Positions 1-64,000 of a DNA stretch of 64,000 nt are shown in pieces (the first letter of the stretch is position 1; each line of letters begins with the position of its first letter). The DNA is from Citrus sinensis (Eukaryota; Streptophyta; Magnoliopsida; Sapindales; Rutaceae). The notes beneath the pieces are model-generated. The model searched no databases, had not been told where the DNA came from, and was given only the letters and a program-made list of their open reading frames with translations. Both the position numbers and the translations under genes were made by a program. Where the stretch lies: assembly GCF_022201045.2 (NCBI RefSeq), contig NC_068558.1:11685501-11749500 (forward strand), given 5' to 3'.

Positions 1-733
1 AGTGAAATGTAAAAGGAAGGAAAAAGGAAGTGGAGAGATAGGGTAATTTTATTTACCTCCATCACCATATCCATCTCAATTATTAACTCTCACGTTTCTC
101 TATCTGATTGCATGACGCTTCAACGATACCACCTCTCCCGGGGCTCATCCACGTACCACAAAATTGAAATATAACTATTTGTATGAGACATGTAAGAAAG
201 AGAGAATGGGAGAGGGGAGGACAGACAGAAAGCAATAAGGTCATCACCCACATAAGAAGAATAAGTGAAAACCCTCCTAATACAACTCAGTATTTTCTAT
301 ACTCCTGTAGCCACTAGGTTGATCAGATCTCAGCCAAAAAAATGATTCCAGAATAAAAATGTAATTACAGGTGGAGTGGATTCTGTAAAATAACAGCTTT
401 TATCAGCTAATCATCTCGATTAGCCAGATTAATGAACCAGTAGCAAGTTAATGGCACCAAAGAGGCAAATTATTAGCATATGTAGATAAATGTTACGAAA
501 GCAATTCCCAAAATAAACCAATTTATTGATTCGTTGTGAATATTTCAATAACAGATACAATGAAGTTAGCTGACCAAAAGCATGTACAGAACTCTAGCTT
601 TAATCATCCTCTCCAGAAATTGTAAGTTAAACAAAGATGAAGCAGTTGTCAGGCAGGAAAAGGTGCAACTGGACAAAAGGCTGCAAATTTACAAAACAAA
701 ATTGCTGGCCTGCGCTTAGCAACAAGTACATCC
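1..733. other. 3' flank of UROD, no gene seen
   Basis: This stretch lies downstream of the UROD stop codon, which is read on the minus strand. The part nearest the gene is presumably 3' untranslated sequence. No open frame here has coding character, and I see no repeat or RNA gene. Confidence 0.6.
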
Positions 734-3700
734 TCAAACTACCAATTTTGATTCCTCAAATGCATGATTTTGAGAAGAATTATCATACTTCATGCTTTTT
801 GCAACTTCAAAGAAATGTGCCACAGCTTCTTCGGGAGTCCCAACTAGAACTCCATGTCCTAGATTAAGGATGTGTCCTCTTGATCCCGCACACTTGACAA
901 CCCTGAAAACAGAATCAATCAGCATGAGCACCTGTATCATAGTTTGGAAGTAAATTCTCAGTTGCTATTTTGAGCAGAAAGAAACCACAAGATTCATCAG
1001 CCAAGCCATTATTATTTGTAAAATGATACTCTTGCGGTCTTGTTTCAACTATTCTTTTTGTCTGAACTACCTAGCCTTCAGAATACGAAAAAGATATCAT
1101 CATATACCAGAATGTAATTAAGAATAAGCAGGATGTAAGGATGCACTCAAATAAGTGACAATCAGGTAAATGCTGACAAGTAACCACTACAAACCATGAA
1201 AGGCATCTAGCAGTAGCCTATGGATTACCACTACAAGTTGTTAAAGACAGTTGTAATTATGAATAAGCAGGATGTAAGGATGCACTCAAATAAGTAACAA
1301 TCACGTAAATGCTGACAAGTAACCACTACAAACCATGAAAGGCATCTAGCAGTAGCCTATGGATTACCACTACAAGTTGTTAAAGACAGTTGAAATTGTG
1401 AGGAGATATCAAAACATTACACCACAAGCAATGAGATAGCCTTAAGAATACTTTAAACTTCATGTTTGAATATCAAATAAGAGATACAGACAAATGGGTA
1501 TCAAGAAAAATATGAGTTGAAGAGGATTCCAGCAAGAAGGAGCAGGGCAGGAAGAAGCTCACTAGATAAGAGAAAATGAGGGAGCCAGAGTGAGGAGGAA
1601 TTGGTTGTTTGTGATTTTCCTCAAATCCGTATTCAGTAAAATGAACAATAAGCATAAGAAACCTAAAGAATCGTCGCCATAAAATTATAGGTTATGGTGA
1701 TTCCTGGCCATATCACTCACGTGATGTTGATAGGTACTCACATCCTAGGTGTAACAAATCCACAGAATTACAAATGCATCATGGTAACAAAATCAAACAA
1801 TCCTGTCGCCATACCAATTAAAAAGGGCAAACAAAAAATTATAAGCTACATCACCTTTGAATTTCATCAGTCAATGCAGGAAGAGGAGAAAACAAGCAAG
1901 CAGGATCCACATTCCCCTGCACACTAATGTCATTGCCCAATCTCTTCCTTCCATCCGCCATATCCACTGTCCAGTCAAGCCCAATCACATTAACACCAGT
2001 TCCTTTCATACGCTCAAGAAATCCACCATTTCCATTAATATAGAGAACGATTGGTGTTTCAGGGCATTTAGTCCTCACTAGACTGACAATCTGCATTTTC
2101 AGAAACATCAAAACTATTTATCATAAATTTTGTAAAGTCTAAACAGGCAAAAAGCATGCAATATAGCATGTACAACAAATTTTCAAAAAATAAGTGTAGC
2201 AACATAAAATAGTAATGATACTTCCCACGCATAATACTTCCATCTTTGGAAATTAACATTTTCTATTTATAGAATTCCTAATTCAGCTCCACTGGTATTT
2301 ATATTTTTATCATCCATAAACTTAAAATCACCCAAGAAAACTTCAATAGTTTATTAAGAGAGATAGTGCAATCAATTCAAACAGACTAATGCACAACAAG
2401 AATGAGATAAAAGCTCTTTGTGATAACCCATTTATGCATTTAATTCATTCATTTTACAGCAAGAAAACAATAAGATAGTGTTCACAGTGCAGAGAACGAG
2501 ATTTTTTTTTTTCATCATTTAATAAAGTCCGCAGCAATTTACCTCTCTGATATAAGGCTCCGACCACTGTTCCCACATATGAGGTGGTAGTTGTCCACCC
2601 CATGAATCGAATATTTGTATGCAATGAGCCCCAGACTCCACTTGGTAGATAATATAATCAGCTATTGCCTGTGTTAAATGAGAGAGAAGAGTCCTCAACA
2701 CATGTGGTGCTGTATGACACATACTCTTTATGGTTGTATACGTGCGTGTTGTGCCCCCTTCAACTATATATGTAGCAATTGTCCAAGGAGCTCCAACAAA
2801 TCCGAGAACTGCAGCATGCTCCCCAACCTACATAGAAAGAATAACGTGAAGAAACAGATCGACGTGAAATCATATATTATCTATTACATAAATAAAAGGA
2901 GTATTTTCACCTCATCTTGATGCATGTGAAGAAAAATAATAGAATCACCTCTTTGCGCAAAATCTTAAGGGAATCCCCCACAAACTGAAGTTTTTCCAAA
3001 TCAATATGATGTAGTGCCTTTAATCCCTCTTCAGACCGAATTGGTGACTGAATAACTGGACCTCTAACTTCTTCGATGTCAAATGGAACACCAAATGCAG
3101 GTAGAGGAGTAAGTATGTCAGAGAAAATGATAACTCCATCTGGATGGAAAGCTTCCCAAGGCTGCAAAGAAATTTGAACAATGAGATCAGTTGTCTCTGA
3201 CCTCTCTCTGAACGATGGATGCTTTTCTGCAAGCTTTCTGTAAACAGCCATATACCTTCCTGCCTGGCGCATCATCCATGCTGGTGGTCGACTTACTGGA
3301 TGTCCTTTTGCAGCCTTAACCAAGAGTGGATCTACATAAAATACGAATAAAAAATATGAACAAGATACATGTATCTCAAGATGTGGACGTACACTTCCTA
3401 TATTATATTGTCAATGAAAAGAAAAAGTTCAAGAAACAAAAAAGCCTTATCTTGGTCTTCCTTTTTAATCTTTTGGCAATCCGTGTCCATTGCACTGTGA
3501 GGTTTAGCCAAATGGTTATTCTTTCGGAGACGAAAAGGGGAATGGTGCCAAGTATGTTTGGTAAATGCTAGCTAAAATAAGCTTTGCAAGCTTTCCGTGA
3601 TTTTAACACTCAGGAATTAAGTTATAAATGAAGGTGCAAAAGGAGTATCTGCAGCTACTAGGAGATACAGAAATAAGAATGTGTTCTCAATTTGTTTTAT

Positions 3701-4633
3701 CACAGTCACATTTTTATCCAAATCTTTATGATGCTCCACCTCCAATAGAATATGTCCCTATTAAGCTTACCGTACAGCCTAAGAAGTCAGTTAACCAGAT
3801 TTGTACTCTCTACGATACAATGGAGTCAATTTTTTCCACAAAACCCAGATTTCAACCTAGCAATTCTTTTTTCATCTAAATGACACACAGCAAGCAAACT
3901 TGCATACAAAGACGAGAATATGCAGGCAATCAACAACATTTATTTCACTTTAGAAATCACCATGACCGCATAAATACATTCACCTTAAATGCTTGGATGT
4001 TGTTTCAGAACAAATGGCATTAGGAGTCTGGAGGATCTTCTTCATTGCACAAAACTCACCCCATCATATCTAACTATTTCTCATTCCTCCTTGATTAATG
4101 CTAAATCTAGCCTCGTCAATCGACTTCAATTAAAGTTGAAACAAGAATATATAAATGGTTCAAAAATTTCCACCACTAAACACAAATGGACTTGCCAATT
4201 CACCCTCTCAAAAAAAGTACCAGTACAATGCCACTAAATTCTTAGGTTCCAATCAATTCAAGGCCTAACAAATTTTCCAAAAGAAAAACTAAAAGCACAA
4301 AATACCCAGATAAAATAAATGACCAATAAAGAAAAACGAACATACCAGATGAAGAAGAAGAAGAAGAAGAGCAAGACACAGTGAATTTTCTGAAAGCAAG
4401 CTTTTTCCTCTTTGAAGAAGGGTGTAAAGCTTCAGTTAAAAAATTAGAATGAAACCCTAACTGTACAGATGAGCTTCCCAAGGCACTGCACACAATAGGC
4501 AATGTTGTAATTGAAGATAAACAAACTCAAAATTATATATAATTAAATAAATAATAAAATGTTCAGCAAAGCAATAGGAAAATAATAATAATAATAATAA
4601 TTGAGCTCACCTAGTTAAAGAAGAGAAGCTCAT
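734..4633 (-). CDS. UROD: Uroporphyrinogen decarboxylase, plastid
   Basis: The enzyme removes four acetate carboxyl groups from uroporphyrinogen III to give coproporphyrinogen III, in the plastid branch that leads to haem and chlorophyll. Exons on the minus strand are 4611-4633, 4346-4485, 2949-3331, 2543-2827, 1855-2090 and 734-902. All junctions are GT-AG, the phases close, and the product is 411 residues, about the size of plant HEME1/HEME2. The N terminus (about 60 residues, Ser-rich, with an eight-Ser run) looks like a transit peptide. Family signatures are visible: [14 protein letters not shown] early in exon 3, [12 protein letters not shown] with the catalytic-type Asp, and [16 protein letters not shown] in exon 4. 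The C terminus contains [18 protein letters not shown] chose the start at 4633 because it gives the transit peptide and a clean 23-nt first exon. I see no defect. Intron 5 carries a 139-bp tandem duplication. Function is known from the family; exon borders are read by eye. Confidence 0.95.
1114..1391. repeat. 139-bp direct tandem duplication in UROD intron 5
   Basis: The copies at 1114-1252 and 1253-1391 are nearly identical, with only a few differences such as GTGACAATCAGG against GTAACAATCACG. The repeat lies wholly within the intron between the last two exons, so it does not alter the protein. The high similarity suggests a recent event. Confidence 0.93.
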
Positions 4634-6001
4634 TGCTGTATGAGAAAGAGAAGTTTTGGTTTTTAAAAATTTTTTTTTTCTTTGTTCTGGTTTCTTTATC
4701 TTCTCTTCATCTCCCTGTGCATCTCATCTCGTAGATATAGATGATCATCAGAAGGTTGACTTTAGTTAGTAATTGCAGAGAACGGCAAGGATCTTGCCAC
4801 GTTTCATCTTTGGTAAAATGAGGCCCACATTCGGAATACCGACAGGGAGAGGAGAAATGAACACGACCTCGGCTTCTAATCGGGTCATGTTCGTATTAAA
4901 TTCGTGTCGTGTTAATTTTATATCTTGTTAAATTTAAACTGATGTTAATATGATTTATTAAATAATTGTGTTAAATTTTAATCCGACACAAAAAATAAAC
5001 AGATTTCTTAATAACCTACTTAATAGTTATATATTTCACAAGATTTATATCAAATATTTACACTCATTTATAAATATAATATATATATCTACTAATATTT
5101 TACATATTTATATTATTGAAATTCTAATTTTTTTTATAGAATTTTATATATAAAACATCACATATGTGTTCATCCTTTTAAAAAAAAGAAGAAGAAGAAG
5201 AAGAAAAGAAAATTATGTCCAATATCTAAGTTTTAATAAGAATTTATAAATTAATTTAAAATAAAATAAATAATCGTGTCATTAATTAAGATAAATGAAT
5301 CAATAACTTTGACTCATCCTAATATGATAAAAAATCATGTCAATTCGAACTCAGTAATTTAATGGTAGCGTCAAATTTGACTTCATTTGATTATGCTGGA
5401 GTAGAGGAGGTAAGCTGTAATTAGATTCCCAAGAGTGATACAAAAGTATTTCTATTTCAACAAAAAAAAACTCCACCCCCCGCCTTCCCTCGGCTCTGAA
5501 TATTTAATTCTGAAATGGGATGAATCTGTTGGATTCGCTTAAAAAATAACTTCAAAAAATTAGTCGTACTACGGCACAACATACAAATGGACTCGAACAT
5601 CTTCTCGTACGTATAGAAAAGAAAATGATTAAATCAAATCATTCATCGAGTGGGAAAGTTAATCATTGTAATTAGCATATTTAATTGTTTAGTTTATCTC
5701 CTATTAAGTGTTACCTACTTTCTATGATCACAATATATTCGATTACATGGCCTACGTTAAAACAGGCAAACCTTGCCTTCCACTAACTACTTGGTAGGTC
5801 CAGTATTGAATTGATTGCACAACATTAACTCAAAACTTTAACGCAGCTTTTGCCCGCATTATCTAATCAATTTAAAACTCATTTAATTTATTTATCACTA
5901 GTTTATATAAATAATATATTTGAATGGCAAAAATATTGACCGCCACCAGCGATGTCATTTCAATTTCTTTTGACGATCATTTTTATACTAATAGAATCCT
6001 T
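4634..6001. other. Intergenic, UROD upstream region
   Basis: This AT-rich spacer holds the 5' side of UROD, which reads away to the left. It contains short simple repeats, including (GAA)n near 5190-5205, and long A/T runs. Open frames here are short and low in complexity. I see no gene. The last 17 bases (5985-6001) are one copy of the SINE target duplication. Confidence 0.6.
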
Positions 6002-6330
6002 TTTTTTTTTTAATATTGATTAATTATCATATTACTGTATTACACAAATAGTTACAACTGCTATTATAGCAGATATATTACACTGATATTTACAATCAGA
6101 AATACATGATTGGGACTTATATTATTACATTGAATTCTGTGAAGTACATGCCCAGACAAATAATCTCTTACAGAAGAGAGATGTCCATACTCCACTCGTA
6201 TTGCACGAGGGAGAGGAAATTTTTAAAATATTAAACAAATAAGCACGTTAGCCCCCACAAATGCTTTTGTGGGGGCTTGAACCGCTGCCCTCACGCAGCA
6301 GCCCACCACTCCGACCAAGGCCGAAGTGGC
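6002..6330 (-). mobile_element. tRNA-derived SINE with 17-bp target duplication
   Basis: Read on the minus strand, the element starts at 6330 with a tRNA-like head. It has an A-box-like stretch (TTGGTCGGAGTGGTGG) and a B box (GGTTCAAGCCC), followed by a short hairpin of AGCCCCCACA against TGTGGGGGCT. It ends in an A-tail, seen on the plus strand as a T run just after 6001. Both flanks carry the same 17 bases, ATACTAATAGAATCCTT, at 5985-6001 and 6331-6347. Internal pol III promoter boxes, an A-tail and a long perfect target duplication are the hallmarks of a SINE. The perfect duplication implies a fairly young insertion. It lies 1.3 kb upstream of the PNGase A gene. The SINE family is not identified. 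Confidence 0.88.
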
Positions 6331-6347
6331 ATACTAATAGAATCCTT

Positions 6348-7669
6348 ATTACTAGAACTACGCAACGATATATGTATTATAAAAAAAGAAGCTTTCATTC
6401 ACAGTAGATTTATGGTTAAAGTTTTGAAATACATGCACTATTGTCAATGTGGCATGCACCGTTGTGTAGATGCGCTGATGAAAATTTTAATGGCACTAAA
6501 ATTGGCTTAAAGATACAAAATATAAATGCTGATGGCAATTCATGGTGACTCACAGTGCCAGGCGATCAATAATATATTTATAAAGTTAAATAATAAATAT
6601 AAATTATACAAATTTTAAGATATTTATAATTTTAAAAAAATTAGTTTAATATAAAATATTATTATATGTAATATTATACAATATAACACTAAATATTGTA
6701 CAATATTAATATACTACTACAATGCTATTGCTTATAAAATATAATTTAATGCAACACATATCATATTAGTTAATGTAATATATTGTAATGTAATACATTA
6801 TGCCAAACGTATCGGAGTGATTTAACACCTTATTAATGGGTGATTTAATATATAATAAAATTTGTTGATACTTTAGAATTTGTGACGATTGCAACTAACA
6901 ACAATGGTATGAGTTAAAAATTAAAATTGTGATCATGATATTGACTGTAGTGCATTGTTTTCATATTAAATTTGATTGATAATTGTACAAGAGATATTGG
7001 AATAAAAAAGTTGCTTACCTCCATACCAATCATAGGAGGAATTAAACTGATATTTAAGACAAAGATTGTCTAAAAAACATTAACATTTTGAAATGTGGCC
7101 ACCTAAGTGTTACCTAACACAATAATAAAATAAAATAAGAAAGTATTGATATGTTACATTTGAAGAAGCATAGTGACAGCTAAAATCCTCTCAATTTCTC
7201 CTTCAATTTCCAAATATTTTGAAGGAAAATTTAATTCATTTTAGTCCCAATTAAGAAAAATGTAGTATTCTTCTAAAACAGATAAGGGAGTGAGCAAAAT
7301 CTAAATTAGTTTTTTGAATCTCTACTCTCATGACTTAAAAGATGCCGAAATATATTATTTAATACTGCACATAAATCAGATATTATCATAAATAGAATTC
7401 TATTTGGAGTAAAATAATCTGAAATTTGCATGATAGGCAAAACATTTGATTTAAGAAATTGACTTGTTGAACCAGACACTCCTCCTCTGCCATCTTTGTT
7501 AGCATTGTTTTTCCAGCCAACAAAACATTAATCTTCCATATATACAAAACAAGAAACTGTAACCAAACTACTCAAAACAAACAAGAATCAACATCAACAA
7601 TAACGAACCCAAAATAAAGAAATAAATAATAAAAATAAAAACAGCAGAAACACAACACAACAACAATCC
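6348..7669. other. Intergenic, upstream of PNGase A gene 1
   Basis: This is AT-rich spacer. A TATATA stretch in CCATATATACAAAAC near 7540, about 130 bases before the start codon at 7670, is a plausible core promoter. The final 100 bases are A/C-rich with little G, typical of a plant 5' leader. I see no gene. Confidence 0.5.
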
Positions 7670-9508
7670 ATGGCTTCCTTTCATGTCCCTTTATTCCTCT
7701 GCATCTCACTCTTTCTCCTTCATCAAACACAACCCATTAATGCCAATCTTCACAAAACCAAAACCCTCTTCAGGAACTCAAATCTTTACTCATCAGAGCT
7801 CCCAACTCTCCATCTGAACACCACCCAAATCCCACCAACGCGCTACTTTGAAGTTACCAAACCCATCGAGATCCCCAAAACCAACCCTTGTTCCCACCAC
7901 ATTCTTCAACATGACTTTGCTTTCACTTATGGGAAGCCCCCAGTTCTTGCTAACTACACCCCTCCTTCACATTGCTCAACCAAAAAGTTCTCAAAAATTG
8001 TCCTTGAATGGAATGCGACTTGTAAAGGGAGGCAGTTTGATAGAATCTTTGGTGTGTGGTTAGGTGGAGTTGAGCTTTTGAGGAGTTGCACAGCTGAGCC
8101 GAGAGCAACTGGGATTGTTTGGAGCGTTAAGAAGGATTTAACAAGGTATCATTCTTTGCTTGTTAAAAATGAGACTCAAACTTTTGCTGTTTATCTTGGC
8201 AATCTTGTTGATAGTACTTATACTGGTGTCTATCACGTGGATATAACTCTATATTTTTACCCTGTTGATGTCGATATTAATGATCACGAGTGTGGTTCGG
8301 ATGTTTTGGCATCTGGATACGGTTCCAAGGCTGATTTGATCTGGCCCATTTCACGAAATTTGCCATTGAATGATGGGCTGTGGTTTGAGATCGAGAATTC
8401 GACAGACATTGGGGTGAAGGAGTTTGTGATTCCTCAGAATGTGTATAGGGCCGTGTTGGAGGTTTATGTTTCTTTTCATGAGAATGATGAATTTTGGTAT
8501 TCAAATGTTCCTAACGATTACATTGCCGCCAATAATCTGACTGATACTCCTGGAAATGGACCTTTTAGGGAGGTAGTGGTGAGTCTTGATGGTGAGGTAG
8601 TTGGTGCCGTTTGGCCCTTTACTGTTGTGTTTACTGGAGGGATTAATCCTCTCTTATGGAGACCCATTACTGCAATTGGTTCATTTGATCTTCCTACTTA
8701 TGATATTGAAATCACTCCATTTTTAGGGAATCTATTGGATGGGAAGACTCACAAGTTTGGGTTTAGTGTTACAAATGCTTTGAATGTGTGGTATATAGAT
8801 GCAAATTTGCATCTTTGGTTGGACGGTAGAAGTGCAAAAACTGAGGGGAAGCTTCTGAAACATAGTTCTGTGCCTCTTCAAGTATATCTTGAGTCAAATT
8901 TTAAGGGTTTAGATGGAACATTCCTCACAAATGTAAATAGGTCCATATCTTCGCTTGGTTGGGTTGAGTCGTCTCATGGAAAGATTACAACCCACTTCAT
9001 TCAAGATTTTGCTTACAGTAACTCAATGGTGATGGGCAATAGTGGAAATTTGCAGATTGTGAATCAGACGATCCATTTTGATGACACTGTTTCTGCTGAG
9101 ATGCAGTCCTCTAATGCTTACTTCACGAAATCATTCAAAGTATTTCCCTTCTACATGTACTCGAACACTGAAGATAAAGGAAATGGTACTTCTTTATCTC
9201 TGGCAAACGTCACGTTGGGATTTAACGAGAAGAATTCTGAGAGCGCTGGTTCTGGATTCTCAGAGAGCTCTCTCAAGAACTTGCAGAATGGGCAGGGTGT
9301 CATGTTTGTGAAGAACAACTTGGTAATAAGTGGTTTGGGGAGCACACAACAGGTGTACCACTATCATGGTGACAACTTCTGCTATTTTAGGAACATAAGC
9401 AGCTCGAACTACACCATTCTTTATGATAAAGTAATAAATAAGTGCGAAAAAGGAACAGAACCTCATTTAGATCCTAGCTTGTTGAAAATAAAGGCCTCTG
9501 CCAGCTAG
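7670..9508 (+). CDS. Peptide-N4-(N-acetyl-beta-glucosaminyl)asparagine amidase A (PNGase A)
   Basis: This is a single-exon gene of 612 codons. PNGase A cleaves the bond between Asn and the first GlcNAc of N-glycans on glycopeptides, including core alpha-1,3-fucosylated plant glycans, in the secretory or apoplastic compartment. The N terminus has a clear signal peptide (hydrophobic core LFLCISLFLLHQT, probable cleavage near residue 25). The body matches the plant PNGase A family: RYFEVTKPIEIPK, the Cys-flanked HDFAFTYGKPPVLANYTPP, RIFGVWLGGVELLRSCTAEP, REVVVSLDGEVVGAVWPF and SFDLPTYDIEITPFLG. Many N-x-S/T sites fit an extracellular glycoprotein. The ATG at 7670 is the first in frame and directly precedes the signal peptide. 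A related gene lies tail to tail at 10736-12617. Nothing suggests damage. Confidence 0.95.
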   Translation: MASFHVPLFLCISLFLLHQTQPINANLHKTKTLFRNSNLYSSELPTLHLNTTQIPPTRYFEVTKPIEIPKTNPCSHHILQHDFAFTYGKPPVLANYTPPSHCSTKKFSKIVLEWNATCKGRQFDRIFGVWLGGVELLRSCTAEPRATGIVWSVKKDLTRYHSLLVKNETQTFAVYLGNLVDSTYTGVYHVDITLYFYPVDVDINDHECGSDVLASGYGSKADLIWPISRNLPLNDGLWFEIENSTDIGVKEFVIPQNVYRAVLEVYVSFHENDEFWYSNVPNDYIAANNLTDTPGNGPFREVVVSLDGEVVGAVWPFTVVFTGGINPLLWRPITAIGSFDLPTYDIEITPFLGNLLDGKTHKFGFSVTNALNVWYIDANLHLWLDGRSAKTEGKLLKHSSVPLQVYLESNFKGLDGTFLTNVNRSISSLGWVESSHGKITTHFIQDFAYSNSMVMGNSGNLQIVNQTIHFDDTVSAEMQSSNAYFTKSFKVFPFYMYSNTEDKGNGTSLSLANVTLGFNEKNSESAGSGFSESSLKNLQNGQGVMFVKNNLVISGLGSTQQVYHYHGDNFCYFRNISSSNYTILYDKVINKCEKGTEPHLDPSLLKIKASAS

Positions 9509-9643
9509 GATGGCTTCTCTGGTATCTGAGTAGTTCAATAACGTATGAGGAATTTAATCATCAGATAAAATTGATCCTTCTGTAACTTCACAGTCGGGAA
9601 TTCAATTGGAGGTTCCAGAGGTTTCCTGAATGTGGCTGCAACA

Positions 9644-9649
9644 AATAAA
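9644..9649 (+). terminator. Polyadenylation signal of PNGase A gene 1
   Basis: AATAAA lies 136 bases past the stop codon and is followed at once by a GT-rich stretch (CTGTGTGTGTCCCC). This is the usual layout of a 3'-end processing signal. It is inferred from motif and spacing only. Confidence 0.5.
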
Positions 9650-10735
9650 ACTGTGTGTGTCCCCTGGTTTCTATATGTAATGTACTCAGATCTGCTTCAT
9701 GGATACTATTGCATGTTTTGTATCGCCTCCAACAACTTGCTTAGTGTAAAATCTCTGTCTCTCCAAGATGTCTCTCCAAGATATTAGTGAATGCACAATA
9801 TCTTATTACTATGTGTTCATAACTAGATTGGAACTGTGTTGATGTTTAAATATCATGAATCTGATGTTTGATGCATAGTATCATCTTTATCATGATGGAT
9901 GTCTGGTGGAAGCATGAGCTGCAGATAATTTTTAATGTCCATGTTTGTGTAATTAATGCTAGCTTAGGCTATTACCTCTGTTGAATGTGTTGTGACAACA
10001 GAACTTCACTTTTGCCCTTCGGATATTCATGCCATGTCCTGTTTCAACAAAAGTGTTGCCTGTTTGTAGTACTAGGGAAGGGTCTTGATAGGAAATGGTC
10101 TTGTTATGACTAGAGGGAACAATCGTTTACTGTCCTTACCAATTTAGTTGGGAACTATCTTGTGGTTATCTCTTCCTTGCTAGATTATTGATAATTATAA
10201 TAGCTTTCATTTCTAAAATTCTCAGTTCTTTTGGTTTTTACTTTAAATTTTGTTCTTCCATATCATGCAGTTTCTTTACACATGAATATTGTTCAATAGA
10301 TTACCAGCTGTATGCCCAAGAGTACACCTAACAACTGAGAAAATATGTTGTTCACAGTATATAGACAACTTTATAATCATAAAAGTTTTTTAGCTATGTA
10401 TTTACTTTATTGGAACAGTGCAAGATACTCATTTTTGAAAATTCAGTTATTTATCCAGCAATTTATCCAGCAATATGAACTCAAAACTGTTGTCCAGTAA
10501 AGGAGTATGCTTCAATGAATTCTTACTGGTTCATTTCTAGGACTGTTTCTAAGTGTAGAGAGCTTTGTAAGATTCATACAGTACCTCCTCAGCAGCATTC
10601 ACATTAAGTATTGTTAAAATGAAGAATTTACAATTTTATTCCCTGTACCCACATACAGATATCCTCTTAAGTATCCAACAAGAGAAATCTTTATTTATTT
10701 ATTTATTTTTTTCTTGAAGCAATTGGTGAATCATC
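9650..10735. other. Spacer between tail-to-tail PNGase A genes
   Basis: This is about 1.1 kb of AT-rich sequence between two converging genes and should hold both 3' untranslated regions. There are only short direct repeats, such as TCTCTCCAAGAT near 9760-9780 and TTATCCAGCAA near 10450-10470. I see no gene. Confidence 0.55.
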
Positions 10736-12617
10736 TTAGTATGATAAGATTTCATGCTTCTCCTTGAGTTCATCTGATGCTAGAGGATCCTTTCTAGCTG
10801 TAGAAGGCAACCATCTGCGAATCTCATAACCCAGACGAGAATCAGTTCTTTCGCCATTGCATGCATTTCCTACCTTGTCATAAGCAATAATGTCATTTGA
10901 GCTGCTTATGTTCCTGAAATAGCAGAGATCACTACCGTGATATTTGTATACTTGCTGCGTGCTCCACCGTGCATCAACTATAAAATTATTAACAATAGTT
11001 AAAACAACTTGCCCATTTTGCAGATTCTTGAGAGTGCTGAAGGAGAAATCAAAACCAGCACTACTCCTAGATTTCTCTTCATAGTATCCCAATGTGACGT
11101 TTGTAAGTTGTAAAAAACTTCTATTTCCTTTATCCAATACATCGATGGATAAGCGAAGTGGATACACCTTGTGCGAACTCTGCGAGTAAGCTAAAGAGAG
11201 GCATTTTAGTGCAAACACTGTCATGAAAATGGATCATCTGATCAATAATCTGCAGATTTTCATTCTTGCTTATCAGCATGGAGTTGCTGTAACTAAAATT
11301 TTGAATCCAACTAGTGGTGATCTCCCCATAAGATGATCTGATCTGTCCTGTTGCAGATATCGACCTGCTTACATTTTTCAGGAATGTTCCATCCAGACCC
11401 TCGAAATCTGCGTGCAAAGAAACACGAAGAGGCATGACATTCTTCTTCAAAACCTTTCCTTCAGTTTTTGTGCTTCTACTGTCCAACCAAAGATGCAAAT
11501 TTGCATCTATCAACCACACGTTCAAAGCATTTGTTACACTGAAACCAAACTTATGGATCTCTCCATCCAATATGTTACCTAAGAATGGAGTAATTTCGAT
11601 ATCATAAGAAGGAAGATCGAATGAACCAATGCCAGTGATGGGAGCCCAGAACAAGGGACTAATTCCCCCGGTGTAAATCACAGAAAATGGCCAGATAGCA
11701 CCAACCACTTCACCATCAAGACTAACCACAACCTCCCTGAAAGGTCCATTCTCTGGCGTTCTGTTGAGATGATTCATCGAGAAGAACTCATTCGGAAGAT
11801 TTGCATACCAGAATTCATCCCTCTCATGGAAAGATAAATAAACTTCCAACACGGCCCTGTACACATTCTTTGGAGTTCTGAATTCCTTCTCCTGAGTATC
11901 CACTGAATTCTTAATTTCAAACCACAGCCCATCATTCATTGGCAAATTTCGCGAAATGGGTAAGATCAAATCAGCATTAGAATAAAATCTAGATGCCAGA
12001 CTGTCCAAATCATGCTTACGATCATTCAAATTCCCTTCAGCAGGATAAAAATGGATGGTTATGTTCACATGATACACTCCTGTGTAAGTACTATCAACAA
12101 TATTACCAAGGTAAACAGCGAGTGGTTGTGTTTGGTTCTTTACAAGCAATGACTGATACCTTGTAATGTCCTTTTCAACGCTCCAAACAATCCCAGTTCT
12201 TGTTGGCTCTGCAGTGCAGCTCCTGAGAAGCTCTACCCCGCCTAACCAAATGCCAAAGATGCGATCAAATTGTGTCCCTTTGCAAGTTGCTTCAAAATCA
12301 AGGACAATTTTGGATAACCGGTGAGTTGTGCAATGAGAGGGAGGGGTATAATTAGTGAGAACTGGAGGCTGTCCGTAGGTGTAGCCGAAGTCGTGGCTGA
12401 GGATAGGGTAAGAACAAGGCTTGGTTTTGGGTAACCTGATAGGTTTGGTAACTTCAAAGTAGCGGGTAGGTTGGGTTTCATTGAGGTGTGTTGTGGCAGA
12501 GAGTTGGGAAAATAGAGTTGGTGGGAGGAGCTTTGTTTTATGGAGGTTGGCATCTGTTGAGTGAAGTTGGAGGAGGAGGAAAACAGATTGAAGAAGAGGA
12601 AACCTAGAGAAAGCCAT
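10736..12617 (-). pseudogene. PNGase A paralogue with a frameshift
   Basis: This is a second single-exon PNGase A gene, inverted relative to the copy at 7670-9508. The start at 12617 opens a signal peptide (FPLLQSVFLLLQLHSTDA), and the frame runs through family blocks such as RYFEVTKPIRLPK, RIFGIWLGGVELLRSCTAEP and SFDLPSYDIEITPFLG. About 475 codons in, near 11190-11205, the frame shifts by one extra base or two missing bases. The original frame then stops at 11130. The correct C-terminal continuation (about 150 residues, with LTNVTLGYYEEKS, STLKNLQNGQ and YHGSDLCYFRNISSSN) is open in the other frame down to 10736. The rest is undamaged, so this is a young pseudogene, an allele-specific defect or a sequence error. 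A conserved product would lose about a quarter of its length. Confidence 0.85.
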
Positions 12618-13440
12618 GAATGGTTGTCCTTGTTTTGTTTGTTTCGGCAAATTTTATGGTTTGAGGTGAAGATTATGAAAGTTGGTGTAAAACAGAAAGC
12701 TTAATGGTAAAGAGGTCTGAAGTAGAAGCAAAGCTAAAATATTAAAAGATTAAGATTAAAGGGTTTCGGAGACAAGGCGAGAAAGATAAGTTCTTCAAGT
12801 TCCAGAATAGGAAGGTCGTTACCAGTTTCCAGCATGTGCCTGCAAGCTCTAGCTATCCAGGTGCCATAGGCCCATAGCTGATCTCATCCCCATGCATACA
12901 CACAGGAGTTCATAAACTAAAACCAAGGCAGAAACATGGAGGATTTGGCGAGGGAGAAAGGGAAGAAGAGAAATGAGAAATCGTAAATGGCAAAAATATG
13001 ATTGGATTGTGACAACAGTATAGAGAGGTAACTTACATCAAAATTACTTGTGGCACAAAACTTAATAAATATAAGTGGCGAAGTCTGCATCATCTTGACA
13101 ATAAAAGCTAGACAATATGAAATGCCACCTTTTCCCTTGTCGTTTATCAACAACCTAAAACATCTGTATCCACATTTTCAACCTCACCCATTGTCACAGT
13201 ATACAATCATACAAACCCCAGTAATAATAATTCAGTTCTGTTTATGGCATTGGGTTCATGTCATGGAATTTAGATTAAATGTTGCTGTCAAATGAAAAGA
13301 TTTTAGATTTTCAACAGCATTTGTGAGTACCAAAGATTAGTGTTCTTACATATCTATACAATAAACAGCGAATGGAGATCTGAGAAATATATCATTGTGT
13401 AAAAAGCAATCAGGGAACAAATGTTCTCTTTTCGAAAATC
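12618..13440. other. Spacer between PNGase A gene 2 and the Rab3GAP2-like gene
   Basis: This holds the promoter side of the frameshifted PNGase A copy and the 3' side of the next minus-strand gene. The short open frames have no recognisable coding signal. I see no repeat or RNA gene. Confidence 0.55.
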
Positions 13441-16400
13441 TCAACTAAGGGAACGGTTCAGAACCGATAATTGTCCAGAGTCTCCGTTCAACAAGAAAAC
13501 CTCCAGAGGCACATAAGGAGAAGAGGCCATTGATGATCCAAACCTGTAGGTGGGTTGCAGTATTTTGCTACCTTTGGCGCACTGAATAGTTAAGAGACGT
13601 GGTCCAGTTCTCATCTGCCATACCTGCAAGATGCTGCCAAAAAATAAATAAATATTGCAAAATACTCTTGAAAAAATTAAATTAAGAACAGCATTAACTG
13701 GTACTGAAGAGGTTTTCCCATTGCTTCAGATTATTGTGAAACGTTTATATAACCTAGAGAATAATAGGCTATTCCTCACCCTAAAAGGGAGAAATCTAGA
13801 AGGAAGAAAATAGAAAATAAAAAAGTAGTAATACTTTGTTTCTTAGTACCTCATACCATGGACATTTGTTCTAAAAAAGGACATGACACACATTTGCTGG
13901 ATAATTAAGTGACATATTCGACAACTCTAAAGAGTAGGCACAAACCTAATTGTAAACTATGTGTCACTAGATTGTAAATCAAGCCAGAAACTAGCCATTG
14001 AAGACTCCAAAAGAGCAAGATAGAGATTACCGAAAATAGCCACAAGAAATTCTCAAGCAATAACAAAAAATTTTGAAACAGGACACACAGATCAGTCAGC
14101 ATCTTTTAATACTTAAATACAAGATACATATGCTTCCTCCAAATGAAAAAAAGACAGATGAATATACCTCGATAATTCCTTTTCGGGGTGCATGAATAGC
14201 TAAACAAAGGCAATAATCACTCTTCACTGGTGCATAATAAGCAGAACTTGTTGCAGCATCTTTGTTGACTAGCATCTCCATGAAAACGCAGCTAGCATCA
14301 CGATAACCCTAAATGAAATGAAGTTTTTCATTAAAAGAACCAAAAAAAAAAAAAGGAACATACAAAACAAAGAAATATAAGGAAGTTCACAGAAAACCTT
14401 CCACAATCGAACTACTACAAGTGCCTGAGTGTCTAATAGCAATATCCGACCCAGCGAATCTGTTATTGCAGCCAATGAGCCACTAGGTGATAATGTGAGC
14501 CTTTCACCCTTCCTAGGATGATCTTTCAAACATGTCAAAGGGGAAGCTGCAACAAGATATGGTCAAAAATTCAGCCCCTGCTTTTAGTAAAAAGTTATCA
14601 GCACCATGTAAATATGTTCCAAAAAACTTCATCAGTACAGAGACAGACACAGAGACAAAAGTAGTCAGAAATTATCAAATTCACCTAAAAGTTTATTTAT
14701 GTTCCCAAAAACAAGGAATTTATGCATGCTCTAAAAATCCATTTATCTTTTTAAGAGCAGTTTCATTCACGAAACACACCTTTATCTTAAATTTATTTAC
14801 TAACAAATGCTATAACTGACATATATGATGCAAAGGCAGGAGACAGAAAAAATCAAGAACAGAATGGAAGCACTAGGAGTAGGGAAATGAGGAGATAGAA
14901 GCAACGAGGATGTGACAGAAAAATCTCCTATGAAAAGTAAGAAAGAAACACTATAAGCACATATAGAACAAAGAGATTTATCATGTAAAAGAGAATAATT
15001 CACACAGAAAAAAGAAAAACATAAATTTATTAATATGTAAGTCAGATAATAACTTCTTAAGGGTACAAGTATTACTTAACTTTCTTCAGGAACAATGTTT
15101 TCATTTCTCATAAGATGACCAAAATTTTCATGTTTCTATTTATACATACATGCACCATTATGTGCATACATGCTCACTTGTATATTAGTCCATGCATCTC
15201 GATTACACACGTTCAGCAAGATAAATACTTCAAAAGTCTCAGTTAAATGATAATTTATAGTCAATACTTTAATTTATAAACAATTAAAATGATAAGAAAA
15301 CAGAAGAAATCAACTAACTTTACCTCGAGCAAATGACTGAGGCTTTGGTTCTGATTTCTTAGGCGATTGTTCGCTGCGCCATATCATTTTGGACAAAGAA
15401 GATATTGTTGAAAATGTAGCAGGTACGACTTTAGATAGAATAGCTCCAACCAGGGACCTGCTTCTGTCTTCTGAAAGTCTTTTAAAAAATGAAACAGCTG
15501 TTAATAAAACATAAAATGATAAACAACAAAGTGACTTGTGGATAGGAACCAGAGATCAATCCTAAATTCCAACTTAGAAGAAGAGATTAGAAAAGGGGTA
15601 TATCCTTTGAAATCCTACCACACTAACCTGAATGCTGAAATCACAGCGTCCTCTCCAATAGTGACTGCACAGAAATAACGTTGACTTGACTGCCCAACAA
15701 TAAAAGCAGCTGAATTCAAATACCAGAATAAGTTCAGAAACTTTCCATAATTCAGTGGGCAAACCACCAAAGTCTTAACATGTATGCTACAAAGTGGAAT
15801 CAAGGAACTTGACAAAAAGAAAACAATGGTTTACTTGTTCTAGAAAACACATTTAAATGATCATGATACCAATTGTTCAGTAAATGTACTGTTTGGACAC
15901 CTGGCATAGAATCTAAACAGAGAAACTGTAGGTTATCAGAATTAAGGAAACAAATTATCACCTGCACTTCCATCAGTGGTGGAGGCATTAGACCAGTAAT
16001 TGCTGCATCGGCACATGGCCCATACTTGCTGACATTCCACAACTGATGAGGCAACCTTTCATATGAATTTTCCAAATCCTCTGAATCTCTCTGTTTCGGC
16101 TTCTGATCCCAAAAATTAGAATTTGAGTCTTGAAACCATCGCTGCAGCATTTTCTACATCTCAAGAATGGAAAGTTGTTAGATCATAAGAAATTAAGTTT
16201 CCAGGAGGCTAGAGGTTTGAAATGAAACAAATACGGAACTATGGAAAGTAAACACAAATCAACCCTCCATCCAAAACTCAAATACATTGCGATAGATCCT
16301 AATCCGGGACAAAAGATATTTATTTATTTTATTTAAAGATAGCACCGTGATTTTTTTTTCTTTTTTTCCAAAGACAAAGTTTTAACTATAATTCCAATAG

Positions 16401-17340
16401 TTACCTGAATCTCAGAACCATCAAAACGGGCAAGTACTCCAGGCATTACAACACAAACCTCCTCCTCTGCTGTATCTTGAGTTAAATCTCTCCTACTTCC
16501 ACGGACTCGCAACTTTAGAATCCGTCCGGGATGTATCAACTGCAAGCACAAATCTCAATCAATTAGTTCCTAGATCATTGCAATGATAATACGCACAGAA
16601 TAGCAAAGACCACCAACACACACAAGAATAGCATGACCATCTGAGTTTACTCATACCTAATTATCAAAGAACTGCAATCCGACCAGATTAATAGGAAACA
16701 TTTCCAACGTAGAATGTACCTTGTCCCTAAGAATTAATTCCATGTACTCCCTAAAGATTGCTTTGCCTCACTCATAAAGCTATACAAAATGCAAAAACAT
16801 TTATTATACAACGTGGTGTGCTAAGAATTGTTGTGCTTCTACTTAACTTTGAATTAAACTCCCATTTTTAACTCACTAAGTTATCATTTTCGACCCAAAA
16901 TTAAATCAATTTCAAAATGCCAACGTTTTTCAAGAAATTAATGAAAAAAGTTATGTATAATTTAATTCCAAAAACATAAAATATAATAAAGTTACCTGTC
17001 GGTGCACCAGATCACCTTTCAAATCATAAACCAAAAAGTAACCTCTCGAGGTCCCAACGGCAAGGGCTCTCATTTCTTCAAACACCAACCACTCAATAGC
17101 GGTTATGTACTCGGAGGCGATCGGGGAAAGCTCGGGTCGGATTTTGGCCACGAGGCCTTCCGGGTCGGCCCAGTTAATAATCACGGTTTGATATCTGTTG
17201 GCGAGAGCGATGGTGTGCATGTCCAACGCGCAGAGAAGGTTAGGGTCGTTCACCAGCCAGCCTTCCTTGCCCGCGCCGAGGTCGCTGAGATCCGTGCAGG
17301 CGATGGACCCCACCTCCGTCGTGTGCGTGCGTTTTGACAT
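13441..17340 (-). CDS. Rab3 GTPase-activating protein non-catalytic subunit-like (N-terminal domain protein)
   Basis: In animals the non-catalytic subunit (RAB3GAP2) partners RAB3GAP1 to regulate Rab3 and Rab18 in membrane traffic and autophagy. Exons on the minus strand are 16996-17340, 16405-16539, 15962-16153, 15628-15689, 15324-15478, 14398-14546, 14168-14308 and 13441-13623. Phases close and give 453 residues. The protein reads as the N-terminal beta-propeller-like part of the family. Recognisable stretches include AIEWLVFEEMRALAVGTSRG, GRILKLRVRG, LTLSPSGSLAAITDSLGRIL, YRDASCVFME and VWQMRTGPRLL. It stops soon after PLEVFLLNGDSGQLSVLN. The human protein is about three times longer, so the C-terminal helical part is absent; plants commonly have only this short form. 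The start at 17340 gives MSKRTHTTEVGS; an upstream in-frame GTG is unlikely to be used. The family call rests on recalled sequence patterns. Confidence 0.85.
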
Positions 17341-18943
17341 TTTTTTGGTGTCGTTTTGATTGGGCTCCACCGTTTCCCGTTTACGCCATATGGATGGATC
17401 GGAGAAAGAGTACGAGCAAAGTTAACCACTAAGAAGAAGGTACCGAAGTGACTATTATGCGATTTTGCTATTGTGTTTTGAAAGTGCATTTGTTCCTTTT
17501 TTTTTTTTTTTTAAGAAAAATTTATTTATTATTTTGTCTGAAAATGTAAAAAAATGAAAATTTATTTGACTAATTGTGTGCAAATGATTTTTTAATAGCA
17601 ACACATAATTTTTACATAAATATAATTTATAATTTAAAACAAAAAAAAATGTAAAGTCTAACAATAGTTTTTATTTACAACAATTCCAAAAGTCTTATTG
17701 TATTTTTTTTTATGGATTGAGCAATGAGAATGTGGAATGAAAATGAGTGAGAGTGTTTAATTATAAATAAATAAGAATGAAATTTGAAGCGAGTCTCATA
17801 AATTTAGAAATGAGAATCTCATTCTCATAAGAATGTGGAAACGAATATGAGAACATTAATTGTTATTTATACTTTTAGTAAAAATTAAAAAAATTATTTT
17901 TACCTAAAAATAATAATAATTAGAATTAGGGTCTCCATGTAGTGCTAGGCTAAAACTTCAGTATCAATAGCGGGATAAAAAGTGAATTATTAGATGAAGT
18001 CCAATGGTTCTTAATAATTAATTAAAACTGAGTAAAATTTTAAAATTTGTTGAGTAAAAAGAATTTCACTAGTTAAAGAAGATTAGATTAAGATCCTTTA
18101 CTAATTAAATAAGGTAAAGAATCCCAAAAAGTAAACTTTTTATGTGATAGTACTCTAACAAATCACAGCTCTTTTAATTTTCTCTATTCAAATATAAACA
18201 AAATAAGTTATATTAATATACTGTAATATGATATTTACGGTAAAAATTAGAGGCATAAATTCGTTCACACATGTCAATTCGTTCATAATTTTGTTCTAAA
18301 TACATCAATAGATTATTTTTAATTTCTTGATACATCACTCATGATTAATTTAGTATTCAGTTTTTAAATTATAATATCTAAAAATAAAATCTATTAACTA
18401 TTCATATAGTTGACTTTTAAAAAATAAACATATGAGTAAAAATTGAAAACAAATTAAGTAAAAAATATTATATTTCAACTTATAAAAATTATCTTCACGA
18501 GATTAGTATTTTTTTTTTCTACAATGAACTTAAAAAAAAATTCTGTGAATAATTAAAGGAGTAATTTTCTTTTAAAAAATTAAAAAGATATGAAAGTTAC
18601 TTAAATTTAAGGATTCCCAATAATTTCAATATTAATACATACACATCATAGAAAAAATATTATAATAATAATAATTAATAATAATAATCAACTAAAATAA
18701 TTTTAATAACTTATAATAATTATAAAATAAAATAAATACATGAGTGACAAATAAAAAAATCTAACTGATAATTTCCCACCGGATAGCACCTTAAATTTAT
18801 GGGCTTACGTGTCAGTCTCTCAAACTAAAAGTAACTAACTGATAATTTCCCACCTAAAACGCACCGTTAGATAAAATCCGAAGAAACTATAAATCAAAAA
18901 GTAAATTATCATCATTCCAAACTTTTCTCCGTCTCTCTCTAAA
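17341..18943. other. Divergent intergenic region, AT-rich
   Basis: This is a 1.6-kb spacer between two genes transcribed away from each other, so it carries both promoters. Most of it is very AT-rich. Near 17710-17850 there are repeated ATGAGAAT/ATTCTCAT motifs in both orientations, perhaps an old MITE. The 18-base sequence AACTGATAATTTCCCACC occurs twice, near 18763 and 18838, 75 bases apart in the proximal promoter of the plus-strand gene. No gene is visible. Confidence 0.55.
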
Positions 18944-20668
18944 ATGCAGGACCTCTCCTTCTCTAAAACCCTAAACCCTTCACCTTTTTTTCCTAAACCC
19001 CATTTCCAACTTTCCCGCCAATTCCCCCAATTTTCCCGCCTAGACATTCGGGCCTTAGCGGGACGGAGCAAGAAGAAGCCGGGCGGGGAGTCCTCAGGCC
19101 GGCTAGAAGGAAACGCAGCGTTTCGGCGCAGATCAAAGCGCAAACCAAAGTACAGGCCCGTCAACCTCGCAGACTATCCCTTTTACCGCTTTAAAAACTC
19201 TAACAAGAAAACCCTCTATGCCGACAACTTCACCGAGTCGGAGCTCGAAATGATCGGATTGGGGTACGACCGGATGGTCCGGTTCATGGAAAAGGACGAC
19301 CCGGATTTGCGCCACCCTTATGACTGGTACAAGTACGGGGAGTATGGGCCCTACTCGTGGCGCGGAGTTGTAGTTGGTGAGCCAGTACGCGGTCGTTTTA
19401 GTGATGAACGTGTGAGAATGTATAGTCCGGTGAAGGACCATGAAGAGTGGGAGAAAATTGAGCAACATGAAATGGGTATTGATTTTGGGGAAAGATTGAA
19501 GAAAATGGATAAGAGTGTCGGGTTTAGGTACTTTTGGGTGTTTGTGAGACACCCCAGATGGAGAGTTAATGAAAAGCCGTGGGAGCAATGGACTTTGGTT
19601 GCTGAAGTTGTTATTGAAGCGGGCAAAAAGAGATTGGATAAGTGGAATTTGATGGGTAGGTTAGGGAATAAAGCTAGGTCTTCGATAACACAGTGTGCGG
19701 CTTGGATGAGGCCGGATATTATTTATGTTAAGAGGCCGGTTTATCAGTGTAGGTTTGAGCCTCAAGATAATTTTTTTAAGGCGATATTGCCATTTCTTGA
19801 TCCGAAAACAGAGGGGAGTTTTTTGTTTGAGTTAAGGAATGATGATGATGGGAGTGTGGAGATGTGTACTTATTTTGGTGGGTTGTGTAAGATTGCAAGG
19901 GTGAGTCCTAAGGCTTTTGTGGACGATGTAGTGAATGCGTATGAGAAGTTGAGTGAGGAGAAGAAGTCCAAGTGTTTAGAGTTTTTGCTGTCAAATCATC
20001 CTGTGCAGCTGTTGCATCCATATACGAAAGAGTGGAAGGCTAAGTTGGAGGAAGAGGAGCTGGGTTGTGATGCCCCGGATGATGATGATGATGATGACCT
20101 TGGTAGTAATGGTGAGAATGAATTTACTGATTGGATTGAGGATGATAGTGATGGTAGCGATGATGGTGAGTTCGTTGATGAGAATGATGATGTGGTTATG
20201 GACATGGATGAGCGTGGAGGTGATGAATCAGGAGATCAAGATTATGATGATGATGATGATGATGATGAAGAGGAATTTGATCCAGAAGAGGATAAGAAGC
20301 TCTGGGAGGAGGAGTTTAAGAAGGCAACGAGTAATTCTGAAAGAATGGAAATGCTTGCAAAACGAAGTGTGGAAACATCTACTGTGTTTTATAAGAAGCA
20401 GTTGGAGTTGATGAAATCAAAGGAGAAGAAAAATGTTGCAGAAGATGGAGATGAAACTGCCTTGCGGGGTAAAAGAGCCAAAGTGACCCCTGAAGAATGG
20501 AAGATTGCTGGGTTTGGGCCATGGAGGAAGAGGATGAAGAAGAGCAAAATTCCTCCAGAGTTGTTTCTGCGATCAGCAGTTAGGCCTTTTACTTACAGGA
20601 ACCTTGTGAAGGAAATTGTTTTGACAAGGCATGCTATTTTGGATGGAGATATTGGTGTAAAAGAATGA
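18944..20668 (+). CDS. PTAC10: Plastid nucleoid protein, probably pTAC10/PAP3-like
   Basis: This is an intact single-exon frame of 574 codons. The N terminus is a plausible chloroplast transit peptide, rich in Ser, Phe, Pro and Arg with few acidic residues. A basic segment (RRRSKRKPKYRP) follows, then a highly conserved-looking core: YDWYKYGEYGPYSWRGVVVG, VGFRYFWVFVRHPRW, DKWNLMGRLGNKAR and TYFGGLCKIARVSPKAFVDD. After residue about 370 there is a long Asp/Glu-rich stretch encoded by GAT repeats, then a basic C-terminal block (RGKRAKVTPEEWK and FGPWRKRMKKSKIPPELF). These features recall pTAC10, a subunit tied to the plastid-encoded RNA polymerase with an S1-like RNA-binding fold. I place it from memory of the family, not from alignment, and it seems shorter than the Arabidopsis protein. 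That it is a real protein gene is near certain; the name is not. Confidence 0.62.
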   Translation: MQDLSFSKTLNPSPFFPKPHFQLSRQFPQFSRLDIRALAGRSKKKPGGESSGRLEGNAAFRRRSKRKPKYRPVNLADYPFYRFKNSNKKTLYADNFTESELEMIGLGYDRMVRFMEKDDPDLRHPYDWYKYGEYGPYSWRGVVVGEPVRGRFSDERVRMYSPVKDHEEWEKIEQHEMGIDFGERLKKMDKSVGFRYFWVFVRHPRWRVNEKPWEQWTLVAEVVIEAGKKRLDKWNLMGRLGNKARSSITQCAAWMRPDIIYVKRPVYQCRFEPQDNFFKAILPFLDPKTEGSFLFELRNDDDGSVEMCTYFGGLCKIARVSPKAFVDDVVNAYEKLSEEKKSKCLEFLLSNHPVQLLHPYTKEWKAKLEEEELGCDAPDDDDDDDLGSNGENEFTDWIEDDSDGSDDGEFVDENDDVVMDMDERGGDESGDQDYDDDDDDDEEEFDPEEDKKLWEEEFKKATSNSERMEMLAKRSVETSTVFYKKQLELMKSKEKKNVAEDGDETALRGKRAKVTPEEWKIAGFGPWRKRMKKSKIPPELFLRSAVRPFTYRNLVKEIVLTRHAILDGDIGVKE

Positions 20669-21447
20669 TGCATGGGACTTATGCTGAGGGATTTTGTCTA
20701 TGTAAAAGTAACAATAATCAGCCAGCAAATGATCAAGCAATTATGAATTCCACTGAATGTCAAATCAATATACACTGCTTGTCCATGTTTATACAAAATT
20801 TTGGATATTTTATGTTTGCAGAAAGTTCCGTTTGGAGGTTGAGAGAGTAGCCAAAGTGTAGATCTATCAAGATTTTTTGGCATCATCTGGAATGATACGA
20901 GGGATTTTTCTGCATTCTTTTTCTTGTTTTGCTTTTCTTTTTTCCTCTCATGTAAGGTTCCCATGATCATCTTCTCTGTTTCTTGAATGACCATAACTTT
21001 AAATGCCTTGCTTACTCAAATCAAGTTCTTTTTTTTTTTTTCCGAGAAGAAATCAAGTTCTAATTTTGGTCAAACACACAATATTTCAGCATTAAGCTTT
21101 CAAGTATCTGTAAGGAATTCTTCACGGTAATACACATCCACCAAGATAAAAAAATCACATTGTAAGTCCATGGCTAATAGCTAGGTCAAACAAAGAATAT
21201 TTAATTAACTGCAAATGGAAAATGAACAAATAATAAATAACCCTGCAAATAGAAAACTTTTGTCTGAATTCTGGAAGCCTATTCCAGAATTCAAATACAA
21301 AATGGATGATGTGTCACATATGTCTCTACCTAACTGAAACCAGATCTCATGTTTAATCTTCAAAAAGACGCCACTCCTAGAAGTTTAACTTGTCATGATG
21401 TCAATATCACGCACACACAACCGCATTCTATGAAATTCTGGGTTCTG
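20669..21447. other. Spacer between converging genes
   Basis: This holds the 3' side of the pTAC10-like gene and of the small minus-strand gene. A frame at 20665-20850 overlaps the upstream stop and has no coding character. I see no repeat or RNA gene. Confidence 0.55.
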
Positions 21448-23056
21448 TCATTTAGCAGGAGGAGCTCTGTAATTTGTTGGCCCATTTGCAGGGAAGAACA
21501 TCTCTCTAACTCCTTCAGCCTTTATAACGGGGAAAATAGTGCTTGATGCACCCTGGAAAATGTAGGAAACAAGATATCATTAGAAAGAAAAAAGCTGTAT
21601 TCATCGTAATTGACAAAATGATAGAAATCATTGAGGCCAGGCAAAGTATAAATTGAAGTTTCGAGCACCAAAGATACTGAATTCAATCTAGCTCCAATCA
21701 ACATATGTTTAGGCGAAGGAAATGGAAGTAATAAGCAACCGACTCCAAAGACTGCTGCAGCAAAGAAATGGACTACCAAGCTCAACGGATGAGGGTTTAC
21801 ACCTGATAGCAGAGCTATTGGTCCATTTGTACCTCCAAAACTCAAGTAGTCGAAACTGACATGCTTGTCTCATTTCATTTCTTGATGGATCAGATGACGC
21901 ACAAAAAACCTTGTAAAGGGCATCTCCAAGTGTATTTATTGTAGATGCCACTGCCTGCAAGCAAGATCATATACGTGTCTTGTAAGTAAAAAGTCTGGAA
22001 CACATGTTTCTGAGGTGCAGGGCAGTGGTACTAAGTGTGAATTTTTCTCACTTCAAGGAAAATGGTAAAAATATCACAACCAGAGCTGCAAAACACATGA
22101 ACTATCAGATGTGGAGACTTCAAAAATCAATATAGAGACACCTGCAATTAAGAGTTTATGCCAGCGTTAAATAGAGGAGAAGGGTCCGGGCAGTGTTCTA
22201 AAATGAAAATAAGAACTTTTAAATTATTAACATACTAAAACGTGGAATGTGTTAATGAATAGGTGATTATATCTTGCCATCGGTCAAGGGAAAGTTTGGC
22301 CATATCTGGGAATTTAGCTTGAGAATCTCATATGATTCAACAAAAGCCAATGAAAAAGGTTGAGAAAATTTTCAAGGGATTCTGAAACCATTGAAGCCAA
22401 ACAATTGTAGACCCGGGAAAGAAAATTAAAAAATGGTTCACTATTAGATAAGTCGAAGAATCACTGACATGAGCAGTCATTTGTCTAAAAGCAGAAATTT
22501 TGTGGCATCGGTAATTTTTTTTTTTTTTGGCACTTTACATTCCTCAAATTAGTAGCAGTAGGCAGTTGAGAGGCAGAGGACTAAAATGCCACTGATGACA
22601 GTTTCAGGGTAATTAGAGGCGATTGATTCAAAAAGAATGTTCCACCCCACTCAACTTAGATGCCACAAGTTAAAATTACAGAAATTGAAGTGAAAGAGAA
22701 AATTTTTTTTCTTGTTCCTTTTCATTAAAAACCTGATGATTTCTGATCCAAAAGATTTTCTGCTAAAAAAAATGGATAGAAAAGGGGAGTGTATATAATA
22801 TACATATTGAATCAGTTCAAGACTCAAATTAATCGTGATCAGTACATAAACATCAACCAAAAGTGGCAATTTGTCAACTCAAATATTACACAAATGAAAA
22901 ACTAACATCACACACGTTATCTGTATAAAAGAGAGAGGGAAGCTTACAGATAGAAGAAGTGGGGCTGGGGGAGGCAGAGAAGGAAAAACCAATGAAAGGT
23001 GAGAGTAGTGACAATATTGCTAGAAGGAAATTGCATAATAGATGATGATTGCTCAT
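21448..23056 (-). CDS. Possible small secreted protein, three exons
   Basis: I do not recognise the family. Exon 1 (22948-23056) opens with ATG and encodes a textbook signal peptide (core LLCNFLLAILSLLSPFIGF) followed by a Ser/Pro-rich stretch. The terminal exon (21448-21552) has a good acceptor (TTTTCCAG) and encodes 34 residues including IFPVIKAEGVREMFFPANGP, ending in a stop. A small middle exon (21910-21950) links them in phase if the second AG of the tandem acceptor GCAGGCAG is used and the weak donor AAG|GTTTTT is accepted. The product would be about 85 residues. The first and last exons look like real coding sequence. The middle exon is the least certain part, and another internal exon is possible. 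A Mutator-like element starts only 221 bases upstream of this ATG. Confidence 0.4.
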
Positions 23057-23267
23057 CGCTTTTGAAAGTATAAATAGTAGAGGAAAATATAAATGTACCA
23101 GTCCTGCTACATTATCATTGCTGACTTAAAATTGAACGGTTTTATCATGTTAATAGGATGACGTGATAGGAATGTCTCTCAACTAAGTTACAACTGAGCA
23201 TTATCATCAAAGTCAAAGCAAAAACAAAATGTTATATAACATTTGTCACGCAGTGGAAACTCTTCAC

Positions 23268-23276
23268 CAATTTTTG
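23268..23276 (+). repeat. Target duplication, left copy (CCAATTTTT)
   Basis: The nine bases CCAATTTTT directly flank the left terminus of the Mutator-like element. They are repeated without mismatch at 26441-26449, directly after its right terminus. Nine bases is the typical Mutator target-duplication length. Confidence 0.85.
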
Positions 23277-23708
23277 AGAAATTTATAAAAATAACCATAA
23301 ACATTTTATTATTTTTATAATTATTCATCTTAACTTTTTTCTATCAACATTAGCCAAACACAAGCTTTTCTCCCCAAATTATCCTTCTTTACAGACCAAA
23401 AGCAACATTGTTTTTCCCAGATCGTCAAACCAAACGCAGCTTTCCACTCTTGAATCATCAGCCAACGGCGACGGCAAAAGACAACGGTAAAAGTGAAATC
23501 CGATCATAATCTATCCGGATCCAACACTAATCGACATCACTTAGTGCTATGAGTTATTTTCTGAACTTGCTGAACTGAGTCGGGGGTGAATCTGGCGACA
23601 AGGTGCTTCGGGCGACAGGTTGCTTGTCGCACCAATCCTTGGAGATTCATTAAAACTGTATTATTTTGATAGGGCTTAAATAATTTTTTTTTTATAATTT
23701 CAGGCTTA

Positions 23709-24509
23709 ATGAATTCAGTTGTACTTGAATTGTGGTACGATAGTTGGTGGGAGACATTAGAGGATGACCGTATGGAGTATGTGAATGGTAAAAATCGAGC
23801 TTTTTTGGTTGGGAAAAATTGTCTGTTTGATCAGTTATTGACAAGAGTATACGAGGTGTTATAAATAAACCCTAATGAATATAGTATCACAATAAAGACA
23901 ACTTTGAGGTCTAGTAACACATTATATCGTATATGTGCACTGCCCATGAATATATGTGATGATGAAATGGTGAGGGTTGTGTTGCATATGGCATCCGACG
24001 TAGCCAATTTTGGATGCATTCCTATATTCGTGACCACATCACCTCGAGTTCCGAGCGAAGATATTGAGCCACATGTCGATACAGAAACTTCATTTAGAGC
24101 AAATATGTTTGGCCCCGATAATGATGAAGATGTGTTGCCAAGGACAATATCGCTACAGCAATATTACTCTCCAATCCACGACAATTATGACAACATTGAT
24201 GATAATGACGTTACGTTACAGGATGTTGGAGCAACGGTATTTTCAATAACGACGTTGTTGGAGCAACAGTATTCTCCGTATCACAACAATGATTTTCGGG
24301 ACAATGATGATTTTCATAATGAGACAGAGGGGGATAATGTTTGTGCAGAACCTTCTAATAATACGAGGCGGGGCACTCATTTAAATAATGATGGTGATGA
24401 TGGAGGAGCCGGCCCTTTGAATGTTCCGTCGTTTCAGCATGAGGATGAGTGTGAAGACAATACTCATGTGAATAACAGAGACAATAGATCTATTCCTTCT
24501 ATGGTTTGA
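23709..24509 (+). pseudogene. MURA-like transposase, N-terminal remnant
   Basis: The frame opens at 23709 and is interrupted by one in-frame stop at 23862-23864. It continues open to 24509 in the same frame. The stretch around RICALPMNICDDEMVRVVLH, with an acidic Asp/Asn-rich tail, resembles the N-terminal region of plant MULE transposases that precedes the zinc-ribbon and DDE domains. Neither of those domains follows. The stop codon and the missing catalytic part make it non-functional. Confidence 0.65.
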
Positions 24510-24686
24510 TCGAGAAGGATAATTGACCCCCTTACAAGTCTTGCTCCAACTTTGCCTTCGAACATGGTTGCTCTAAGCTTTATTAGCAGTTGTGACTCAA
24601 ATGATTGATGGTTGGTGCTGTATAAAATATCATTTAAAATTAGTAAATGAAAAGTAAAAAATGTCGATTAAATACTTAGAGTATAC

Positions 24687-25870
24687 CGACATTATGAACC
24701 CAGTCTGGAATGCTTGGCAAGTAATCCTTCACAGAGAGCCAATATTTTCTGCTACTCTCATTTGAATTTGGCTCAAGAGTTTGTAAAACATCCCCCTGCC
24801 ATAAATTCAATTGAAAATTTTAAATAAGTATACATAACTTAAATTTAGTAAAGTTAAAAAATAAGTAATACAAGATGAGATTTATCGTTGAAGAACGAAT
24901 AAACCTCCGCAAAGTTGATTCTCGAAGACGCCATGGGCTTCCATTGCAGAATGCGGGGAATCTTCTTCTTCGTTTTGACAACCCATGTTGATGGCAACCC
25001 TCCGATTGCTTCGTAAATCCAAGCCTACAACAACCAAAGTGAAAAAATCAAATAAAACAACTATCAAATATTTAATACTATAAAACTTATTAATAAACAA
25101 AAAAAACGCACCTGAACCCCGGACATAAAGCCGTAAAGATTGTATTTTTCAATGTTATGATCTGGATTTTTCAACTGAGTCTTCTTAAATTTCTCGTCTT
25201 TCTCGAACAGTGCATTGTCAAGACTCTCGTAAATCATTTCCCACGACAATAGACCCCATGGACGCTTTCGGAAGTACTGTATATCATCAACTTGGTCAAG
25301 CCAATCGAAATTGATTTGACAGTGATTTTTTCTTACATTTAGTACTCTGTCCGCAAAATAAAACATCGCAATCTTTAATGCGTTCATATCGTCCATTTTC
25401 TCGAATTTCAACTTCTTAAATACTGCATCGAATTCATTCACATTAATCTTACGATGCACACCACCAAAATACGTATTCCGTAGTCTCTGCTCCATTTCAT
25501 CATTTTTTTTATTGGTATCAACACCAAATGAAAGTCCAGTAACCAAGCACTATTCGACAATTGACAAGCGAATCAAATGCTCACAAATTTGAAACTATAA
25601 CTGATCCTTACGGCTATCTTCTTCATGGGCCACTTGCCTCAGTAAAAGATTGTGCAAAATTACCCCACTAAATGAAAAACTTCGACACTCCAAGAAATGC
25701 CCAAATATATCATTTTTGAACATACTCAACTGCTGCTTTGTTAATTTTTCCTCGATGGCTTTTACGACCGAAGATAACTTACACATGCTCGAAATTCGAC
25801 CAGGAAAGTGATCGGCATAACGAAAATACATATTGCCTACTTCGATATTCGGTGATTCTGATTTCGCCAT
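24687..25870 (-). pseudogene. DUF1985 protein, transposon-borne, broken
   Basis: Exons on the minus strand are 25112-25870, 24905-25024 and 24687-24794, with GT-AG borders. The first exon encodes a DUF1985-like domain (RISSMCKLSSVVKAIEEKL, then GVILHNLLLR, then CLVTGLSFG and the YFGG motif). It has two in-frame TAG codons, at 25592-25594 and 25547-25549, where the family has sense codons. Later exons hold AWIYEAIGGLPSTWV and a Trp/Asp-rich segment. In related elements this domain sits upstream of a Ulp1-like SUMO peptidase; no catalytic His-Asp-Cys set is visible here. The reading frame is otherwise well kept, so the loss is recent on an evolutionary scale. Confidence 0.72.
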
Positions 25871-25953
25871 GTATCTGTAATATTTATAAAATTATTACAT
25901 TACATTTACAGAAAAAAAAAATTGACTTGTTAAAAAAAAAGGCCACTCTAATC

Positions 25954-25981
25954 CTGTCGCACCAAAAATTTGGTGCGACAG
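25954..25981. repeat. 28-bp perfect palindrome with TGTCGCACCA arms
   Basis: The arm CTGTCGCACCAAA is followed by two bases and then its exact complement. The same TGTCGCACCA core occurs near the other end of this element (23625-23634) and in the related element (27878-27887). Its recurrence suggests a family-specific sequence rather than chance. Confidence 0.8.
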
Positions 25982-26449
25982 CGGGGCGCGCGAGTGCCCC
26001 CTGCCCCCTCCCTCCCCACCCCCAAAATTAATCTACAACACTCCAAAATCGAAAAACAATATTCCCAAACACCACCAACCACCACAAACACCACCACCAT
26101 CAACATTATTCTCAAACTATAACTATTATTATTCTAAAATTTCATTTTAAATTAATGAAAATAAGAAAAATGACTAACCTAGGTTTTGTTGAAGGTTGTA
26201 GATCGTAGATCGGATGCTGGTGAGAGATGGAGTTGCCGCCGACGAGGGTTGATGTTGCCGCCGATGATGGGAGTTGGATCGGTTTGGGAGAGATGAGTGA
26301 AATGGAGTGTTGGGGGAGAGATGAGGGAGAAGAGTATTTTGGTCTCAAAGGTTGTTTTATGGCTAATGTTGATAGAAATACTTTTGGGGGGTTAAAATAA
26401 AAAAAATCAAAACTTTAATGATTATTACTATAAATTTCCCCCAATTTTT

Positions 26450-26951
26450 CCTCATGGATGAAAGTTGGAGCTTGACTGGCGGGGCCTGTTGTTGCTTAGG
26501 GTTTATCTCCTGCCAGCCGTTGCATTTTTTGAAGTTGAACAGCTGTTGTTTCACAACATCGATATTGATGATTCCATTCGGCATCCTGCAAGTTTTTTTT
26601 TTTTTGGTACTTATGACACTGACATCATACATCGTGCAGCAGGCAGCATCGATAAAAATGTTTTCAAATTGAGAAATTACCATAATTACCCTACACAATC
26701 AATGCCAATGGTGAAGGGACAAAAAATGGGGATGACTAACGAAGGGTTACCCTGAAAGGGAGCAAAGTATCAGTAGATCAACAATCATTTCAAACTGAAA
26801 ACAACAACAAACTTCAGGGGGGTAATCCAAACTGCCCAAATTTTATATTTATAGACTGTAGAGCTCTGTCTTCCTCTTCTTTCTTCCCTGTAATATCAGT
26901 AGCTTAAGGATATATTGTGAACTAAGATAACACTCATGATTGTCTAATATT
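26450..26951. other. Spacer between two Mutator-like elements
   Basis: About 500 bases of host sequence separate the two elements. Overlapping short frames near 26418-26755 are open but match nothing I recognise, and a poly-T run crosses them. I see no gene. Confidence 0.5.
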
Positions 26952-27266
26952 GGGAAATTTACAAAAAAAGCCAAAAAAATTAGGCATTTTTCAACTTTAA
27001 CCCCTCAAACTTTTTTCTTTCAACATTAGCCAAATCATCAAATTGTGGACGAAATTGCCCTCCCCATTCTCACGTTTCCCTCAAGCAAATTTCCCCCCTT
27101 CTCACCAAAATCTCATCACCGGAAGTTGTATAGATCGTCGGCGGCAGCGTAGATCGGCAGCGGAAGAAGTTGTCGGCGGCTGAAAGAATCTAAATCACGT
27201 TGAAAATCTTCGGAGATCTCCAAAATCAAAGAAAAAAATAAAAACCCTAGGTGAGTTGTTATTGTC

Positions 27267-27300
<34 letters not shown>

Positions 27301-27395
27301 GTGGTGTTTAATGGCGGTGGTGGGTGAGATGCATGTGGGAAAGGGAAGGGAAGAGAAAGAGAAGAGAAAGAGAAGAGAAAGGGAAGGGGAAGTGA

Positions 27396-27805
27396 AGGCA
27401 TGCATGCGTTGCGCGCGAGATTCGCGCGCCGCGCGCATTTCGCGTGCGACAGGTGCTACGTCGCGCGCGAGATGCTCGCAGCGTGCGCATCTCACGTGCG
27501 ACAGGTGCTGCGTCGCGCGCGAGATGCTCGCAGCGTGCGCATCTCGCGTGTGACAGGCGATGCATCGCGCGCGAGATTCTCACGCCGCGCGCATTTCGCG
27601 TGCGACAGGTGCTGCGTCGCGAGCGAGATGCTCGCAGCGTACGCATCTTGCGTACGACAGGCGATGCGTCGCGCGCGAGATTCGCACGCCGCGCGCATCT
27701 CACGCGCGACGCAGCACCTATCGCAAGCGAGATGCGCGCGGTGTGCGAATCTCGTGCACGACGCAGCACCTGTCGCGCTCGAGATGCGCATGCTGCGCGC
27801 CAGCC
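27396..27805. repeat. Array of about eight 52-bp CpG-rich hairpin units
   Basis: Units begin at 27396, 27448, 27500, 27552, 27604, 27656, 27708 and 27760, an exact 52-base step, although the sequence diverges between units. Most units contain CGCGAGATGC or a variant, followed about ten bases later by its complement GCATCTCGCG, so each can fold into a stem-loop. The block is extremely rich in CG dinucleotides in an otherwise AT-rich region. Open frames across it on all strands reflect low stop-codon content, not coding. Confidence 0.9.
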
Positions 27806-28223
27806 AGCGGCCTCGCGCGCGAGAGTTGCGGGCAGGCTTGCACGCAGCTCGCGCACGCTTGGCTTCCCTCGCACGCCTGTCGCACCAAGAGGTGCTGCCT
27901 CGTGGTGCGACGGGGTGCCAAGAGGTGCTGCCTGTTGGTGCGACGGGCACCCCGTCGCACCAAGAGGCAATGCGTGGTGCATTTCCCATTGCACTTTACC
28001 ATGAAGCTTTGCCAAAGCTGGCTTTGTGGATTGATTAGTAGCATTGGCGTAATGATACTACACAATTTGCTTCACTCTATAAATTCTATTAATTGCAATG
28101 CAAATCATATCTTGCAGCACATATACATTTAAAGCAACAAGCTTTGCACATTTGGTGGCAAGAATTAATTCGTTTTTTTTCTTTTTTATGTAGGATATAA
28201 GGTGAAGCATTAATTCAGGTAGT

Positions 28224-28472
28224 TTGCGGCCACTAATGACAAACATTCCAGCTTCTTCCATGTATAGTGTGAGATCAAGATCCACAAAAAGTAGGACAGT
28301 TAGTGTTACAGACTCTCCTCTTGCCACAAGCAGCAATGCTAGCTCTGAACCAAGTGCCAACAACAACTCCTCTATTTTAGACGGAAGTGAACTCGATGAC
28401 ATTCATGATTTTGGGAGTGAGAGAGGAAACTCCTCCCCTGTAAGGCACAATACAACAGAAAACAATTTATAA
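28224..28472 (+). other. Ser-rich open frame inside the Mutator-like element
   Basis: An 82-codon frame follows a T-rich tract ending in TATGTAG, a plausible splice acceptor near 28190. It encodes a Ser/Asn-rich peptide with VRSRSTKSRTVSVTDSPLAT. The codon composition looks less random than its surroundings. It could be a captured piece of a host exon. I do not recognise it. Confidence 0.3.
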
Positions 28473-28769
28473 CATTAAAAATTATAGACTAATTAGAGTA
28501 AGGCACAATACAATCTCGATAAATTAATAGTTTGCGACCATAAAAAATATATTAATTTATCAATAGATTAATAATTTATGAAATATGGTACTATAATTAA
28601 AGAATGTAGTGATTTTATCAAGTTATATGATATGATTCTAAATAATCTTTTTGGAGGCAATATATTAGATTTACTTCGTCTCATCGTAAGCTTCGAAACA
28701 ATATATTATACGCCTAAAACGGACACATGTAGCCCAAGTTATTACTTTCAGAAAATAACTTAAATTTAG

Positions 28770-28905
28770 TGAGACAGACAGTGGGACAGGTGCCTGTCTC
28801 ACATAAAACCAGCAGATTTATGTGAGACAGGCGCCTGTCCCACTTGCCTGTCTCACATAAAACCAGTGATAACTAGTGAGACAGGCGCCTGTCTCACATA
28901 AAAGG
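28770..28905. repeat. Palindromic GACAGGCGCCTGTC repeats
   Basis: Four diverged copies of a GTGAGACAGG... unit lie close together, separated by CATAAAACCAG spacers. The copy at 28876-28897 is a perfect 22-base palindrome centred on CAGGCGCCTG. Another at 28822-28843 has one mismatch. They lie close to the right terminus of the Mutator-like element. Confidence 0.85.
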
Positions 28906-29063
28906 GAATAGTGGCATACCTTTGTAAATTTGATGAAAATGATGAGGGTAATGTAGTCCAAAAATAGGGTGTTTGGCTAATTATGATAGAAAAAAATTTG
29001 AGGGATTAAAGTTGAAAAATGCCTAATTTTTTTGGCTATTTTTGTAAATTTCCCAATATTATT

Positions 29064-29619
29064 ACACAAATTCAGTGATCGAGTGAGAATTTTTATTACA
29101 CAAATTGTTGTAATACACACGCGCGCGCGCATGCACACACACACACATTATCCTCTCTTTGAAACAAGGGGCGCTTCTGGTTCTGTCGGTGCTTGAAACA
29201 ATTTAGTCTTCTCCATATTACTATATCTCTAGAGTCAATAATTTTATATGAGGAACTACTGAACTCAATCACTTGCTGCCGTTAATAGCAATTTCGAATA
29301 ATAGCAATTTCGAATCACATGCTATCAAAAAGCCAATCGACTGGTCAGAAACCACAATGCTCATACCGTAGTTACTAGCAAAAGATGCAGATTACCGTGA
29401 GATTAACTTTGTTTCATTAGCCTACTTATGTGATGTGTAAGCGACAGACACAGAAGGCTAAACTTGTGTAGGCTCTATCCATTCAAGTATAATGGCAACT
29501 TCAAATCACAACCATCACCCGTCCAGACCATTACATACAAGATACAGCAAATCAGGACTAATTGTGGTTAATGAAAAGCAAAATTCATCTGTTGCATTAG
29601 AGTCCTGATCCGAAATTGT
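29064..29619. other. Downstream flank of ZDP with CA/CG microsatellite
   Basis: A dinucleotide run of (AC)n, (GC)n and (CA)n lies at about 29115-29147. The rest is the 3' side of the minus-strand ZDP gene. No gene is visible. Confidence 0.6.
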
Positions 29620-32600
29620 TCAAGAGCCAAAGTATTCCTCAGGGACATAAAATTTCAACCCAACCGCCTGCAAACAAGAGAAATTAGATTAGTCAATGGA
29701 CTGAAGAAGGTGGAACTAAACCAATTAAACCCAATCTAATTAATTGTTAATGCACCATATGGTAACAAGTCGATGCTGGTTCTCTTTGTTAAATACAGAG
29801 ATTAGAATGAATAATTTCTATATGTTTTATTGATGAGAATTACACTCCTCTTTAAATAGATTACAGGGGACTAAATCAAATCCCACAAAATCAGAGCTAT
29901 AACAGCTAGAAATCTAATTCTAAGGAAACAAATCAATAAACCTATTTAAGGAAACAAATCTTGCTAAATAATATAGATCCTAATATATACAATTCTAATT
30001 ATGTATAATTCTGATTTCATCCACACTCCCCCTCAAGCTTGGCTATAGATGTTGATGAGACCAAGCTTGCCTTCAAGAAACTCATGAGTCTGTTCTGAGA
30101 GTCCTTTTGTGAGGATATCAGCCAGTTGCTGAGATGTAGGCACATATTCAAGCTTGATAATGTTTCCATCAAACTTTTCTTTAATGAAATGTATAATTCT
30201 GATTTCATCCACACATAAAAACTTTTCTTTAATACTATAGATCCTAATATATACAATTCTAATTATGTATAATTCTGATTTCATCCACATTCTTGACTAA
30301 GTTTCTAAAGACCGCCACTCTCCTTTAAGCAAGATCCAAACCTGACACTTATCATCATGACCCACCAAAAGAGATGCCTCCCATGAGGTTCCGCAAAATG
30401 ATATTATGAAAACATGGTGCAATTTCAAAAAGTTATAAACACAATTTTTTTCTTTCATTTGAAAGAAGAATGAATGAACACACTTCAGCATATCCATGCT
30501 GAAGATTCAGCAGATTGACCAAGAAAATTAGATAATCATTACCAAGTATAAATCAAATCAATATGTCAACAAATTAGCAAAAGTCAATAAGTGAATCAAA
30601 GATAACTTCTGCATAAAGTCAATACAATGACATATAACTTTGACAATAACGACATACAACTTTGACAATACCTTTGCAAACTGAATATCAGCATCACTAT
30701 GATCATTTTTTCTCCCAGCAGCATCACCAACATAAAATGATCTACACGATGCAGACAAAAGTCAGTTAAAGAAGATTCTTAATTCAAATCTTACCATAAA
30801 TTAAATTAAATTAAAACTTTATTTTAAAAAATAGTGATGATTATTAGTAACAGGATGCAAATTTTACCAAAATGGATAATAGGATGGACATGACTGCTTA
30901 TAGATAATGTTTCTATGTGAAGACTATAGGTGAGAAATATTAGAAGAACAATAAAGCCTAAGTGAAAGAAGAGGAGAATAACTGATCCATATCGATAGAA
31001 ATGCCAGAGTTGAAATATTTCTCCATAATTTGCCACATCCCAGGTTTGGGCTTGCGGAAGGGATCTTCAGCTTTACCACTTGCTATCCCGCATGCAACAA
31101 AAACCTGCATAAATAAATTTGGAAGTCCACTCCTTAAATGCATCCCAATCATTTTCAATTGCAATAAAGAGATTAATTTTGTTACATACTTAAGAAATGA
31201 TAGAGGTTATTCTTAAAATAATTAGGTTAAAAAACAATGAGCTACATGTTTTTCCTAATTCCATTTATGATTGCAATTGTGTAACACATCACAGAATGGA
31301 ACAAATACTATCTGAAATCAAGCAACACATTTGGACTCTTAAAAGGTACAGCAGCGCAAGATTTTCACATACGAGAACACTAACTGACCAATCATTTGCC
31401 AGTTTTGTAACTTATTTAGAATCATATAAACTCCAGAACTATGTAACAGGACACATGGAGGGCAATCCAATTAACACTATCTTTCAAGTTGATTATAGAA
31501 GGTCATCATGATCAAGAAAATTATGCATAAATCAATTGCAAAGTGCAAGAAAACCAACCAATCCATGAAGCACTATCATGGTAGGGCAATTCTGAATAGA
31601 GAACAAGTTCAGCACCCAAATAATTTTAAAGCGGGGATTGTTTGTGATATTTTAAGGATAGTAGGGCAATTCTGAATAGAGAACAAGTTCAGCACTCAAA
31701 TAATTTTAAAGCGGGGATTGTTTGTGATATTTTAAGGATATTTCAAGAAAGCCTAAGTTGTTAAATTGGCATGCTAAGACTCTAACTTAATAATACTTCT
31801 AAATTTGGAAAATCAATATTAACAAAAAAATAAATAAAATTAAACATATATAATTTGCATCTCAAATTTAGAATTCAAGTTCATATGCTGAATTGTATGG
31901 TCCAAACACCAACTCTTAACCGTTAAATCCCACATAAATAAAATTACATACGTGTATCATTTAAATAAACTGGTTAAACAACCTGTATGGGGACCTTCAC
32001 ACACTTGATGAAATTGTTGAGACGTCCCAGTTTTGAGTCCACAGCTATCTGTCTTTTGTTCTTCCAGCGTTCAATGTTGGCTTCGTTGGTGAAAATTACC
32101 TAATTGTTACACATACAGAAGTTTTACAACCTTTAATCAACAAAACTGATCAGAAAATGTAGTTGTGCTAGCACTCTAATCATTGCTGTACATAAATACA
32201 AATATAATCAGAAAGCTTTTGGGGGAGAACAATGGAAAAAGACACGTACTAGCTTGTAGCCATCATTATACAAGCTCTGCAGCTTGTCTGGTACTGAAGG
32301 ATACATAAGGGACCAAGCATCTGCGCCTACTCTGGAATCAAATTTGTATACTTAAGCTATTAATCAGACCCCTCAAAATGATGCTATACAAATGAGCTAA
32401 GCTAATAGCTCCATAATACTAAAAAGTTTCTTCCCAACATAACTATAACAAACGTCATCCAACAGCTGGAAGAGATGTCTCTATTTCAAACAAAAACTTC
32501 CAAAACGTAGTTTTACAAAATGGCATTTTGTGGGTGTGGATAGGTCTGCATAAGTAAGAAAGAGAGAGGGTACAACCTTTGGCAAAGCAATGAACCTAGT

Positions 32601-35001
32601 AATTATTATGGAGCTTTAAGAGTAATGGAAATCATGAAATAAATACATTTCATTAGTCACTTTTGTCTAAAAGACCTTTGTCTGAAAAATACCCTTCCTA
32701 GGTTTTTAGTATAGATATGTCAATAACAAATGCCTAAAAGGAGAATATGATTATACCTTTTCACATTTGTTTTCACAAGACATCCATCAAAATCAAATGC
32801 AGCAATTTTCTTTGAATCATGTAGACCATCAGCCTAAAAACATCAAAGTGCATAAGAATGTGTAATCACACAAGCGCTCTATGATAATGTTAAAAGATAA
32901 ACTATGTGAAGTCCTCCAGACCAACAACAGGTTATCAATGCAAGTCCAATAAGGTACATGAGTACATATGTACAGACATGTATGCATTGTGCAACTGTTC
33001 AGAAAGCAGATATGCAGCAATAATGTAATCAGAGTTACAACAACCCACAAAAGAAAGAATAAGACAAGATTACTCTAATGACTAAAATCCACACAGCAGA
33101 GACAATGATAAATAATACTACCCACTTAGCGAACATGAAATTCTTGACAACACTTATCACTAAGAAATCCTTACCAACAAATAATAATGAATATTTCACT
33201 ATAATCCATTATGGTCAACATCCAATGTACAAGAAAAGACAGCGAATCAGTTCCATTCATTGATAAGACCAGAATCTCACCCGCTCAAGAAATATGACTG
33301 TTTGGAATGCCTTCCAATTTGGTAACAGCGTAGCATTCTGAATGGGGGAAAAGAAGAAAAATAATAAGAAGAAGAAGATGAATATGTATACATCTTTGTT
33401 CGGACGTGAGGAAAACAAAAAGATAAAGAGATTAGCTAGGGCAAAAGCAAATTTTTAAGGCAAAATTAGTCTAAAAAATATAGTTAGAACCAGAATTACC
33501 AGACCTTATACTTGTCCTTGACGTCAGAGACTGAAAATGCTATCTCTAGATGAGCTTCCTCACCAGGGGCTGATAACTTCAAGCAATTACATGCAAAAGA
33601 AAATAGATGCCAAGAATGTATGGAGTCGAATTCTTAAATTTGTTGCTAAAACCTTTCTGTTAATAACCAGAAAACAATGAAAATACACTCATAAATTTCA
33701 TCAACCACCAACAACCCTGGGGTGAGAGAATCTACCTACCTTTCTTTTCTTTGAATTTGTACTCTCCAGTTCAACCTCTTCTTCATCTTCGTCTGTTTTC
33801 TGAACCTAATTATGCAGAAGATTTAACACATAAGAGAAAGATAAATAACAATCATGTAATTAAGAATCAGACAACCCAGGACATTTACCACCAACCCCTT
33901 CGAATTTCCTTCACTTCCATCAAAAGCCTGCAAAGTTCCCACAAACTGCTTATGTAGACAAAAACAACGACAAGCTACTAATTTAATTGCTAGGAAAAAG
34001 AAGTTCCTCGTTACTTTCCTTACTACTGAGAACTATTGACTTTATTTACCAAACAAAAAATTGCAAAATATGGCAAAAATCAACTCCTACCTCCTCCAGA
34101 GAGGTCTGGCATTTGGTAACCAATGTCTTCAGAGCTTCTTGATCAGCACTCTGATTATTAATAAACCAGAAAAAGTAATCAGTTCTTCAAAAGATGCTGC
34201 ACATTGCATATTCTATGAGAATAACAGAGTAAAGAAAACACGCCCAAAATAAATAAATAAGAAGAAGGCAAGTAATTATTTCAGAATTTTGCTATATCCA
34301 ACACCTTATCAAGCAAAAAACAAGACCTAATAAATTAAACTTAAAGGAAAGTTTTGGCTCCACTTCCTTTCCATGTGTTACCACATTTTTTAATTTTCGC
34401 CAAGTTTCTCAGCAAACACACAAAAACCCTAAAACATACCTCAATTCAAATTCATGCACTCAACTGACTCAAGTGACATAATATTCTTAAATGTGACATT
34501 TTTATGCAAATAAATAAATAACTAAAAATACGAGGAATTGTTTAAAAAAAAAATCCCATTATGTACATAAAACCCTAGACCCCAAACCTAAGGTCATAAA
34601 GTAAAAAAAGAACGGAAGAACACCTGAAGCGAAGAAAATCCTTGGATGGAATCAGCGGAATCAATGGGCTCGGAAACAATCGGAAAGCAATCCACGTGGT
34701 GCCATTTCGTCATGTCAAACCCACGCGAGTCTCTGGTGACGGAACCTAATCTCAAAGCATTGGCCGCAATAGTCTTGGAGCACTTTTTGCATGACGACCT
34801 ATTCGATTTCGCGTACTCGGCGACGACTTTGGGTGGCATTTGCGGCGGCGGCGGCGCAGACGACGGCGCTTGTTTTATTTGGAAGCAGATACTGTGCAAG
34901 TGTTTTTGTGCTCTCTGGCACCGGCCGTGGAAACGAGGGATTAACTGTTGGGGAACGATAGCGTTACCGAGGGTTGCACGGAAAGTAGAGAGGTTTAGCA
35001 T
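29620..35001 (-). CDS. ZDP: Polynucleotide 3'-phosphatase (ZDP-type, one PARP zinc finger)
   Basis: The enzyme removes 3'-phosphates from DNA strand breaks, in base-excision repair and active DNA demethylation. Exons on the minus strand: 34624-35001, 34091-34150, 33889-33927, 33740-33805, 33505-33576, 33281-33337, 32757-32833, 32250-32331, 31983-32099, 30983-31104, 30672-30741, 29620-29667. Phases close; the product is 395 residues. A PARP-type zinc finger lies at about residues 58-110 (C71-x2-C74, H102-x2-C105). The HAD phosphatase domain follows: FDFDGCL with D238 and D240, VIFTNEA, RKPKPGMW and YVGDAAGRKND. Residues 1-54 are Arg/Leu-rich with almost no acid, like an organelle-targeting peptide; a second Met at 55 (MPPKVVAEYAKSN) could start a nuclear form. 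Arabidopsis ZDP has three zinc fingers; only one is here. The last intron holds a copia relic. Confidence 0.92.
29765..30300 (-). mobile_element. Copia retrotransposon 3' remnant in ZDP intron 11
   Basis: On the minus strand the fragment encodes the very end of a copia pol protein (EYVPTSQQLADILTKGL, then a short tail). A purine tract (GAGGGGGAG) and a sequence starting TGTGGATGAAATC, presumably the 3' LTR, follow. The segment around ATAATTCTGATTTCATCCACA occurs three times near 30010-30290, so the piece has been rearranged. It lies wholly in the last intron, in the same orientation as ZDP, and gag, protease and integrase are absent. Confidence 0.7.
31581..31740. repeat. 80-bp direct tandem duplication in a ZDP intron
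   Basis: The copies at 31581-31660 and 31661-31740 differ by a single base (CACCCAAA against CACTCAAA). The duplication lies in the intron between the exons at 31983-32099 and 30983-31104 and leaves both splice sites intact. Confidence 0.95.
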
Positions 35002-35557
35002 TAAGAGACGAGACGAGACGATACGAGACGTGAGTCGAGAAAATAGTTTTCTGGGTAATCTTTCCCGCCATGTCTTGGGGTACCGGTCCACCGGTTCACC
35101 ATACACTCATTTTTACTCTTATAAATAAAAAATATAAAACATTTTAGACTAAAACAACATAATACAAATACCTTAATAATAATAATATATTATTAATAAT
35201 TTTTTTATTCATTTATTCAAAGAGCTAAACGATGGTATTTATAAGATATGAAAAGAAATGGTATTATTATTAACTTTCTAGGGGGGAACAAATAATAAAT
35301 TCACCACATTTACAACAATTTTGTAGTATTATTGTATAATTCATCCATTTTTCTTCACATAAAAAGATAAAATCTAAGAAGGAAAAAAAAATTAAAATTT
35401 GTCAAAATTGAAAAATAGAAATAAAAATAATTATTATTTTTTTCTTTTAATCATTGTTTTCTAAATATCACCACAATGTCAAAGGAGGATGGTAAAAACC
35501 GTCATTGATCGGTAATCTTCATCTTCTTTGCTAAATTTTTGATTTGGGATTTTGCTT
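35002..35557. promoter_or_regulatory. Shared divergent promoter region, ZDP and zf-XS-like gene
   Basis: Only 556 bases separate the start codons of two genes read in opposite directions. The middle part is AT-rich and the sides have typical leader composition. I see no clear TATA box pair. The region must serve both genes. Confidence 0.5.
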
Positions 35558-37210
35558 ATGAATCCCTACGATGAACAGAGGCTGAGGGATGAGGTGCTTT
35601 ACCTCCACTCTCTCTGGCACCTGGGCCCCCCTGGTAACCCTAACCCTAGCCTGAATTCGTTACCCAGGCCCAGACCCAGACCCAGACCGGAAGCCCCATC
35701 AGCAGCGGCACTCCGCACACCCACCCGCACCACGCCCTTCAAGAAGAAGAAGAAGAAGAATTCCGGGAAACAACCATTAAGTGGAAGTGGCACGTCTGAA
35801 TCGGAACCGGGTCTTGATTCTGGCCCAGAATGGCCCGTCAACCCGCCTCCTCCAGTTGCCACTGGCTGGCCAGATGAGAAACCGAAGACCCGACCCGAAC
35901 CCCTGGAAGCTCAAGACCAAGCCAAATTGTTTGCAATGCAAGTGCAGCACAGAGCTATTGAATCTTGCATTGAGTTTTTCTCTAAAAGGGTTGGTGGAGA
36001 AGGCATCGAAGATGATGAAAGTGAGGAACTTGACGAGGAAGATTATTTGACTGAGAATGATAGGCTTGTGGACAGTGAAGTTTACAAGTTCTTGCTTGAA
36101 TTGTTCGTAAATGATGAGAAGTTGAGGGGTTATTATGAGAAGAATAATGAGACTGGTGATTTTAGTTGCTTGGTTTGTTTTGGCATTGGTAAGAAAGTTA
36201 ACAAGAGGTATAAAGATTGTGTGGGACTTGTTCAGCATTCGATATCTATATCGAAAACGAAGATAAAGAGAGCTCATAGAGCTTTTGGGCAGGTTGTCTG
36301 TAAGGTTCTTGGATGGGATATTGATAGGTTGCCAGTGATCGTATTGAAGGGTGAGCCTCTTGGAAAATCTTTGGCAGGCTTAACCCAGGTATTGGTTTGT
36401 AATGTCAGAACTTTTGAGGCTTGTGTTTAGTTTGCTTGAATTCTGTAGATAACTTGAAGCTTGTGAGTTGGGTTAAATTTTGCAGGATGTAGCAGCAAGC
36501 GAAAATGATGAAGTTAATGTGGGGCATATGACTGTTGTTGAGGATAATGGGGGCTCTGAAGGTGGAAATAATGGTGAAGTAATTGAGACAGTGGTCACAG
36601 ACATTAATAAGAATGATGGTAAATTGATGATTTGTGAGGTTAGTGATTTGCATTATTTTAGCTGTTATTTGTTGTGCGGTGCTATGTGGAAACCTCGGAA
36701 GGTCTAGTTATGTCATTCAGTATTGGTAATTATCATTGATTGCTCTTGGTTGCAGAATGCTATGAAGGTATATGATGGCAATAAATGTCTTGAAAATCCT
36801 GATAGCAAGGCCGTGAACATGGAGGCAGATAAAGACCTAGCAGTGGATTGCTATGTGAGGATATTGTCTTTATGATATGCAAATAAAAGGTTTTTTTTTT
36901 TTTGGCCTTTTTTTAATGAAATTACAGAAGAGATCTTTCTTTCTTTCTTTCTTTCCTTTTTTTTTTTTATAAAGACAAAGGATGCCAATAAAGGTCTTGA
37001 AGAACTTGATTGCGAGTTTATGAATCCAGAAGTTGATAAAGATATAGCGGTTGATTGCCAGGTGAGAATGGTGTTCTGTTTTTGATATGTAAATGCTATC
37101 ATTTGGTTTTCCTTATTTATTTATTTGTTTATTTCTTTAATTTGTTGGCCATTTCATTACAAGATTGTGATAATGGTGTGTTGATGTAGAAAAACGGCCT
37201 CAATGGCTAA
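35558..37210 (+). CDS. Uncharacterised zf-XS-like zinc-finger protein, copy 1
   Basis: Exons are 35558-36388, 36486-36638, 36756-36854, 36975-37061 and 37190-37210; phases close to give 396 residues. The first exon has a Pro/Arg-rich region and a Lys run, then an acidic stretch, then SEVYKFLLELFVND and a Cys/His motif with spacing C-x2-C-x19-H-x12-H (CLVCFGIGKKV, LVQHS, RAHRAFGQVVCKVLGWD). That spacing and the LLQH-like core resemble the zf-XS finger of SGS3-type proteins, although no XS domain follows. Exons 3 and 4 encode similar acidic segments ending VDCY and VDCQ and look like an exon duplication. The last exon (seven codons with the stop) and its acceptor lie at the edge of a fold-back element, so the end is new. 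The start at 35558 is the first ATG of the frame. Function is unknown; nucleic-acid binding is an inference. Confidence 0.72.
37173..37179 (+). repeat. Target duplication of the fold-back element, left copy (ATGGTGT)
   Basis: ATGGTGT stands directly before the left arm and again at 38959-38965 directly after the right arm. It is a perfect seven-base direct repeat at the exact borders of the inverted repeat, which supports transposition rather than simple inversion. Confidence 0.7.
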
Positions 37211-38958
37211 ATTTGTTTTTAGGGTTAGGGGAAAGCAACACAAAGTGGTCTTGTTGCCGGGCCAAACTCAAATTTCTTCACTTGCTACTCAGAAAATTGA
37301 CGAGATACGCCGATGGGGGTTCCGGCAAAAACTCTAAGATGCTTAAGTTAGATTTTTGGTATGTGAGAAAGGGGGAAATGAATTGAGAAAACAGGGTTTC
37401 TTTAATGAGGATTTGTGATGTTATTGTTGGATCTCATGTGGTAAGACAGCAGGATGGTTGATGTCTTGTGGATTTTTTAGTTGATTTTACTAACACCTTT
37501 CTTTGATCCATTGTTTAGTTTAAATATGCTTTTCTGAACCGGCTGTTGTTCTTGATTTTAGCCCACTCTCAGCAGTTGTAGGTAGTTTTTCCAGTTGAGG
37601 GTGGTTTATAAGGTCGTGGCACTTACTCAACTTCCTTCAAAGTAGAACACTTTTAGAGCACATTTGACTTGATGACTTAGACAAGCAGAGTTCTAGATCG
37701 GACTAGTGGATTGTTAGATTGGACAAATATGCTTCCAGGTTGGACAAATAGAATTTCAGGTCGGACTTACATTTGGACAAATAAAATTTCAGTTCTTATT
37801 TATAAAGTAAGCTCATCTTGTTAATGAAGTATATTCCAAGGGAACTCGGGTCGGTTGTCCTCCTTGGTGACATTAAAGAAATCTGACCCAAACATCAGTC
37901 CTTTAGTTTCCAATGTCGAGAAGCTATGATCAGTGTTGAAAACTAAATGTCAAAATGATGAAAAGTTTGGCAAACCTGATACCGGTCCCTCGTTTAAAAA
38001 AATTCAGCTCAGCTTTGACATCTACGCTGACCTTATTATAACATAGCTTGACATATATAACACCCTTATTTAAGAGGGTTAATATCTTGTTTCTTCCTTC
38101 TTGGTGAGTTTCCAACACCAATCATATCTTCTCGAAATTGGGAACTAGGGGACTGCTGTCAGGTTTGCCAAAATTTTTCATCTTTTGGACATTTAGTTTT
38201 CAACACCGATCATAGCTTAACTAGAGAACTGATGTTTGGGTCGGATTTCTTTAATGTCACCACGGAGGACAGCCTAGCCGAGTTCTTTTAGAATCCACTC
38301 TATTAACAAGATGAGCCAGTTTTATAAGTACGATCTGAATTTCTATTTGTCCAAATGTAAGTCTGATCTAGAAGCATATTTATCTGATCTAACAATTTAC
38401 TAGTCTGACCTAAAATCTATTTGTGCAACCTCGAAATCTACTTGTCTAAGTCACAAGTCAAACATGCTCTAAATGTGTCCTATTTTTAAAGAACTTGAGT
38501 AAGTGCTACGACCTTGTAAACCATCCTCAACTGGCAAAAGTTACCTGCAATTGCCGAAGATAGGACTAAAATTAAGAAGACAACAGCCCACTAAGATAAG
38601 CTTATTAAAATTAAATAATGGATCAGAGAAAGGTGTTAGCAAAATCAACTAAAAATCATCAAGAGATCAACCATTCCACGTCCTTAACACATGAGATTCA
38701 ATAATAATCATTACAAATCCCCATTGAAGAACTTAAGTTTAAACCCTATTTTCTCAATTCATTTCCGTTTTCTGATATACAAAAAATCTAACTTAAACAT
38801 CGTAGAGTTTTTGGCGGAAGCCCCACCGGAGTATTCCGACAATTTTCTGTGATTAGCAATTGAAGAAATTTAAAATTTTTGGCTTGGCAACTAGACCACT
38901 TTGTGCTGCTTTCCCCAAAAACCCACTTTCTTTATTGAAGTTGTTTTTCGACATCAAC
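37180..38958. mobile_element. Fold-back element with 800-bp inverted arms
   Basis: The arms are about 37180-37979 and 38159-38958, and the loop is about 179 bases. Paired anchors hold a nearly constant coordinate sum: GTTGATGT at 37180 with ACATCAAC at 38951; CACAAAGTGGTC at 37239 with its complement at 38894; TAACACCTTT at 37491 with its complement at 38629; TTTGGCAAACCTGA at 37966 with its complement at 38159. So few net indels have built up. No coding sequence is visible. A transcript through it would fold into a very long hairpin. It lies between the two zf-XS-like copies and is flanked by a 7-bp direct repeat. Confidence 0.88.
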
Positions 38959-39654
38959 ATGGTGTATATTGTTCTTGCAATTGAAACGCGTGCTTAAGAT
39001 TCTGATGTCAAAGTTTATGTGATGTAAATGTCAAGTTGTCAGAGTTTAATCTACAAGTGAGAAAGGCCAGGGATTGCTGTATAAGTATATTCATGACATT
39101 GCTGATAAATGAAGAAAGTTACAGCCTACCTGTCATAATCTGATCACTTTGCCTAAATCACGAGCCTGGGACCATACATCCTCGTCATTTGGCAGTATAG
39201 GTGCCCCTAATCATTGGAGAAATGCATAAGGAGGTTGGTTTGGTTGCCCTCGTTTGGAAAAGAAGAAAACATTTTTTTTTCCCTATTCACCAATGGTTGA
39301 CAAACAACCTTAATCTCTTCATCTTCATCACGTGCCCTCAAGAACACTGTAATGATGCTTTCCAGTGCTCCACAAGCATTTGATGCTAAGAGAGAAGGGG
39401 AGAAAATAGAAGAAGGTAAGTATTTAGGATTTTATACCAAAAGGGGGAGAGAAGCTGAAAGTGCTATGCTATGGCTCTCTTGACATCACCGACGTGATTT
39501 CACGTACATTATCTTAACATATGGACGTGATTAGCAAATTATCAAAGAGCTTCGTCTGAAATACACATTTCTGTCTGTCAAGGCACCCACCATGAGACAT
39601 AGATGGCCAGCCATTTTATTTTGTTTATTTTTTGTTTGATAGAAGGAATTAATA

Positions 39655-40620
39655 ATGCAGGAATCTGGCCCATCACTGATCACTAGATCGGAATGGTCAT
39701 GGACTAAGCCTGTTGATGAGAACTCGTCCAAAGCTTCAGGATGGCCCACCTTGAAGCCCAAGAGACCTTTGGTTATTAACTTGGCTTCTGCTGAAGAACA
39801 AGCTAAGTTAAGTGCAGGCCGGTTACAGCAGAAAATCTTGGATGCTTGCCAAGAATTCTTTGTGAAAAGTTCAGGTTCAGACAGGGATGAAAGTGATGAT
39901 GAAGATGAGGATGATTTAATGGATGAAGATAGATCTGACAAAAGTGAAGTGTTCAAGTTTTTTCTGAAGGTCTTCACTGAGAATAGTGAGCTCAGAAGTT
40001 ATTATGAGAAATATTCTGCAGACGGGGAGTTTTGTTGTTTGGTTTGTGGCGGGATTGGGAAGAAGGTTTGGAAGAGATTTAAGGATTGCCATGGGCTTCT
40101 GCAGCATTCCACTGGAATATTGAAGACAAAAAAGAAGAGGGCTCATAGGGCTTTTGGCCAGGTTGTTTGCAAGGTTCTTGGTTGGGATATTGACTGTCTT
40201 CCAATGATTGTGTTAAAAGGTGAACCTCTCAGTCATTCCTTGTCAAAGTCGGGTGTCTCTCAGGTAATTATTAATTTTGAAGTCTATAAACTGGTTTAAG
40301 TGGAATGTTGTGGGTTTAGGCTGACACAAAAGCTGGTGGTAATATAAGTGCTCCCAGGAACAATGTAGATTGTGAATTACCTAGAAAAGAGGATTCCGAT
40401 TTGCACTTAAATAATGACAGATTGATAGTGAACACATACAACTTACAGTTTTCAAACTTAGGTGCTTTTGGGATGGTTGCCTTTTTCCTTTTTCCCTCTC
40501 TAATGCTGTGTATTGCAGACTTCTCCAAATGAAGATGATGCCAATAAGCATATCAATAATGTTCAGGATGGGAGTTTGGATGTGGATGGGAATAAAAGGG
40601 AGCAGCAGATACCTTGGTAA
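39655..40620 (+). CDS. zf-XS-like zinc-finger protein, copy 2 (partial)
   Basis: The main exon (to 40263) repeats the core of copy 1: EVFKFFLKVFTENSEL, CLVCGGIGKKV, the same C-x2-C-x19-H-x12-H spacing, and RAHRAFGQVVCKVLGWDID. The Pro/Arg-rich N terminus is missing. The frame can start at ATG 39655, but TTAATAATGCAG just before 39661 is also a fair splice acceptor, so this could be an internal exon of a longer gene. Downstream exons 40320-40427 and 40519-40620 keep phase and end in QQIPW. The first intron would be only 56 bases, very short for a plant, so the frame may simply run on to the stop at 40299. It is either a tandem gene copy that lost its first half, or the second half of a two-domain gene split by the fold-back. 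Confidence 0.55.
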
Positions 40621-41316
40621 GATCATGCTTCTCTTCAAGGACATATAAAGTTTCCTTTACTATGTTTTCCTTTGCAATTATGTTATTAATATTGAGAATG
40701 CACGTGTCTGACGGTTTTTTATTTTTTATTTTTTCATTTCTTATGTGCTTGCTTCTTTCTACACAACGCCTCACCTAATATTTTTATTCAGAACGTGTCA
40801 TTTCTACCCATTTTGTAATGTTCCCACAAAGGCTTCTCGTATCTTAAATCCACACTCTTTAGCTATGATCTGACTCCAGAATAAAATTGAAGACAAGGCT
40901 CATTTGAAAGAAGAAAGGTGGGGGACTGAGCAGAATAATTTTAGCTGGAAGAATATGAAAAGCGGGTGCCAGTTGGAAGTAGTAAAAGCGAGCAACTGCA
41001 TAAAGAAGGTTGGGTGTAGATACTTCTGTTTTCGGACTCTGCATCAACCTCATCTTTCGGCAAGAGAACCATATGGAACAATCTTTTTGACAGAGCTCAC
41101 AACTCACATGGAAATAGGCCTTCATCTTCTCTGTTCCTAAGATTGTATTTTTCTTTTTGAAAAAATTAGTTGGTGTTAAAACTTAGTTGGCTGCGGCTAT
41201 TGTATGTACAATTTTTTAGTAAATAGACTTTTTCTTTTGCAGGTTATAATATGTGGGATTTTTTTTTATTCGATATTTATTTGGGTACGTTATAATATGT
41301 GGATTTAACAATCTAA
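40621..41316. other. 3' flank of zf-XS-like copy 2
   Basis: Frames near 40859-41140 are open on both strands but show no family features. They are more likely 3' untranslated or intergenic sequence. No other element is seen before the MITE. Confidence 0.5.
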
Positions 41317-41589
41317 GGGTGCGTTTGGGATTGAGGTGCTGTAGCTTTTAAGCTACAGTTGTTGTGAAAAAAAAGCTGTAATTATAAAACAAAAGTCAAT
41401 AATATATAGTAAATATAAATTTTAAATAATAATTTTGATAAAATTATTAAAGATATAATAAATTTTATACTATACAAGTGAAAAATCATATCGACGTAGC
41501 TTAAAACCTACAGCAGTTAGTGTTTATCAAACACTTTAGTACTATAGCTTTTAAGCTACAGCTGCCCAACCTCAATCTCAAACACACCC
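41317..41589. mobile_element. Tourist-type MITE (PIF/Harbinger)
   Basis: The element is 273 bp. The left end GGGTGCGTTTGGGATTGAGG pairs with the inverted right end GGGTGTGTTTGAGATTGAGG, with three mismatches over 20 bases. Both ends continue into a GTAGCTT-AAGCTAC palindromic segment. TAA flanks both sides (41314-41316 and 41590-41592), the three-base duplication typical of PIF/Harbinger elements. There is no coding capacity. Confidence 0.85.
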
Positions 41590-41592
41590 TAA

Positions 41593-42371
41593 ATACATCT
41601 ATTGTCTTGTAAAATCTAATTGGGTTACTTTTTTTTTTTATCATAAATCTAATTGGGTTACTTGAATATGCTTTAACAAACTAAGATCAGGGCAATGCCT
41701 GTGATAAAGTTGTCAATTTGGATCACGGTATTTGATTATGATAAAATTATATTTACTCAATGCTAGCAAGCATCAAGTTTGAGCAAAAAGCCAATAACTA
41801 TCACGAATTAATGAAATAAATCTTTGTTATTCTTAGTTGTTAAGAAATTTGAATAGTAATTACTTTTAAACATTCGTACCTTGATTAATCAGTTTTCAAG
41901 TAGATTTATTTAGGAATATAGGAGCTAAAAAATTGATTTGTGTATTTCTTGTAACATCATCAATTTCATAACCAAATTACTAATTTGGTGGTGAGACGAT
42001 AAAAGATTGAAATAATTAGTAGAAATAAGTGATTGTTAAAAAATTTTGACCGTAAAATAATACTTGTTAGTGGTAAAATGATAAGATTTGAATTTAATGT
42101 TAAGTTAAGATATGCACAACTAATTATAATTTTTTACTACACTTATAGTTTAACTATGTAATATACGATTAAAATTTAATTAATTTTATATTCTTCTAGA
42201 AAACCTAAATTACATCGTTTTAGAAGTTTAACAAAAAAACTCAACTGGGCAATGAGTCTAAATCCAAAATAATAATATCTCTAAAAAGTAAATAAATAAA
42301 TAAATAAAGGGTAAAATAGGGAGAGCGCCCGTAATGAGGATTGAGGAGGTTAGGGCATCAGAGATTAGATT
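41593..42371. other. AT-rich intergenic, upstream of MBF1
   Basis: I see no gene or repeat apart from short A/T runs and a TAAA-type run near 42290-42310. Confidence 0.55.
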
Positions 42372-42407
42372 GCCACGTCACAGGGAATATTAGGGCAGCT
42401 ATATAAG
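42372..42407 (+). promoter_or_regulatory. MBF1 core promoter: bZIP-type site and TATA box
   Basis: TATATAAG at 42400-42407 lies about 93 bases before the ATG at 42500, a fitting TATA position. About 20 bases upstream is GCCACGTCA (near 42372), whose complement TGACGTGGC matches the ACGT-core sites bound by plant bZIP factors, including unfolded-protein-response elements. Use of the site is an inference from sequence and position. Confidence 0.55.
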
Positions 42408-42499
42408 CAACAGCCCAATCTCATCATCGAATAAAACAATTTCATCAAAATCCCAAAGAAAATCTTTTAAGTGAAGAGATATTTGATCGAGGAGTGGAC

Positions 42500-44294
42500 A
42501 TGGCCGGAATCGGACCGATCACACAGGACTGGGAGCCGGTGGTGATTAAGAAGAAAGCCCCCAACGCCGCCGCCAAGAAGGACGAGAAGGTCGTTAACGC
42601 TGCCCGACGCGCCGGTGCCGATATCGAGACTGTCAGAAAATGTAATATTTTTTGTTGTTATTTTATCAGATCAGTCCTCCTTCTCTAATTAATTGTTCTT
42701 TTTTTTCAATGAAAGAAAAACCCATGTGCCGTGTTTGATGATATCTTATCTCATGGAAAGTAGGGTTTTATATTTTATAATTTGTAATTATTATGATCTC
42801 TATATTTTTGTTTTAATTAATCCTTGTAGACCGTTCATGAATATACAATAGCGTGTGTGTTTATGATTGCAGGTTCTTTTTTGAATTTTCTTTTCTAGGG
42901 TTTTGAATTTTTTTGTGATGGATTCACAGATTAGGGTGGTTTCTGTGATTTTGATGGAAAAGACAAAGATAGACGATAATGGGATTTATTTTTTATTTTT
43001 TAATTTTTGGTTCTAGATGATATCGTGATTTATATTTGTTTTTAAAATATGTAGAAAATAAATTCAGAAGTTCATGTAAGATAAAATGTATGTTATGAAA
43101 TATGTTATAAGCCCATCTTGTATGATTTTGTGCCTTCTTTTTAGTATATCTATGACTTTTTCTACGATTGAGTAAAGGGTTAAATCTAATGAGCTTTATA
43201 TATCAACCTCTTCTGATCACTGTGGAAGCTTTATTTGATTTTTTTTTTAATTCTTGAGATTTGTTTTCATATGTATGTGTCAGGACTTGTGCAAATCTGT
43301 GATCTTTCAAACTTATGTTTGTAATTGTAAGTGTCCCCATGATTTGTAGTCCAGTTGCTTACATCTTAATTTCCCATACAGCACATGCTGGCACAAACAA
43401 GGCTGCCTCGAGTAGCACTTCTCTGAACACCAGGAAGCTTGATGAAGATACAGAGAACCTTGCTCGTAAGTTTCTTTTTTTCACATCAGTGTTTATACTC
43501 TATATTGTAGGAATTTTTTTCATCTGTTATACAGTTCTTGGATAGTGAAATTTGTTCTTTGTTTGGAGTTTGGAGTTCTTGTAGTGATTTTGCATTGTTT
43601 GTGTTGAAACAATTAATCTGATGTGCTTTTATTGTGTACGTAAATGTGCATGAATGATCTGTTTGCAATGTATGCTCTGCCATTTTAATTTTGAAGATCG
43701 TTTAAGGGCATAATTTCAAAGTTATTTTCTTTATTCACTCAACCACCATTGGTGATTTACATCTCATTGTGACCACCACTAAGTCTTTATGTTCAAGTGG
43801 GTATGCCAATGATTCTGTCAAACTTGGCCCCTATTGGCATAGAATTTAGTTATTTAATCTTTGAGTTCACTTTTGTTGCTCCGCATTTTACTTTGCGGCA
43901 TTTTCACTTATGTCAGCAGATTTTTAACACCTCTCAACAAGAGGATAAATGTATACTAAAGTGCTTTTATCTGTTCTATATTGTACAGATGATCGAGTGC
44001 CTAGCGAACTCAAGAAAGCCATTGTTCAGGCACGAAATGATAAGAAACTTACCCAGTCTCAACTTGCTCAGGTGCAACTGTCTCTTTATTTGAAATCTTT
44101 CTCCGATGTGCCAGACTTTCTACTAAATTTTAGGCTTGACTAAATAAAATCAAATCTTTTATTTCTCTGTGCAGTTGATCAATGAGAAGCCCCAGGTGAT
44201 TCAGGAATATGAATCAGGAAAAGCCATTCCAAATCAGCAGATACTTACCAAGCTGGAGAGGGCCCTTGGTGTGAAGCTTCGAGGAAAGAAGTGA
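42500..44294 (+). CDS. MBF1: Multiprotein bridging factor 1 (MBF1a/b type)
   Basis: MBF1 is a transcriptional coactivator that bridges sequence-specific factors, notably bZIP proteins, to TBP. Exons are 42500-42641, 43382-43465, 43989-44071 and 44175-44294; phases close to give 142 residues, the usual MBF1a/b length. The N-terminal MBF1 domain has [15 protein letters not shown] and [20 protein letters not shown]. The C-terminal helix-turn-helix of the Cro/C1 type (about residues 86-137) has [20 protein letters not shown] and ends in the basic VKLRGKK. The start is the first ATG after a short leader, and the protein begins [11 protein letters not shown], as in other plants. Its sequence groups with the constitutive MBF1a/b forms rather than the heat-induced MBF1c. 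Nothing is odd in the gene itself. Confidence 0.96.
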
Positions 44295-45071
44295 GGAGGG
44301 ATAAATAAAAACTTCTACCGGGACTTGATGTTGTGTCCTGTTGTTGAGTCTTCAAAATGGGTGCTGTATATGAATGTTTTCTCCTATGGTTATGGCTCGG
44401 CACATAACTAGTGTCCTTGACTGTTACTCTTGTCACGACTGAATCTATTAAGCCTTTTATCTTTTCTTGCATTGGAGACTTTAGTTTGTGGCATTTTACA
44501 TATGCATATTGCATTTCTTGGTGAATATGTCAATCGGCATCAGAATCAATCTGCTCTGCTTTTGAATAATTGGCAGAGCAATAGAACGATATACGCATGA
44601 AGTTTGCCTATTACGCTGGAAAACGTTATTGCTTTTTGGTGTAAGCTTAGATGCTTCCTTTTCGTCCCTGGTTGACAATATCATTATTAGATGGTAGTCG
44701 GATTGAATGGTTGAAAAAATCATAGATATACTAAAAGAAGACTCAAATTCATATTTGTTAGCCCAAGTGTGAACTTCGCTTGTGTTTTAGTTTAATTTTG
44801 GTGAGTGGGTGGTAAGGTTACTCTAAACTACATATTTGTTAGCCTAGGCGATAAACTAAAGAGAGAATTGACCATATCAATCTCACCCTCTACTCGAACC
44901 CACCACCAAGAGTTTGATTTCATTCATAGCAATTAATTTCTATCGGCTCCGACTTATACATCTATTCCCAACCCTGATTCAGAGAGGACTGACTGATTTT
45001 TAAATTTAGATACTGGGTTTAAAATTCATCCAGTATGAAAGCTGAAAATTTTGTTCAATAAAATGTTGGCT
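44295..45071. other. 3' flank of MBF1
   Basis: This is the MBF1 3' untranslated region and spacer. An AATAAA lies at 44304, too near the stop to be the main processing signal. No gene is seen. Confidence 0.55.
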
Positions 45072-45076
45072 TATAT

Positions 45077-47533
45077 TGTTAGAAAATATGTCTCATTTTT
45101 CAGTAAGTCTCATTTTTCAATAAGGATTTGTATCCCAGTAATCAGGGTGTTTAAAAGGCTCTTTCTATTTAGTAATTTTCTTATTCAAAAGGATTTTTAT
45201 TTAAAGAATAAGTAATTTCTTTTTAGGAATTAGTTTGTTCAAAGAGCAATATAATATTTGTAAGGAAATGAATATTTTTCCTACAAGAAATAGCCACTAT
45301 ACATAGGAGGTTGGATTTACTTGTTCATCACTCAATTTTCTCTGTAAGTGGATAGTTCCTAATGTGAAAAAAAAAACTATAGATCTATTGAGAAAAAAGG
45401 TGTTGTTGGAGATTTTAAGTGTGAGGAAAATATTAGAGTAATAATATTAATTTTTTACATAATAGATTTTTCTTTTATCATCCTTAGCGACTTATTTTTC
45501 TTTGGCATAGGAGCTTTTTATGTAAACTCTTGTGTTATATGATAGACTTTATTTTTCATTTATATTTTTTAATTTATTATTTATTTAATATTTTTGCTTG
45601 CGAGATATAGGGTGTGATTAAAATTTTCTAATAAATGGTATCATAGTTTAAGGCTATTTTGCAAAGCAATTATGTTTGCAAACAAAATTTCATATCTTGT
45701 GAGGATTGAGGTTGAAAAGTTTGATAGAAGAATAAATTTTTGCTTGTAATAAATTCAAGTCTAGCATGTTTTAATTCAATTGGGATTAAACAAGGAAAGC
45801 ATGGGCGATGAAAATTCTATTCCAATTGGTGGAAACCTTAGGAGGTGTGTAGACATCAAGGCACCTTAAAGAAGTTTGTTGGAATTGAGTAGTCGTCAAG
45901 TAATTCTAAATTAGTAGATGGAAATATTGATAGTGTTAGAAAGTGGTATATCTCTTTTCTCCATTAGAGGGTTTGTTGCTTGTAGTGAGTCCACAAGATT
46001 TATACACAACGCATAATTTGCCACTTATGCATGGTGTGTGGTGGAATTTGTATATTGATAGCTAAGGACTCTTAAGGAAGCAAAACATTAGAGTGATACT
46101 TTTAGTAAGGTAAGTGACGTGTGTTGGATATGTGTACTTTAGATAAGGTAGAGTATGATAATTCTTGGTGTAAAAAATTATGGTTACTAGATAGAAGACA
46201 ATATTTTACCCATTGGGAGTGATTCTCATAAACATGATGGATTATATTCTGTCATCCAATTGAAAATTTTGATGAGGTGGAGATTGTTAAAAATGTGTCC
46301 TTTGTATATAAGGATTTCTATCCTAATTATTAGGATATTTCTTAAACTTTTTTATTTAATAGTTTTCTTATTTAAGAGGATTCATATTCAATGAATAAGT
46401 AAATTTTTTTTAAGATTTAGTTTATTCAAGGAGGAATACTATTTGTACAAGTAAAAGGATAATAAAAAATAATAACTATAGATAAAGAGGTTTTATATTC
46501 ACTTGTTATCGTTTAGTTTTCTTTGTAAGTAGATAGTTTCTTTTATGAGAGAAATGGTAGGTCTATTCAGAGAGTGTGTGATGTTAGATTCTTTACTATG
46601 AAGAAAATAAAAAAGTAATTGTATAAATTTTTCACACGGCGAATTATTCTTGTCTCGTCCTTAGCGGCCATAATAGATACATACAGGGATGACAATGGGG
46701 AGGCAAGGGAAGAGGATTGGCATCCCCGTACCCATCCCTTGTATTTTGCATATGTTCTTATCTCCTCCATGTCTCTGTCAGAATTGTTTAAGGGAATCCT
46801 CATCCTCTTTTCGAATAATAATACGGGATTCCCAAGGGTCTGTGATCCTTGAATAACCAACGCGTTTTTAGTTTCTGAATTTAATTTAATCATATTAAAA
46901 TAAAAAATTTAAATAAAAGTAAGTTTTACAATATATTTTAGCAAAGTTTGGATGTTATAACTTTAGTTTTTGCTTTAGTTTTTATTTTATTAAATAGAAG
47001 TTTAAAAGAAAAATTTTGGGTCAAGGCCTTTTGAATTAGTCTAATTGAATAGTAGTTCAGAACTACAACTAGTTAACTAAGTTTGAGTGTTTCACAATAT
47101 ATTTGTATAAATATTTTTATATTTTTTATTTGTACTAATATTTAACATTTATAATTTAAATTTTATTATTTATTCATTAACAATACTAAAAAAAGGTTAA
47201 TTAAAAATTAAAATGAAAAATGAGGAATTGGGGGAGGGAATGAGAATTCCGGCTCATCTCCATCCCTTCCTTGAAAAAGAAAATTAAGTATAAAATCATC
47301 CTGCATAAATGGGAAAAATCCCCAAAGGGTCTCGTTCCTGTGCCGATTTCTGCAATCCCTACCTATATATAGAATTTTGTGAAAAAACGAATTCGATGAA
47401 AGTCCCATGTACAGCTTGGAGGGAGTTTTCTATGTAAATGCTTGTATTGTGTGATTGGCTTTACTCTTCATTTATATTATTTATTTAATAATTTTACTTA
47501 TAGAATCTTTAATGGGGCTAAAATTTCCTAACA
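45077..47533 (+). mobile_element. Non-coding LTR retrotransposon
   Basis: The 5' LTR (45077-45634, TGTTAG...CTAATA) and the 3' LTR (46285-47533, TGTTAA...CTAACA) are direct repeats that share long aligned stretches, for example TAAGGATTT and GATAGTTCC or GATAGTTTC. Directly after the 5' LTR is TGGTATCATAG, close to the initiator-Met-tRNA primer site of plant copia elements. A purine tract (GAGGTGGAGAT) precedes the 3' LTR. The internal part is only about 650 bases with no open frame, so the copy is non-autonomous. Flanking TATAT and TATAC fit a five-base target duplication with one change. The 3' LTR is longer because of a nested insertion. Confidence 0.78.
46682..47371. mobile_element. hAT-type MITE nested in the 3' LTR
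   Basis: The left end CAGGGATGACAATGGGGAGG and the inverted right end TAGGGATTGCAG resemble the TAGGGATGACAAT ends of hAT elements, as in the element at 57956. The segment interrupts the alignment of the two LTRs, so it was inserted after the retrotransposon. No transposase is present. Borders are approximate, and no clear eight-base duplication is visible. Confidence 0.55.
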
Positions 47534-48339
47534 TATACATTTAAGATTATGATAAACCAATTATGAAATGAGAAAAAACATGTTTAACAAAACTTTGACA
47601 ATTACATTCAATAAATAAATGATAAATAGCCGTTGAGACTGGAGATTCAAATGTTGAAACCTCTGATGCTTGGTATGACATTATATAAACTCTTGTATTA
47701 AGTTTTAGACACCGTCGCCAATCCTGCAAGCAGTACAAATGTAACACTTCGATGGGAGTAGCAATTTTTAGAATAAGTCAAAATTTATGTCATTCATTTA
47801 CTCTTGTTTTATACCTATAATAATCTTCAACGGTTCTACCACAGTTTAATACATAGTATGTAGAAATCTACAAAAACATTATCAATGGAAAATAATAACT
47901 AACTGGCATTAATATATCAAACAATTTTATCATTCAAAAGAATAAAAGAAAAAAGGCAGCTTTCTACCATTGATTTATATGGAGTTTTTGAAATGGCATT
48001 GCTCTACTCACTCCCAAGAGTCAGTGAGGAGAAAACTTCCCCCTACCACCGGGAATTAAAGTCGTACAGTGAAACGTATACACTTTGGAAGCATAACATG
48101 TGCTTGCTGGCAGTAAGATTTTATAGCGACCGTTATAATTTCAACATAAGTTGTATTAATAATACAACAACAAACATGTACATCACATGATTCCTCACAA
48201 AACTGTTCAAATCTAAAAGAACTGACTGGAATAAGGAATAATTATATATAGAACATCCACCCGAACTTGTAACTATATATAACATCCACCCGAACTTGTA
48301 GCTATATATATATATATAACATAAACAAAGCAAAATATA
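47534..48339. other. Spacer with a short tandem repeat, downstream of the tubby gene
   Basis: AACATCCACCCGAACTTGTA occurs twice at about 48252-48301, followed by a TA run at about 48302-48318, close to the 3' end of the tubby-like gene. No gene is seen. Confidence 0.6.
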
Positions 48340-51300
48340 CTACTCACAAGCCAACTTTGTGCCAAAGCTTGTAAGGCATATAGCAAAGGCCTGGAATGCT
48401 GACAAGGGCTGCCGATAATCCATTGTGAAAATATCATCCCCTACCTTACCGAACTGGAGGAGAACCGTTTCTTCATCTCCTTTCCCTCCAGGTTGGCTTT
48501 GATCCACTGTTGCTACCAGCTGAAAGTTCTTTACTGATGCTACTGTTACCCGACCATGGAAATTCAAACACCAGCACTGCAAATGCTCATGCCATCTAGG
48601 TGATTTGTTCCTTAAAATCGTGCACCCAGCATTCTCCGCTTTCTTCATCTTTATGTCATCAGCAGTTTCTCCTGATGATGGACACTTGACTGTGCAAACC
48701 ATCCTCCTTGGACCTCTTGATTTTAGGAGGTTAAACTTGTATGAAACCTGTCCGACCTCAAAGTTGCCTGCTGGAACTTGGGGGCTTATTTGCTTGCTTG
48801 CAAATCGTCGACTACCCCTGCTGCTTGAGGGTTTTGCACCATTGTGAGGCGGCCGACTGTCGTAAATTGTAAAGTTTGTCCCAAGGAAATCAGAACTGCA
48901 AAAGTTTTGGGGTTAAGTAAGAATATAAAGTAAAAACATGAATGGAAAGGAATTCATTCTTGTCACATGATGAACCCAGAAAGTAAATAAGCAACAGATA
49001 CTACCATCAAGTGTACGTGTCTAACAGAAAATTTTGAGAAAATTTTTATCCCTAAGTAATAAAAGATGCTATGCCGGTATTAATTAAAAATAATGTTAAA
49101 CTCATAAGGCACATTCTGCAGACAAAGCAACATACTAGAAAATGCCTCAGCTAAACTTTAGAAATATTCTACCTTAATTTGCCAACATATGCATTACTCC
49201 CTTGAGAAAGATCACCAGCATCAAGAGATATGATATACTCACTGTGTGCACCACGTCTATATCTCCGAGCTGCTAAAAGAAACTTCCCCTTTTCGCTAAA
49301 TGCTGGGGTGGAAGAAACAATAACAATGAATGAGCAAGAGAATATCAGTTAAGATCTTATTGTTTTAATATACCAACAAGAACAGGAAAAAACTGCAAAA
49401 AATATTATGAGAGGAATAAAACAAGTTAACCATCAGCCTGAAGCTCAGCTACAAAACTGAAATTAGCTTCAGAATAAAACTTCTCCAAATCTGTAGCTAA
49501 TGAAGACAGGTAAACCAATGCTAGCTTTTAACAGAAATGATAATTCTAAGAAGCAACGAATCAAAAACTATTCATGTCATCATGTAACCTACAGAAGATT
49601 AAAAATCAAGTTCTGGCACTTCCAGTATTCTTATATCTCTGATACTTTCTTCTCCTTTTTTTCCAATTAGTTTATATTGTAAGGCAATGTATGTGAACGT
49701 GATAGGGATCAGCAGGAAAGTAGCGATTCTGAGCAATTTCTGTTGATCCATCTTGGCAGACATCTAACTCCTGCTGATTAGAGAGAATTTTCTTTAAGCC
49801 CCCTAGCTCAAAGCAACAATGTAGAAATTAGAGTGGCCTGCCATATTAGAGCAAATTCTTTCCCGTTTCTTCGTAAATTCTACTCCTTTATATCTCCTCT
49901 TCTTTACACATAGGCTAGGAGTGTTCGAAGATGCATGAATAATTAGCATCCACCAAATTTATGGAACAGTAACATATCTATCCTTCTCTCTTACAAAAAT
50001 CCAGGCATGACAATACATCTGGTCAAGCAAGATATAACACCTATTAAGCACAATATAAAAGAAACACGCAACAAGGCTCATTGAGAAATTAATGTTGGCT
50101 GGATATTTCATGGATGAAGTACCATGTCAGACATGCTATGTAAACACTTCTGTATGGCTAGATATTAAAGGAGAAATTGACATCTGGGCTAACTAAATAT
50201 CTTATATCCAAATGATAGTTTAACTCTGGTTGGTTGACTTGCAAACCACTATTCCATCTATCTGTCAAGGCTCTAAATATAAAGGCTTTTCAAAGATGAT
50301 ACGATAGTCAGGATACATGTCATAAACTAAATGGAATAATTTGTTTCCTAATGAATCTGGAACTTGTCAACTTAAGACCAAGTCAAGTTGACTAACATGT
50401 CAGGTTTGACAAAGTGGAATATCTTTCTTTCAACATTAATATTAGCAACGCAGATGTACCGGTCACAATTCCAGTCAAATAAATGTTCCTACTAAGAAAC
50501 GTATTGGAGAAAGTCTAAATAATTAGAAATTTTCATTTTTTTATGTTCGTTACCAAATCAATTTCACCAATTACAACTTACATGGGGTAAGTGCAAGATA
50601 GAGGTAGAACGTTGAGGTCTTCTTATTCCGCCTTATTAGACATTGATGAGGGAACTCGCGTGGACCCGGCTGCATTTAAAAGATAAATGACAAGAACATC
50701 AATCCCAGAACTGTAACAATTTCATTGGCAACCACCAAATCAACAAGCCAAAAGCCAGTTCAACAAAACATACAAGAGTCAAGGGCAAGCAATAACTATC
50801 TGTTACATACACTAGTTCAAACTTTTTTAAAAAGACTTTTGAAATAACCCTTTAATATAACAAGGACAAAAACTTTTCTAACTTTATTTCACTCTAAAAG
50901 CATCTTTAATTTTCCTACAATGAAAAAATCAAATATGATCACAAGTAAAAGGAAAAAAGAAAATTCCTAAAATTTTTCATAAGAACACAAACTCATGATT
51001 AAATTTAGTAAAACCCATAAATTGAATATTCCCAGAACAAATTTGCTCGCTCTTTCTTTCTCAGTATCTACATTACACTCTCTTAGTCTCGTGTAACCAA
51101 ACCCACATCAAAATCAGTTCCCAGTCATTCAACTTTTGCAACAACCATTCACACCGAAACCAAAATTAACAAATAATTGGGGGGAAAAAAGCCCAGAATT
51201 TTAGAGATACCCCGTTAGCTAATAACAATAAATCAACAAATTAAACAGATAAAATACAAAAAATGGACATCAATCAAACTCTAATTAACAAGATCCAAGC

Positions 51301-51715
51301 AAAATTCATCAATCATTTGATAAAACAACAAAAATATGTTAATTTACAAAATGACCTGTTTAAGGCAAGAAGGGAAGGTAATTTTGCCACTAAGAAAAGG
51401 AGACTTGACGATATCTTTGGTAATTTCCCTCCATCTCTTACAAACGCAAGCACAAGCGACAACGTTTTGGCGATGGGGCCAGCTATCTTCTGTGGTCTCC
51501 ACGCGCCTTATGATCTCCCCTAGCAATTCGGGCAGCAACCCGGCCCATGACCCGGAGGAGTGGGCAGCGGCGGCGCCGGAATCCATCGGCGCCGACGTGG
51601 TCGACGACACGACCGAGTCGTCAGCGGCATCGAGTTCGGTCTCTTTCGAAGATTTGTGTGCCTCTCCGAACGATCTCGAGATCCTTCGAGAGAGACACGA
51701 ATTTCTCAGAGACAT
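48340..51715 (-). CDS. Tubby-like F-box protein
   Basis: Exons on the minus strand are 51356-51715, 50582-50669, 49173-49302 and 48340-48895; phases close to give 377 residues, close to the shorter plant TLPs. Residues about 55-100 form an F-box ([17 protein letters not shown] and [14 protein letters not shown]), which links substrates to SCF ubiquitin ligases through SKP1. The tubby domain follows, with [37 protein letters not shown] and [13 protein letters not shown]. It ends in the diagnostic FGTKLACE. In this family the tubby domain binds phosphoinositides and can tether the protein to the plasma membrane. The start at 51715 opens [20 protein letters not shown], which matches the usual N terminus of plant TLPs. 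The subgroup (TLP2/5/6/7-like) is not resolved. Confidence 0.95.
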
Positions 51716-52213
51716 TTTCGCCCACCCGCTTCTTCTTTTGATTTTGGTTTTTGATTCCCTGAGAGAGAGTGAGAGAGATATTTTACTTTTAGCCCTTTTT
51801 TTTTTTTCCTTTCCTTTTTTTGTTGGTGGGTGAGTGATTGAGATGACAGGGAGGGAAGAACGGTATGAAATTTGGCGAAGGGTTGGTTTGCTAGATTCTG
51901 ACCGGCTAATGATGTGTCCGTTCCGACACGTGTCGGTTAATAAGTGGTCATAAAATTGGTTTAAAAAAAACCCGTATGCTGGATTTTTTTTAAAAAAGAT
52001 TACTTGCATTTTAATATTGGGCCTTTAATATTTCATCATTCCAGCATATTCAATTTTTTTTTTTAATTTTATTTTGTTTGTGCTGGCAAGGAATGGATTG
52101 TAACAATGTGGGGAAGGACAGAGTGACGGGCATGTGGTGGGAGAGAATGTGACAGGCGGGTGTAGTATACGTGCCAGCAAATCATCGGCCAAAAATAGGT
52201 TTTCTTTGTAGTA
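51716..52213. other. Upstream region of the tubby gene
   Basis: This is the promoter and leader side of the minus-strand tubby gene. A GA/CT-rich tract (AGAGAGAGTGAGAGAG on the plus strand near 51760-51780) lies in the probable 5' leader. No gene is seen. Confidence 0.5.
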
Positions 52214-53458
52214 TTTTAATTTGTGGATAATTTTAGAAACCTACGCCGAGGTTTGACTTATTTACGATTAGATGGCAAGTCTGTCAGTATTATCATATGC
52301 CTCCCCTGTCATTAATATAAATGTATGTATAACATCAATATTTAAGGATAGACTTGTGAAAGTTCATTTAAAATCTAAAATATTAAAAATTAAATGAAAA
52401 TTTACATGGATAAAACCCATTGAAACATTATATTACCCACATTTAATTCATTACTTAGTGCGTAATTAGTGTGTAATAACTGCAATTTCTCTTTCATGAA
52501 ACGAAGATTACCATTTTTATTTTTACTTTCAATTAGCTAAATACCATTTGCAAATAATTGAAGCTTTGGGAAAATAGCTACTAGAACCATAAAAAGTCAT
52601 CATCATTTTCAATTTTGCTATGTATGAGACAAGCTTAGGTGGGGCAACAAGTATCGACGGCATTCGACGTTTGATGTGACTAGTATTGGAACTCAAAAGA
52701 ACTTGGATGTGTAATTTGATTCCATAATGACATGTGGCATTTATGAATGCAGCAGTAGCTGCTGAGATCTTACTCGAAGCTCAACATGCTCAGCGTGCTC
52801 TGTATACATTCACAGTATCAATTAAAAAAAAATCAATGAACTTTCTCTTATTCATTGAATATCTTCTCTGATTTTCTCATCTTCTAAACATTTCACTATA
52901 AGATTTTTCAAGGTATCAGAGCCTTAAATCATGGTGAATTGAAACAACATAGCTTCATCTTCGTTGTCCTTCAACTTTATACAACTAGTAAAGCTCAATA
53001 GAACAAATTACCTTGTGTAGAAGACACAAAGTTCTTGCACTAATAATGGAATACGGTCTTAAAGACTTTATCAATGGTAATAAGTCTTGTCTTGCTTAAT
53101 TTATGCCTGAATCGATTGAAAAATCAAACAGATCTCAGATCAAAGCTATAAGAACTAAAAATCCAAAATATATTATGTCGAAGAAGACTAATAAATTGCT
53201 CAATCTCAAATCAAAGCTATAAGAACTAAAAATCTAGAATACATTATGTCGAAGAAGACTAATAAATTGCTTAAGAGCTGGATGTTCTGATCAATGACGG
53301 ACAATGTGTTGATAAATTAGATGTTTTTATCATAGGAGTTTCAGAAGAGACTTGCAGAAATTTTTATATTTCAATCTAAGGCACATTTTATGCCTCTGAT
53401 GATGTAAATTCAAACTACTAAAAAATGATCACTCTCCATCAGTGATTACTTTAATAAG

Positions 53459-53704
53459 ATGAAGAATATTTCTGACACCTTAGCAATTGGAGGTAATGCA
53501 CTCTCACTTAATGAGTTTATGATGCACATTCTTGTTAGCATGTATGATGCTTATGAATCACTTGTCACAAATGTGTTAACTAGGCTTCAAAATGAAAATA
53601 TTACTGTTGAGGATATGTTTTCGGTACTCTCAAGTCATGAAATAAGACTTAAAGTGAGTAATGAAAATGCACAATTTGAAACAATGCATGATGTGAGTGC
53701 ATGA
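53459..53704 (+). pseudogene. Copia gag fragment (UBN2-type)
   Basis: This open piece of 81 codons has the helical gag pattern seen in plant copia elements (DAYESLVTNVLTRLQNE, then SHEIRLK). Upstream gag sequence is broken by stops, and a shifted continuation lies downstream at 53796-54113. It is not functional. Confidence 0.65.
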
Positions 53705-54009
53705 TGTGAGTGCAAACTTTGCATAAAATCATAGAATTATAGTAAGCCTAACACTGAAAATAACATGAAGGATAATAGAGGATCTAGTAGTTCTTTTGGT
53801 GGAGATAAGAGTGTCATATGTCAGATATGGTTTATACTTAGTCATGGAGCGTACAAATGTAGAAACAAATTTAATTATGCATTTGTTCCATGACAACAAG
53901 GAGGTAATACGAGCAATTATTCAAGAGAATGCAGGCCAAGAGGTGGACAATGTTTTAGAAGAAATTATGGAAGAGGTGGTGGTAGAGGTTTTAATGATAA
54001 TTTTCCTAG

Positions 54010-57000
54010 ATGGGAAGTTTTCAAGGTTACGTTGCTTGTCAGCCTCCACTAAACAATCAGTTACAAGTGTCACCAAGCTTTGTATATCCTCAAGGTGTTT
54101 TTGGTTTCTATAACGGATATACACATGTTATTATGTATGCAAGAGATATTAGACTCAATTCTGGAAATGTCTCTTCTGGTGACACTTGCATTACTCTTAG
54201 TCAAGGTGTTGCTTCTCTTTTGGCTAACTATAATATTGTTATTGATCAGGCTTTGTATATTGATTCTGGTGCAACTAATCATGTAAGTCAAAATGCAAGT
54301 ATTTTCTTATCTTGTTCAAACTATACTAGAGTTCAAAAGTTATATATAAGAAATGATATGGGCTTGTCTATTCAACATCTAGGTTCAACAGTTTTGAATA
54401 CACATACAACACAAAGTATCTACCTCACAAATGTCCTGCATATACCTAATATTACTAAGAATCTAATTAGTGTTTCTAGATCATTAATTGATATCAATGC
54501 AGAAATTGAATTTCACAAGTCTGCTTGTTGTGTTAATTTAAGAGTAAAGGTATCACACTACTCAAGGGGATTACTAGATGCACTCTATCAAGTTAAATGT
54601 TTAACTACAATTTATTATTCAGATAAGTCTCATGTGTTGTTGAGTTCTAAATCAGTGTCTGTTATTAACTCTAAATCTAGTTTGTTGTCTATGTTTTTAT
54701 AGTGTAATACAGCTAGCATCCATTCTTCTAATGTAAACTCATTTACATTCAATAAAGATACCAACATGGCCTTGTTTGCTTATCCTTCAAAGTCTCTTAA
54801 TTACAATATCATGCACAAAAGATTGGGACATCCAACATTTCATGCCTTAAAACAAATTCTAAAATAATTTGATCATACTTTTGACTTAGATGAAGATATC
54901 ACACTTGAATTTTATAGTCCCTGACAATTTGGTAAAAGTCATATGTAACATTTTCTATTTGTTGAAACAACAATAATATGGCCACTAGAAATTGTATGTG
55001 TTGATCTATAGGGGCCAACTTTGATCATGTCATCATAAGGTTATCTTTCTATTACATATGACTTTACTAGGTTTACTTAGATTTTTCCTCTTACTGTTAA
55101 GTCCAAAGCCTTGCAAACATTTAGGGAGTTCAAAACCATGAGAGAAAACAACCTATTTAGAAAAATTAAGTGCTTGTAAACTAACTGGGGAAATGAGTTT
55201 AGATCTGAGTTTAGATCATTTATTACATATCTTATTGAACAAAGTATCCAGTTCAGATGCCATTGTCTTTACATTCATCACCAAAATGGAACTACTGAAC
55301 GAAAGCATAAACACATTGCAGAAATAGGGCTTATACTTCTTGCTCAAGCAAATCCAACTTTGAAATTTTGGTTGAATGCTTCTCATATAGCCACATACCT
55401 CATTAAGAGACTTCCAACAAATATCGTTAATAGCAAAGCAACTTTTGAATTGTTATTTCATGAAAAGCTTGATTACTCTTATCTAAAACCATATTATCAC
55501 CATAAGCTTAGTCATATAACCAATAGATTTGTATTTTTAGGTTATAGTTCACTGCATAAGGATTATCGGTGCTTACGTTCTTTGGGAAGAATTTATATCA
55601 ATAACTATATCATATTTGATGAGTCATCCTTTCCATTTCAGTTTAGAGTTAATTTTTCTTTAGTTTCCAACACTTATTATCCATCTGAGTCAAGTCTTAA
55701 TTCATTTTCTACTCTATCTTTACCTTAGATTGTAGTGCAACTTGATATTCCACTCTCTCAATCTCAACCAGCAACAACCAATGATCCTTATCTAATATCT
55801 CAAGTTCCTTCATTTCCTTTACATTCTTTGTCATCTTTAAGTTCATTTGTTTCTTCCTCATCTTGTGAACCTCATCACTTATCTCCACCACAACCATCTG
55901 TACATGCTGACCATTCCATGATTACAAGGTCCAAAAATAGAATCTTTAAACCAAAAGCTTATACCACTAATTGTAAGTCAACAAAAATAAAACCAACCTC
56001 TGTCTCAACTGCTCTGGCTAATCCCAAATGGCATAAGGTTATGACAAAAGATTATCAAGCATTACTCAATAACTAAACCTAAGAGCTTGTTAACCCAACT
56101 CATCTTGTCAAGATTATTGGTAACAAGTGGGTTTTCAGAATAAAATACAATTTTGATGGTAATATAAGTAGATATAAGGCTAAACTTGCAGCTAATTGTT
56201 TTCATTAAACTCAAGGCATTGATTATACTGAAAATTTTAGTCATGTGGTGAAGTTTTCAACCATCAGAGTGATTTTGGGCATAACAATCATGCAAAATTG
56301 AGTTTTGGACAGATTGATATTAATAATGCATTTCTTAATGGTCATTTAACAGAGGCAGTATATATGCAATAACCAAATGGTTTCGTTAATCCAAACAAGC
56401 TCAATCATGTGTGTAGGCTTTACAAAGCATTGTATGGACTCAAGTAAGCACCCAGGGCTTAGTTTAATAGACTGAAAATGACTTTGATGGTTTCACCAAC
56501 TCTAAGTTAGATACTTCTCTTTTCTTTAAAAGAGTTGATGGTTAGATTTTTCTTATTTTAGTGTATGTTAATGATATTATTGTTACAGGACAAGTTCTTA
56601 GTTAGCTGATCAGGTTATCTCTAATCTATAGTCTACATTTGCTTTGAAAGATCTTAGAGAGTTAAATCACTTCTTGGGTATTCAGGTTACAAAAAATTCA
56701 GTTGATTTACTCTTGTCTCAATCTAAGTATATTATTGACTTATTTGTTAAAGTTAATATGCAGAAAAACACTCCTTGCTCCTCAACCATAGCTTTCTGGG
56801 TCTCTTTAACAAAAAATGTTGGTTTTTCTCTTTCAAGTATCACACTATACATAAGCACAATTGGTGCTCTCCAATATGTTACCTTCGCTAGGCCTATGAT
56901 TGCATTTTCTATTATTGAGCTTAGTCAATTCCTTTGTGTTCCCACTAATGTGTTGGCAAGCCTGCAAAAGGATACTTTAATATTTAAAAGGCATAATTCA

Positions 57001-57460
57001 TCTTAGATTTCAGTTTTATTCATCTGGTTATCTTAATCTTGAATGCTTCTCTGATGCATATTGAGCTGCGAACATAGATGGTAGAAGATCAATTGTTGGT
57101 TATTGTGTTTACTTATGTCCTAATGTAGTTTCTAGTGCTTTAAGAAACAAGCTGTTATTTCATGGTCAAGCACTGACTCTGAATATCTTGCTCTTTCCAT
57201 GGCTACATCAGAGATGCTATAAATGAGGTCTTTACTTGTGATTAGATGTTGGGTCAATTTCTACACTTATCATTTGGTGTGACAACCAAAGTGTTGTTGT
57301 TTTAGCTAGCAATCCAAAGTTCTATTGTCGAACCAAGCACATTGAATTAGGTGTGCATTTTCTAAGGGAGAAGGTAGCTAACAAAAACTGTCAAATTCAA
57401 TATGTTCCCAGTCTTGTTCAAATAGTTGACATTTTTTTAAGGCTCTATCCTCTCAGCCTT
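54010..57460 (+). pseudogene. Copia pol remnant: protease, integrase, RT, RNase H
   Basis: The protease active-site motif DSGATNHV lies near 54260. It is followed by the pre-integrase region (VLHIPNITKNLISV) and integrase pieces up to about 55700, including the helical ATYLIKRLPTNIVN. Reverse transcriptase is broken by several stops between 56080 and 57000. An RNase H piece with CDNQSVVVLASNP and RTKHIEL ends near 57450. Frames at 54010-54702, 55360-55728, 55735-56076 and 56644-57006 are the longest open parts. Heavy damage indicates an old insertion. Confidence 0.8.
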
Positions 57461-57955
57461 TTTATGTTCCAAGCTCAACATCATTCTTAATATTGCGCTT
57501 GAGAGGGAAAATGGGGGAATATGGAATATTCAACATTCTTCCAGAATATTAAGCAAGTTCCAAATTGATCCAAGAATGTAGCAATAGCAACTGAAATCTT
57601 AGCCGAGGCTTGACATGCTCAGCGTGCTCAATAGTTAGTTAACATGCACGTGCGTGTGTGAGCCAACATAGAATTAGGTTGTGATAAGTTGTACGACTAT
57701 CAATTTTCCATATGTTAGACATTAGCTGAGTTAATTACATTAATGTAATATAATTAGCATACTATGTACGCATTCACAATATCAGTAAAAAAAAAAAATC
57801 AATGAACTTTATTTTCTTCATTAAATATATTCTCTAATTTTGTCATCTTCTAAATATTTCACTATAAGCTTTTTATGAAGGATATTTGGCTTTGGAATTT
57901 GAGATTTTAGAGTTCATAAGGAACTTAAAAACCTGAAGGCATTTTCAATCAAGAT

Positions 57956-60900
57956 TAGGGATGACAATTGTACCCATAAACCCACAAACCTGCCCGCTCC
58001 GGGTAATTTTTCCCATTGAGGGTGGGTTTAGTATTATAAATTAAAACCCGCACATAGATGTGGGTGAGTTTTATATTGACCGTATATCCGGTGGATACCG
58101 CATGGATATCTGCAAGACCCGCAATATGTTTTAAATATTTTTAATAAAAAATTTTAATTTAAACCCTGTATAAAGAAAATTATGCAATTATTCAAAATGT
58201 ATAAAGGAAATTGCAATTAAAATCAAATTTGCAAATAGTCAAAGGCCTAAAGCCAAAGTTGTGTATGTGTGTACAGTGTATATGGCCCATACACCCATCT
58301 CCCACTCAACCATTCTAAAGTGATAAACTGATAACTTAAAGCAAATAAAGGCATTTCCCCTTTTGAGTCTTTGACTTAGCCGCACACGAGCTGACCATAT
58401 TCTTCATCTCTATCTTCAATTCTTCATTCAACATTCTTTTCTTCTTCAACCCGAGCTTGTGAGTTGTGACAGTGAGCCAGCCCCCAAATCTCTTCACTGC
58501 CAACAAGGACGTGTCATGCTGTTGCAACTGCTTGGGTACCATTGCTGTTGCAGCTAATTTTACAGTCGTGGAAGGTACGAAATTCTTATGCCTTTCCTAA
58601 CAATTTGTAACTAATTTTGTTGCTTAATAAACATGCCAGCTAAGTGAAAAAATAGCTTACAAATGTTTATTGAATTGAATTGAAATTTTAATTTTCGTCT
58701 CTTTGTAAATTTTAATTTTAAGCAGATATTCAGACTTAAAAACATTTATTGAATTAAATGAGATGATGCATGATGTAGTATTTTATTTAACTCCGATCAA
58801 TTTAGTTAAAAAATTTAAAACTCATAACGTCAACAATCTATTAATTTTGTTGCTTTTGAGTTGATTATGTAAATAGTCAGGCTAGTGTAAATTGCTGAAT
58901 TCGATTGCTAATTTTTCATCTTATCTTTACTTAATAAACATGCCTGCTAATCCAATATCTTATATGATTTAAAATAACTTAAAATAGCAAGTTAATTGAT
59001 ATAATTTAATTTAGCTTATTTAAAATTAGCATGCATAATTTTATACTTTCGGTTAGCTTAACTTGTTAACTCGAAAATCAGTATTCTTGTATATTGATTT
59101 AGAATCTATTGAAATTTTTAAGGTAAAAGATGGAGCAAGCCTTTGATCTCAGCGACAATAATTCGCCTACAACAAGAACAAAGTTTAGATAGCTTCAAAC
59201 CAATCTCCAATAACATGTGAAGAACTTGCAGACATTGAAGTAGCTTCAACCCAAACTCCAATTTCAGTACATGAAAAAGATATTGTTTTTGGTGATACTG
59301 AAAATAGTAAATTGACTAGTGATGTTTGGGAACACTTTAAAAGACAAAAAGTTGGTGGGAAATTAGAATACATAGCTGTTTGCAACTACTGTCATAAGAG
59401 ATTAAGTGCGAAGCGTAAAAATGGCACCAGCCATTTACGCACTCATATGGGGTTGTGTTTTATGCGGTCGAAACACACAGTTGAGTCAACTCAAAAGCAG
59501 CTGCAAGCTAAGAAAGAGAGTGGAAAATGTAAAGTATCCACATTTTCTTTTAATCAAGAAACTTTAAGGAAAGAGCTTGCAAATATGATAATTATTAATG
59601 AGTATTCGCTGAATATGGTTGAACATTGGGCTTTTAAAAGATTCGTTGGTTCTCTCCAGCCAATGTTTATGTTTGTCTCTCGTAACACAGTAAAAAGTGA
59701 CATATTAAAAATTTATGACTATGAGAGAGCCAAAACAATGAACTTGTTGGACTCAAATCGGAGTAGAATTACGATTACTACCGATATGTGGACTTCTGGT
59801 AACCAGCAAAAGGGATTTATGCTATAACATTACATTTTATTGATGATAATTGAGAGCTGCAAAGTCGTATCATTAGGTAGTTTCTAAACTAAATTACTAA
59901 GTCTATTTTATTTTTAATTTTTATATTTATTGCATGATACTAATAATTTTTTTAAAATTTAGGTTCTTATACGTGCTACGTGCACATACTACTGAGGTAC
60001 TCTCTGAAGCTTTGGTGTCATGTTTGCTTGAGTGAAATATTGACAGTAAGTTGTTTACTTTGACTTTCGATAACGGCACCACAAATGATGTCATGATTGA
60101 TATCTTGCTGGAAAAGATATATAGTAGTTCCCTTTCTTTGAATGGGGATTTATTTCACATGCGTTGTGCTGCTCATATATTGAATTTAATTGTGAATGAG
60201 GGGATAAGTGTGATTAGTGATAGTATTGAGAGAATTCGTAATAGTGTTTTATTTTGGTCTGCCACACCTAAAAGACAAGAACATTTTATGGGACTGCTCG
60301 TAAATGTAATATTTCTTGTAATAGAAATCTAGTTTAGGACTGTAAGACTAGATGGAACTCTACATACTTAATGCTTGATAGAGTTTTGGTTTTCAAAGAA
60401 GTATTTCCTCGTTTGAAACAACAATAATCGTTATACAAATTTTTACCCATTGAAGAAGATTGGGTTTTTGCTAAAGAAATTGAAGATAGCCTTGAATCAT
60501 TTTATGAAGTGACTACGTTGTTTTCTAGGACTAGATATCCAACAAATAATATTTACTTTTCAAGCATTTGTGAGATTAAATTGTCAATTTATGAGTGGAC
60601 GTATTCTAATTGTGAAAAAATCGAGCATAGCTGACTTAATGATTGGAAAGTTTGAAAAATATTGGAGTGTTGTTCATGGATTCATGGCTATGGCAGCTGT
60701 TTTGGACCCTAGATTTAAGATAAAATTAATTGAATATTATTTTGACTTGCTGTATGGAGATGGTGCTAAAAAAGAGATTAAGAATGTTCGAAGCTTTTGT
60801 TATGATATGTTGAAAGATTATCAAGCTAGGTGTAAGTCAAAAGAAAATTCACAAGTTCCAGTTCAAGCTTCAGTTGCTTCATCATCTCGAGCTGTGGTAG

Positions 60901-62047
60901 CTCATTCAAAACTTGGGAAACGTTTGGCTAATTTTGATGCTTTTGTAGATCAAAGTGGTGGTACAACCCATGTTAAATCAGAATGGACTATTATTTGGAA
61001 GAATCTATTATTCCAAGATCTGAAAATTTTGATATACTTTGTTGGTGGAAAACAAATGGATCAAAATATCCAACTTTGCAAGCAATTGCAAGATATGTGT
61101 TAGCCATTCTGGTATCTACTGTTGCATTCGAGTCGGCATTTAGTACTGGTGGTAGATTTGTCTCTCCATATCGTAGTAGACTTCATCCAAAGACATTGGA
61201 AGCTTTAATGTGTGCTCAAAATTGGTTGTGTTGAATTTGATAGTATGCAAATGTATTTTTACTTCAATAGAGTATAATATCTATTATACTTTACAATTTA
61301 CAAATTTATAATCATCTATATTTTTTTCTTGATATACTTGTTACTTAGAGATGCATATTCTTCTAATAAAGCAGGAAATAGCAAATTCTCCGAAGATGAA
61401 GATATTGTTGATGAGGTAAAGAATTAAGTTTCTTTAACTTAATTCATTGATTATTATATACCTATTATAATTTTGTATGTACTATTTTTCTTTAACTTAA
61501 TACATAAATTATTTCATTATTATAATTTTTTTCTCCGAATTAGTATTTGAAATATTAATATTAATTATTATTGTAGGCGTTGTGTTGGATGGGTGCTTGT
61601 TGCGGTGAATGAAATGAAGTATCTTCTCTTGGAGCTTGTTTTAAATGATGATATGAAATATAATTGTTATTTTTAGATACTAATTTGTGTTTTTTAAATG
61701 GATTTGTGTAATTTATACTTAAATTTGAGAATGTGTTGGATTGATGTTGAAATTTTAATTTTTCATTTACATTGGTTAAATGTAAAATTGAGTATGTTAT
61801 GTAGAATTTGAGGTTATTATTATAAATTTATATATTAAATATTTGTGATTTTAAATGTAGAAACCTGCAAAAAATCCGTTGGGTACCATTGCGGGTTTAG
61901 TAATTGTCAAAATCCGGTGCGGGTGGGTTTTCTTAAAAAAATTAAAACCCGTTGCGGGTTGCAGCTGGGTTTGGTAATTTAAATTTTGTGTGGGTTTGTG
62001 TTTGGTAATGGCAAACCCGTTGCGGGCGGTGCCCATTGCCATCCCTA
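57956..62047 (+). mobile_element. hAT transposon with BED-finger transposase
   Basis: The termini are TAGGGATGACAATTG on the left and CATTGCCATCCCTA on the right, inverted and imperfect as in plant hAT elements. Flanking octamers ATCAAGAT (57948-57955) and ATCAAGGC (62048-62055) agree at six of eight positions, a decayed eight-base duplication. Subterminal regions carry repeated AAACCCG/CGGGTTT motifs near both ends, likely transposase-binding repeats. The transposase inside is broken. The element sits within the gene-like fragment and so postdates its capture. Confidence 0.88.
59130..61234 (+). pseudogene. hAT (Ac-like) transposase, inactivated
   Basis: An ATG at 59130 opens a short N-terminal frame that shifts near 59190. 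The BED zinc finger follows from about 59312 (DVWEHFKRQKVGGK, then C-x2-C-x13-H-x3-H). Next come ITTDMWTS with the first catalytic-type Asp, LTFDNGTTND with the second, and RCAAHILNLIV. After several breaks a segment with MAAVLDPRFK follows, and last the hAT dimerisation domain (STVAFESAFSTGGRFVSPYR, then LEALMCAQNWL). The longest pieces are 59312-59827, 60051-60332, 60570-61103 and 60983-61234, in different frames. Stops and frameshifts make it inactive, but the domains are still easy to read, so decay is moderate. Confidence 0.87.
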
Positions 62048-62711
62048 ATCAAGGCACAATTAATGGGTGCTGCAAGATTTGATCTTGCTGAGGTTATTGC
62101 GAGGCAAGGTAGACGACTTGCATTTGGTTGGGATTTGAATGATGATGATGAACAATAACTAAAAGGGTTCCAAGAAAAATAGTGTTAACGATTGAGATTT
62201 GACAATAATAAAGGGATTAAAAATAGTGCTCTTCAAAAGAGAGTTGAAAGTGGTGAAAAAGTAGTGCATTGAGGGCAATAAACTTGGAAGATATGAAGTT
62301 TCTTCTTTTTTGTCAATTTTTCTTGATAAGCTTCGTTGTTTGGTAGATAATTGAGGTTTTTGTTATAATTATTCTCTCTCCCCACTTCAATCTTTATTTA
62401 TTTATCTTTATTGTACAATTGTTGATTTTGCATTTTATAATAATGTACTACTTCATATTATGCAAAATGCAACTTAGAGCAGAGGTTCTGCTCCTCCACC
62501 ACCAAACACACAAATGGCCAATGAGATTTGGCTATAAAAAGCCAACTTTGCCTTGCAAATTTTCACACAATTCTTGACAAAGAAATGAATTGCTTTGTTG
62601 GTTCTTTTACTACTCTTAGCTTCTTTCACTTTAATTTTTTAAAGTTCCTCTTTATCTACAATCTTTGCATACAAATCCATAATAGTTTCTAACTGTTAGT
62701 TTTTGTTATTA

Positions 62712-62714
62712 ATC

Positions 62715-62746
<32 letters not shown>

Positions 62747-62747
62747 C
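62712..62747. repeat. (TTA)n microsatellite
   Basis: About eleven TTA/TAT repeats form an uninterrupted trinucleotide run inside the right-hand part of the Mutator-like element. Confidence 0.9.
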
Positions 62748-63007
62748 AGTAGTTTGACATGGGTATTTTAGTATTTCTATTACATTTACGCAATGTTTAG
62801 AGTCAAATATTGGGCAATAATAAATTGTAGATGCTTATAGCCTTTTTAACATTAAGAGTATTTTGGACATTTCGTCAGTTCACTAACGGTCAATGAACGG
62901 AACTACTAATAGCAGGGGAGGTATGTAACAATACGGACAAACTTGTCATCTAGACGTAAATATGTCAAACCTTAGTGAAGGTCCCTAAAAATTACCATTT
63001 GATTTGT

Positions 63008-64000
63008 TGGTGGTTTTGATAGAAGAGGACATGTGTAGGTGAAGAGATTTGACAGGCAAATTATGAGTCAGTAATTGAAACACGTCAATTAATGACAGGT
63101 TAAGAAATGACCTACTTAGGAAAAATGACTCATGCATGTTAATTATTGATAGATCTAATAACATTCTAAATGATTGGTGACATCATGTTTATACACATAC
63201 ATACATACATATATATACCACTTTTTTTTAATTACATGAGTTAGGTGTTAGTTAACTTTATTTTATTTATTTATTTAGGCATTTAGCCTAATGGTAATTT
63301 GTTTCTCCTCTATCTATGTTAACATAGTTCGAACCTAAACCTCTTATTTTTCAGTTTAAAAGATTTCACCAACTGAATTAATTGACATCTATGTATGTTA
63401 CTTGACATTATTTTCTATTATTAATGTGATAATTTTTGTCCATCTTATATCACTCGGTTTGTATCCCAATTATGTAAATGTAGTTGTACTAAAAAAAATA
63501 AGTGGATAGAAATGATAGGGAGACTTTTTAATTTTCCCTTTTCTTTTTCAAAGGGGAGACTTTTAATTAACTTTGAACAAATCCTTTTGAATTTTGAATT
63601 TCACGTTTTCTTTGTTCACTGAACAACCATAAAGTTCAAATGCAGATAGCCTATTAATAACATATTTAAAATTTTAATCGTTCATCTCCTATTTTCTAGT
63701 TCAATATTAATTGTAAAGATTGTACATAACCAATTATTTTAAATTAATTAATTAGTAAAGTTGTACACAAAAAATTATATTAATTGTTCATATCCTATTT
63801 TCTAGTTCAATATTAATTGTAAAGATTGTACATAACCAATTATTTTAAATAAATTAATTAGTAAACTAAAACGCATCATTGGATATCCGAATTGATATTC
63901 AATAATAATTAACATAATAATTTATCAATAATTAATGAAGAAGTTTACATAATAATTTATCAACTTGCACTAAGTAATTTGTTTATTAATTCTAAAATGT
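63008..64000. other. AT-rich intergenic end of the window
   Basis: No gene is visible. Short CATA repeats lie near 63196-63215. Confidence 0.6.
63681..63865. repeat. 106-bp direct tandem duplication
   Basis: The copies begin at 63681 and 63787. Both contain CTATTTTCTAGTTCAATATT and AAGATTGTACATAACC with very few differences. The second copy is partial. It is intergenic. Confidence 0.9.

Follow-up and report, generated by a model that had tools for sequence, protein, structure and literature searches.

A 10-base word kept by two Mutator-like deletion derivatives of Citrus sinensis is probably the recognition motif of the group's own VANC-type protein

Why do two neighbouring transposable elements of Citrus sinensis, each reduced by deletion, keep the same 10-base word, TGTCGCACCA? 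The elements lie in the window, by which we mean the whole 64,000-nucleotide stretch of DNA analysed here. Comparison of ends and flanks bore out the Mutator-like nature, the inverted ends and the perfect 9-bp duplication of the large element that a preliminary description had reported, and we class both elements, together with their relatives, as Mutator-like elements (MULEs) on the basis of their sequence. The block TTAGCCAAA, described as common to the two, was present at 23350, 27026 and 28980. The same block also occurs outside both elements, at 3504, 54227 and 60931.

The large element (23276..26440, plus strand) belongs to family A and carries one internal deletion, as revealed by alignment to the element at locus L062. 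Its inverted ends are GAGAAATTTA at 23276 and GGGAAATTTA at 26440 (minus strand), and it is flanked by perfect 9-bp copies of CCAATTTTT at 23267..23275 and 26441..26449. Element positions 3-1330 align with positions 3-1377 of the L062 element at 90% identity, and positions 1327-3165 with positions 5277-7122 at 91%, so that the large element reads as a relative of a 7-kb element minus one internal stretch. At the deletion junction (24602..24605) the two aligned segments share 4 bp, possibly a trace of microhomology. Relics of MURA and DUF1985 genes had been noted in this element, and tblastn (MURA) and Pfam (DUF1985) agreed with that assignment. The N-terminal part of a MURA transposase gene, cut by the deletion, occupies 23694..24605 on the plus strand (tblastn 84.9% over 304 aa to the L064 MURA; 80.7-84.9% over 285-304 aa in all), and a 201-aa open frame at 23904-24509 had no Pfam match by itself. 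The first coding part of a DUF1985 (VANC-type) gene, now broken, lies on the minus strand at 25244..25891 (tblastn 89% over 216 aa to L064; PF09331, E 1.6e-11 on 25064-25546). The motif scan placed TGTCGCACCA upstream of the MURA relic, at 23625..23634 (plus strand), and two facing sites (25955/25971) form a 28-bp palindrome at 25954..25981, about 85 bp upstream of the ATG of the DUF1985 relic at 25870.

The small element (26952..29054, plus strand) is, from its ends and from comparison with locus L099, a non-autonomous derivative of family B. Its terminal arms of 128 nt are 85% complementary, with the right terminal inverted repeat at 28934..29054 (minus strand) by arm comparison, and no perfect 9-bp duplication was seen in its flanks. 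The left end of family B is retained through the first TGTCGCACCA (26952..27911, plus strand; aligned to L099 27-974, 73.5% over 1027 columns) and includes a GC-rich 52-bp tandem repeat at 27404..27814 (GTGCGACAGG at 27444, 27496 and 27600; GTGTGACAGG at 27548). A motif cluster follows at 27878..27962, with TGTCGCACCA at 27878 and three copies of CGTCGCACCA at 27903, 27936 and 27953. The adjoining stretch, 27985..28447 (plus strand; left limit provisional), is captured genomic sequence (96% identity to C6:16557990-16558456). The region 28662..28897 (plus strand), which matches L099 7233-7468 at 96% identity, comes from the transposase side and holds an array of TGTCTCAC/GTGAGACA. The small element thus reads as a sister-family deletion derivative with a captured genomic fragment. 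The interiors had been called unrelated; instead, each element derives by deletion from a related full-length element. Both have retained motif sites near both ends, and this retention in two deletion derivatives supports the proposal that the motif was conserved within an otherwise replaced interior.

The proposed single Mutator-like family gave way to two sister families, A and B, both still Mutator-like. Between full-length copies of A and B, MURA is 75% identical over 814 aa and the DUF1985 exon 59% over 218 aa. The MULE transposase domain PF10551 was found in L061 (E 4.1e-18), L064 (E 3.2e-18) and L099 (E 1.9e-19). Within the DUF1985 gene region there is an Ulp1 domain (Peptidase_C48, PF02902; E 8e-21 in L062, 4.2e-20 in L063, 3.7e-17 in L099), and we refer to the two together as a putative DUF1985-Ulp1 gene. 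The large element, L061 and L064 are each flanked by a perfect 9-bp target-site duplication; in L062 the copies match at 8 of 9 positions, and none was seen at L063, whose end is uncertain. The inverted ends of the elements compared are about 80-128 bp long and 70-85% alike, recognisable ends that set them apart from VANDAL proper, a non-TIR MULE group.

The motif is enriched and, in the loci examined, specific to the family. In the window, nine matches to TGTCGCACCA with at most one mismatch (two of them at 57.3 kb) compare with 1.57 +/- 1.35 in shuffles, and none of 100 shuffles reached nine. Genome-wide, with all locations counted together, the word occurs 1,571 times and its reversed form 73 times. 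We then took the best-scoring 29 of 39 family B terminus matches listed besides the query L001, which was excluded (674 candidates). Exact TGTCGCACCA was present inside 27 of these 29 loci and absent from two, and it was found in 0/29 in the 1.5 kb outside. Loss of the motif from other family members and equal frequency outside the elements had been named beforehand as the outcomes that speak against it, and neither occurred. Inside family B there are 46 exact copies. Of the 30 one-base neighbours, only CGTCGCACCA, with 21 copies, occurs there more than once, the other 29 having 0-1 each; the 203 permutations of the word that keep CG have at most one copy each. Because copies within a family share ancestry, these counts overstate the independent evidence, and the Fisher and binomial values were computed without regard to kinship.

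The position of the motif bears on what may bind it. In the full-length elements L061, L062, L064 and L099, none of the 20 motif cores falls within a gene span, and sequence outside those spans makes up 23% of the length; L063 was left out of this count for its uncertain ends, and its seven cores all lie outside tblastn matches. The motif stands just upstream of the DUF1985-Ulp1 gene and, in family A, also of the transposase gene. When 12 DUF1985-upstream regions of family A were aligned, the motif column was exact in eight and had one mismatch in four, and 11 regions contained at least one exact TGTCGCACCA; the regions differ in the size of the array and over much of the flank upstream. Matches between A and B, in the 30 best shown, all start within coding sequence. 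Of the 19 family B loci where the distance could be measured, 16 have their last forward motif 363-415 bp ahead of the DUF1985 domain; the remaining three are at 500, 789 and 1,002 bp, giving an sd of 165 over all 19.

The preliminary description had suggested a binding site for the family's transposase. A subterminal MURA site needed for excision would fit the presence of the motif in subterminal noncoding regions at both ends of family A, and, at the termini examined, its restriction to the inner side. Against this, the gap between the terminus and the last forward motif of family B ranges over 621-1,586 bp (sd 242). No fixed distance from the transposon ends was found, and the spacing from the DUF1985 domain is less variable, even with its three outliers included. 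One MURA serves both ends, yet the transposase end of family B carries mainly TGTCTCAC, with 14 sites on both strands and one TGTCGCAC core at 7541. The sites expected for MURA are the terminal repeats themselves. We consider MURA binding unlikely. Since the motif keeps closer step with the DUF1985 domain than with the terminus, the DUF1985 (VANC-type) protein is the likelier binder.

The DUF1985 phylogeny points the same way. In a tree of 44 loci, an exact motif was present upstream in 18/23 members of one clade and 0/21 of the other (Fisher p 3e-8, relatedness ignored), and the nearest forward motif in the former lies 315-409 bp before the DUF1985 domain. Leaving out L061 and L064, which had been fetched for their motif, the clade scores 16/21. 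The 44 loci are a non-random pick from 150 scored (332 candidates): 20 mostly top-scoring (L065-L084), 14 along the list (L085-L098), eight in terminus loci, and L061 and L064; upstream sequence was examined over 700 bp for L085-L098 and over at least about 1.5 kb elsewhere. The DUF1985 genes of L062 and L063 are outside the 150 and absent from the tree. Two members of the motif-bearing clade, L093 and L018, have neither the exact word nor its 8-base core, and three more, L089, L092 and L095, have the core only. On contig C1, nine of the ten DUF1985 matches listed show the motif, by eye, some 300-420 bp upstream; the remaining one belongs to the other clade. Because the distribution of the motif in this sample follows the DUF1985 clade, the transposase is disfavoured as binder, although the link may hold equally for MURA, the tree having been built from DUF1985 alone. 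Of the earlier suggestion, a putative binding site is supported, and distance and clade tracking speak against the transposase as its binder.

Some other DUF1985 lineages carry different repeated words upstream, and at the other-clade loci L069, L071-L075, L077-L079, L081 and L084 no array-like repeated word was evident upstream. The alternative words are less specific than TGTCGCACCA: TCGCACAAA occurs 1,838 times against 1,011 reversed, and ATTACACGACCT 185 against 41, with only six of 100 places listed for the latter (C3:33956 kb) lying, by eye, no more than 1 kb from a DUF1985 match on the list. As these words were chosen for being seen upstream of DUF1985 loci, their presence there tests nothing. 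The existence of different words bears on a further reading, that TGTCGCACCA is a site for a host transcription factor driving the element genes, such as an auxin response factor, whose response element is TGTCTC. Sites just upstream of both genes, and the 14 two-stranded TGTCTCAC sites on the transposase side of family B, are what such a factor might use; a factor shared by all lineages is not expected to yield different words among them, and family B is nearly without one-base neighbours except at the first base of the 10-mer. A host factor therefore seems quite improbable.

The sites are also arranged in a regular manner. The motif, TGTCGCACCA or its variant CGTCGCACCA, is often found as two sites facing each other or as an array whose unit repeats every 31 bp or so. 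Direct pairs number 554, compared with 0 for the reversed word, and among the first 100 of these 554 places, all on C1-C3, the spacing is 30-32 bp in 79; the same mode was found in 22/32 clusters. This commonest spacing equals three helical turns. Equal spacings can also be obtained by tandem duplication alone. Sasaki 2022 in EMBO J, on eudicot anti-silencing, reportedly mentions helical periodicity and non-autonomous copies; our literature search for TGTCGCACCA and its complement, with the motif tables of that paper outside its scope, gave unrelated titles among the matches listed. The many tandem and facing copies, like the 52-bp GC-rich repeat of the small element, would suit an inherited satellite-like or hairpin-forming repeat that has no binding function and spread by slippage expansion and hitchhiking. 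Some family A copies, however, have a single site and keep the exact word, and in L061, L062 and L064 the word occurs in two gene-upstream regions that, besides the termini, share no other similarity (E 1e-3). Its CpG is also retained, one deaminated form having just 510 copies against 255 reversed. A repeat without function is accordingly very unlikely.

We consider it probable, from sequence comparison, that TGTCGCACCA is the recognition motif of the group's own VANC-type DUF1985-Ulp1 protein, and that non-autonomous copies keep it for trans-activation. Full-length members would encode this protein, which would bind the motif clusters preceding both its own gene and the transposase gene, using mainly the variant TGTCTCAC on the transposase side of family B. 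Once bound, it would strip silencing marks from the whole element, allowing expression and transposition. Non-autonomous copies, among them the two in the window, that lost coding sequence and kept termini and motif clusters would then be de-silenced and mobilised in trans. CpG observed/expected is 0.91-1.03 in four elements and 0.65-0.79 in their flanks, which is consistent with escape from methylation and also with youth of the elements. A more tentative extension, which we regard as rather doubtful, is that the core CpG makes recognition methylation-sensitive, a methylated site staying unbound and an unmethylated one bound, which would create a heritable on/off switch; in family B, CpG-gated TGTCGCACCA at the anti-silencing gene and TGTCTCAC without such gating at the transposase gene would separate self-activation from transposase activation. 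If the main proposal is true, it supplies the exact word targeted by a VANC-type anti-silencing protein in a plant other than Arabidopsis, along with a large natural set of more than 1,500 sites, lineages that differ in their word, and deletion derivatives in which the sites survive. Protein-target co-evolution and trans-activation of non-autonomous copies would become open to study.

Homology supports the VANC assignment. Relatives of the window elements encode DUF1985 proteins with PF09331 matches, homologous to VANC; the sole PDB match of the DUF1985 profile, searched to E 5, was VANC21 (9lnj, 9lnk; E 1.5e-11), and an intact N-terminal ORF of 218 aa aligns collinearly with VANC21 31-237 (E 9e-6). 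A VANC21 crystal structure, then unpublished, is reported in PMC8756742. Among known systems, CitMule of Citrus, as described in PMC4334395, is likewise Mutator-like, of about 7 kb and with 9-bp duplications, but its transposase contains a FAR1 DNA-binding domain and its TIRs are short and degenerate. We rejected it as the family for its other transposase type; 'Ulp1' and 'DUF' occur 0 times in the text of PMC4334395. Kaonashi (KIU) has an Ulp1-bearing VANC-type gene in a Mutator-like element and family-specific noncoding motifs. According to a 2026 review (PMC13317346), the motifs that Ulp1-bearing VANCs recognise lie in noncoding sequence of the element group to which they belong. That account calls Kaonashi non-TIR, whereas the Citrus elements have TIRs; the comparison covers gene content, ends and the kind of motif. 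Hosaka 2017 (PMC5735166) reports that the short motifs bound by VANC21 and VANC6 are specific to each family and sit in tandem repeats of noncoding sequence. VANC6/VANDAL6, with the motif AGTTGTCC or AGTTGTAC in that paper, represents another VANC lineage that has a tandemly repeated word of its own, much as the Citrus DUF1985 lineages differ in theirs; that word is not TGTCGCACCA and only loosely resembles the AGTTGTGTAA and GTCGTGTAA words of some other Citrus lineages. The same paper describes VANDAL21 (Hiun)/VANC21 of Arabidopsis, with the motif YAGTATTAY: the DUF1985 proteins are homologous, a short family-specific word is dense and repeated in noncoding sequence near the element genes, and the same element carries the transposase gene. 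The Citrus elements, compared at the level of sequence, differ in their word, which has a CpG in its core, in their TIRs and in the Ulp1 domain of the DUF1985 gene region. The kind of system is known from Arabidopsis, and the docking words there differ.

The two Mutator-like elements of the window, the large one of family A (23276-26440, flanked by the perfect duplication CCAATTTTT) and the small one of its sister family B (26952-29054, with no clear flanking duplication), carry the 10-base motif TGTCGCACCA where the preliminary description had placed it. The motif count in the window, at up to one mismatch, was reached by none of 100 shuffles. We then compared both elements with the source genome (300 Mb in 11 contigs; the window is G000:C3:11685501-11749500). 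Judged by alignment, the large element is the 7.1-kb element type minus one internal segment: its two halves matched the full-length family A element L062 at 90% and 91% identity with a 4-bp overlap at the junction, and the remainder of the MURA transposase gene and the Ulp1 part are missing. The small element matched L099, the 8.1-kb full-length family B element, at 73.5% from the left end through the first motif, at 96% over part of the transposase-side array and at 95% at the right end. Its middle includes a stretch of 463 bp (27985-28447) with 96% identity to C6:16557990-16558456, and the small element has therefore captured other genomic DNA. C4 has a second, less similar match to this fragment (81% over part of it), and the fragment's 82-aa open frame gave no Pfam match at E 0.1. 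Motif sites were retained at both sides of each derivative, as TGTCGCACCA at both sides of the large element and as TGTCGCACCA on the left and a TGTCTCAC array on the right of the small one, which additionally has three copies of CGTCGCACCA.

Genome-wide, TGTCGCACCA was found 1,571 times, compared with 73 for the reversed word. At 29 other loci with the small-element terminus, the exact motif lay on the inner side in 27 and in the outer 1.5 kb in none. Inside these loci there were 46 exact copies and at most one of each of 29 of the 30 single-base neighbours, the exception being CGTCGCACCA with 21 copies. In 16 of 19 loci the last forward motif was 363-415 bp upstream of the DUF1985 domain (500, 789 and 1,002 bp in the other three; s.d. 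165), and its distance to the terminus ranged from 621 to 1,586 bp (s.d. 242). When 12 family A upstream regions were aligned, the exact word stood at the aligned column in eight and was one base off in L061, L089, L090 and L098; all regions except L089 had an exact copy somewhere, and array size ranged from one to about eight sites. The flank further upstream was similar among some copies and replaced in others, and the best 30 matches shown between families A and B all started at or past the beginning of the coding part.

Direct motif pairs at 16-46 bp numbered 554 and facing pairs occurred at 226 places, compared with none of either for the reversed word. Among the first 100 direct pairs listed, 79 were spaced by 30-32 bp, or about three B-DNA turns; counting one mode per cluster in these pairs, 22 of 32 clusters fell in this range, with about 3 expected if spacing were uniform. 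In the C1 list alone, most same-strand spacings were 30-34 bp and a small number were 18-21, 42 or 60-65 bp, and the 52-bp repeat of the small element is close to five turns. Because tandem duplication can copy spacing, the preferred spacing counts as support and not as proof.

The CpG of the motif is retained, TGTCACACCA (one of two deaminated forms) being found 510 times genome-wide compared with 255 for its reversed word. CpG observed/expected was 0.91-1.03 in four family A elements compared with 0.65-0.79 in their flanks, and 0.94 and 1.24 in the two window elements compared with 0.49 in the remainder of the window, the small element's value being inflated by a GC-rich repeat (1.55 at 27401-27970). 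The high ratio is consistent with methylation escape or with young age.

Inverted ends and a MURA gene were present in the family A elements L061, L062 and L064, in the similar L063 (one end uncertain) and in L099. MULE and DBD_Tnp_Mut domains were detected in L061, L064 and L099, and SWIM in L064 and L099. A second gene region, convergent to MURA, has DUF1985 at its start and an Ulp1 protease at its end. In L061, L062, L064 and L099, all 20 of the 8-base cores were confined to the stretch between an element end and the nearest gene's start, and sequence outside the gene spans makes up 23% of the length. The DUF1985 side of L099 has two TGTCGCACCA and one CGTCGCACCA; its transposase side has 14 TGTCTCAC/GTGAGACA sites (L099 7340-7633, upstream of the transposase gene) and one TGTCGCAC core. 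TGTCTCAC was absent from all four family A elements (L061-L064). Part of this word is TGTCTC, which is known as the auxin response element. TGTCTCACAT was found 863 times genome-wide, compared with 313 reversed, and by eye some of its clusters among 100 places listed lay within family B copies.

A tree of 44 DUF1985 domains had two well-supported sides, and the exact motif lay upstream of 18 of 23 domains on one side (16 of 21 without two loci fetched because of the motif) compared with 0 of 21 on the other. On the first side, L093 repeats TCGCACAAA and L095 repeats GCGACAAG. On the second, L065-L068, L070 and L076 have GTCGTGTAA and GTCGAGTAAA among their common words and share AAAGAATTCT with L080, and L083 has a ATTACACGACC array; no repeated word was visible by inspection upstream of L069 and many other second-side loci. 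The palindrome GTAAAGAATTCTTTAC occurred at 26 places compared with none reversed, and by eye a listed DUF1985 match followed downstream within about 0.7 kb at 16 of these places but not at the other 10. Dense TCGCACAAA arrays also lie about 8 kb apart at G000:C1:13466813-13467064 and 13475047-13475774, the layout that would be expected for another full-length family having its own word. At G000:C4:19391872-19401900, seven tandem DUF1985 copies with a period of exactly 1,607 bp and one internal TAA each are evidently an amplified gene fragment. Seven further copies on C2, C3, C5 and C6 share the DUF1985 score of 74.4 bits and have a stop-free frame of 269 aa, suggesting that family B was amplified recently.

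Searched against PDB at E up to 5, the DUF1985 profile had VANC21 (9lnj, 9lnk) as its sole relative (E 1.5e-11), and single ORFs matched it at 9e-6 (L087) and 4e-5 (L099). According to PMC5735166, Arabidopsis VANC21 and VANC6 cause methylation loss and bind short words, different for each protein, that are densely clustered in the noncoding parts of the element family to which the protein belongs; Ulp1-bearing VANCs are said to behave likewise inside their own group (PMC13317346). By analogy, our findings match what a VANC system would predict, and on this match we take TGTCGCACCA, which the preliminary description had considered a candidate transposase-binding site or acquired functional sequence, as the putative target of the group's own DUF1985-Ulp1 protein. 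We infer that this protein would bind the motif and exert the resulting effect. Because they have terminal inverted repeats, the present elements are not strict VANDALs, which are non-TIR.
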